A stretch of 38,069 bases of DNA from Candidatus Bathyarchaeota archaeon. Lineage in GTDB: Archaea > Thermoproteota > Bathyarchaeia > Bathyarchaeales > Bathycorpusculaceae. A program made the translations under genes and the position numbers. The notes under the pieces are model-generated. The model saw nothing but the letters and a program-made list of their open reading frames with translations. It was not told where the DNA came from and did not search any database. Location of the stretch: NCBI GenBank assembly GCA_029881805.1, contig JAOULW010000005.1, positions 64,001-102,069 on the forward strand, written 5' to 3'. Positions 1 to 38,069 of this stretch are shown in pieces (positions within the stretch are counted from its first letter, which is position 1; every line of letters begins with the position of its first letter).

Positions 1-1067
1 TTTAGAACTGCTTGGATGCCGACAAGCTGGCTTGTGGGCGTGACCAGAGGCGGATAGCCAAGCTCCTTTCTAACTTTTGGCACTTCTTCCAGAACTTCTT
101 TCAGTCTGTGTTCCGCTTTTTGTTCTTTTAGTTGTTCGAGAAGGTTGGAGAACATTCCGCCGGGGATTTGGTGAACTACTATTGATGCGTCTACGCGTTC
201 GGCTTTTGGGTCTATAAGCCTTAGATTGTCGTAGTATTTTGCGCGAAGTTCTCTGAAATACTCTGCAATTTCGCTTAGAAGCTCTAAGTCTAGTTTAGGA
301 TCGTAGGGTGTTCCTTTTAGTGCGGCTACAATTGATTCGACGGGGGGTTGGCTGGTTCCCCACGCTAACGGTGAGAAGGCTGCGTCGATTATGTCTACGC
401 CTGCTTCGCAAGCACGCAGGTATGTCATCATGACCATACCGCTTGTGCTGTGGGAATGTAAATGCACTGGGAGGCCTACTTCTTTTTTGAGGGTGGTTAT
501 GAGTTCGTAGGCTGGTTGTGGTGCGAGCATGCCTGCCATGTCTTTTATGCATATGGAGTCGCAGTCTAGTTCGGCCAGCTGCTTGGCTGTCTTCACATAG
601 TATTCTATGGTGTGAACGGGGCTTATCGTATAGCAGATCGAGCCTTGGGCGTGTTTGCCTTCTTTTTTGACACTCTTGATGGCAACTTCCATGTTGCGCA
701 CATCATTTAAGGCGTCGAAAACTCTGAAGATGTCTATGCCGTTTTCCGCTGCTTTTTCTACAAATTTTGTGACAACATCGTCTGGGTAATTGCGGTAGCC
801 GACCACGTTTTGTCCGCGTAGCAGCATCTGGAATGGTGTTCGTTTGACGTGGCGTTTTAGTTGGCGGATGCGTTCCCACGGGTCTTCGCTTAGGTAGCGT
901 ATTGCAACATCGAAGGTGGCGCCTCCCCACATCTCAAGCGAGAAGAAGCCTACTTGGTCGATTTTTTTTGCTATCTGAAGCATGGTGTCGGTTCGCATTC
1001 TAGTAGCCATTAAAGATTGGTGCGCATCCCGAAACGTCGTATCAGTGATTTTTACTGGCTTCGTCAG
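1..1067 (-). CDS. pycB: Pyruvate carboxylase subunit B / oxaloacetate decarboxylase alpha-type carboxyltransferase (C-terminus off the edge)
   Basis: This is the carboxyltransferase subunit that moves CO2 between carboxybiotin and pyruvate, or the reverse with oxaloacetate. About 355 residues are visible and the C-terminus, where a biotinyl domain may sit, lies outside the window. Reading leftward one sees KITDTTFRDAHQSLMATRMR, the family's metal- and substrate-binding opening, then GGATFDVAIRYLSEDPWER, LLRGQNVVGY, CIKDMAG and PVHLHSHSTSGM, all typical of the HMG-lyase-like TIM barrel. No ATG, GTG or TTG lies between the in-frame stop at 1134-1136 and the essential TTFRDAHQS block. I therefore place the start at a CTG at 1065-1067, about nine bases after a GAAGGGG purine stretch. 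The first ATG (about 1010) would delete the active-site motif. The family is very sure; the exact start is not. Confidence 0.9.
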   Translation of the reverse strand, partial: MTKPVKITDTTFRDAHQSLMATRMRTDTMLQIAKKIDQVGFFSLEMWGGATFDVAIRYLSEDPWERIRQLKRHVKRTPFQMLLRGQNVVGYRNYPDDVVTKFVEKAAENGIDIFRVFDALNDVRNMEVAIKSVKKEGKHAQGSICYTISPVHTIEYYVKTAKQLAELDCDSICIKDMAGMLAPQPAYELITTLKKEVGLPVHLHSHSTSGMVMMTYLRACEAGVDIIDAAFSPLAWGTSQPPVESIVAALKGTPYDPKLDLELLSEIAEYFRELRAKYYDNLRLIDPKAERVDASIVVHQIPGGMFSNLLEQLKEQKAEHRLKEVLEEVPKVRKELGYPPLVTPTSQLVGIQAVL

Positions 1068-1140
1068 AGTGACTAGCCCCTTCTTTTTACATAGATTTAA
1101 TTTGATGTCGTTACTTGAGAGTAGAAACTTGAGTTAAGCG

Positions 1141-1157
1141 GTATTAATTTATTTAGG
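1141..1157 (-). promoter_or_regulatory. Possible TATA box for pycB
   Basis: On the minus strand this reads CCTAAATAAATTAATAC, an AT-rich archaeal TATA-like element. It would give a transcript starting near 1120 with a leader of roughly 50 bases before the proposed pycB start. It rests on base composition and position only. Confidence 0.25.
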
Positions 1158-1256
1158 TGTCAAAAGCATTTTCGCAATGAGCAAATTTGTTCGTTGAAAG
1201 CTAAACCTTAAGAGATGGAGAATTAGTGAAAACAAAACTAAAAAGCGAGACAAAGA

Positions 1257-2399
1257 TTGGCACAAGGGAGCCCACGAAAGTTGAGTACTCTACCTCAGAC
1301 ACAGGTCGTTGCCTTCCGTTTGAGTAGGCACCACTTAACTGATCGCACGCCATTGAAGTCGCTAGCGGAGGTTGTGAGTGACGTTTGCGGAGTTCAAGCG
1401 CAGCTCATGTCGGCTGCTGAGTTGGCATTGTGGGCGCGTGTTAATGGGCTCACAAAAGAAGATGTGGCACATGCTCTGTGGAGTGAGCGTAGCCTAGTCA
1501 AGACTTGGTGTATGCGTGGTGCAGCGCATTTGTTGTCTTCAGTTGACTTGCCTATCTACATAGGCGGCCTCTTGCATCGTGGTTTGCGTAGAGAACGTGA
1601 ATGGATTGCAAAGTATGGCATTAGCGAGGCTGAAATGGATGCTATGGTTGGAGCCATTGTTGAGGCGTTGGGTGATGAGATTTTAACTCGTAAGGAGCTA
1701 GTGAGGCACGTAGTTGCCCGTTTAGGGGTCAAAGCAAAGCGTTGGGTGGAGCACAGTTGGGGTGGCATAGTTAAGCAAGCGTCCTTGCAAGGGCTTGTGG
1801 TTTTCGGCCCTAACCGCGGACAGGAAATTACGTTTGTGCGACGGGACAAATGGCTGCCTCAAGTGAAAGATTTGCTAGTGGAGGAGGCGGAGGCCATGCT
1901 TTTGCGGCGCTACTTGCATGGTTATGGTCCAGCTGGTCTGGCAGATTTTGCGGCTTGGTCAGGCATGACTGTGGGCGAAGCGGTTCAGATCAAGGAACGA
2001 ATTAACGCCGACATTGTAGAAGTGAAAATTGGAGATAAGACTGGTTTGATGCTCCGTGACGATTTGGGAAAGTTGCAGGAGGCAAAAGCTGTTGAGAATA
2101 GTGTTCGGTTGTTGCCCAATTTTGACTGTTTCATGCTTGGGCACAAGGACAAAAGCCATCTTGTGGATAAAGCCTACTACAAGCGGATTTATCGCAAGGC
2201 AGGATGGCTGTCACCGGTAGTTCTAGTGAATGGCAGAGCAGAAGGCATATGGACTTACAAGAAGAAAGGAAAACGCCTACTCATAGCTGTAGAAACATTT
2301 CACAAGATATCCAAAAATGTTAGAAGACTAATTGAGGAAGAGACAGAGAATCTGGCACACTTTTATAATACGCCTTGTGAAGTAGCATTCACTACGTAA
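1257..2399 (+). CDS. Winged-helix DNA glycosylase of the AlkZ/YcaQ (HTH_42) family
   Basis: This is probably a base-excision repair enzyme of the AlkZ/YcaQ family, whose characterised members open interstrand crosslinks or remove bulky alkylated bases. Near residues 44-50 it has CGVQAQL, carrying the Gln-x-Gln catalytic pattern of AlkZ itself rather than the Gln-x-Asp of YcaQ. It also has TWCMRGAAHLL near residue 83, matching the family TWxxRGTxHLL signature. At 380 residues it has the usual length. The start is a TTG at 1257; a second in-frame TTG at 1281 follows GGGAG by about 12 bases and is an alternative. It stands alone, divergent from pycB, with no toxin or antibiotic cluster beside it. 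The exact substrate cannot be told from sequence. Confidence 0.8.
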   Translation: MAQGSPRKLSTLPQTQVVAFRLSRHHLTDRTPLKSLAEVVSDVCGVQAQLMSAAELALWARVNGLTKEDVAHALWSERSLVKTWCMRGAAHLLSSVDLPIYIGGLLHRGLRREREWIAKYGISEAEMDAMVGAIVEALGDEILTRKELVRHVVARLGVKAKRWVEHSWGGIVKQASLQGLVVFGPNRGQEITFVRRDKWLPQVKDLLVEEAEAMLLRRYLHGYGPAGLADFAAWSGMTVGEAVQIKERINADIVEVKIGDKTGLMLRDDLGKLQEAKAVENSVRLLPNFDCFMLGHKDKSHLVDKAYYKRIYRKAGWLSPVVLVNGRAEGIWTYKKKGKRLLIAVETFHKISKNVRRLIEEETENLAHFYNTPCEVAFTT

Positions 2400-2493
2400 A
2401 AGCCTAAGAAAATCCGCTTGAATATTGCAGGATAAAAACAAAAAGAGAGGGAAAGCCGAAAGATTTTATTTCGCTAGTTCGAGAACAGTGCAT

Positions 2494-3294
2494 TTACGGC
2501 GTTCTGACAAGTTTTTCTATTTGCTCCCCATCAATCTCCAACATTAGTTCATGGAACCAATTTGTCGCCTCAAGATATTTTTCTTGCAGATCCTTCGCGT
2601 CCTTCGCGAAGTAGAGACTCTCAAGTTTTTTGATCGCTTCTTTTGGGAGTTCATAGTGCACATAGCGCATCCCGAAGTCATAATGTAATGGATTCTGCTT
2701 GATTCGTAAAATCTCAACCAGCGTCGCAAGAGTAAGAGCGCGATACAAGTCTATGGCTTCGAGGTAATTTCCTCTGTTTAGCTCTTTCTGCACAAAATTG
2801 TTGAACATATCAAATCTTGCCTTTAACCTCTCCAATCGTGCATGCAATTTCTTGACAAATGCGTCAATGTCCAAAGGGTTAGACGTTATCTTGCCGTTCT
2901 TGTTGAAATAGAATATAACGTTACCGTGTATTTTTGGCTCTAAGAATTTTTCTGGACTGTTGAGTTGTAGGATGACAAGGTCTATGATAAGATACTCGCT
3001 TGCGTTGTCTAATTTGTAAAAAGCTTGGAAGGCGCCCGGATAAGGAAGTTGCGGCACTTCAAGCTTTCGCCTAATAGGGGATAGCGATTTTAGTGCTTTC
3101 TCAACCGCGAGAAACGTCTCTTTGACTCTTGTGTCGTCCACAATGATATAGAGATCGATGTCAGACCACTCGTCGGTTCGATTAAAAGCGACAGCGCCTC
3201 CCTCATAGAAGGCATGAGCATAATTCAACGGTTTTAAGGCACCGACTAGCGTTCGAATTATTGTGTCGCGGGTAAATCCTTTCCTTTTCGCCAC
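2494..3294 (-). CDS. Nucleotidyltransferase-fold protein
   Basis: Residues 32-50 contain GGAVAFNRTDEWSDIDLYI, a variant of the GSxxxG...SDxD motif of DNA polymerase beta-like nucleotidyltransferases. D45 and D47 would bind the metal. The roughly 220-residue helical remainder lacks an obvious second catalytic motif. Such proteins transfer a nucleotide to a protein, antibiotic or RNA; the substrate is unknown here. No HEPN partner gene lies next to it, so a MNT-HEPN toxin-antitoxin pair is not supported, although the helical C-terminal half could itself serve as a substrate-binding domain. The start is GTG with an upstream GGTGGTG acting as SD. Confidence 0.7.
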   Translation of the reverse strand: MAKRKGFTRDTIIRTLVGALKPLNYAHAFYEGGAVAFNRTDEWSDIDLYIIVDDTRVKETFLAVEKALKSLSPIRRKLEVPQLPYPGAFQAFYKLDNASEYLIIDLVILQLNSPEKFLEPKIHGNVIFYFNKNGKITSNPLDIDAFVKKLHARLERLKARFDMFNNFVQKELNRGNYLEAIDLYRALTLATLVEILRIKQNPLHYDFGMRYVHYELPKEAIKKLESLYFAKDAKDLQEKYLEATNWFHELMLEIDGEQIEKLVRTP

Positions 3295-3348
3295 TGAAGA
3301 GCACCACCGGAAATGGAGTGAAATTTAGGTGAGTCTTTTAAATTTTCA

Positions 3349-4917
3349 CTATAGCGGTACGTTTCCGTGTTTTCTCGACGGTCTTGGTTCGCGTTTTGTA
3401 GCTAGGCTTTCCAATGCGCTAATTAGTTTGGGTCGGGTTTCGGCTGGTTCGATTACTTCGTCTATGTAGCCTTTTTGTGCTGCTATGTATGGACTGGAGA
3501 ACTTCTGGCGGTATTCGCCTACTAGCTCCATGCGTTTCTGTTGCGGGTCTTTGGCTTCAGCTATTTCCTTGCGAAATATTATGTTTATTGCTCCGTGGGG
3601 TCCCATGACGGCGATTTCGGCTGTGGGCCATGCATAGTTTATGTCTGCGCCTGAATGTTTAGAGCCCATTACATCGTAGGCTCCCCCGTAGGATTTTCGC
3701 AGTATCGTGGTGATTTTGGGTACAGTTGCCTCACAGTAAGCATATAGCAATTTTGAGCCATGTTTTATGATGCCTCCGTGTTCCTGTTCTATGCCTGGCA
3801 GAAACCCTGGCACATCTACGAAAGTGATTATTGGGATGTTGAAGCAGTCGCAGAAACGTATGAAACGGCCAGCTTTCATGCTGCTGTGTATGTCTAAGGC
3901 TCCAGCATAGTGTGCGGGTTGGTTAGCCACTATGCCTATGGTTTTGCCGTTTAGGCGTGCGAAGCCAATCACAATGTTCTGCGCCCACAGCGGCTGGATT
4001 TCGAAGAATTCGCCATTGTCAACCACGCGCACTATGACTTCTTTAACGTCATAAGGCTTGTCTGGATCATCAGGAAGCACCCGCGCTAGAGTTTCATCCT
4101 TTCGGTTCGGATCGTCTGTCGACTCTACGGCTGGCGGATCTTCAAGATAGTTGCTCGGCAAATAGCTCAGAATCTTCTTGATTATTTGGATGCAGTGTTC
4201 TTCATCTTTTGCGATGAAGTGGGCGACACCGCTGGTTTGTGAATGCTCCATCGCTCCGCCGAGGTCTTCGAAGGTCACTTCTTGCCCAAGCGCGGCTTTC
4301 ACAACGTCTGGTCCCGTTATGAACATGTGGCTTGTTTTGTCCACCATTATGATGAAGTCGGTCAACGCTGGCGAATAAACGGCTCCTCCTGCGCATGGAC
4401 CCATGATGGCAGATACTTGTGGGACCACGCCTGAGCTTATGACGTTTCGGAAGAAAATGTCCCCGTATCCTGCGAGGCTTGCGACGCCTTCTTGTATGCG
4501 TGCGCCGCCACTGTCATTTAAGCCTATGACCGGCGCGCCCGTCTTTAGCGCTAGATCCATCAATTTGCAGACTTTTTTGGCAAACATCTCGCCCAGCGAA
4601 CCGCCGAACACCGTGAAGTCTTGAGAAAAAACGTAAACGAGTCTGCCGTCTATTGTACCATAGCCTGTCACGACGCCATCGCCTAGAAACCTCTTTTCAG
4701 CAATGCCAAATTCAGTACACTGATGTACAACAAACTGGTCGATTTCGTTGAAACTTCCAGGGTCAAGCAGAAGCTCAATACGTTCACGCGCTGTCAACTT
4801 ACCTTTCGCATGTTGATCTTCAATTCTTTTCTCTCCGCCTCCGAGCTTAGCCTGCTCACGTAATTCGCGTAAGGTCTTAATTTTCTCATCAACTGAAGGT
4901 TCCTTAGTCGTAGTCAC
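3349..4917 (-). CDS. pccB: Acyl-CoA carboxylase carboxyltransferase subunit (propionyl-CoA carboxylase beta / methylmalonyl-CoA decarboxylase alpha type)
   Basis: This subunit transfers the carboxyl group between carboxybiotin and propionyl-CoA (or acetyl-CoA), producing methylmalonyl-CoA, or runs in reverse. It has the full 522-residue length and both crotonase-like halves. Seen motifs include GKLTARERIELLLDPGSF at the N-terminus, GGARIQEGVASLAGYGDIF and GPCAGGAVYSPALTDFI in the first half, and TFVDVPGFLPGIEQEHGGII and SYGGAYDVMGSKH in the second. The start is GTG, preceded by a GGAGGAT SD at about six bases. Its partners, biotin carrier protein and biotin carboxylase, are encoded at 6476-8523, separated by an acetyltransferase and a nitroreductase. 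A nearby methylmalonyl-CoA epimerase favours propionyl-CoA as substrate, but archaeal enzymes are often bifunctional with acetyl-CoA. Confidence 0.93.
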   Translation of the reverse strand: MTTTKEPSVDEKIKTLRELREQAKLGGGEKRIEDQHAKGKLTARERIELLLDPGSFNEIDQFVVHQCTEFGIAEKRFLGDGVVTGYGTIDGRLVYVFSQDFTVFGGSLGEMFAKKVCKLMDLALKTGAPVIGLNDSGGARIQEGVASLAGYGDIFFRNVISSGVVPQVSAIMGPCAGGAVYSPALTDFIIMVDKTSHMFITGPDVVKAALGQEVTFEDLGGAMEHSQTSGVAHFIAKDEEHCIQIIKKILSYLPSNYLEDPPAVESTDDPNRKDETLARVLPDDPDKPYDVKEVIVRVVDNGEFFEIQPLWAQNIVIGFARLNGKTIGIVANQPAHYAGALDIHSSMKAGRFIRFCDCFNIPIITFVDVPGFLPGIEQEHGGIIKHGSKLLYAYCEATVPKITTILRKSYGGAYDVMGSKHSGADINYAWPTAEIAVMGPHGAINIIFRKEIAEAKDPQQKRMELVGEYRQKFSSPYIAAQKGYIDEVIEPAETRPKLISALESLATKREPRPSRKHGNVPL

Positions 4918-4957
4918 CTGAAATCCTCCATTTTGTAAAGTATTATTTGCCTTAATT

Positions 4958-4969
4958 GGTATTTAGAGC
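4958..4969 (-). promoter_or_regulatory. Possible TATA box for pccB
   Basis: On the minus strand this reads CTCTAAATACC, about 30 bases before an expected start site near 4938. That leaves a leader of about 20 bases that includes the GGAGG SD at 4925-4929. It rests on position and composition only. Confidence 0.25.
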
Positions 4970-5033
4970 ATATGGATGAAAAGCCTTCAGATTTAAGGAA
5001 GAGATAATTAATAGCTACTCCAGTCTGTGGTAA

Positions 5034-5576
5034 CTATTCTTTCAGTGGAAGGTAGAAGACGTATTCCTTCATTGTGGATAAATACTCTTCTTTGCATCCA
5101 CGTTTGCGGCATATGGCCAAAGCTGCAGGATGATTAGCATAATATATTATCGAGGCATACCCCTTTTTTCTAATGAACTGTTCAAAAAACTCGAAAAACT
5201 GCTTACCATAACCTTTCCGTCTGTGCTCCGTTCTCAACCAGATCTCGTGAAGTTCAACAAAACTTTTCTTACCACCAAGAAGCCTTTCCAAGGCTTCCTT
5301 ATCCTCCTTATCTCTTGGATCGCCTTTTCTGTGTTCTTCAGTGTTTGCTTCATGCCAAATTGCATGACCAATAATCTCGTCATTTTTTCTCCAGACGATG
5401 AGGTGAGAGGGGCTTCTCTTAATGATGCCTTCCTCGATTAGACCAAGCTCTCCAAACTCAACGTCACCAAGCCCAAGCGTTTTGTAGTAGCCGTGAAGGT
5501 CAGCAAGTGTTCTATAGTATCTCTTGAACGCCTCCAAGTCGCAACCGACAACAAACCTCATAAACGTGCCACACAT
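5034..5576 (-). CDS. GNAT-family N-acetyltransferase
   Basis: This is a single GNAT domain of 180 residues. The acetyl-CoA pyrophosphate loop is visible as RTEHRRKGYGKQFFEFF near residues 117-133, and a Tyr/Asn-containing beta strand IIYYANHPAALAICRKRGC follows, as in family members that acetylate small molecules or protein amino termini. The substrate is unknown. The start is drawn at the ATG at 5576; a second ATG at 5561 gives MRFVVGCDLEAF and is equally plausible. Neither has a clear SD. It is transcribed divergently from the nitroreductase gene at 5691. Confidence 0.82.
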   Translation of the reverse strand: MCGTFMRFVVGCDLEAFKRYYRTLADLHGYYKTLGLGDVEFGELGLIEEGIIKRSPSHLIVWRKNDEIIGHAIWHEANTEEHRKGDPRDKEDKEALERLLGGKKSFVELHEIWLRTEHRRKGYGKQFFEFFEQFIRKKGYASIIYYANHPAALAICRKRGCKEEYLSTMKEYVFYLPLKE

Positions 5577-5690
5577 TTCATCTACGTTGCTATTTCTGGC
5601 GGACGTTGCATTAATAACTTACTAGCTGCGCAAAAAGAGGAAGAAATCATATATTCTTTGAACCAGATTAGACGTAAAGAAGATGATACC

Positions 5691-6467
5691 ATGAAACTTG
5701 ATCCAATTATCAAAATCATGCTTGAGCACAAGTCGATTCGCAAATACAAGGATGAGATGCCTTCAGACGAAGTCGTAGAAACAATTGTTAGAGCAGGTCA
5801 ACAGGCACCTTTTGCTTCGCAAGCCTACAGTGTTCTCTTGTCGCGTAAAAGAGAGCGCAACCCGTTCAAGTCTCCGCTTCTCTTCACTATCTGCGTTGAC
5901 TACCACAAATTTGAGCTAATCATGGCGAAGAGAGGCTGGAAACCAGTTACAAACGACATAACGTTGCTATTCTTCGGAATCCAAGACGCTGCGTTAATGG
6001 CGGAGAACATGGTTATAGCTGGCAGAAGCTTAGGGCTGGGAAGCTGTTTCCTTGGAAGTGCCATGTATCGCGCAGACAAAATTGCAGAAGAATACCGCGT
6101 GCCAAAAAGAGTCTTCCCACTTGTGCAATTAGCGATGGGGTATCCAGCCGAAGACCCGCCGCCGAGGCCACGTTACCCAAGAGAATTCACACTCTTCGAA
6201 GACTACTACCCCGAACTGGACGGCGAAACAATCACAAAAGCCATGAAAGTAATGGATGAAGGTTATCTTGCACAAGACTACTACCGCAATATGAACGCAA
6301 AAATCCCTATAGAAGCCAAAGACCGCGAAGAAACCTACACATACGACAACTACAGTTGGACAGAACATATCTGTCGCAAATGGGGGCAATGGTACCCAGA
6401 GCCAAAAGAACTGCTCGAACAACTCGAAAAACGCGGCTTTCACATCACTAGAAAAGAGCAAAAATAA
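5691..6467 (+). CDS. Nitroreductase-family flavoprotein
   Basis: This is an FMN-dependent oxidoreductase of the nitroreductase superfamily, 258 residues from ATG 5691. The N-terminal HKSIRKYKDEMPSDEVVETIV with RAGQQAPFASQAY is the family's FMN phosphate-binding start. The central MAENMVIAGRSLGLGSCFLGS and LVQLAMGYPAEDPPPRPR segments form the second FMN-contacting region. The C-terminal 80 residues, rich in Tyr and Trp, are an extension beyond the usual fold of about 180-200 residues. An in-frame upstream reading is open back to 5493, but it overlaps the divergent acetyltransferase and lacks family similarity, so I use the ATG just before the conserved part. Its physiological substrate is not evident. 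It ends eight bases from the convergent biotin carrier gene. Confidence 0.85.
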   Translation: MKLDPIIKIMLEHKSIRKYKDEMPSDEVVETIVRAGQQAPFASQAYSVLLSRKRERNPFKSPLLFTICVDYHKFELIMAKRGWKPVTNDITLLFFGIQDAALMAENMVIAGRSLGLGSCFLGSAMYRADKIAEEYRVPKRVFPLVQLAMGYPAEDPPPRPRYPREFTLFEDYYPELDGETITKAMKVMDEGYLAQDYYRNMNAKIPIEAKDREETYTYDNYSWTEHICRKWGQWYPEPKELLEQLEKRGFHITRKEQK

Positions 6468-6475
6468 GCAATAAT

Positions 6476-7015
6476 CTAGGCAATGATTGCCAAGACGTCC
6501 CCTTTGTTTACGACTGACCCTTCAGAAGCCCTAATTTCCTTTACAACGCCTGCCTTTGGCGTAACAACCTCATTTTCCATTTTCATAGCTTCTAAAATGC
6601 AGACGCACTCGCCCTTCTCCACTCTCTGCCCAACACAAGCTCTAACCAAGACAATCCTGCCAGCAATCGGCGCCGTCACCGCATCCTTTTCAATTTTCTT
6701 TATCACAGATTTTCTCGCAGCAGTAGCCACGGGTTCCAGCTTCATCGTAGCTTCTCTAGAGATTTTCGGGGAGGAAATCTGAACTTCGAAAAGTTTCCCG
6801 CCAATTTCAACCTTGAAAATCTTCCCTTGAATCCTTTTAACTCCGGCTTGAAAACGATGATCATTAATTTCTATTACAGTTTTTCCTTGAAAGCTGTTTG
6901 CCAGCTTAATATAAACGGATTTATCGTCAACCTTAACCAGAAAACTGTTGTTATTTCTCTCTAAAATCTCAACAGAATGTGGCTTACTATTTACAAAAAC
7001 CTCTTGCATTGTCAA
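6476..7015 (-). CDS. Biotin carboxyl carrier protein of acyl-CoA/pyruvate carboxylase
   Basis: This protein carries the biotin that shuttles CO2 from biotin carboxylase to a carboxyltransferase. The C-terminal domain (about residues 108-179) is a classic biotinyl barrel with LEAMKMENEV, the biotin being attached to Lys145. The first 80 residues form a beta-rich region resembling the BT-type linker of multi-subunit carboxylases. An Ala/Lys-rich linker connects the two. The start is a TTG overlapping the accC stop in a TTGA tetranucleotide, indicating translational coupling; an ATG two codons further on is possible. GGAGGTTGGG lies about 13 bases upstream. It could serve both PccB and PycB. Confidence 0.93.
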   Translation of the reverse strand: MTMQEVFVNSKPHSVEILERNNNSFLVKVDDKSVYIKLANSFQGKTVIEINDHRFQAGVKRIQGKIFKVEIGGKLFEVQISSPKISREATMKLEPVATAARKSVIKKIEKDAVTAPIAGRIVLVRACVGQRVEKGECVCILEAMKMENEVVTPKAGVVKEIRASEGSVVNKGDVLAIIA

Positions 7016-8523
7016 GATGCTTTTCCCAACCTCCGCATTCTATCTGCAAGTTTCCAAGAAGAAACCGCCTTGGATTCTCTTCTGAGAACGAGCGCCCGAG
7101 AACCTGCACTTTCCGACTGTTCAGCCAAAACTGCCACAACAGCTGCGACTTCCTCATCATCCAAAACCCGTTCAGGCAAAAGTTCCAAAATATTTTTGTC
7201 AACAAAATTTACATGAATATTCCCCGCGAGAAAACTTTCGTTTTCAACAATCCTTCTATGAAAAGGAATAGTGGTTCTGATTCCCTCTATCAAGAGCTCC
7301 CTTAAAGCATTACGCATCCTACTTATGGCTTCTTCACGGCTGCAGCCCCAGGTGGCAAGCTTCACAATCAACGGATCGTAAAGAATTGATATATTATAGC
7401 CGTCATACAAGTGAGTGTCAACCCTGACCCCTGGACCGCCAGGCTGACGGAACCGCGTGACCGTTCCAGGAGAAGGCATAAAATTGTTGCCAGGGTCTTC
7501 TGCGTTAATTCGGCAATTAATCGCGTGGCCACGCATTTTGATGTGTCCTTGTTTTAAATCAAGTCCTTGACCATCAGCAGTTTTGATCTGCGTCTTCACA
7601 ATGTCTATGCCGGTCACCATTTCTGTGACAAGATGTTCAACCTGAAGGCGCGTGTTCATCTCCAAAAAATAATAATTACTATCGCGGTCAACCAGAAACT
7701 CGACGGTTCCAGCATTAACATAATTCACAGCCTCAGCAATCTTTATGGCTGCACTTCCCATGTACCTTCGCAACTTCGCAGTCATGAAAAGAGATGGAGT
7801 TTCTTCAATTAGTTTTTGATGTCTTCTTTGAATGGAACATTCCCTTTCGCCAAGGTGGATTGCACACCCTTTCTCATCAGCCAAGACTTGAAATTCTATG
7901 TGCCGCACTTTTGGGAGGAATTTTTCCACATAGATTTCGCGGCTTCCAAAAGAAGACTCAGCCTCCAGAGCCGCAATTTCCAGCGTGCGCTGCAGCTCAT
8001 CTCTATCAGCAACGAGGCGCATGCCTTTTCCACCGCCGCCGTAGACTGCCTTAACAAGAACAGGATACCCCACTTCATCCGCAATTTCAACAGCCTCCTC
8101 GACGCTTTGGGCTGGCTCCAAGCTTCCTGGAATTATGGGAACGCCCGCTTCGTCAGCGGTTTTTCTTGCCTCAACCTTGTTGCCCATCCTTTGCAAAACT
8201 TTCCATGGGGGACCGATAAACTCTATGTCTTTTTCCTTGCAAGCCTTGGCGAAGGCGGGTATTTGAGAGAGAAAACCATAGCCGGGATGCACAGCCTCGC
8301 ATTTCGATTTTTTGGCCACTTCAATCATTTTGTTAATGTTTAGATAACTCTTAGAGGGCTCTGCCGCGCCTATGCAGTAGCATTCATCTGCGTAATGAAC
8401 GTGCAAAGATTCAACATCGGTCTCAGAATAGACAGCGACAGTCTTCGCTCCCAACTCTCTACAGGCTCTAATCACTCGTATGGCGATTTCTCCACGATTG
8501 GCAACCAAGACTTTCTCGAACAT
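7012..8523 (-). CDS. accC: Biotin carboxylase subunit
   Basis: This ATP-grasp enzyme carboxylates biotin on the carrier protein with ATP and bicarbonate. From ATG 8523 the protein opens MFEKVLVANRGEIAIRVIRA, the family hallmark, so the longer in-frame reading to 8574 is rejected. Seen motifs are HPGYGFLSQ, the glycine-rich ATP loop GGGGKGMRLV, and FLEMNTRLQVEHLVTEMVTG, which contains the metal-binding Glu and Asn and the catalytic Arg. At 503 residues it has normal single-subunit length; the C-terminal 40 residues beyond the fold are low in similarity. It is followed at once by the carrier gene in the same operon, and with the carboxyltransferases at 1-1067 and 3349-4917 could build two different carboxylases. 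Confidence 0.95.
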   Translation of the reverse strand: MFEKVLVANRGEIAIRVIRACRELGAKTVAVYSETDVESLHVHYADECYCIGAAEPSKSYLNINKMIEVAKKSKCEAVHPGYGFLSQIPAFAKACKEKDIEFIGPPWKVLQRMGNKVEARKTADEAGVPIIPGSLEPAQSVEEAVEIADEVGYPVLVKAVYGGGGKGMRLVADRDELQRTLEIAALEAESSFGSREIYVEKFLPKVRHIEFQVLADEKGCAIHLGERECSIQRRHQKLIEETPSLFMTAKLRRYMGSAAIKIAEAVNYVNAGTVEFLVDRDSNYYFLEMNTRLQVEHLVTEMVTGIDIVKTQIKTADGQGLDLKQGHIKMRGHAINCRINAEDPGNNFMPSPGTVTRFRQPGGPGVRVDTHLYDGYNISILYDPLIVKLATWGCSREEAISRMRNALRELLIEGIRTTIPFHRRIVENESFLAGNIHVNFVDKNILELLPERVLDDEEVAAVVAVLAEQSESAGSRALVLRRESKAVSSWKLADRMRRLGKAS

Positions 8524-8640
8524 TCTCCATTCTTTCCCCGACGAACAAGTCCCTAACACATAGGGCGCATTCAACCTAGGAATTAGCTTAAGGGTAACTT
8601 AAATTTAACCTAAAACGCAAGCTGTCGCAAATGACGCTTT

Positions 8641-9420
8641 CTACCTTGTTCGAAGAGAAACATCTCCAACGAAGACGCGTTTTATCTTTCCATTTTCAAG
8701 TCTAAGAATCAGCGCACCCTCTAGATCAACGTCCCGAGCCAAGCCATGCAGTCTTTCGGTTTCGCTTACAACCTCCACCGCATGACCTAGGAAACTAGCA
8801 TGCTTTTTCCATTTCTTCAAAATAACAGCAAAACCTTCCTTTATATACAAATCATAAACACTTTCTATTCTCTCAATCAAAAAGCTAAACAGCCTTTCCA
8901 ACTTGATCTTTCTTCCGATTTCTTCTTCTAGCGAGGTTGCTGCTTTTCTCAACTCTTCAGAAAAAACCTTTCCCACACTGAAGTTTGCATTAATTCCAAT
9001 TCCCATCACCACATGGTTGACACAATTGCCAGACGTTTTCATCTCTGTTAATATTCCGCAAATCTTTCGTCCGTTGACCAACACATCATTTGGCCACTTG
9101 GTCTCAGCTTCTAAGCCGTATAATTCACGCAAAACTTCTGCTGTGGCCAAACCAACTGCAAACACGAGCTTTGTGGCTTCTGCTGGCTTGAGTTGAGGTC
9201 TGAGGATGATGGAAATCCACAATCCGCCTTTCGGTGAAATCCATTGTCGCCCAAGTCTTCCACGCCCGCAGGTTTGGGTCTCCGCGATTGTAACCGTTCC
9301 TTCAACGGCTCCAAGTTCAGCCAATTCCTTAGCCCAGTCATTTGTCGAACCGACTTCACGGCAGAAAAAGATGCGTCTGCCGAAACGTATAGTCCGTAGA
9401 CTTTTCCGGAGTTTATCCAC
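8641..9420 (-). CDS. birA: Biotin-protein ligase (monofunctional BirA type)
   Basis: This enzyme activates biotin with ATP and attaches it to the carrier-protein lysine. Residues 24-27 are GSTN, residues 52-58 GRGRLGR (the biotinyl-AMP loop), followed by QW and later GLWISIILRP. KWPNDVLVNGRKICGIL follows near residue 108 with the catalytic Lys. The C-terminal domain of about 50 residues is the usual small SH3-like cap. There is no N-terminal helix-turn-helix, so it is unlikely to repress transcription as E. coli BirA does. The start is GTG; no strong SD is visible. It sits just upstream of the accC-carrier pair on the same strand. Confidence 0.93.
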   Translation of the reverse strand: MDKLRKSLRTIRFGRRIFFCREVGSTNDWAKELAELGAVEGTVTIAETQTCGRGRLGRQWISPKGGLWISIILRPQLKPAEATKLVFAVGLATAEVLRELYGLEAETKWPNDVLVNGRKICGILTEMKTSGNCVNHVVMGIGINANFSVGKVFSEELRKAATSLEEEIGRKIKLERLFSFLIERIESVYDLYIKEGFAVILKKWKKHASFLGHAVEVVSETERLHGLARDVDLEGALILRLENGKIKRVFVGDVSLRTR

Positions 9421-9441
9421 GTTTATCTTTGCAGACGTATC

Positions 9442-10563
9442 TCATTGCTCCTTCAAAATCAAATATGAGCTTAAATAAAAAAATACGTAGGTCGAAGCTG
9501 AGAGAAAAAATGGAGCGATAAAACCCCACAAAGAAATGAGAATGCCAGACAAAGCCAAGCTAAGTGCCTCACCAACATGAAGACCCATCATCAACAATCC
9601 AATATCGGTTCCATAGGATTCCCTTGCACAAATCTTGGACAAAATTCCTTCTTGACCGATACTTGCCATGCCGTCAACGAAGCCATAGGCAATCACGAGG
9701 CCGCCAGCAAAAACCCAACTTGAAAATCCAAGCAAGAAAAATGTAACCGTATATAGCAATCCGCTCAGAAGAATAAGCCGCCTCATCTGAGAACTCTTTG
9801 AAAAAAGATAAGAGGACAAGCCAGCCAGTAAAACCTGCAAGCCAAAAATCAATCCAATAATCTCAGCTGTAAACCCGTTTTTGTCCAAGAAAAAGGTTAC
9901 GACATAACCTCCGTGGAAACCGAAAGATAATCCCATCATAAAAAACAGTAGCAGAAAAATCTTGAAAACTCTGTCCTTTTTTCTGAAGTCCAAAAAGTGC
10001 AAGGCCTTCTCTATGCTAAACTTTTCCTTCCTCTCGCCAGTCAGCAGTAAAGCCAAGAAAATCACAAAAACTCCGAACAGTGCACAGAGCAGCATTGTCC
10101 CTTCAAAAAATAGCCACGCTATGAAAAAGCCAGCTAACAAGCTTCCAACGGCATAGGCAATATATGCAGCCGTTCTCAAATAGACCAGGATTCTCCAATG
10201 TCCTCCATTCTTTTCTAACAGGAAAGCTCTGTTCACAGCCCACAATGTTCCTTCTTTGGTTCCTTCTACAATCTTACCAAACAAAAACTCCATTGGTGTG
10301 TGAGCAAAATAGTATATCAAGCCAGAAACAGCGCCCAGAATCCCATCTGTAACAAAAAAAGGCTTTCTACCGAGAAAGTCAGAAACTGTGGCAAAAAGCA
10401 TCCGTCCAAACTGCATGATCAAGGGCATGGAAGCAAATATGAATCCTATAACGACAACATCAATGTTTCTGGCCTTCATCATCAGAGGCAAAGCGACTCC
10501 AAGAATGCCGCTAGCAAAAGAATGAAAGAATTGAATGGAGAGTACTGTTCTAACCTGATTCAA
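9442..10563 (-). CDS. Major facilitator superfamily transporter
   Basis: This is a polytopic membrane protein of 373 residues with about 11-12 hydrophobic helices. The loop between helices 2 and 3 reads GRMLFATVSDFLGRKPFFV, a form of the MFS signature GxxxDxxGRR. A charged central loop (TGERKEKFSIEKALHFL...RKKDRV) separates two six-helix halves. The substrate cannot be inferred. The reading frame is open 39 bases upstream with a basic segment but has no ATG or GTG, so a TTG at 10563 is taken as the start. It lies between the biotin ligase and epimerase genes on the same strand and may be part of that unit. Confidence 0.8.
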   Translation of the reverse strand: MNQVRTVLSIQFFHSFASGILGVALPLMMKARNIDVVVIGFIFASMPLIMQFGRMLFATVSDFLGRKPFFVTDGILGAVSGLIYYFAHTPMEFLFGKIVEGTKEGTLWAVNRAFLLEKNGGHWRILVYLRTAAYIAYAVGSLLAGFFIAWLFFEGTMLLCALFGVFVIFLALLLTGERKEKFSIEKALHFLDFRKKDRVFKIFLLLFFMMGLSFGFHGGYVVTFFLDKNGFTAEIIGLIFGLQVLLAGLSSYLFSKSSQMRRLILLSGLLYTVTFFLLGFSSWVFAGGLVIAYGFVDGMASIGQEGILSKICARESYGTDIGLLMMGLHVGEALSLALSGILISLWGFIAPFFLSASTYVFFYLSSYLILKEQ

Positions 10564-10653
10564 ACGCTTCAGCTCAGAAAGTTTTCTACTAAACTTCTTA
10601 TGTTTAAAGGCGTTGCTCTTTCAAATCGAGCAAACATCAACAAAATTTCAAAC

Positions 10654-11061
10654 TCACTTCATGACGAGCTCTAGAAGTACGCCTCGAGTGCTCTTTGGAT
10701 GAACAAAAGCAATCTTTTTTCCCTCAGCACCCTCTCGCGGCTTGTCATCAATCAGAACTAGACCTTTCTTCTTAAGCCCTTCCAAAGTGGTCTCGATATC
10801 ATCGGTCATAATGGCAACGTGATGGATGCCCTCTCCGCGACTTTCAAGAAACTTTGCAATAGGACTTTCGTTGTCGAGAGGTTCTAAAAGTTCAATTTGA
10901 GTTTCGCCTCCAGTTGAGAAAAATGCCACCTTAACCTTTCGCTCCGTCAAAACATGAATGCCTCCCAGTTTGAAACCTAAAACATCACGGTATAAAGCGA
11001 TAACCTCGTCCAGATTCCGGACAGCGACGCCAATGTGGTCAACGCCAACAAACATTAGCAT
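10654..11061 (-). CDS. mce: Methylmalonyl-CoA epimerase
   Basis: This enzyme interconverts the (S)- and (R)-epimers of methylmalonyl-CoA, linking propionyl-CoA carboxylase to methylmalonyl-CoA mutase. The 135-residue protein is a two-module VOC/glyoxalase fold: VDHIGVAVRNLDEVI...YRDVLGF at the start, then ETQIELLEP, GEGIHHVAIMTDDIE and GVLLELV at the end. The conserved metal ligands are the His of VDHIG, the His pair of IHHVA and Glu residues in QIELLEP and LLELV. Start ATG 11061 or 11055. No mutase gene lies in the window. Its presence is the main reason to read PccB as acting on propionyl/methylmalonyl-CoA. Confidence 0.93.
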   Translation of the reverse strand: MLMFVGVDHIGVAVRNLDEVIALYRDVLGFKLGGIHVLTERKVKVAFFSTGGETQIELLEPLDNESPIAKFLESRGEGIHHVAIMTDDIETTLEGLKKKGLVLIDDKPREGAEGKKIAFVHPKSTRGVLLELVMK

Positions 11062-11173
11062 TCAACCCTCATACAAAATGATAAATGCCTCAGAGCATGT
11101 TATAAAAAGCTTCCTAAAGTGACAACTTGACTCTATTCAAGAGTACATTGCCACAGTTCAAAAGTTTGGAAAA

Positions 11174-11182
11174 ACTATAAAG
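11174..11182 (+). promoter_or_regulatory. Likely TATA box of the tfrAB unit
   Basis: ACTATAAAG lies about 26 bases ahead of an expected start site near 11205. The leader would be about 32 bases and contains a GGTGA SD at 11225-11229, seven bases before the ATG. The spacing fits an archaeal promoter well, but no transcript data support it. Confidence 0.4.
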
Positions 11183-11236
11183 CATAGGTTACAAAATTAC
11201 TAAATCTTCAAATACAATTGATTTGGTGAAAACTGA

Positions 11237-12934
11237 ATGGAGAAGTGCAATCACGACATAATCATTGTTGGAGCAGGCTTGGCAGGTCTGAGAGCAGCGG
11301 TCGCTGCCGCTGAAGTTGGCAACAAGCTCGACATTGCAGTTTTTTCTAAGCATCATCCGCTACGTTCGCATTCGGTTTGTGCGCAAGGAGGAACAGCCGC
11401 TGTGATGCATGAGAAAGATTCATTTGACTTACATGCCTTCGACACTGTAAAGGGTGCTGACTACCTCGCAGATCAGGACGCGGTGGAATTTTTCGTCAGA
11501 CGGGCGCCGAAAGAAATAGTTCTAACAGAACATTGGGGATGCCCATGGAGCCGCACACCAGACGGAAAAATGAACCAACGCCCTTTCGGTGGACACACTC
11601 AGCCAAGAGCATGCTTCGCCGCAGACATGACAGGCTTCCATGAAATGCACGCAATTTATGGAAAAGCCACAACTTACAGCAACATAAAATTCTATGACGA
11701 GTGGTTCGTAACTTCGCTGATAGTGGAGAATAATACAGCCATAGGGTTAACGGCTATAGAAATGACAACAGGCAAGCTGCATGCATTCACCGCAAAAGCC
11801 ATTGTAATGGCAACAGGAGGTCACGAACGCATATACGAATTCACAACGTTCTCGCACACGACCACAGGTGACGGAATGGCAATAGCGTATCGTGCAGGCG
11901 TGCCCTTAGAAGACATGGAATTTGTGCAATTTCATCCCACAGGCTTGATTCCTTCAGGAGTTTTAATAACGGAAGGAGCCCGCGGCGAAGGCGGATACTT
12001 AATAAATGCTAATGGCGAACGCTTCATGAAACGATATGCGCCGGAAAGAATGGAATTAGCTCCTCGTGACGTTATTTCAAGAGCAGAGCAAACGGAGATT
12101 CTCGAAGGCCGTGGACTACAGGGACCCTATGGGCCTTACATAGCTTTGAACCTCACGCACCTTGGTGAGGAAAAAATAAACGAACGATTACCGCTCATTC
12201 GCGATGTTGCAATAAAGCTTGGCGGAGTAGACCCTGTTAAAGAACCCATCCCAATTCGCCCGGCGGCACATTATTCTATGGGGGGGATCAGAATCAACGT
12301 AAAAACCGAAACACCAATCGCAGGATTGTATGCAGCTGGCGAATGCTCATGTATCAGCGTGCATGGTGCAAACAGGCTAGGCACAAACTCGACTGCTGAT
12401 TGTCTGGTTTTTGGGGTAGTTGCTGGTGAAGAAGCCGCAAGGCGTGCGTTGTCCACAAGCTTACGCGAGGTTTCGAAGGAGAAACTTCTTGCAGAAGAGA
12501 ATAGGATTGCTGAAATCCTCAACAGAGAAGGCTCTGAGCGAATTTCAGTCATCAGAGACCAAATGAGACGAATTATGAACGAGAAGGTCTGGATTTACAG
12601 AAGAGGCGACCAGCTCGAAAGCGCATTGAAGGAAATAAGAGAGCTTAGAAAAAGGTTCAAAGACATAAAAATTGAAGATAAGGGCAAATCATTCAACACA
12701 GGATTCTTTTCGGCGCTGCAACTTGATTTCATGTTGGAGCTTGCTGAAGTCACCGTAGCCAGTGCAATTCCGAGAACAGAGTCGAGAGGCGCACATTCCA
12801 GGCTTGATTATCCCAAACGTGACGACCAAAACTGGCTAAAACACACATTAGCTTATTGTACGAAAGATGGTCCACGACTTGAGTACATTCCAGTTACAGT
12901 GACCAAGTGGCCGCCAGTCGCGAGGAAATACTAG
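11237..12934 (+). CDS. tfrA: Fumarate reductase / succinate dehydrogenase flavoprotein subunit (TfrA-like)
   Basis: This FAD-containing catalytic subunit interconverts fumarate and succinate. Residues 12-17 are GAGLAG (FAD dinucleotide fold). RSHSVCAQGGTAAV follows near 43-56, where SdhA/FrdA proteins bind FAD covalently through the His. The active-site stretch QFHPTGLIPSGVLITEGARG and the RPAAHYSMGGI segment carry the conserved His and Arg residues. LGTNSTADCLVFG completes the FAD site. At 565 residues it is of normal length. The SD GGTGA and an upstream TATA-like box support the ATG. The next gene is a TfrB-like fusion rather than an ordinary SdhB, with no membrane-anchor genes following, which points to a soluble thiol:fumarate reductase-type enzyme. 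Confidence 0.93.
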   Translation: MEKCNHDIIIVGAGLAGLRAAVAAAEVGNKLDIAVFSKHHPLRSHSVCAQGGTAAVMHEKDSFDLHAFDTVKGADYLADQDAVEFFVRRAPKEIVLTEHWGCPWSRTPDGKMNQRPFGGHTQPRACFAADMTGFHEMHAIYGKATTYSNIKFYDEWFVTSLIVENNTAIGLTAIEMTTGKLHAFTAKAIVMATGGHERIYEFTTFSHTTTGDGMAIAYRAGVPLEDMEFVQFHPTGLIPSGVLITEGARGEGGYLINANGERFMKRYAPERMELAPRDVISRAEQTEILEGRGLQGPYGPYIALNLTHLGEEKINERLPLIRDVAIKLGGVDPVKEPIPIRPAAHYSMGGIRINVKTETPIAGLYAAGECSCISVHGANRLGTNSTADCLVFGVVAGEEAARRALSTSLREVSKEKLLAEENRIAEILNREGSERISVIRDQMRRIMNEKVWIYRRGDQLESALKEIRELRKRFKDIKIEDKGKSFNTGFFSALQLDFMLELAEVTVASAIPRTESRGAHSRLDYPKRDDQNWLKHTLAYCTKDGPRLEYIPVTVTKWPPVARKY

Positions 12935-12946
12935 GAGGATACAATC

Positions 12947-14512
12947 ATGAGCACAAAAGTTGAGAAGATAGTTGAGTTCAAGATAAGTCGGTTTGACCCA
13001 GAAAGCAAGAAGCATTACGTTTCTACTTATAAAGTGCCCATTCGCAAAGGAACGACTATACTCGAAGCGTTGCTGTACATTAAAGATAACCTTGACGAGT
13101 CGCTTAGCTTCAGGCACTCATGTAGAATGGGAATTTGCGGAAGCTGCGGAGTCAACGTCAACGGGAAACCAATGCTTGCTTGTTACACGCAAGTGCTGCA
13201 TCTTGACGCTGACTCGCTGCTCATTGAGCCACTTGCCAACATGCCAGTCATAAAAGACTTGGTTGTCGACATTCAACCGTTCTTCGACGCCTACAAGAAA
13301 ACTAAGACGATTCTGATTAAACCTGAAGAAGCCCTTCAGAAGCCCACGGAGTTTATCCAAATGCCCGCAGAACTTAAAAAGTTCTGGGATCTAACGCTGT
13401 GCACAAAATGCTCAATCTGCTATTCAGCTTGTCCAGCTGCAATAGACGAGAGATTTCTCGGACCTGCGGCTTTAACTGCCAATTATAGATTCGTCATAGA
13501 TTCGAGAGACGAAGGTTGTCCAGAACGATTGAAACCAATGGAAGATAATATTTGGCTATGTACTCAATGCAACTCATGCACGTTGTTCTGTCCAAAACTT
13601 GTAAGCTGTGCAAACTCGATAGTTGAAGACCACAGTCTTCTGGTAGAAGCTGGAAACATTCCAAGAACAGTAAAAGATGTGCTTGAAAGCGTCTACAAAT
13701 ACCATAATCCGATGGCGACACATCAGAGCAAAAGAATGGACTGGGCTGAGGGCTTGAACGTCAAGACTTTTCCAGAGATTACAAGCGCAGACGTTTTGTT
13801 CTTCGTTTGCTGCTCAGCGGTTTACGATCTCAGAAACCGCGAAGTTGCCAGAATAATGGCGTCGATATTCAATAAAATGGGCGTCAACTACGCGACTCTT
13901 GGCACTGAGGAATGGTGCTGCGGAGACCACGTGCTTAGAATGGGCGAAAAAGGAATGTTCGAAGAACTGGCTCAACACAACATTGGGACGTTTACAAAAC
14001 TAAAGGCGGAAAAAATCGTTACGTTGTCGCCACATTGCTACAACACGTTCAAAAATGACACGCCGTACGTTGATGAAAAACTGAATGTTCAGCACTATAC
14101 ACAATTCTTGGCTGAAGCCATTCAACAAGGTAAAATCAAACCCTCAAAGCCAGTCAAGAAAAAAGTCGCCTATCACGACCCATGTTTCCTAGGAAAACGC
14201 AACGAAATATATGACGCGCCAAGACAGATCCTACAAGCAATAAGCGGCTTGGAACTAAGTGAAATGAAGAGAACAAGAGAAAGCAGCTTCTGCTGTGGAG
14301 GAGGAGCTGGAAGAGTATGGACTGAGGAAGCGTTGCCGGAGAAGAGGCCTTGCGTCGACCGTATCAAGGAGGCACTTGAGCTCGGTGTGGACACAATAGC
14401 AGTGGCTTGTCCGTTCTGTGTGACAACTTTGGAAGACGCTGTGAAAGTGCTCGATGTCGAAAACAAGATTGCAGTCAAAGATGTTTTGGAGCTTTTAAGA
14501 GAAGCAATTTAG
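12947..14512 (+). CDS. tfrB: TfrB-like subunit: fumarate reductase iron-sulfur protein fused to an HdrB-like CCG domain
   Basis: This subunit carries electrons to the flavoprotein. The N-terminal third is SdhB/FrdB-like: a [2Fe-2S] site SCRMGICGSCGVNVNG...LAC, then CTKCSICYSACP and CTQCNSCTLFCPK. The C-terminal half has two CCG modules. The second is intact (C-x35-CC...CPFC, with SSFCCGGGAGRVW). In the first, the expected CxxC is SPHC, with one Cys replaced by Ser. Methanothermobacter TfrB has the same FrdB-HdrB architecture and oxidises CoM-SH plus CoB-SH while reducing fumarate. Start ATG 12947 has a perfect AGGAGGAT that overlaps the tfrA stop, so the two are coupled. Whether the thiol partners here are CoM and CoB is unknown. 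Confidence 0.88.
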   Translation: MSTKVEKIVEFKISRFDPESKKHYVSTYKVPIRKGTTILEALLYIKDNLDESLSFRHSCRMGICGSCGVNVNGKPMLACYTQVLHLDADSLLIEPLANMPVIKDLVVDIQPFFDAYKKTKTILIKPEEALQKPTEFIQMPAELKKFWDLTLCTKCSICYSACPAAIDERFLGPAALTANYRFVIDSRDEGCPERLKPMEDNIWLCTQCNSCTLFCPKLVSCANSIVEDHSLLVEAGNIPRTVKDVLESVYKYHNPMATHQSKRMDWAEGLNVKTFPEITSADVLFFVCCSAVYDLRNREVARIMASIFNKMGVNYATLGTEEWCCGDHVLRMGEKGMFEELAQHNIGTFTKLKAEKIVTLSPHCYNTFKNDTPYVDEKLNVQHYTQFLAEAIQQGKIKPSKPVKKKVAYHDPCFLGKRNEIYDAPRQILQAISGLELSEMKRTRESSFCCGGGAGRVWTEEALPEKRPCVDRIKEALELGVDTIAVACPFCVTTLEDAVKVLDVENKIAVKDVLELLREAI

Positions 14513-14610
14513 ACACTCTCGATGCTGTCCTTTCTTTCTGCATTACAATGGAAATAATGATTTCATCTCTAATCTCATTTTGGAAAATTGTAAAGGCTTA
14601 TGCAGATACA

Positions 14611-14624
14611 TTAATATATTTATC
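14611..14624 (+). promoter_or_regulatory. Likely TATA box of the aor unit
   Basis: TTAATATATTTATC lies about 26 bases before an expected start site near 14643. That leaves a leader of about 33 bases containing a GGAGGA SD at 14664-14669. Confidence 0.38.
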
Positions 14625-14675
14625 AGATAAATGTTATAGTTCTCTCAAAAATACATTAAGTATGGAGGAAAATGT

Positions 14676-16523
14676 TTGTTCGGCTATGCTGGTCGAATTC
14701 TTTACATAGACTTGACAACCGGGAAGACTCATGTTGAGCCCTTGAATGAAGAATACGCGAAAAAGTACATTGGCGGAATAGGGCTGGGTATGCGGTTATG
14801 GCTTGACTACTCTAAACCTGGAGTTGATCCCTTTAGCCCAGAAAACCCATTGATTCTGGCAAATGGACCCATATCGGGGACTGTTTGGCCCACAGGTGGA
14901 AACGGACACGCCTTTGTTGCAAAGTCGCCGCAGACTTATGGAGTCGGCGAAGCCAAAGCGCACGGTTCATTCGGAACAGAGCTGAAGAGAGCTGGATATG
15001 ACGCCGTGATCTTCAAGGGAAAAGCTGAGAAACCTGTCTACGTTTGGATTGACGATGATTCAGTTCAACTTTTGGATGCGGCACATTTGATGGGCAAGTC
15101 GCCGGCGGAAACCGAGGACGTAATAAGGGAAGAGTTAGGCGACTACTACATTCGCGTTGCAGCCATAGGTCCTGCCGGAGAAAAACTCGTCAGAATAGCC
15201 TGCATCATAAACGACAAGACAAGAGCCGCTGGAAGAACAGGACTAGGCGCTGTCATGGGCGCAAAGAATCTTAAGGCAATTGCCGTGCGCGGAACCCTAG
15301 ACATCACCGTGGCGAAACCAGAAGAGTTCATGGAATATGTAAAAGAGTTTCATGAAAGAATGAAGGGACCAGCCACAAAGAAATACAGAACGTTAGGCAC
15401 TGCAGAAAACGTTCTAGTACACAATTCACTGCATTGCATGCCTACAAGAAACTACAACAATGCAACTTTTGAAGGAGCGGAAAAAGTGAGTGGCGAAATA
15501 CTAAACGAAAGATTTGTCGCAAAGATTATCGGATGCAGCTCCTGTGCAATGCGATGCGAACACATGTGCGTGGTTGCAGAAGGCCCATACAAGGGCACAA
15601 TGACGCGGATGGAGTACGAACCTTTGTGGGCTTTGGGACCATACTGTGGTGTGGACCGACTTGACGCCATATTAAAAGGAATGGACCTCTCCAATTATTA
15701 TGGTTTAGACGCTATTAGTGTAGGGGTAATCGTCGGATTCGCCATGGACTGTTACGAGAAGGGAATACTGACGCAAGAGGACTTTGACGGAATCGATGCG
15801 CGTTTTGGCAATCATGAGGCGCTGGTTCAGATAATCGAGAAGATAGGCAAGCGTGAAGGCATAGGAGACATACTTGCAGAAGGCGTGAAGATTGCAGGAG
15901 AGAAGATAGGCAAAGGTGCAGAGAAGCTTGGGCAGCACATTAAAGGAGTTGAGGTTACGGGTTACGACCTCAGATGCCTCAAAACAGCCGCGTTAGGCTT
16001 TGCAGTTTCCTTCCGTGGAGCAGACCACAATAGGCATGGAGCTTATGCGTTTGACGTTAAGGGGAAAGTGAACCGTTTGAAAGCTGAAAAAGGCAGAGGA
16101 AAAATGGTTAAGGACATGGAAGACATTTACACGCTCATAGACTCGTTAATTGTCTGCAAATTCTCAAGAGGCACATACTATAAAGAGCTTGAAGACATGA
16201 CCAAGCTTTACAACTTGGTGACAGGATTCGGAATCACGACTCAAGAAATGGTGCAAGCTGGTGAAAGAATAAACAATGTTGCCAGACTTTTCAATGTCAG
16301 GGAAGGTTTAGGCAGGAAAGACGACACTTTGCCATACAAGGTTATGCATTTGCCAGTTCCAGACGAAGGTCCTTCTAAAGGAGCCTATGTCTCACAAGAA
16401 GAGTTGGACCTGCTCCTAGACGACTATTACGAAAGCCGCGGATGGACACGAGAAGGAGTGCCAACCATAGAGAAACTTGAGGAAATGGGCATGGATGACC
16501 TAGTCAACATTGTTAAGGAGTGA
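14676..16523 (+). CDS. aor: Tungsten-containing aldehyde:ferredoxin oxidoreductase
   Basis: This enzyme oxidises an aldehyde to a carboxylic acid and reduces ferredoxin, or runs backwards to reduce acids, using a tungsto-bispterin. At 615 residues it has the normal AOR length. The [4Fe-4S] ligands are seen as CSSCAMRC at residues 287-294 and Cys493 in IVCKFSRG, the same spacing as in Pyrococcus AOR. Pterin-binding segments include GGNGHAFVAKSPQTYGV, AGRTGLGAVMGAKNLKAI, and EYEPLWALGPYCGVD. The start is a TTG at 14676 placed six bases after GGAGGA; the ATG at 14672 is in another frame. The substrate (formaldehyde, glyceraldehyde-3-phosphate, aliphatic or aromatic aldehydes) cannot be decided. 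The next gene encodes its probable electron carrier. Confidence 0.93.
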   Translation: MFGYAGRILYIDLTTGKTHVEPLNEEYAKKYIGGIGLGMRLWLDYSKPGVDPFSPENPLILANGPISGTVWPTGGNGHAFVAKSPQTYGVGEAKAHGSFGTELKRAGYDAVIFKGKAEKPVYVWIDDDSVQLLDAAHLMGKSPAETEDVIREELGDYYIRVAAIGPAGEKLVRIACIINDKTRAAGRTGLGAVMGAKNLKAIAVRGTLDITVAKPEEFMEYVKEFHERMKGPATKKYRTLGTAENVLVHNSLHCMPTRNYNNATFEGAEKVSGEILNERFVAKIIGCSSCAMRCEHMCVVAEGPYKGTMTRMEYEPLWALGPYCGVDRLDAILKGMDLSNYYGLDAISVGVIVGFAMDCYEKGILTQEDFDGIDARFGNHEALVQIIEKIGKREGIGDILAEGVKIAGEKIGKGAEKLGQHIKGVEVTGYDLRCLKTAALGFAVSFRGADHNRHGAYAFDVKGKVNRLKAEKGRGKMVKDMEDIYTLIDSLIVCKFSRGTYYKELEDMTKLYNLVTGFGITTQEMVQAGERINNVARLFNVREGLGRKDDTLPYKVMHLPVPDEGPSKGAYVSQEELDLLLDDYYESRGWTREGVPTIEKLEEMGMDDLVNIVKE

Positions 16524-16530
16524 ATTGGCA

Positions 16531-17040
16531 ATGGTAAAAATTCATGAAAGAAAATTTGTTTCAGCAGACCCAGATAAATGCGTAGGCTGCCAAGTTTGCG
16601 AATACATCTGCTCACTTACGCAAGACAAGGCGTTCAACCCACTAAAATCCAGAATACGCGTTGTCCGCATAAACCAGCTAGTAAATCTGGCAGTCACGTG
16701 CAGACTCTGTGAGGATCCGCCTTGTATTGCTGCATGTCCAAGAGATTCCTTGACTCAATCAGAGGAAACAGGGCTGATAAATGTAGACGAGGACAAATGC
16801 AACGGCTGCGGATGGTGCATTGAAGCATGCGATTATGGGGCGATCATGCTGCATCCAGAGAACAAAGTGGTTTACGTGTGTGACCTGTGCAAAGAAAAAG
16901 GCGAACCGCAATGTGTCAAATGGTGCCCAGAAGAAGCATTAGACATGGTCACAAGCGACGTCCTAGCCCAAAAAGCGCGAATAACAGCAGTGAAGAAACT
17001 GTTCCAAGAAGCAATTAAAGAATCGTCAAAAGCTTCCTAA
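16531..17040 (+). CDS. 16-cysteine, four-cluster ferredoxin-like electron-transfer subunit
   Basis: This 169-residue protein has four Cys motifs for four [4Fe-4S] clusters: CVGCQVCEYIC (from residue 17), CRLCEDPPCIAAC, CNGCGWCIEAC and CDLCKEKGEPQCVKWC. The overall pattern matches the polyferredoxin subunits that accompany molybdenum and tungsten oxidoreductases (AorA, BamC or DmsB/HycB-like). It starts eight bases after the aor stop, with AAGGAG inside the end of aor acting as SD; an in-frame TTG at 16525 is an alternative start. The inference is that it takes electrons from AOR and passes them to ferredoxin or another acceptor. No signal peptide is visible, so it is cytoplasmic. Confidence 0.9.
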   Translation: MVKIHERKFVSADPDKCVGCQVCEYICSLTQDKAFNPLKSRIRVVRINQLVNLAVTCRLCEDPPCIAACPRDSLTQSEETGLINVDEDKCNGCGWCIEACDYGAIMLHPENKVVYVCDLCKEKGEPQCVKWCPEEALDMVTSDVLAQKARITAVKKLFQEAIKESSKAS

Positions 17041-17061
17041 TTTCCTATTTTCTATTTATTC
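17041..17061 (+). terminator. T-rich terminator candidate after the aor-ferredoxin unit
   Basis: The bases directly after the ferredoxin stop form a pyrimidine run made of TTTCCTATTTTC and TATTTATTC, with no hairpin. It is the kind of U-tract at which archaeal RNA polymerase stops. It lies between convergent genes. Confidence 0.35.
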
Positions 17062-17091
17062 AAGAATAATTATTTTGCGCCTTTGCAATGT

Positions 17092-18018
17092 TTAACCAAG
17101 CGTAGCTATTCGGCTTTTTTTTAGTGCTTGTTTGTATATTGCCCAGAGGTCTATCCATGTTCGGGTTATTTTTGCTTCTGTCTTGCTTTCTTGTAGGGTT
17201 TTGGCGATTTTTTCTGTTTCTCCAGGAGGAACAGCGAGTTCCAGGTCCTGTTCTGTTATTGTTATTTTGGTGTAGCCTGCTTCTGTCAGCGTTTTGGCTG
17301 TTTGAAGCGGGTCTTTTGTTTGGATGGTTATGCGTGAGGCCCCGTATTGGTTGGCTAAATCTTCTATTCTGCCTTGAACTTGGGCTTTTCCGTCTGCGAA
17401 GAACGCGGTGTGGGTTGCAAGTTCCTCTGACTCTGCTAAAACGTGGGCGGCTATGATGAAGGTCTTTTTGTTTTTTAAGCCTTGTTGGATTAGGTCTCGG
17501 AGTTTGGTTCTTGCGTTCTGGTCGAGGGTCACGGTTGGTTCGTCGAGGATTAGGAGTTCTGGGTCTCCCATGAAAGCGTGCGCCAAAGCGATTTTTCTTT
17601 TCATGCCTGAGGAGTATTCTCTTATTGGGCGGTTCCAGAAGGCTTCGGCTTCAAACAGTTGCGCAGCTCTGAGCGCAGCTTGTTTTGGGTCTTTTAGGCG
17701 TTGCAGCTTTGCCATGTAAACTAGGAAGTCTTGTCCTGTGGATAGTCCTGGCATGGGATGGTCCTCGTACATGGCGCCTGTTTTTTGGAAGAGCTTTGTT
17801 CTTTGTTTCCATGGGTTTAAGCCGAAGACTTGGATGTTGCCTTTTGAGGGTTTTACGACGCCTGTTATTATTTTTAGCAGGGTGCTTTTGCCTGAGCCGT
17901 TTGGTCCTATGAGGAGGTATACGGAGCCTTCGGGAATTTCTAGGGAAACATCTTGCAAGGCTATGGTTTTGCCGAAGTGTTTTGTGAGGTTTTCGGTGGT
18001 GACGATGTTGTTGCTCAT
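17092..18018 (-). CDS. ABC transporter ATP-binding protein (ABC-2 type)
   Basis: This ATPase is the motor of an export-type ABC transporter, 308 residues from ATG 18018. Walker A is GPNGSGKST, the signature is YSSGMKRKIALAHA, Walker B is LLILDEPTVTLD, and the switch His is in IIAAHVLAESEELA. The C-terminal 90 residues form the small extension common in CcmA/DrrA-like proteins. A longer reading to 18141 overlaps the permease gene and lacks similarity. It is the last gene of a four-gene operon (20243 down to 17092), whose first three genes overlap by four bases. The cargo is unknown; the paired extracytoplasmic membrane proteins suggest secretion or cell-surface remodelling. Confidence 0.92.
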   Translation of the reverse strand: MSNNIVTTENLTKHFGKTIALQDVSLEIPEGSVYLLIGPNGSGKSTLLKIITGVVKPSKGNIQVFGLNPWKQRTKLFQKTGAMYEDHPMPGLSTGQDFLVYMAKLQRLKDPKQAALRAAQLFEAEAFWNRPIREYSSGMKRKIALAHAFMGDPELLILDEPTVTLDQNARTKLRDLIQQGLKNKKTFIIAAHVLAESEELATHTAFFADGKAQVQGRIEDLANQYGASRITIQTKDPLQTAKTLTEAGYTKITITEQDLELAVPPGETEKIAKTLQESKTEAKITRTWIDLWAIYKQALKKSRIATLG

Positions 18019-18031
18019 GGTTTTTTCGCCT

Positions 18032-18793
18032 TTATGACTGCTCCATTCTGATGAACAGGATATACGATAGTATGAGCAGTGCTGTTGCGACGGCAATACA
18101 CGGCCAGTTAAAGTTCCACGCAGCAAGCAAATCATGCTCAATGAGATATGCGGGGTTGCCAGGTGTTATGAATTGAAACTGGATAAAAGAGTCTGGTGGG
18201 ATATAGGTTCGTATGCTCATGGGGATGCGAGCGCTTTCCAAAGCGTAAAATACTACGTATGGAGTTACAAAAGCGTAGAGTGGCTTTTTCAATAGCACTG
18301 CCGCAAAGACACTGAACCCAATCATAACATACATCATTAATGCCCAACCCACTAGCCTCAACCACAAGCCGTTCAACACGAAAAGAGGGTCTGAGAGAAA
18401 AAGGGTTGGGTCTGCAAACGCAAGGATGAGGACGCCGCCCACAACCAGAGGAATAAAAACTGCAATAAACAGGGCAGCCAGCTTTCCGATGAAGAGGCTG
18501 GTTCGGCTTGCTTGGCTGAGCATGTACGTCCTCAATAATCCGCGGTCAATGTCGTAGCTAAAAAGAAGCACTGCCAAAGCAATGACCACTGGGAACAGGA
18601 ACCACCAAATCTCATTTATGCTCCAGCCAATATCCAAAGCAGAAAGAAGATTAACGTATGGCTCGTAATAGGTGCCTGTTCCTTTTCTGGGAGGATAATC
18701 GGTGGCGACGTATATTAACAGGAAGAGGATGAGGAGCATTATGTAGGGTTTTCCGCCCGACTTCAGTTCCCACAGGAAAACTTTGCTTATCAC
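18032..18793 (-). CDS. ABC-2 type transporter permease
   Basis: This is an integral membrane protein of 253 residues with about six predicted membrane helices, for example LLILFLLIYVA near the N-terminus, LFPVVIALAVLLFS, LAALFIAVFIPLVVGGVLIL and IAVATALLILSYILFI at the end. The YDIDRGLLRTYMLSQASRT loop after helix two resembles the ABC-2 permease coupling region. The GTG start overlaps the upstream stop in GTGA, so it is translationally coupled to the 170-residue gene, and the ATPase gene begins 13 bases after its end. Confidence 0.82.
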   Translation of the reverse strand: MISKVFLWELKSGGKPYIMLLILFLLIYVATDYPPRKGTGTYYEPYVNLLSALDIGWSINEIWWFLFPVVIALAVLLFSYDIDRGLLRTYMLSQASRTSLFIGKLAALFIAVFIPLVVGGVLILAFADPTLFLSDPLFVLNGLWLRLVGWALMMYVMIGFSVFAAVLLKKPLYAFVTPYVVFYALESARIPMSIRTYIPPDSFIQFQFITPGNPAYLIEHDLLAAWNFNWPCIAVATALLILSYILFIRMEQS

Positions 18794-19302
18794 GGTTTTT
18801 TGCCTCCAAGATAAATTGAGGCAACTATTAAGGCTAGACCCGGAATTATTGTACCATATAATGCGGGTTCTAACAGGTCACTTCGGAAAACAGACTTCAC
18901 ATTAAGAGATATAGAAGACCTCAGCGTGACTCCTTCAGGAACTTGTCCGACAACTGTGCCTTCCACGGTCAAGACGTAGACGCCTCGGGTTGGAGCTTTA
19001 ACGCTCCATGCGCCCTGTCCCTCTAAAATTTGTTCGGCTATCCAGCTGCTGCCAGCTTTTTTCAGTGTGATGTAGTGGTCTATGGCGGGGTATGTTGGAT
19101 CAACGATGACTGTCAATTCGTCACCTTGGACCAGGAAAATGGGCATTACATCCGCCACGCTCAGCTTGCCTTCCTCTGGATTAAAGAGCAGAGACGAGCC
19201 TCCAGTGAGTTTGGCAGGTTCAATGAAGGCATTAAGAATTAATGCTAGCCCAATCACTAGTAAGGTTAGTCCTAAGAACCATAAGAGGCGAGTTACAGTC
19301 AA
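18790..19302 (-). CDS. Membrane-anchored extracytoplasmic protein of the ABC operon
   Basis: This protein was not recognised by family. It is 170 residues, with a hydrophobic helix at residues 6-27, a soluble region of about 110 residues rich in beta-type sequence (for example GDELTVIVDP and GVYVLTVEGTVVG), and a second helix near the C-terminus (TIIPGLALIVASIYLGG) followed by KKP. The predicted topology places the soluble part outside the cell. The start is TTG overlapping the upstream stop in TTGA. Because it is co-translated with permease and ATPase it is probably a subunit or accessory of the transporter, perhaps contacting its cargo. Confidence 0.72.
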   Translation of the reverse strand: MTVTRLLWFLGLTLLVIGLALILNAFIEPAKLTGGSSLLFNPEEGKLSVADVMPIFLVQGDELTVIVDPTYPAIDHYITLKKAGSSWIAEQILEGQGAWSVKAPTRGVYVLTVEGTVVGQVPEGVTLRSSISLNVKSVFRSDLLEPALYGTIIPGLALIVASIYLGGKKP

Positions 19303-20243
19303 GCCTTTTTACCTTTCCGCTTCACCTTCAACTGAAGAGCCACTCCAACAATCGGAAGAACAATGGCAGTAGCTACGCCTGCTACCAGCCACGCTGACAC
19401 AGCAGGCGTTTCGTCTTCTGGCGTTGTAGAAGGGTTAAAGTTCACGTTAGTGTCAACTAGGATCACGTCGCCTTTGTAGACGATGTCCCAAACGCCAAGC
19501 TTATGATACATAATGCCGTCGCCCATCTCTCCATTCTTGGGCCACATGCTCACAAAAATCAGGGAGACACTATCATAAAGAGCATCAAAGCGAGTCGTCC
19601 AAGTTCCATATGTCTTGTTATTGATTATATGTAGTGTCACCTCAGGGAATGCATGAAACAGCCTTTCTTTCGTGAAGTTGTAAACTGGAGTGCCAAGTCC
19701 TATAGAACTCTTTCCTAGGTTGACTGTGACGTTTTGTGGCTCGCCGCCCAATTGACCCATCCAGCATGGTGAGACAGGATAGTTGTAGATCATCGTCACG
19801 TTCTTGTCGACTTCCCAGCCGTGAATCCAATAGGGCCAGCGCCCCCATGTCGTTCCGTTTTCCACAAGCTCCAACGTATCAAGCCGCATCATTAACGTCG
19901 TCGTGAAGGACATGTTTCCAAGGTCATCATAAGGCCCAAACCATCCATAGTCGCTAGTATACAGTTTCACACCATAAAATGTCAAGTTGTAGTCCACAGT
20001 CGCATAAAGCCCCTGCACATCAGTCACCGTCCAAACCAACGTAAAATTGGTGAAACCCCGCAAAGACCCATTCGCAAAATAAAATTCTTCATGCAAAACC
20101 TGTTCTTGAACGTATACGTATTTTGCATATGCACCTGGCTCTATCCAGTAATACCACTTTCCAGCGCTTAGACCAATAAAAACCAGCTGAGCATACAGTA
20201 TCAAAGAAATAAGAACTACTACAAATACTAAGGATTTTCTCAA
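19299..20243 (-). CDS. Membrane-anchored extracytoplasmic protein, first gene of the ABC operon
   Basis: This protein was not recognised by family. The 314-residue protein begins with a signal-anchor (MRKSLVFVVVLISLILYAQL) and ends with a membrane helix (AWLVAGVATAIVLPIVGVAL) and a basic tail KVKRKGKKA. The large middle region is rich in aromatic residues and in Asn-x-Ser/Thr sites, such as NGSLRGFTNFT, NLTF and NVTM, consistent with an N-glycosylated archaeal surface protein. It is probably exposed outside the cell. It heads the operon with the 170-residue protein, permease and ATPase and may be a substrate receptor or structural component. Confidence 0.72.
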   Translation of the reverse strand: MRKSLVFVVVLISLILYAQLVFIGLSAGKWYYWIEPGAYAKYVYVQEQVLHEEFYFANGSLRGFTNFTLVWTVTDVQGLYATVDYNLTFYGVKLYTSDYGWFGPYDDLGNMSFTTTLMMRLDTLELVENGTTWGRWPYWIHGWEVDKNVTMIYNYPVSPCWMGQLGGEPQNVTVNLGKSSIGLGTPVYNFTKERLFHAFPEVTLHIINNKTYGTWTTRFDALYDSVSLIFVSMWPKNGEMGDGIMYHKLGVWDIVYKGDVILVDTNVNFNPSTTPEDETPAVSAWLVAGVATAIVLPIVGVALQLKVKRKGKKA

Positions 20244-20365
20244 CCGCTTCTCCCCCTAATAAATTATACGAAAAGTGACCACTTAAAAGTTTCCTCCTCA
20301 GTTACCAAATAAAAAAGAGGAGATTGTGGATGCACGGCTAACTCCTTCATTCCTAAAGCGTCCTC

Positions 20366-20794
20366 TTAAGGGGTAAAAGGAATAGCCGCAGTTGCCCATC
20401 CTGAATCCCATTGGTATCCACCGTTTTTATACCCAGCTTGTGTCTCGGAACATACCTGGATTGGTTCTCCAGGGTAATTTTGCTGTTCAATTATTAACCC
20501 ATCGTAGTCATCATCATATGCAGTGTAATGTTTCCACTGGCCACCAGGCCAAGCGTACCAATAGTATTCTATGATGAGTTGTCCAGGTGGCGAGCCGCTA
20601 CCCTCACTTCTCAAGAGTGGGTAATGTAGTTTTTGCGAGTAATAGTCTCCACTAACGTATGAAACAGCTGTAGTGTAAGTGCCATTCGAGTAATCGCTAT
20701 CATCGATAAAATATGCGTGCACTATTCCAGCCATGAAAATGGCCATTGCAACGTACAGCGCCAGCGTCAACGCCAAAATTAAAGCTTTTCTCAT
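20366..20794 (-). CDS. Small secreted Tyr/Gly/Trp-rich protein
   Basis: This protein was not recognised by family. Its 142 residues start with MRKALILALTLALYVAMAIF and a hydrophobic stretch through AGIVHAYF, a clear signal peptide with probable cleavage after HA near residue 27. The mature part of about 115 residues is rich in Tyr, Gly, Trp and Asp (EYYWYAWPGGQWKHYTAYDD, GGYQWDSGW), with a single Cys and no membrane helix. It lies just upstream of, and on the same strand as, the ABC operon (122-base gap) but probably has its own promoter. It could be exported material or a surface protein; nothing more can be said. Confidence 0.65.
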   Translation of the reverse strand: MRKALILALTLALYVAMAIFMAGIVHAYFIDDSDYSNGTYTTAVSYVSGDYYSQKLHYPLLRSEGSGSPPGQLIIEYYWYAWPGGQWKHYTAYDDDYDGLIIEQQNYPGEPIQVCSETQAGYKNGGYQWDSGWATAAIPFTP

Positions 20795-21013
20795 CTAAAT
20801 GCCTCAAAAGTTTAATTATGGTGGTGTTCACCTTAAAAGTTTTTCCATCACTTGCACTCCATAATGTCCTCCAGAAATCCACACCTGCTTGAATCAAGAA
20901 ACAAAAAATTCAAAACGCACAACTATGCCCCCGCAACAAAAAACGAAAACATAAACTCTGAAGGCAACAGCCACCAAAAATCCTCAGCCAATCAATAACA
21001 ATTCACACTTCTG

Positions 21014-21622
21014 TCAGCTTTTCATGAACTCAATAAATTCCTCCAGCGTTCTCTTTTCAAGCGTATAGTTTGTTCTCCTTTCCAAGCCGATTGTGGAGTA
21101 GGGACGTGGGCCATAGTCATGACCAGGATAGACCTCAACGTCGTCATCAAGCTTCATCAACTTTTTGAATAGACTGTTATACATGTCTTCTGAATTTCCG
21201 CCTGACAAGTCGGTTCTGCCGCATTCTCCAACAAATAGTGTGTCGCCCGTAAGCAGTTTACCATCCACCAGTAGGCATATGCCGTCTGAAGTGTGTCCTG
21301 GGGTGTGAATCACTCTAACAGCTATTTTGCCTAGTTCTATTATGTCGCCGTCATTTACACTAATGTCCTTATTAATCCTGGCCAACTCATGAGCAACAAT
21401 CTTGGCACTGAAGCTTGATCTTAGGTCCTCATTGCCTGCAGTATGATCTCCATGGCCGTGAGTGTTAATAATGTATTTTAGATTGAATTTCTGATCTTTT
21501 AGAAGCCTTATTATCACATCTGCATTAGAGCTGGGGTCGACGACGACGGCTTCTCTGCTATTTTCGTTTGCGATAACGTAAGAGAAATTGTCGCCTCGAT
21601 GTTTGATTTGTTTAAAGAACAT
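21014..21622 (-). CDS. Metallo-beta-lactamase-fold hydrolase (glyoxalase II / persulfide dioxygenase-like)
   Basis: This metallohydrolase of about 202 residues has the classic THGHGDHTAGN metal motif, a second His in HTPGHTSDG, Asp in LLTGDTLF, and the last His in YPGHDYGP. The segment VGECGRTDLSGG resembles the CGRTDF element of ETHE1-type persulfide dioxygenases, but that alone does not decide between thioesterase and persulfide activity. A start at ATG 21622 has GAGG five bases upstream; an in-frame ATG at 21643 would overlap the upstream stop by four bases (ATGA). It follows directly the unrecognised 461-residue gene and is co-translated with it. Confidence 0.85.
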   Translation of the reverse strand: MFFKQIKHRGDNFSYVIANENSREAVVVDPSSNADVIIRLLKDQKFNLKYIINTHGHGDHTAGNEDLRSSFSAKIVAHELARINKDISVNDGDIIELGKIAVRVIHTPGHTSDGICLLVDGKLLTGDTLFVGECGRTDLSGGNSEDMYNSLFKKLMKLDDDVEVYPGHDYGPRPYSTIGLERRTNYTLEKRTLEEFIEFMKS

Positions 21623-21639
21623 AATTCCTCTATTCCTTC

Positions 21640-23025
21640 TCATGTACGAATAAAGTCTTCGGCTGGAAGATTCTCGATCTTCATGCCTCTCTTTGCCACG
21701 TCACCTAGGTTTTCGACGCAGCCTATGCTTGCATCTATGTTGCGATGCACCGGGTGAGACCACATGTAATCTGGCACCAGATTAAACTGCAGAGGAATTT
21801 CCGCAGCTATGCCATACGTTTCTTTCAGATTTTTCACTAAAGCTCCTCTATTGCAAGCCAAACGTACCGTAACATAGCTTTTTACGAGCTGGGAGGCACC
21901 GAATGCTCCGATGCCATGCCACAGAGCCGCGTTCTCTGGCGAGGCTAAAATGTACAGAAAGAACTGTGGAGAAGAAGGTGTTTCACTGAAGTCGTAGTTC
22001 ACGAGCTTGTCGCCTTCAACTATGAAATGATCGTCAGCTTCGGCAATGCTAACGTCAGCTGGATCGATTGCATTCGGGTAAAGCGGAGTTGTCGCATAAT
22101 TTACCTTGACATTTTTCAGTTTTGTCCCAGTGAAGTAAATCTTGCCTTTGGCGGCACGTTTTGAGCCATAACCCTTTCGTGAGTGCGGAATCGTCAGCAG
22201 CGTAGTCCGACTCTTCATGCTTCTGCCAATGCAGTTGTAGACGCGCTCAATGGCTTCGTAATCCTTGTGCATTTCGCTTATTATGTGATGTAGCAATCTG
22301 TCGGGCGTTTCTTTCTTCATTGTTGCAAGTGGCATTCGCATCGTGTAAAGCCCTAAGTCAATTCCGAAAGATTCAGAGAGGTTTTCCATCTGCTCGTATT
22401 TTACTGCATCCACCATATCCATGTAACTGTTGCCACATGCCTTGAGATGACAGGTGACTTGTTCAATGTCTTTTCTGCAAATCAATGAGCCTTGGTACTT
22501 TTGTGCAAATCTTTGATCTATCTCCAGCCCTTGTGTCGTGACACTTGCTGATGGAAATGCGCTTTGTCCACTTTTGACTATTGACTCTTTCAGCGGATTC
22601 ATTGAGTATCTGTCAGGTTCAATGTCATCCGTGTTGAGAAGGAACGGAATTATTAACCCATCTGCAGGCTTTTTCAATCGTTCGCATATCTCATCAATGT
22701 CCTTGCTGTCGACTGCATGCAATCCGCTTGAACAGAAATGGTTTCCGCAAGCCTCTAGAAGCCGAGCGGCTATTATTCCTTGAACTTCCTCTATTGTCAA
22801 CTGTGGATTTGAATATTCCACAGAAGCCCTCAGAAAGAAACGCCGTCCTTCCAGTGTAGCGTCATTTCTACGTCCATTTCTGAAGTAGAAAAGGTTGACA
22901 TTTTTCTTCTTGCTCCCGTTTTCTCTCTCATTGAAGCTAACCGATTCTTTGACGATGGTTTCGACGCACTGCCATGAATTCTTCAGAAAGTCTGTTACGA
23001 GCATTTTTGCCAAATCTGATGACAA
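21640..23025 (-). CDS. Unrecognised 461-residue cytoplasmic protein
   Basis: I do not recognise this family. The protein has no signal peptide or long hydrophobic helix and contains about ten cysteines without a ferredoxin spacing. Notable segments are EACGNHFCSSGLHAVDSKD near residues 91-109, NAIDPADVSIAEADDHFIV, and ASPENAALWHGIGAFGASQL near the C-terminal third, followed by VRLACNRGALVKNLKETYG. The coding frame is uninterrupted and well filled, and an MBL-fold hydrolase gene overlaps its end by four bases, so it is clearly a real gene. The start is TTG 23025, or ATG 23004. The double-GNAT gene ends eight bases upstream, making a three-gene unit. Confidence 0.7.
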   Translation of the reverse strand: MSSDLAKMLVTDFLKNSWQCVETIVKESVSFNERENGSKKKNVNLFYFRNGRRNDATLEGRRFFLRASVEYSNPQLTIEEVQGIIAARLLEACGNHFCSSGLHAVDSKDIDEICERLKKPADGLIIPFLLNTDDIEPDRYSMNPLKESIVKSGQSAFPSASVTTQGLEIDQRFAQKYQGSLICRKDIEQVTCHLKACGNSYMDMVDAVKYEQMENLSESFGIDLGLYTMRMPLATMKKETPDRLLHHIISEMHKDYEAIERVYNCIGRSMKSRTTLLTIPHSRKGYGSKRAAKGKIYFTGTKLKNVKVNYATTPLYPNAIDPADVSIAEADDHFIVEGDKLVNYDFSETPSSPQFFLYILASPENAALWHGIGAFGASQLVKSYVTVRLACNRGALVKNLKETYGIAAEIPLQFNLVPDYMWSHPVHRNIDASIGCVENLGDVAKRGMKIENLPAEDFIRT

Positions 23026-23032
23026 CTGGAAA

Positions 23033-23872
23033 TCAGCCTCTCTCCAAGGATTCCGCTATGTAGGTACACTCTTTAAGGCTTGTTGGTCTGAAAAACATTC
23101 TTGCTACGTGAAAACGCTCGTCAATTCCAGATTTTTTGAGAAAATTGAGTATAGCTTCTTCTTTTCTCAAGATACAGAACGACACTTCAAAGCTCTCCAA
23201 CCTGTTAAAAATGGACCTTATAAGGTCGATGGCTATGTCGCTACGTCCAGATTGACACACTAGTGGTCCTATTTCAGCTATTCCTTCATATACCTTCGTC
23301 ATGACGTATCCCAGAATTCGTCCGTCTTCGACAGCCAAATAACACAAGTTGCTGGCGTTACGAAGGATAGCTTCGAGTAATTTTTTCCGAGATGCGCCGA
23401 AATAATAGGAGTCAAATTCAACAATTTTCTGATAATCCTCTCTTCTTGCCTCTATTAAGTTGGTTCCAACTTGCGAGGCAAATGCCTTTCCTTCCAGAAC
23501 TGTAAAGTCTGAGTCGTATTTGAAGCCGATTTTTTCATAGAAAGGTATGATATCCATGTAGGCATATAAGCCGACAGTTTCCACGTTCTTGCTTGTGAGA
23601 TAGGCGATGACTTGTCTTGCTAGCATCGCTCCTGCGCCTCTTCTTCGGTATTTCTCCTTCACTATCAGGTTTCCAAGCCAGCCTATTTCGCCAAAGTTTA
23701 TTGATGTTACGATGCCGATTCTTTCTGAGTCTTCGAATAGTACAAAACAGCCTTCAGGCTCTAATTCTTTCATGAATTGGAAATCTTCTTCTATGAATTT
23801 CCAGCCTTTTGTGTCGGTCAGGCGAACTGCAAACTTGAAGTCTTCAGGCGACATTTTTTTCACATAGAACAT
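23033..23872 (-). CDS. Tandem GNAT acetyltransferase
   Basis: The 279 residues appear to hold two GNAT domains. The first (about 1-145) carries the acetyl-CoA loop KEKYRRRGAGAMLARQVIAYL. The second (about 146-279) is more divergent and keeps LCYLAVEDGRILGYVMTKVYEG but no clear RxxGxG loop. Such duplications usually have one catalytic and one degenerate half. The start ATG 23872 gives MFYVKKMSPEDFKFAVRLTD, a typical GNAT beginning. It shares a strand and short spacing with the 461-residue and MBL-fold genes. Confidence 0.8.
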   Translation of the reverse strand: MFYVKKMSPEDFKFAVRLTDTKGWKFIEEDFQFMKELEPEGCFVLFEDSERIGIVTSINFGEIGWLGNLIVKEKYRRRGAGAMLARQVIAYLTSKNVETVGLYAYMDIIPFYEKIGFKYDSDFTVLEGKAFASQVGTNLIEARREDYQKIVEFDSYYFGASRKKLLEAILRNASNLCYLAVEDGRILGYVMTKVYEGIAEIGPLVCQSGRSDIAIDLIRSIFNRLESFEVSFCILRKEEAILNFLKKSGIDERFHVARMFFRPTSLKECTYIAESLERG

Positions 23873-23996
23873 TCAGATTCAAATCCATCTTGACGGTTTG
23901 TCAAACTATAGCGCTTCTATAAAAAGTCTTATACGGGAATAAATTTTACTAGTTGGTCTAAAACAGTGGATGTAAGGAGGATAGACGCCGATAGAC

Positions 23997-24491
23997 TTGC
24001 AATTGAAGGTCAAGATACGACGCAATGCCAAGTTGACGACGCACCCGTTTACTGATTATTTCAAGAATTTTGAAAAGGTTGAGGCTGTGCGCCGAATATT
24101 CGGCGAAAAAACAGAAGAGGTGCTGCGAAACCTTAGAGTGGAATTCTTTGGCAGAAAAAGTTACATGGGAGTCAGCGACGACGATGGTCACCTGTTGATC
24201 AGTGCGTATTATTTGAACAACGGCGATTTAATTGACATCTATCTTGACATCATTCATGAGCTTGTGCATGTGAAGCAATTTTTGGAGGGAAAGAAACTTT
24301 TTGATCATAACTACAGTTATGTTGAAAGGCCGACTGAGGTCGAAGCGTACTGTGCCGCGGTTGAGGAGGCGCGGAGGCTGGGATTAAGCGATGAGCGGAT
24401 TCTGGAATATCTGAAAACTGAGTGGATGAGTGACGCTGACTTGAAAAGGCTAGCTGAAACCTTGAACATCAAAAGTCATAAGAGCGAATAA
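23997..24491 (+). CDS. HExxH putative zinc metalloprotein
   Basis: This is a 164-residue soluble protein with IIHELVHVKQF at residues 85-95, an HExxH zinc motif with His87 and His91, and a likely third ligand Glu114 in RPTEVEAYCAA, 23 residues after His91, as in gluzincin-type enzymes. It resembles small domains of the SprT/DUF4157 style but was not assigned to one. Start: the in-frame TAG at 23982 leaves only TTG 23997 (or 24003). A strong AAGGAGGAT lies about 14 bases upstream, unusually far for an SD. The role is unknown; protease activity is suggested by the motif only. Confidence 0.7.
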   Translation: MQLKVKIRRNAKLTTHPFTDYFKNFEKVEAVRRIFGEKTEEVLRNLRVEFFGRKSYMGVSDDDGHLLISAYYLNNGDLIDIYLDIIHELVHVKQFLEGKKLFDHNYSYVERPTEVEAYCAAVEEARRLGLSDERILEYLKTEWMSDADLKRLAETLNIKSHKSE

Positions 24492-24533
24492 AAGCAAATG
24501 CCCCAAGACTAGAGAAAAAGACGGGATTCCTAA

Positions 24534-24671
24534 ATGAGTGAAGAAGCCCAGAAAGATGGTGTCCACTCGTATGGTACTTTTTGTGTACTACTGGACGGCA
24601 AAGCAATTGCGTATAAGCCAGGTAACCCGGGAGAGGTTAAACGAGTTATCAGAGAACGCGGAGCTAATTAG
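24534..24671 (+). CDS. Small 45-residue protein
   Basis: A complete short frame begins at ATG 24534 and ends at TAG 24669-24671, with the product MSEEAQKDGVHSYGTFCVLL followed by DGKAIAYKPGNPGEVKRVIR and ERGAN. The composition is protein-like (charged ends, hydrophobic core strand, one Cys). It lies between same-strand genes, 42 bases after the HExxH gene, with only a weak GGGAT as SD. It was not recognised. The phrase GxxIAYKPGNPGEVKRVIRE looks like a folded small domain with a helical end. Confidence 0.5.
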   Translation: MSEEAQKDGVHSYGTFCVLLDGKAIAYKPGNPGEVKRVIRERGAN

Positions 24672-24727
24672 TTTCAAGCTGAGTAAAACATAATTAAATG
24701 ATACGCATTGAAGTTACATGATAAGAT

Positions 24728-25432
24728 TTGCAGAAAGAAGGAACGCAACCTCTAATCTGTCCGTTTTGTGGTGCGCCTCAAAGGAAGATCATTCCATCAG
24801 ACGCTGTGCAGTTGAAGTGTCAATATTGCGGGGGAACTATGCTGGTTCCGCCAATGATGGGGAGTGAAGTATATCGATGTTTAAACCACCCTGATAGGTT
24901 GGCTGTCGGAAAATGCAACGACTGTGGTGAGAGTTTCTGCAAAGGCTGCCTCAGCATGTACAACCTTAACACAAAAAATGAACGCGCTGTTCTCTACTTG
25001 TGCCCAGTCTGTCTAAAAGAAAGAAACATTGAGAAAGCCAATAGAAACATAATTTGGGGCATCTTGTTTTTAATGTTCGGTTTGTTTTCCGCCATAGTAT
25101 TTCTGCCAATGGGCATACTATTTATCCTAGTGGGATTAGGCGTTGGCATTTATGGCATTTCCCAAAGATCTGAAGCCAATCAAAGATCAACAACCAGTAG
25201 TCTACAAGCGGAGGAGAAAAAGAGAAGAGCCGAGCTTGCGGTATCGGAAGACTCCGACCCTGAAGAAGCTTATGGAAAACTCTTAACGTACTATGTTTAT
25301 CATTGGGGAGCCCGTACAGGGGCTGAACTTCTCGAAAGCGAGATAGCAGCCTATACAAGACGTGGGGTAAGCTTTCCTGAGACTGTTAGAAAAATCTATA
25401 AACGGCAAGAAAAAAACCTTCAGAAAATCTAG
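24728..25432 (+). CDS. Zinc-ribbon / B-box-like membrane protein
   Basis: This 234-residue protein has two zinc-binding modules at the N-terminus: LICPFCGAPQ...LKCQYCGG (residues 9-39) and a B-box-like CLNHPDRLAVGKCNDC...FCKGCL...LCPVC (about 50-95). Two membrane helices follow (IIWGILFLMFGLFSAIVFLP and GILFILVGLGVGIYGI), then a charged cytoplasmic tail of about 80 residues. The start is a TTG at 24728 without a strong SD. Comparable archaeal proteins are annotated only as zinc-ribbon or B-box domain proteins. The function is unknown. Confidence 0.75.
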   Translation: MQKEGTQPLICPFCGAPQRKIIPSDAVQLKCQYCGGTMLVPPMMGSEVYRCLNHPDRLAVGKCNDCGESFCKGCLSMYNLNTKNERAVLYLCPVCLKERNIEKANRNIIWGILFLMFGLFSAIVFLPMGILFILVGLGVGIYGISQRSEANQRSTTSSLQAEEKKRRAELAVSEDSDPEEAYGKLLTYYVYHWGARTGAELLESEIAAYTRRGVSFPETVRKIYKRQEKNLQKI

Positions 25433-25570
25433 AAGCAAAAGTGCTTTGAAAGAGAATTTTCATACGACTTTGAATGTCAAGTTTTATTAGTTATGATGCA
25501 TACAAAAGCGCGCGTATTTCCTTATAAACACATCTATCTAGACGGAGGTAATTTCGTGTCATTGGACTTT

Positions 25571-26734
25571 CTACACAGACTCAAGTTGATTTGCCCAAAG
25601 TGACCATTTATATTCTTGGGCTATGCTGAAAAGGATCTCTAGTGATAATAAACTTCCATTTATTCCGTTAGTCATTATCACTGTTCCCTGTCCAGTTTCT
25701 GCGCATCCCATCATATTGCAGGTCGCTCCAGGCATGTTGACCCCTGGATGGGTAAAGAATACATCCTTTTCCTTTTCAATAATGAAGATTCCCAGTCCTT
25801 GTCCTGTAATACCCATGAATTCCTTTGGATTCAAGCTGATTTCAGGAGTAAACATTTTCTTTACCATCGAAGAAGATAATATTCTGCTAGATTTCCCATT
25901 AAAGGCATTCATTAATTCAACAACATATTTACCCAAATCCAACGGAGTCGTCAAAAGCCCTCCTTGAGCCAAAGCTGTTGGATGCAGACCAGGTTCTTTT
26001 GCTTCTCCCTTTTCATCATGAGGAACGGTCGCCTTTTTCTTCAATTCTTCCGATGGATACTCGAACGTGCTATTATTCATCTCGAGAGGTTTGAAAACTA
26101 TCTTACTCATTATAGCTGAAAAAGGTGTACCAGTGACGTCTTCTAACAATTTTTGAATAATCAAATAACCAAAGTTTGAGTAATCATGTTTCTTCCCAGG
26201 AAAAGTGAGGACTTTTACAGGACCATTGACTGCAGGAGATTCGCCATTAAGTACTTGATTGAGAGTCGGTGTCTTTTCTTTCTCTATCTCAAAACCGCCA
26301 TCAGGACGATTGATTCCAGAAGTGTGCGTCAAAAGATGTCTAAGATTAATTTTTGTTTCTCCAGTGTACTCATTATTTGGAATTTTCCAAGTCACCAGTT
26401 TATCATTTACGCTTCCATCTAAATCGAGCGATTTCCTTTCCACGAGATGTAAAATTGCCGCTGCAGTAAGAGCTTTTGAAGTTGACCCGGCTTCAAAGAG
26501 CGTATCTGTTGTCGCAATATTTTCAGTTCTAACATCTTTTACTCCATAACTTTTCGCCCATTCTACTTCGTAATCATTGATTACTGAAATGCTTACTCCA
26601 GGCACCTTGAAGGACTGCATTCTTTCAAGAATACTGACTTTTCCTCCTGAAAAAGCGATGTTGAGCCCATCCTTATACTCAACTTCCTTTAGATTATTCT
26701 CTACTCTTTCAATACGTTCTTTGATTCTCAGCAT
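25571..26734 (-). CDS. Serine hydrolase of the beta-lactamase (class C)-like family
   Basis: This is a penicillin-binding-protein/beta-lactamase-fold hydrolase of 387 residues. The SxxK catalytic motif is AGSTSKALTAAAIL; YSNFGYLIIQKLLE is the YxN motif, and HPGVNMPG near the C-terminus is the HxG-like third motif. There is no signal peptide, so it would be cytoplasmic unless secreted another way. The N-terminal segment IKERIERVENNLKEVEY looks helical or coiled. Start ATG 26734, with TTG 26743 as an alternative. By eye the gene is more AT-rich than its neighbours, which may hint at transfer. Substrate unknown (peptide, ester or lactone). Confidence 0.85.
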   Translation of the reverse strand: MLRIKERIERVENNLKEVEYKDGLNIAFSGGKVSILERMQSFKVPGVSISVINDYEVEWAKSYGVKDVRTENIATTDTLFEAGSTSKALTAAAILHLVERKSLDLDGSVNDKLVTWKIPNNEYTGETKINLRHLLTHTSGINRPDGGFEIEKEKTPTLNQVLNGESPAVNGPVKVLTFPGKKHDYSNFGYLIIQKLLEDVTGTPFSAIMSKIVFKPLEMNNSTFEYPSEELKKKATVPHDEKGEAKEPGLHPTALAQGGLLTTPLDLGKYVVELMNAFNGKSSRILSSSMVKKMFTPEISLNPKEFMGITGQGLGIFIIEKEKDVFFTHPGVNMPGATCNMMGCAETGQGTVIMTNGINGSLLSLEILFSIAQEYKWSLWANQLESV

Positions 26735-26852
26735 TTCAACCAATCTCTATAACCCCAACAAGCTTGGATAATAAAAAGGCGACGCATAAATCAGAATATC
26801 ACATTTAAGAGTGTATGCTTGATGCTTCAGCATAACCACAGAAAAATGCTCT

Positions 26853-27341
26853 CTATTTCTTCTCTTCTAGCTTAACAACCTTGCAGCATCTTCGCTCTAG
26901 ATGGCCCATCAAATCCACGCCTGCTCTGCTCCTTTCCTCTTCCTCTTCCAGATATTTCTCGAAGCCTACTTCCCTAACCCGGTTATAGTTGTCTACAACA
27001 AACGGGTACCATTCTCTCTGGTATGCTGTGTTCTTGCAAGTGAGATAATCGTCGCATAACAAGCAACTTTTGAGCTCCTTCCCGGAGGCACATTTTCTGT
27101 TTTCGCAAGGCGCGCCTCCACCGTTCAGACACATAGGGCATTGCGCATTAGCAAACCATTCTAAGCCTTTTCTGAACTCTTCAAACTTGAAGGATTTAAC
27201 TACATGCCCTACCCAGTCGTAGCGAACTGTGTCAACCAGTCTTTTCAGTTCTCCCGCCATTGCTTTCACTCTTCCATTTCCATTCGGACATTGACCACAG
27301 TAAACACCGCATATACCGTATTGATTATTCCCCTTTTCCAC
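26853..27341 (-). CDS. DUF3795 cysteine-rich protein
   Basis: This is a 162-residue protein with the DUF3795 pattern: YGICGVYCGQCPNGNG at the start, then CPMCLNGGGAPCENRKC, and CLLCDDYLTCKNT, probably binding zinc or an Fe-S centre. The function of the family is unknown. The start is GTG 27341 with a strong GGTGGTGAT SD five bases upstream. It follows the hydrogenase maturation protease gene after 57 bases on the same strand and may be in the same transcript, but nothing ties it to hydrogenase function. Confidence 0.75.
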   Translation of the reverse strand: MEKGNNQYGICGVYCGQCPNGNGRVKAMAGELKRLVDTVRYDWVGHVVKSFKFEEFRKGLEWFANAQCPMCLNGGGAPCENRKCASGKELKSCLLCDDYLTCKNTAYQREWYPFVVDNYNRVREVGFEKYLEEEEERSRAGVDLMGHLERRCCKVVKLEEKK

Positions 27342-27398
27342 TTCAAATCACCACCAGTCATGACTAAAATAACGTTTGATGCTGATAAAAATAGCGCG

Positions 27399-27893
27399 CT
27401 AAAGGAGAACCTCCAGCAACGTACATACGACATTTTGTACTGAATTTCTGATTTCTGATGATAATTCTTCCCCAAAATCTACCTTCTTGGGTTCTAACAA
27501 CAACAAGGCGATTTTGGCGTTTATTGCTTTTCCAAGGTATTCGCAGAATATTCGTAGCGGAAGCATGTGCGTTGAGAATGCTGGGAAATTTGTCAATTCT
27601 TTCGGGCTAATGAGTCTAGATTCTCCCGGTTTTAACCCAAGAATTGCAGCATCTATTAGCAGTACGTGTGTTGGTTTGAAGTCTATTACTTGCTGAATGT
27701 AGCTTTCTGGAACGGTTTCACATTCGATCAGCAAAACTTTCTCAGAGACTTTTCCATGCAAGTCCTGAACTATTTTGACTCCAACATAATCGTCCATGCG
27801 AATTGGATTTCCAATGCCTGCTATAACGACTCTTTCAGCGTCTGAAAGCCACTTCTTCAATTCTTTTTTAATATTGTATTCTCCGCTGGCCAA
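27399..27893 (-). CDS. Hydrogenase maturation protease (HycI/HoxM/FrcD family)
   Basis: This endopeptidase removes the C-terminal peptide of the NiFe hydrogenase large subunit after nickel is inserted. Motifs are VIAGIGNPIRMDDYVGVKIV, with the metal-binding Asp of the DD pair, ECETVPESYI, and VLLIDAAILG. The protein has about 164 residues. I place the start at TTG 27893, with GGAG eight bases upstream; TTG 27908 is an alternative. It lies 30-45 bases after the MvhA stop, the last dedicated gene of the hydrogenase operon, and the large subunit does keep a 25-residue C-terminal tail to be cut. Confidence 0.9.
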   Translation of the reverse strand: MASGEYNIKKELKKWLSDAERVVIAGIGNPIRMDDYVGVKIVQDLHGKVSEKVLLIECETVPESYIQQVIDFKPTHVLLIDAAILGLKPGESRLISPKELTNFPAFSTHMLPLRIFCEYLGKAINAKIALLLLEPKKVDFGEELSSEIRNSVQNVVCTLLEVLL

Positions 27894-27940
27894 AGAATTT
27901 CTCCACAAGACCTAACAAAATGAGGATAGAGAAAAAAGGT

Positions 27941-29395
27941 TTATCTTTGCACTGTTCTGAGCAATTCTTTTTCGCTGTTGAATATTTCGATAGTTAGTGG
28001 CATCTGTCCAATTGCAAAGTGTGTGGCGCATCCGAAACATGGATCATAAGCTCTGAAAGCCATTTCAACCATGTTAAGCAAGCCTTGATCTACTTTGTTG
28101 CCGTGAATCAATCCTTTAGCCGCGTCACGAATTGACATGTTTATCGCTGGACAGTTGTTTGTGGTTGCCACGATCAGATTCACGTCCTTAATCAGCGCAT
28201 TCTCATCCAAAACGTAGTGGTGTATGAGCGTGCCTCTCGCGGCCTCAACAATGCCAACGCCTTCGCCTGGCTCACCCGGCTTGTTGCGTACTTCTGTGCT
28301 TGTTGTTTCTGGGTCTCTGCTCAATTCTAATGTGCGCTCAGCCGCATAAAGTAGCTCAATGAGTCTAGCCCAGTGGAAAGCCAATGTCGAATGTACGGGT
28401 TTTCCTCCCAAAGTTTTGTACATGAGCTCATGTTCTGCCTGTGCAAGGGGGGTCGTCATGCCGTTTGAAGCGTTAAGTCTTCCGAGTGGTCCAACGCGGT
28501 AAACGCCATTATCTGCGCCGTCCACCCAGCCTTTCCAGCCCACCTTTTTCAAGTATGGGAACTTCACGTAGGTCCATTCTTCAACGTGTTCTCCAATGTG
28601 GTTGAGATAATCCTTAGGCTCAAACTTTAAAAATTCCTTTCCAGATGGGTCTACCACGCGAATCTTGCCATCATAGAAATTGACTTTATTATTCTCGTCA
28701 ACCATGCCCATGTAATAAGTCTTCAGCGTGTAGGCATCACTCTTAATCAAATCAACATATTTGCTGTTTCCCAAAACAATGTCATGAAAGAGTTTCAAGG
28801 TGAATTTCGCAAACTCCACAGAGGAGGCAGCCATCTTTTCGATTTCCTGTCTATTCTCTTCATTTAGAGCCTTAGACATTCCACCTGGCAATCCGCACAC
28901 GGGGTGGGTAGCCTTTCCTCCGATTAGTTCGGTTATCCTCTGTCCGTATGCTCTGTGTTTAATCACTTCTTTGCCGATTTCCAAGCCTGCCTTCTCAATT
29001 ACACCGATGACATTTCGTTTCTCTGGAGGCGCATCTGGACCAACCACGAAATCTGGTCCACCGAGATAATAGAAATGCAATGTGTGGTCGTAAATGTAGT
29101 AGCCGCAATACATTAGTTCTCTAAGCTTCTTGGCTGCCGACGGCGGCTCTACATTGAATGCGGCGTCTAAGGCTTTTGTTCCAGCCATGTGGTGCGCAAC
29201 TGGGCAGACTCCGCAGATTCTGCTCGTCAGAAGTGGCATGTCTTCGGCTTTTCTTCCAATGCAGAATCTTTCAAAACCCCTGAGTTCGGGGACTTGCAAG
29301 TAGGCATTTGCGACTTCTCCTGCGTCATCAAGGAATATAGCTATTTTTCCATGTCCCTCGAGTCTCGTTACTGGGTCTATAAGTATCTTCTTCAT
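27941..29395 (-). CDS. mvhA: F420-non-reducing [NiFe] hydrogenase large subunit
   Basis: This is the nickel-binding catalytic subunit that splits H2. The two ligand pairs are RICGVCPVAHH (Cys61, Cys64) and DPCFGCATH (Cys453, Cys456, His459), so it is an all-cysteine, non-selenocysteine enzyme with both halves in one chain. The 25 residues after His459 are the expected maturation peptide. At 484 residues it has the usual length for Mvh/Vhu. The ATG overlaps the mvhG stop in TAATG, indicating coupling. The gene order mvhD-hdrC-hdrB-mvhG-mvhA fits a soluble H2:heterodisulfide/ferredoxin bifurcating complex. Confidence 0.95.
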   Translation of the reverse strand: MKKILIDPVTRLEGHGKIAIFLDDAGEVANAYLQVPELRGFERFCIGRKAEDMPLLTSRICGVCPVAHHMAGTKALDAAFNVEPPSAAKKLRELMYCGYYIYDHTLHFYYLGGPDFVVGPDAPPEKRNVIGVIEKAGLEIGKEVIKHRAYGQRITELIGGKATHPVCGLPGGMSKALNEENRQEIEKMAASSVEFAKFTLKLFHDIVLGNSKYVDLIKSDAYTLKTYYMGMVDENNKVNFYDGKIRVVDPSGKEFLKFEPKDYLNHIGEHVEEWTYVKFPYLKKVGWKGWVDGADNGVYRVGPLGRLNASNGMTTPLAQAEHELMYKTLGGKPVHSTLAFHWARLIELLYAAERTLELSRDPETTSTEVRNKPGEPGEGVGIVEAARGTLIHHYVLDENALIKDVNLIVATTNNCPAINMSIRDAAKGLIHGNKVDQGLLNMVEMAFRAYDPCFGCATHFAIGQMPLTIEIFNSEKELLRTVQR

Positions 29396-30375
29396 TACTT
29401 AATCACCTTCCTCCTGAGAATTGAAGCCGCTAAAGCGTACATGTAGAACGTTCCTATAGGGTCTTTGATTTGGCTCATCAGCTTCTCAACATCTTCCTCC
29501 GAATACTTCTCTTTCTCTTCTTCCAAGCCTAATATAGAAGCCAATGCGCTTATCATTGCTGCGCCCTGTTCAGGCGAGTTCGGGCAAGGTCCACCGCAAC
29601 CAGTGCAAGGCATGTCAGCGTTCAAGCATCTGGCACCGCATCCACCTCTAGTCGCTGGACCCATGCAAATTATACCTTGCTCCAACAGGCATCTTTCTGG
29701 TTCAGGAACCTTTTCATAAGTTCGATATATCTTGGTGATTTTCTTGTTTTCCTTCTTTCTTGGACATTCATCGCAGACTGATTTCAGTGGTGCCAATACC
29801 GAGCCTTTAGGTGGCAATTCGCCCTTTGCTATCGCTTCTACTGCAAATAATGTGCGTTCAACAGCAGGCGGGCAACCTGGCACATAGTAGTCAACATCGA
29901 CCACTTGGTCCAAGGTTCTAACGCTATCATAGAATTCGGGAATGTCCAGCTCTCCTTCTTTTACATGCACTGAAGGTTGAGGTGTTATCTTCTCAGCGTT
30001 TATTGTTGAAAAAGTGGAAAAGTACGCTTTTTCGAAAACTTCTTTTTTGTTTGCCATGTTTGCTAATCCAGGGACTCCGCCGAGGTGGGCGCACGCTCCG
30101 TAGGCGACAAGTATTTTTGATTTCTGTCTCAGAATTTTAGCCAAGTGTTCTTGTTCTGGGTTTCTTATTCCACCATTAAAGAAGCAGACGTCTACGTACT
30201 TGTCTGGCATGGCTTCAACGTCTTTGTATTTGATGTCCATGGCCACGGGCCAGAAAACAATGTCGGCTATTTGTATAACGTCAAGTATTTTCTCGTTTAT
30301 GTCCAATACTGCGATTTCGCAGCCACCGCAGCTCGCAGCCCAGTAAAAGGCTACTTTTAATTTGTCTTTGGCCAT
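29395..30375 (-). CDS. mvhG: F420-non-reducing [NiFe] hydrogenase small subunit
   Basis: This is the iron-sulfur subunit passing electrons from MvhA to MvhD. Cys16 and Cys19 (WAASCGGCE) start the proximal cluster, followed by GACAHLGGVPG and PGCPPAVE. The C-terminal part has CDECPRKK, CLLEQGIICMGPATRGGCGARC, and CTGCGGPCP for the medial and distal clusters. At 326 residues it fits MvhG. There is no Tat signal, in agreement with a cytoplasmic enzyme. The ATG follows directly on the hdrB stop (TAAATG). Confidence 0.93.
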   Translation of the reverse strand: MAKDKLKVAFYWAASCGGCEIAVLDINEKILDVIQIADIVFWPVAMDIKYKDVEAMPDKYVDVCFFNGGIRNPEQEHLAKILRQKSKILVAYGACAHLGGVPGLANMANKKEVFEKAYFSTFSTINAEKITPQPSVHVKEGELDIPEFYDSVRTLDQVVDVDYYVPGCPPAVERTLFAVEAIAKGELPPKGSVLAPLKSVCDECPRKKENKKITKIYRTYEKVPEPERCLLEQGIICMGPATRGGCGARCLNADMPCTGCGGPCPNSPEQGAAMISALASILGLEEEKEKYSEEDVEKLMSQIKDPIGTFYMYALAASILRRKVIK

Positions 30376-31266
30376 TTATTTCTCCCCTTCAGCAATCTGT
30401 TTCAAGATTTTGGAAGCGTCCACTCTGAGCTCGCCTATCGCGAGTTCTTCGGGTGATAAGCCCATTGCCAAACCAAGCAATTGCGGATAATGCAAGATCG
30501 GAATTCCGTACGTCTCATTGAACATTTTCTCTATGCGCAATTCGTTTGTATCATACATTATGTGGCAGAATGGGCAGATGGTTATCATGGCTTGAGCATC
30601 AACCATTTTAATGTGATTCAGCTTGTCTCTCGCAAGTTGTAGTGCAATCTTGTCGCTTACACCCACACTTGGGGCGCCGCAGCATTCAGTTTCATCCATA
30701 TAATCTAAGCATGTTGCGCCTGTAGCTTCGATCAAGGTCTTGAGTGTTTTAGGGTCTTCTGGGTCGTCAAACCCGATGAATTCTCTGGGTCTCAAAATGT
30801 GGCAGCCGTTGTGCTCAGCAACTTTAAGCGTAGTAAGTGGCTTAACGACAGTGTCCTTTATTTTTTCCAAGCCAACGTCCTCAATTAGCACCTGCATTAT
30901 GTGCTTCGCGTCTGCGGTTCCCTTGAATTCCAATCCAGCCTCTTTCAAATGCCGATTAATTTCTTCTCGTAACGCTTTGTCTTCTTTCAACACCTTGTTG
31001 ACTTTCTTCAAAGTGCCTGCGCAACCCGGGCAGAGAGTCAAAATGTTTAAGCCTTTCTGCTCAGCCAATGCTAAATTCCTAGCCGCAAGTATGAGCATCA
31101 TCTCGTGGCTAACAGGGTCCAACGGAAGACCACAACAGTTGAACTCTGGCATTTCAACAAGCTCTACGCCCAGTTTCTGGAGAACTTTCCGCGACGAGAT
31201 TTCGTAGGCTGACACTCGATAGGGAATTGCGCATCCGAGAAAGATTAGATATTTGTTCTCCGCCAT
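30376..31266 (-). CDS. hdrB: Heterodisulfide reductase subunit B
   Basis: This subunit carries the non-cubane [4Fe-4S] clusters that cleave a disulfide such as CoM-S-S-CoB. Two full CCG modules are visible: the first with LGC, C-x31-CC in EFNCCGLPLDP, and CPGC; the second HNGC, C-x39-CC in DETECCGAP, and CPFC. At about 296 residues it has the usual length. Start ATG 31266 has AGGTGAG seven bases upstream, the SD overlapping the end of hdrC; an in-frame GTG at 31278 is an alternative. It lies downstream of hdrC and upstream of mvhG. The real disulfide substrate in this organism is unproven. Confidence 0.93.
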   Translation of the reverse strand: MAENKYLIFLGCAIPYRVSAYEISSRKVLQKLGVELVEMPEFNCCGLPLDPVSHEMMLILAARNLALAEQKGLNILTLCPGCAGTLKKVNKVLKEDKALREEINRHLKEAGLEFKGTADAKHIMQVLIEDVGLEKIKDTVVKPLTTLKVAEHNGCHILRPREFIGFDDPEDPKTLKTLIEATGATCLDYMDETECCGAPSVGVSDKIALQLARDKLNHIKMVDAQAMITICPFCHIMYDTNELRIEKMFNETYGIPILHYPQLLGLAMGLSPEELAIGELRVDASKILKQIAEGEK

Positions 31267-31270
31267 TTTT

Positions 31271-31789
31271 TTACTCACCTTGCTTTTCCAAATGCTTCAA
31301 AAAACCTAATCCACGAAGCGTCTTGCATATGCTTTCCGGGTTGCCTTTCGGTAATGGAGGCAAACCCAAGGATTCTCGTTTCTTCATTCTCAATTCTGGA
31401 ATTTTGTAGGCGTAACCGGAATCAAGAACGCTTGAGACTTGTTCTTTAAAAACTCGGGGCACAATTCCTTTTTCAGCAGCCAAATTCCTTAACACACGGA
31501 TTACGCTGGCTACCTCTACGCCTTGCGGACAGCGGTCTGTGCATGTGAAGCATGATGCACACAGCCATAGCGTATCACTGTTTAGTACTCTTTCTTTAAG
31601 TCCAAGTTGCGTCATGCGAATTATCTGTCTCGGTCTGTAAGTCTCGCTGAATCTTGCGACTGGGCAGTCTGATGTGCATGTTCCACACTGGAAACACCGC
31701 ATCAGTTTTTCTCCGCCATGCATTTTTGTAATTTCATACTTGAATTTCGTATCTATTTCTGAAGCCTTAATCGGCTCTTTTTCTACCAT
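31271..31789 (-). CDS. hdrC: Heterodisulfide reductase subunit C
   Basis: This is a two-cluster ferredoxin-like subunit linking HdrA to HdrB. Its Cys motifs are CFQCGTCTSDCP (residues 32-43) and CASCFTCTDRCP (77-88), with the helical linker RQIIRMTQLGLKERVL between, as in HdrC/GlpC proteins. The length is 172 residues. Its ATG overlaps the mvhD stop in TAATG, and its stop overlaps the possible GTG start of hdrB. Confidence 0.92.
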   Translation of the reverse strand: MVEKEPIKASEIDTKFKYEITKMHGGEKLMRCFQCGTCTSDCPVARFSETYRPRQIIRMTQLGLKERVLNSDTLWLCASCFTCTDRCPQGVEVASVIRVLRNLAAEKGIVPRVFKEQVSSVLDSGYAYKIPELRMKKRESLGLPPLPKGNPESICKTLRGLGFLKHLEKQGE

Positions 31790-32226
31790 TATGCGTTTTT
31801 CTCCTTACTTTTTAAAGGGCTTGGTCCAAGCCTTTTTATTTGTTTCACCATGTCCCGCACAATAGAGGCAAATCTGTCGCCTTCGCTTGCTGAAACCCAT
31901 TCTAATCGCAAGCGTTCAGGTTCAATTCCGAAATCCTTTAGCACTTCTTTTAGAAGAGTTATCCTTCTCAAGGCTTTAAAGTTCCCGCTGATGTAATGAC
32001 AATCTGACGGTAGATGGCAGCCTGCTACAAGCACTCCGTCTGCGCCGTCTTTGAATGCTTCGAGAATGAATGCAGGGTCTATTCTGCCACTGCACATTAC
32101 GCGTATGATTCTTATGTTGGGAGGGTACTGAATTCGGCTCACCCCGGCTAGGTCTGCACCCGCATAAGAGCACCAGTTGCACAGAAAGCCGATGATTCTC
32201 GGTTCAAATTCGCCCTTTCCGCTCAT
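31789..32226 (-). CDS. mvhD: MvhD-type [2Fe-2S] adaptor subunit
   Basis: This small iron-sulfur protein of 145 residues couples the hydrogenase to HdrA. Conserved Cys are Cys16 and Cys19 (FLCNWCSYAGAD), Cys45 (VMCSGRIDP), Cys70 and Cys76 (GCHLPSDCHYISGN). The start is ATG 32226, which overlaps the hdrA stop in ATGA; the longer in-frame reading to 32334 lies inside hdrA and is rejected. A second MvhD-like protein is encoded at 35245-36000, but this one is the closest to canonical length. Confidence 0.92.
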   Translation of the reverse strand: MSGKGEFEPRIIGFLCNWCSYAGADLAGVSRIQYPPNIRIIRVMCSGRIDPAFILEAFKDGADGVLVAGCHLPSDCHYISGNFKALRRITLLKEVLKDFGIEPERLRLEWVSASEGDRFASIVRDMVKQIKRLGPSPLKSKEKNA

Positions 32227-35200
32227 GCTTCTACCTCCACTAGCGCAGCTTTGACCTGGGCAAGTATCTCTTCTGTCGTGAAGTGACCCATTATGATGGC
32301 TTTGGTTGGACAAGCTGTTCCGCAGGCTCCGCATCCCTTACATAAGGCTTCGGTCACGTGTGCAATGGGCTTGCCATCTTTTTCCTTCATTTCGATTGCA
32401 CCGTACGGGCATAGATATTCACAAATCCTGCAACCGCTACATAAATCTTCGTTCACGTTTGCTATGATTCCTTCCATCTCAAGTGTTGGTTTTGAGAGTA
32501 TGGTTGTTGCCCGTGCTGCCGCGGCGCATGCCTGAGCGATGCTTTCCTCAATGTATTTTGGAGAATGCGCCATTCCACAAAGGAAAACGCCGTCTGTGGC
32601 GAAGTCAACGGGTCTAAGTTTCATGTGGGCTTCCAAGAAGAACCCGTCCTTCGTTAATGGCACTTTGAGCATTTCTGCCACGCGCTTGTTGTCTGGGTTC
32701 GGAATCGTAGCTGCGCTCAGAACCACAAGGTCTGGTTCGATTTGAACCACTTCCTTAATTACGGGTTCCCAGAAAGTTACTTTTATTTTTCCATATTCGT
32801 TTGCAACTTCAGGCTTTCTTTCGTCTTCATAATTAATAAAAAGGACCCCTTTTGTTGCGGCCTCTCGATAATAGTCTTCTTTGAAGCCATAAGCGCGCAG
32901 GTCCTTGTATAAGACGTAAACTTCTGTTTCGGGGCTTACCTCTTTAATCTTCAGAGCGTTCTTGATCGCTTGTCCACAGCATATTCTTGCACAGTTCGGT
33001 CGTTCATCATTTCTCGCTCCGACGCATTGAATCATGACGACATTTCTAGCTCCAAATTCTCCATTCGCAATTTTTTCTTCCAGTTCATGCTGCGTCATCA
33101 CCTTTGGGTTTTTGCCATAAAGGTATTCAGTTGGCTTGTATTCGATTGCGCCTGTTGCAACTATTACTATTCCGTGTTCTACCTCCTTTTGTTCACCGTT
33201 TCGCTGTCTTATTTTTGATTTGAAGTTGCCAACAAAGCCAGTCAAATCAGCGACTTCTGCTCCTAAGTAAACATGGATTTTATCGTTTTCCATAACCGAC
33301 TTTATGAGAGCGTTCAGTTTCGCTTTAGGGTCATCTCTATCCAGCAAGTAATGAAGTGTACTTAAATGTCCGCCCAGTTCGTTTTCTCTTTCGACAAGAT
33401 GCACCTCAAACCCCTGCTTTGACAGCTCCACCGCAGCAGTCATGCCAGAGACACCACCACCAATAATCAAGCCAACAGGTGTAACGTTTATCAATGGCTT
33501 TTTTAACGGCTTCAAAAGCTTAGCCTTTGCAACTATTGACCGCACGAGATCTTTGGCTTTTTCTGTTGCTTCTTTAGGCTCGTGCATGTGCACCCAGCTG
33601 CACTGATCTCGAATGTTTGTCATCTCAAACAAGTAGGGGTTCAATCCAGCCTCTTGCACTGTCTCCTTGAATAAAGGTTCATGCGTACGGGGAGTGCAAG
33701 ATGCCACGATAACACGGTTAAGGTTGTTTTCTTGGATTTTTTCTCGGATGAGTTTCTGTGTATCCTGCGAGCATGTGTAGAGATTAGCTTCCGCATAGAC
33801 TACATTAGGCAAAGATTTAGCATATTCCACCAGTTCAGGGACGTTCACAACTCCGCCTATGTTAATGCCGCAGTGGCAAACGAAGACGCCAATTCGAGGC
33901 TCTTCTTGGCTTACGTCTCTCTCCGGCGGATATTCCTTAGGGGCTACAAGAGTGCCTCTTTCAGACGCAATCACACTCATCGCTTTAGCTGCTGCGCCAC
34001 TCGCTTGCGCAACGCTTTCGGGAATGTCCTTAGGAGCAGAGAACGCACCACACACGAATACACCTGGTTTTGACGTGTCTACGGGTGAGAAACTTGACGT
34101 TTCGCAGAATTTGTAGCTGTTGAGCCTAATTCCAAAGTTTTTAGCCAATGCTTCAACATTTTTTGGAGGTCGCATTCCAATTGACAAAACAATCATATCG
34201 AATTCTTCTGTCTTTGGAGTTTCATCCTCAACATAGTGAACAAAAAGGTTGCCTGTTCTCGGGTCTTCAGTCACGCCCGCTACTCTTGACCTTACGAACT
34301 TTATGCCCCACTCGTCTTTGGCACGATTATAGTAGGCGTCAAACTCTTTTCCATAGGCACGCATGTCCATGTAAAAGATTGTGCAATCAAGGTTCGAAGG
34401 CGTGTGTTCCTTAGCTATTACGGCTTCTTTCATGCCGTACATGCAACATGCGGCAGAACAATAGTTGTTTCCAAGCTGGAAATCTCTCGAACCAACACAT
34501 TGAATGAAAGCTATTTTCTTCGGAATGTCGCCGTCTGAAGATCTTAAAACCAGCCCGCCGTATGGTCCAGAAGCGCTCAAGATGCGTTCAAATTCAATGC
34601 TTGTAACGACATTCTGAAAGCGTCCATAACCGTACTCGCTTTTCAACCTTGCATCAAAGGCTTCGAATCCTGGTGCAAGAATTATTGAACCTACGTTCAG
34701 TGTGGCTTCGCTATCTTTTTGGTCATACTCTATTGCCTTTGCCTTGCAAATCTCGTAGCACGTCCCACATCCAATGCACTTTTCACGGTCAATCATGTAC
34801 TTTAGTGGAACTGCCTGGGGATATTCCACATAGATTGCGCATCTCTTGCTCAGCCCTTTATTGAACACGTCGACAGCTTCGATTGGGCATTTCTGTGCAC
34901 AGATGCCGCAGCCGTTGCATTTGTCTTCGATTATGTAACGGCTTCGTTTTCGAATTTTTACTTCGAAGTTTCCAACTTCACCGTCTAGTCCTGTTATTTC
35001 CGTGTTTGTCAAGATTGTGATGTTCGGGTGTCTTCCGGTTGCTACAAGCTTGGGCGAAAGAATGCACATTGAACAGTCGTTTGTTGGGAATGTCTTGTCG
35101 AGTTGAGCCATCACTCCGCCGATGCTTGGTCCTTGGTCGATTAAGTACACTTTGAAACCCGAATCTGCCAAGTCTAATGAGGCTTGTATGCCTGCAACTC

Positions 35201-35243
35201 CTCCGCCGACTACGAGAACTGCACCAATTTTCTGGTTTGCCAT
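32223..35243 (-). CDS. hdrA: Tandem HdrA (two HdrA-like flavin modules in one chain)
   Basis: This is the flavin subunit where electrons are bifurcated. At 1006 residues it is about 1.5 times a canonical HdrA (about 650). The N-terminal module (about 1-435) has FAD motif GGGVAG (13-18), FPTNDCSMCILSPKL, and an inserted two-cluster ferredoxin (Cys109-119 and Cys156-166). The C-terminal module has an HdrA N-domain cluster starting FVCHCGINIGG (Cys456, 458, 491, 516), a second FAD motif GGGVSG (595-600), no inserted ferredoxin, and a C-terminal ferredoxin (Cys935-945, 968-978). The repeat is obvious from IQCVGSRD and IQCVGARND. Start ATG 35243 lies one base after the upstream stop; the ORF reading to 35288 is inside the previous gene. 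Confidence 0.92.
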   Translation of the reverse strand: MANQKIGAVLVVGGGVAGIQASLDLADSGFKVYLIDQGPSIGGVMAQLDKTFPTNDCSMCILSPKLVATGRHPNITILTNTEITGLDGEVGNFEVKIRKRSRYIIEDKCNGCGICAQKCPIEAVDVFNKGLSKRCAIYVEYPQAVPLKYMIDREKCIGCGTCYEICKAKAIEYDQKDSEATLNVGSIILAPGFEAFDARLKSEYGYGRFQNVVTSIEFERILSASGPYGGLVLRSSDGDIPKKIAFIQCVGSRDFQLGNNYCSAACCMYGMKEAVIAKEHTPSNLDCTIFYMDMRAYGKEFDAYYNRAKDEWGIKFVRSRVAGVTEDPRTGNLFVHYVEDETPKTEEFDMIVLSIGMRPPKNVEALAKNFGIRLNSYKFCETSSFSPVDTSKPGVFVCGAFSAPKDIPESVAQASGAAAKAMSVIASERGTLVAPKEYPPERDVSQEEPRIGVFVCHCGINIGGVVNVPELVEYAKSLPNVVYAEANLYTCSQDTQKLIREKIQENNLNRVIVASCTPRTHEPLFKETVQEAGLNPYLFEMTNIRDQCSWVHMHEPKEATEKAKDLVRSIVAKAKLLKPLKKPLINVTPVGLIIGGGVSGMTAAVELSKQGFEVHLVERENELGGHLSTLHYLLDRDDPKAKLNALIKSVMENDKIHVYLGAEVADLTGFVGNFKSKIRQRNGEQKEVEHGIVIVATGAIEYKPTEYLYGKNPKVMTQHELEEKIANGEFGARNVVMIQCVGARNDERPNCARICCGQAIKNALKIKEVSPETEVYVLYKDLRAYGFKEDYYREAATKGVLFINYEDERKPEVANEYGKIKVTFWEPVIKEVVQIEPDLVVLSAATIPNPDNKRVAEMLKVPLTKDGFFLEAHMKLRPVDFATDGVFLCGMAHSPKYIEESIAQACAAAARATTILSKPTLEMEGIIANVNEDLCSGCRICEYLCPYGAIEMKEKDGKPIAHVTEALCKGCGACGTACPTKAIIMGHFTTEEILAQVKAALVEVEA

Positions 35244-35244
35244 A

Positions 35245-36000
35245 TTACTTAACCTCCAATGCCTTGTAAAATGGTGTTGTCCCTTCAATGTGGTCTAGGG
35301 TCATCATGTTGCGCCTACGCATGTTCACGATTTGTCTGAGAACAGTAGCAGGTTTCATTCCAACCGCTTCTGACAATGTTTTAATCGATAACGGTTTAGT
35401 CTGCGTTAAAACGTGGATCTTTTGCTGGACAAACTCTGAGGCAACAATTTCCTCTAATAAACTGTTAAACTCCTCAATAGGAATTTTCTCTCCATACACA
35501 TTAACGCTTTCAGTTAATTCCTTTTCTCTGCCAAGCAAAACTCTCAATCGAAACTCAGAAGCGACGTTTTTGGCAGCCAAAATATTAATCATAAGTGGCG
35601 ATTCTGAAACTGCCTTTTTGATTGGAGAAAGCACAAGTTTTCTCATTTCTTCAGTATATTCTTTCGTATAACTGCTGAAGCTTTTCTTATCTATAGGCGA
35701 ATACCATAGTAGCTTCAGGCGTTCTGGTTCCAAACCTGCCAAACACATAAGTTTTTTGAGCACTTTAACCGTAATTTCTGCTTGACTGTTACCTTCGATA
35801 TAGTGGCAATCTGGAGGTTTGCAACCAACAAGCATAACAGCGTCTGCGCCTTTCTCTAACATCTCAAGAATCAGCACAGGATCGATTCTTCCAATGCAAT
35901 TTACCCGTGCAATACTTGTGTTGGATGGGATTCGCATTTCTGTTTGGCAAAAGGCGAAGTTGCACATGAAGCATGCAATTTTTGGTTCATTATTCTCCAT
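35245..36000 (-). CDS. MvhD-like protein with C-terminal winged-helix-like extension
   Basis: The N-terminal 130 residues are MvhD-like: ACFMCNFAFC (Cys10, 13, 18), NCIGRIDP (Cys35) and GCKPPDCHYIEGN (Cys60, 65), binding a [2Fe-2S] cluster. Residues 135-251 are an extension absent from the downstream mvhD. The end, LSIKTLSEAVGMKPATVLRQ followed by IVNMRRRNMMTLDHIEG, reads as a winged helix-turn-helix. It may be a structural docking domain or a redox-responsive regulator. It lies between the GltD-like gene (stop two bases from its ATG) and hdrA, suggesting that it passes electrons from that flavoprotein to HdrA, with the tail as a binding module. Confidence 0.85.
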   Translation of the reverse strand: MENNEPKIACFMCNFAFCQTEMRIPSNTSIARVNCIGRIDPVLILEMLEKGADAVMLVGCKPPDCHYIEGNSQAEITVKVLKKLMCLAGLEPERLKLLWYSPIDKKSFSSYTKEYTEEMRKLVLSPIKKAVSESPLMINILAAKNVASEFRLRVLLGREKELTESVNVYGEKIPIEEFNSLLEEIVASEFVQQKIHVLTQTKPLSIKTLSEAVGMKPATVLRQIVNMRRRNMMTLDHIEGTTPFYKALEVK

Positions 36001-36001
36001 G

Positions 36002-37723
36002 TCATTTTCCCCCTGCTGTTGCTAGAGCAAGGCTTTCAATCTGCTCGTCAGTAAGCTTCTTCATCGTTATGGCTCGTTCTGGGCATCTTGCAGCACATAT
36101 TCCACATCCCTTGCAAAGGTCTTCGTTTACTTGGGCAACTCCATCTTCGTTCTTTTTGACAGCTTCAAATGGGCACACAACAGCGCATACATTACAGCCT
36201 ATGCAAAGGTCTTCATCAACAATAGCCTTGTCACCCTCGCATAAGTCCAAATTTGCAAGACATTCTGCACATGGACCACAGCCTAAACAACGAAAAGCCT
36301 CAAACATGGCTTTTCGCCTTATACTTTCAAGGTACCTAGCCGCTTCTTCAAAGCTTAAACGCGGTTTCGCTGATGGCGGTTCATACCTTCGTTCTTTCTT
36401 GCTGAGAGAATCCCAATTTTTAACCCATGTTGTCTCTTCGATGCCTTCGTCTCTTCCACTTCGCAAGTCTTGCCCAGTGAGGTAAAGATGAATGGAAACC
36501 GCAGCTCTTTTTCCAGCTCCAACGGCTTCAATAATGCTTGCAGGTCCTGTGGCTATGTCTCCCCCTGCAAAGACGCCGGGTGTTTCAGTTTCTAAGGTTA
36601 CTGGATCAACTTTCATTGACGGAACCCGTGCTTTCATGTCCAAAAGCTCCTTTGGTATGCATTCTGGCTCCGCAACTTGCCCAAGTGCAGGAATTACTGT
36701 GTCCACTTCATATTGATGTTCTGAAAAGCTTATGGGAATAGGGCGTCTTCTTCCGCTTTCATCTGGTTCTCCTAGACGCATTCGCAGGCATTCAATGGCT
36801 TTGACCTTGCCATTTTCGCCTATGATCTGTTTCGGGGCGACCAGAAAATAGAGTTTGACCCCGTCTCTTTCAGCTTCTGCTACTTCATGTGGCAGCGCGG
36901 GCATTTCTTCTCGCGAGCGCCTGTATAAGATCATTACTTCTTTTGCGCCACGTTTTTTAGCTGTTCTCGCAGCGTCTATTGCGCTGTTACCGCCACCGAC
37001 AACTGCAACTCTATCTCCAACATCAACATGTTTTCCAAGTGCCACATCTCTCAAAAAATCAACAGCGTTTATGACGCCCTCCAAATCTTCACCTGGGACG
37101 TTTAACTTCATGCCAAGCTGCGCTCCAATGGCTATAAAAATGGCTTTGTAGCCCTCCTTTCGCAAGCTTTCAAGAGTCACGTCTTTTCCAAATTCTGCGC
37201 CTGTCTTGATTTCCACACCCAGATCTTTGATGTACGCTATTTCGTTTGCCACAACAAATTTTTCGAGTCGAAAGTCTGGTATGCAATATCGCATCATGCC
37301 GCCAAGTTCAGACATGCGCTCAAAAACTGTTACCGGATATCCGAGCTTTGCAAGCTCGTAGGCTGCTGTTAGGCCTGCTGGACCTGCACCGATTATCGCA
37401 ACCTTTTCATTAGATTTATTTGGTACTGGTTTGGATTTGACGCGTCCCTGTTCACGTTCGATGTCAGCGACTAATCTCTTTAACGCGCGTATAGCCACTG
37501 CTTGGTCCACATTTGTTCTTGCGCAAGCGTCTTCACATGGGCTGAAGCAAACTCTTCCGCATATCGCTGGGAAAGGCATGTCTTTTCTTATAATTTCTAC
37601 AGCGTCTCTGAATTTTCCTTTTTGAATGAGAGAAACGTACCCTTGAACGTTTACATGTGCTGGGCATGCTGTTCTGCAAGGTGGCAGTTGTCTCTTTACA
37701 TTCGTGTCATTATTCTTTGCCAT
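36002..37723 (-). CDS. GltD/NfnL-like NAD(P)H-dependent flavoprotein with C-terminal ferredoxin domains
   Basis: This flavoprotein of 573 residues resembles the glutamate synthase small subunit and NfnB/NfnL. N-terminal Cys16, 20, 55, 59, 63, 67 hold two [4Fe-4S] clusters (PPCRTACPAHVNVQGY, CGRVCFSPCEDACAR). FAD motif GAGPAG is at 112-117, the NAD(P) motif GGGNSA at 243-248, and LYRRSREEMPALPHE, typical of NADPH-binding GltD, follows. The extra C-terminal region has CLGCGPCAECLANLDLC, CIGCNVCAVVC and CKGCGICAARC. No glutamate synthase large subunit is present. As first gene of the Hdr operon it probably feeds or drains NAD(P)H electrons. Start ATG 37723 lies just downstream of a TATA box; TTG 37765 would lie in the promoter. 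Confidence 0.9.
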   Translation of the reverse strand: MAKNNDTNVKRQLPPCRTACPAHVNVQGYVSLIQKGKFRDAVEIIRKDMPFPAICGRVCFSPCEDACARTNVDQAVAIRALKRLVADIEREQGRVKSKPVPNKSNEKVAIIGAGPAGLTAAYELAKLGYPVTVFERMSELGGMMRYCIPDFRLEKFVVANEIAYIKDLGVEIKTGAEFGKDVTLESLRKEGYKAIFIAIGAQLGMKLNVPGEDLEGVINAVDFLRDVALGKHVDVGDRVAVVGGGNSAIDAARTAKKRGAKEVMILYRRSREEMPALPHEVAEAERDGVKLYFLVAPKQIIGENGKVKAIECLRMRLGEPDESGRRRPIPISFSEHQYEVDTVIPALGQVAEPECIPKELLDMKARVPSMKVDPVTLETETPGVFAGGDIATGPASIIEAVGAGKRAAVSIHLYLTGQDLRSGRDEGIEETTWVKNWDSLSKKERRYEPPSAKPRLSFEEAARYLESIRRKAMFEAFRCLGCGPCAECLANLDLCEGDKAIVDEDLCIGCNVCAVVCPFEAVKKNEDGVAQVNEDLCKGCGICAARCPERAITMKKLTDEQIESLALATAGGK

Positions 37724-37763
37724 TGTTAAACCAGCTTGAAGCAGAGTAGTACCCTTACTTGCC

Positions 37764-37775
37764 AAATATATTAAG
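37764..37775 (-). promoter_or_regulatory. Likely promoter of the Hdr-Mvh operon (TATA box)
   Basis: On the minus strand this reads CTTAATATATTT, a good archaeal TATA box. It would start transcription near 37740, with a leader of about 17 bases to ATG 37723. This is the only clear promoter-like element in the 10-kb operon, and it helps to decide the start of the GltD-like gene. Confidence 0.45.
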
Positions 37776-37850
37776 TCACCTAAATCAGCTTTGACGCAAA
37801 TATAGCATACCTAACGGAAAACACAGCCGCATAAAAAATGGAAAGTGGGG

Positions 37851-38069
37851 TTATTCTCGTAATCTTCCCTCTAGCTTAGCAACCCACTTATTGTATTCTC
37901 GTGCGCCTAACAGGCTTTTCAGTTCTTGCTCCATGACCAACGAGTTTTTAGGCTTTATCTCTACTATCCAGCCTTCGCCGTATGGATCTTCGTTTATTGT
38001 GCGAGGCTCATCTTTCAGGTTTTCGTTGATTTTGACTATTTTGCCACTGACTGGCGCGTACAGGTCAAA
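37851..38069 (-). CDS. gcvH: Glycine cleavage system H-like lipoyl protein (N-terminus off the edge)
   Basis: Only the last 72 residues are in the window, ending at TAA 37851-37853. They read [20 protein letters not shown] followed by [20 protein letters not shown] and a tail with [20 protein letters not shown]. This matches the C-terminal half of the GcvH lipoyl domain (SPVSGxVxxxN, PYGxGW), but the lipoyl lysine itself lies outside. It could be the glycine cleavage carrier, or an Hdr-associated lipoate-binding protein. It is on the same strand as the Hdr operon, 127 bases upstream of its first gene, with the TATA box between. Confidence 0.88.

Follow-up and report, generated by a model that had tools for sequence, protein, structure and literature searches.

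Results

A tailed MvhD gene within an Hdr operon

The stretch of DNA analysed here, which we call the window, comprises 38,069 nucleotides of a Candidatus Bathyarchaeota contig, and its minus strand carries the gene set of a putative electron-bifurcating Hdr complex (hdrA, hdrB, hdrC and mvhAG together). Within this set, an open reading frame of 251 codons at 35245-36000 (minus strand; start ATG at 36000, stop at 35245) encodes an MvhD-like (FlpD) protein with a C-terminal winged-helix tail. An earlier note on this DNA had given no strand for the feature; it is read on the minus strand, and the plus strand of the same interval holds many stops. The upstream partner, at 36002-37723 with its ATG at 37723, is a GltD-like flavoprotein with a C-terminal 4Fe-4S dicluster domain (NF009410, 520.6 bits against a cut-off of 516). 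Downstream, a long (double) HdrA occupies 32223-35243, with its ATG at 35243. A single base separates the tailed gene from its neighbor on each side, just as expected from the placement between flavoprotein and HdrA described in the earlier note. The first half of this HdrA begins to align at position 141 of the HdrA2 profile, and its N-terminal iron-sulfur domain is therefore missing.

Beyond HdrA, and still on the minus strand, lie a second, standard and untailed MvhD (31789-32226, placed by profile), an HdrC-like protein (31271-31789; Pfam Fer4_8/Fer4_17), an HdrB-like protein (30376-31278; CCG), an MvhG-like hydrogenase small subunit (29395-30375; Oxidored_q6), an MvhA-like hydrogenase large subunit (27941-29395; NiFeSe_Hases) and a HycI-type hydrogenase maturation protease (27399-27908; HycI, 54.2 bits). 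The order of the HdrC-like to MvhA-like genes is conserved in relatives, and the spacing of the Hdr genes suggests that they are co-transcribed. Upstream of the GltD gene, at 37764-37775 on the minus strand, an AT-rich TTAATATATT element is a probable promoter; the element, TTAATATA, is shared by five of the six operon starts aligned. The earlier note had singled out this region for a test of DNA binding; we take the element to be an archaeal TATA box, and it is probably that rather than an operator. Seven relatives (L119-L121, L123-L125 and L127) have another hdrA-mvhD-hdrC-hdrB set, located a few kb upstream of their GltD operon. Elsewhere in the window, at 11237-14512, the gene for a fumarate-reductase-type flavoprotein precedes one whose product has 2Fe-2S and CCG domains, a pair that we presume may be a thiol:fumarate reductase-like enzyme.

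The FlpD domain and its missing cysteine

Residues 5-122 (35635-35988, minus strand) form the FlpD domain, and residues 19-122 match Pfam FlpD/MvhD (PF02662) with an E value of 9.2e-30 and 103.6 bits, against a cut-off of 22.3. The same relationship emerges from solved structures, both by sequence (E 1.3e-18 to 4.9e-15 against MvhD/ElpC chains) and by fold (Z 17.9-19.2 for the model of the window protein against MvhD/ElpC of solved Hdr complexes). FlpD has five near-universal cysteine columns, a definition drawn from the 204 FlpD stretches compared here and not from Pfam, and the window protein keeps four of the five (Cys13, Cys35, Cys60 and Cys65); at position 16, where CNWC has its second cysteine, it has alanine. 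The earlier note had called this a [2Fe-2S] MvhD-like domain. The family assignment holds, but the domain is not canonical, and its [2Fe-2S] cluster is putative.

The loss at position 16 follows a strict pattern. Cysteine occupies positions 13, 35, 60 and 65 in all 60 tailed copies, counting an in-frame TGA at position 60. Position 16, in contrast, is Ala, Ser or Val in each of the 19 tailed MvhDs that follow a GltD, the window included, versus Cys or an in-frame TGA in 41/41 other tailed copies and in 142/144 untailed ones; over all 204 stretches the tally is 183 Cys or in-frame TGA, 20 Ala, Ser or Val, and one gap. At one locus, L127, both versions occur in the same operon, the GltD-linked copy without Cys16 and the HdrA-linked copy with it. 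The sources of the GltD-linked copies are genomes belonging to the window's order, together with the Bathyarchaeota MAGs of L001, L002 and L004 and the Thermoproteota MAG of L003, and the absence of Cys16 may accordingly reflect a single ancestral loss.

Of the 204 stretches, 18 have an in-frame TGA at position 60 and 13 have one at position 16; one or the other is seen in L214-L233 (e.g. L222, 8317-8688) and in L008 (5998-6366). By analogy with VhuD, these codons are putative selenocysteines. The selenocysteine-containing MvhD of Desulfobacterium autotrophicum, in the portion of that report consulted, provides a second analogy (PMC2702500).

The tail is a winged helix preceded by a conserved segment

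The tail comprises 117 amino acids (residues 135-251). The earlier note had called the tail winged-helix-like, and the fold is borne out; the winged helix proper is, however, confined to about residues 175-241 (35278-35478, minus strand), where the AlphaFold2 model places helices at 175-198 and 206-213, a recognition-type helix at 217-229 and a short wing at approximately 230-241. Residues 135-174 (35479-35598, minus strand) form a separate segment that is more conserved than the winged helix and includes the well conserved R153, G157, N167 and Y169.

The fold emerges from the family. Taken alone, the window protein reaches only sub-threshold helix-turn-helix models in its tail (HTH_24, E 0.077), and the best of the Pfam HTH matches listed reach at most 14.4 bits against cut-offs of 21.9 to 33. 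A profile built from 28 tails, by comparison, finds winged-helix or helix-turn-helix regulators as all of its best five matches in the PDB: 1uly (E 4.5e-6), 2p4w (2.5e-5) and HlyU chains (4.4e-5 to 8e-5, including 4k2e at 4.4e-5). A ketol-acid reductoisomerase ranks sixth (E 0.0014), with mostly HTH regulators again after it. At E <= 0.5, PF0610-like_N is matched by 27 of the 28 tails and the ArsR model HTH_5 by 23, and in two relatives the HTH_5 score exceeds the 22-bit cut-off, namely the tail of L211 (31.3 bits) and the standalone tail of L165 (27.7 bits). The AlphaFold2 model, computed from 28 rows (the window protein and proteins of related loci), has a mean pLDDT of 89.5 and a pTM of 0.87, with low confidence in the last ten residues; a single-sequence model (pLDDT 46.3) was set aside as poor. 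Foldseek with the whole model returned only four MvhD/ElpC chains from the PDB at E <= 1e-3, and VIA-align of the whole model likewise matched only the N-terminal domain; the fold of the tail therefore rests on the profile matches and on the helix pattern of the model, both of which indicate a winged helix.

The tails are 27-72% identical to that of the window. Their best conserved residues are R153 (59/60), G157 (57/60), N167 (58/60), Y169 (Tyr or Phe in 60/60), E189, I195 and P243 (57 of the 58 tails with a residue there), and none of these lies in the recognition helix. The aligned tails contain no conserved cysteine, and we therefore rejected the idea that the tail replaces the iron-sulfur cluster of the lost HdrA N-terminal domain. 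An alignment of that domain (8rvy_A, residues 11-142) to the FlpD model scores Z 7.3, which is in the tool's range for a common arrangement and is a lead only.

The tail tracks the downstream HdrA

FlpD, the tail, HdrA, GltD, HdrB, HdrC, MvhG and MvhA were placed by profile in 127 loci. Removal of exact DNA duplicates and of stretches with fewer than 70 profile positions reduced 208 FlpD stretches to 204. A tail was paired with an FlpD stretch no more than 150 bases away on the same strand, with TGA read through, and an HdrA was scored as N-less (lacking the N-terminal domain) where its match starts in the first 40 residues. By these definitions 60 of the 204 distinct stretches are tailed, in both archaea and bacteria, and every one of the 60 tails is in frame with its FlpD, with no intervening stop. 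The MvhD-winged-helix fusion of the window is thus not unique. Similarity to the query or the tail was the basis for choosing the loci, many of which are close relatives, so that the counts given here do not represent independent events.

The contrast between tailed and untailed copies lies on the downstream side. An N-less HdrA follows within 700 bases in 58/60 tailed copies (largest gap, 408 bases) versus 7/144 untailed copies, and the tail therefore goes with the following gene and not with the preceding one. The two tailed exceptions are L204, where a GltD-MvhD pair is followed by no HdrA, and L211, where NuoE/NuoF-like genes follow; L204 belongs to a genome, G400, that at L003 also has an N-less HdrA with no MvhD before it. 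Among the 144 untailed MvhDs the next gene is an N-less HdrA in 7, a complete HdrA in 12, HdrC in 36 and MvhG in 26, with 61 preceding none of the query genes and two lying at a contig edge. All 12 MvhDs directly before a complete HdrA are untailed and come mostly from ANME-type archaea. The seven untailed copies before an N-less HdrA are pairs at L041, L043 and L053 and one copy at L165, the latter at a contig edge with its upstream gene beyond the sequence. Among the 144 untailed MvhDs, none was scored as having a flavoprotein upstream together with an N-less HdrA within 700 bases downstream; L209 is a near-exception, with an HdrA upstream of an untailed MvhD that lies 754 bases before an N-less HdrA.

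The upstream side, on the other hand, is much the same in both groups: an HdrA or GltD match lies directly upstream of 56/60 tailed and 127/144 untailed MvhDs, and so this partner does not explain the tail. In the tailed group the upstream match is GltD in 19, a long HdrA match in 35, a ferredoxin-domain match only in two (L005 and L206) and nothing recognised in four; in the untailed group, 88 of the 127 are assigned by a match of at least 200 residues and 39 by the ferredoxin-domain end. The six tailed copies without a flavoprotein directly upstream mean that a chain of modules does not fit all cases. Across archaea and bacteria, and with different upstream partners, the gene-order rule holds.

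Distribution, arrays and standalone tails

Among the best 80 of 233 matches, full-length relatives come from four Bathyarchaeota/Thermoproteota MAGs, one Methanomassiliicoccales, two Lokiarchaeia/ota and two Syntrophobacteraceae MAGs, and the nearest named relative is a Bathyarchaeota MAG (L001, 48% identity). Within the window's phylum, the protein finds a match at 1e-25 in 26 of 398 genomes, and the tailed form is present in 15 of the 398 (17 loci), the window included. In the class of the L008 genome (Syntrophobacteraceae), a tail match at 1e-9 occurs in 37/55 genomes, some at contig ends. The window's own genome holds nine FlpD stretches, of which only that at 35245-36000 is tailed, and a second match to the tail profile (E 7.1e-6) that covers the HTH part only. 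Several candidates for the fusion were rejected: at L012, L015, L017, L019 and L048, a stop terminates MvhD and what follows is other sequence, and at L074 the tail is a response-regulator receiver domain. The L074 protein (6001-6804; Response_reg, 115.3 bits), an MvhD fused to that receiver domain, lies between HdrA and MvhG. A different extension is seen in a 294-aa MvhD of L165 (13641-14525), with 4Fe-4S ferredoxin motifs at its C-terminus.

Some operons carry more than one tailed copy. Two are present in L002, L127, L006/L213 and L220, and in a Methanomassiliicoccales genome (G402), four tailed MvhDs alternate with four HdrAs in an array of about 17 kb (L205, 6653-19900, and the adjoining L206, 12-3581), which opens with a ferredoxin-type open frame containing masked bases and closes with an untailed MvhD. 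A fifth HdrA in this array was rejected, as the first 'HdrA' is that same 152-residue frame.

Only two standalone tails were found. One of 115 aa (L003, 1746-2093) is divergent from an hdr operon that starts with an N-less HdrA without an MvhD; the other, of 123 aa (L165, 10609-10980; hhalign probability 98.3), is the first gene of a tail-HdrC-HdrB set in genome G142, where the MvhD before the N-less HdrA is untailed. Two further short-frame matches (G418:C241 and G446:C117) lie at contig ends and were rejected. Both standalone tails would fit a part supplied in trans, a suggestion to which they lend weak support. There are 69 N-less HdrA matches, fragments counted, without any upstream MvhD, and in the fetched loci no standalone tail beyond those of L003 and L165 was found near them; the tail is therefore not needed by every such HdrA.

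Charge and conservation of the recognition helix

The recognition helix of the window protein is basic (net +5 over 16 positions) and is well kept within its clade, so that this member may bind DNA. Over 62 tails, however, the net charge of the recognition-helix stretch ranges from -2 to +5 and that of the winged-helix region from -4 to +7, and the exposed positions of the helix are variable. Thus, of the properties that the earlier note had proposed to look for, a basic rather than acidic helix is found in the window and does not extend to the family, and a conserved recognition helix fails across the tails, whose best conserved residues lie elsewhere. Judged from the aligned sequences, a conserved basic recognition helix is not the family-wide trait that would be looked for in a regulator. 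Over the 420 bases that cover the operon start (37650-38069), we found no inverted repeat with arms of at least 8 within 40 bases; an operator of another kind may be present.

Discussion

Overall, we lean towards a model in which the tailed MvhD is a joint between two modules, with its winged helix docking onto the next, N-less HdrA, a reading suggested by the fact that the tail tracks the downstream N-less HdrA and not the upstream flavoprotein. In this model the tailed MvhD would be one subunit in a series of linked flavoprotein modules. The FlpD domain would exchange electrons with the upstream module, which in the window is GltD-like and of NAD(P)H type and in other lineages is mostly an HdrA. 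The tail, whose winged helix has in most members lost its resemblance to a DNA reader, would dock MvhD onto the next HdrA at its first half, where an N-terminal iron-sulfur domain is missing. R153, G157, N167 and Y169 are candidates for the docking face. The last MvhD of a chain usually has no N-less HdrA after it, and it has no tail. In the window itself, one Hdr complex, predicted to bifurcate electrons, would have two electron inputs: GltD and the tailed MvhD would bring in electrons from NAD(P)H, and MvhAG and the untailed MvhD those from H2. Both the direction of electron flow and physical docking are inferred here, and adjacency of genes is not contact between proteins.

The closest rival keeps the docking and changes the partner. 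The earlier note, in preferring docking to redox sensing, had the flavoprotein in mind, and indeed in 54 of the 60 tailed copies the gene directly upstream gives a GltD or HdrA match of at least 200 residues, and the GltD of the window ends one base before the tailed gene. Yet a preceding HdrA or GltD match is found for the great majority of untailed MvhDs too, and the terminal untailed MvhD, which has no tail at all, comes after a long HdrA of the same type; the flavoprotein is probably the wrong partner, and we consider upstream docking doubtful. A further possibility is that the tail dimerises MvhD, winged helix to winged helix, and joins two Hdr arms with no direct flavoprotein contact. 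ArsR-type winged helices are usually dimers. HdrABC is itself a dimer in a solved complex, according to the part of the source consulted (PMC9012536). Such dimerisation, however, leaves the dependence of the tail on the downstream HdrA type unexplained, and we rate it a little lower than upstream docking.

Two other readings, which we place lower again, give the tail either a quite different role or none. As a redox-sensing transcription factor, the protein would sense redox through its [2Fe-2S] domain and repress or activate its own operon through the winged helix. The fold is related to ArsR-type regulators, the window clade keeps a basic recognition helix, and the standalone tail gene of L003 is divergent from its hdr operon, as a regulator gene might be. 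Set against this are the variation in charge and exposed positions of the helix, the absence of an inverted repeat from the 420 bases searched around the operon start, the FlpD part with its four of five conserved cysteines, the way the tail tracks HdrA architecture, and arrays of up to four copies. We therefore favor a connector over a regulator because tandem copies, such as the four in L205/L206, are expected of a stoichiometric part used once per joint and are hard to justify for a regulator. The regulator reading is unlikely, and the earlier preference for docking over redox sensing is now the better supported. Alternatively, the fusion could simply have been inherited in one operon lineage, with no specific role for the winged helix and with a gene order that reflects common descent. 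The loci may share one ancestral arrangement and the tails retain 27-72% identity to that of the window, but some tail residues are nearly invariant across archaea and bacteria, and the GltD- and HdrA-linked copies of L127, which differ strongly in their FlpD loop, both keep the tail. This, too, strikes us as improbable.

A joint that docks onto the next HdrA thus remains our preferred reading. More tentatively, and with less conviction than we attach to docking itself, we suggest that a DNA-binding fold has been turned into a plug: tailed MvhDs would daisy-chain flavoprotein modules and replace the docking site of the missing HdrA N-terminal domain, and the GltD-linked version would have given up Cys16 for an NAD(P)H flavoprotein. 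The gene-order rule says which MvhD sits between two modules, making the order of modules readable from sequence; the tail is a concrete part to delete, or to seek in cryo-EM maps of multi-HdrA complexes; and the strict loss of Cys16 from MvhDs linked to GltD offers a second way to test how MvhD adapts to another electron partner.

In the open-licence PMC literature we found no FlpD with a winged helix, and the parts consulted of the papers retrieved (including PMC6019823, PMC12350162, PMC2702500, PMC9012536, PMC12054007, PMC6085437, PMC13119186 and PMC2988823) gave no description of a helix-turn-helix tail on MvhD or of its dependence on HdrA type; in the part of PMC3087415 consulted, 'winged' and 'C-terminal extension' refer to proteins other than MvhD. 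From the portions consulted, double and GltD-inserted HdrAs have been described (PMC12054007, PMC9012536), as has a tandem hdrL/hdrA arrangement with mvhD in Desulfobacterium autotrophicum (PMC12054007, PMC9012536, PMC2702500). In the same portions, the functions of modified HdrA paralogs are a matter of speculation only (PMC9012536), and the two major HdrA types newly detailed have no biochemistry yet (PMC12054007).

Among known systems, the nearest counterparts of the tailed protein are MvhD, VhuD and ElpC of methanogen Hdr complexes (PF02662; 5odc, 7bkb, 8rvu), which share its FlpD domain over 122-131 residues at the Z scores given above. Methanogen MvhD likewise lies beside HdrA, HdrBC and MvhAG. 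The window protein differs in carrying some 117 extra residues that include a winged helix, in lacking Cys16, with the following loop remodelled, and in being encoded directly after a GltD-like flavoprotein and not a hydrogenase. The last ~70 residues of the tail share a sequence profile with ArsR/SmtB-like winged-helix regulators (1uly, PH1932; 2p4w; HlyU), but the tail is fused to an electron-transfer subunit, its recognition helix is unconserved, and several copies can occur per operon. In L211 (1693-8018), from a Desulfatitalea MAG, the order of HdrA, tailed MvhD, NuoE-like and NuoF-like genes is one that we take to resemble bamEFGH, which would liken this tailed MvhD to BamF of class II benzoyl-CoA reductase. 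The HdrA types supply the remaining comparisons, on the basis of the parts of the sources consulted. MvhD is coupled to HdrA both here and in the HdrA2-type fusions (type Ia), where it is fused at the HdrA C-terminus (PMC12054007), whereas in the window a gene of its own encodes the tailed MvhD ahead of the next HdrA. Of the double (type II) and GltD-inserted (type III) HdrA arrays that have been described (PMC12054007, PMC9012536, PMC2702500), the former kind supplies the downstream HdrA in the window and in most loci, and the latter supplies it in loci such as L222, L223 and L227-L233.
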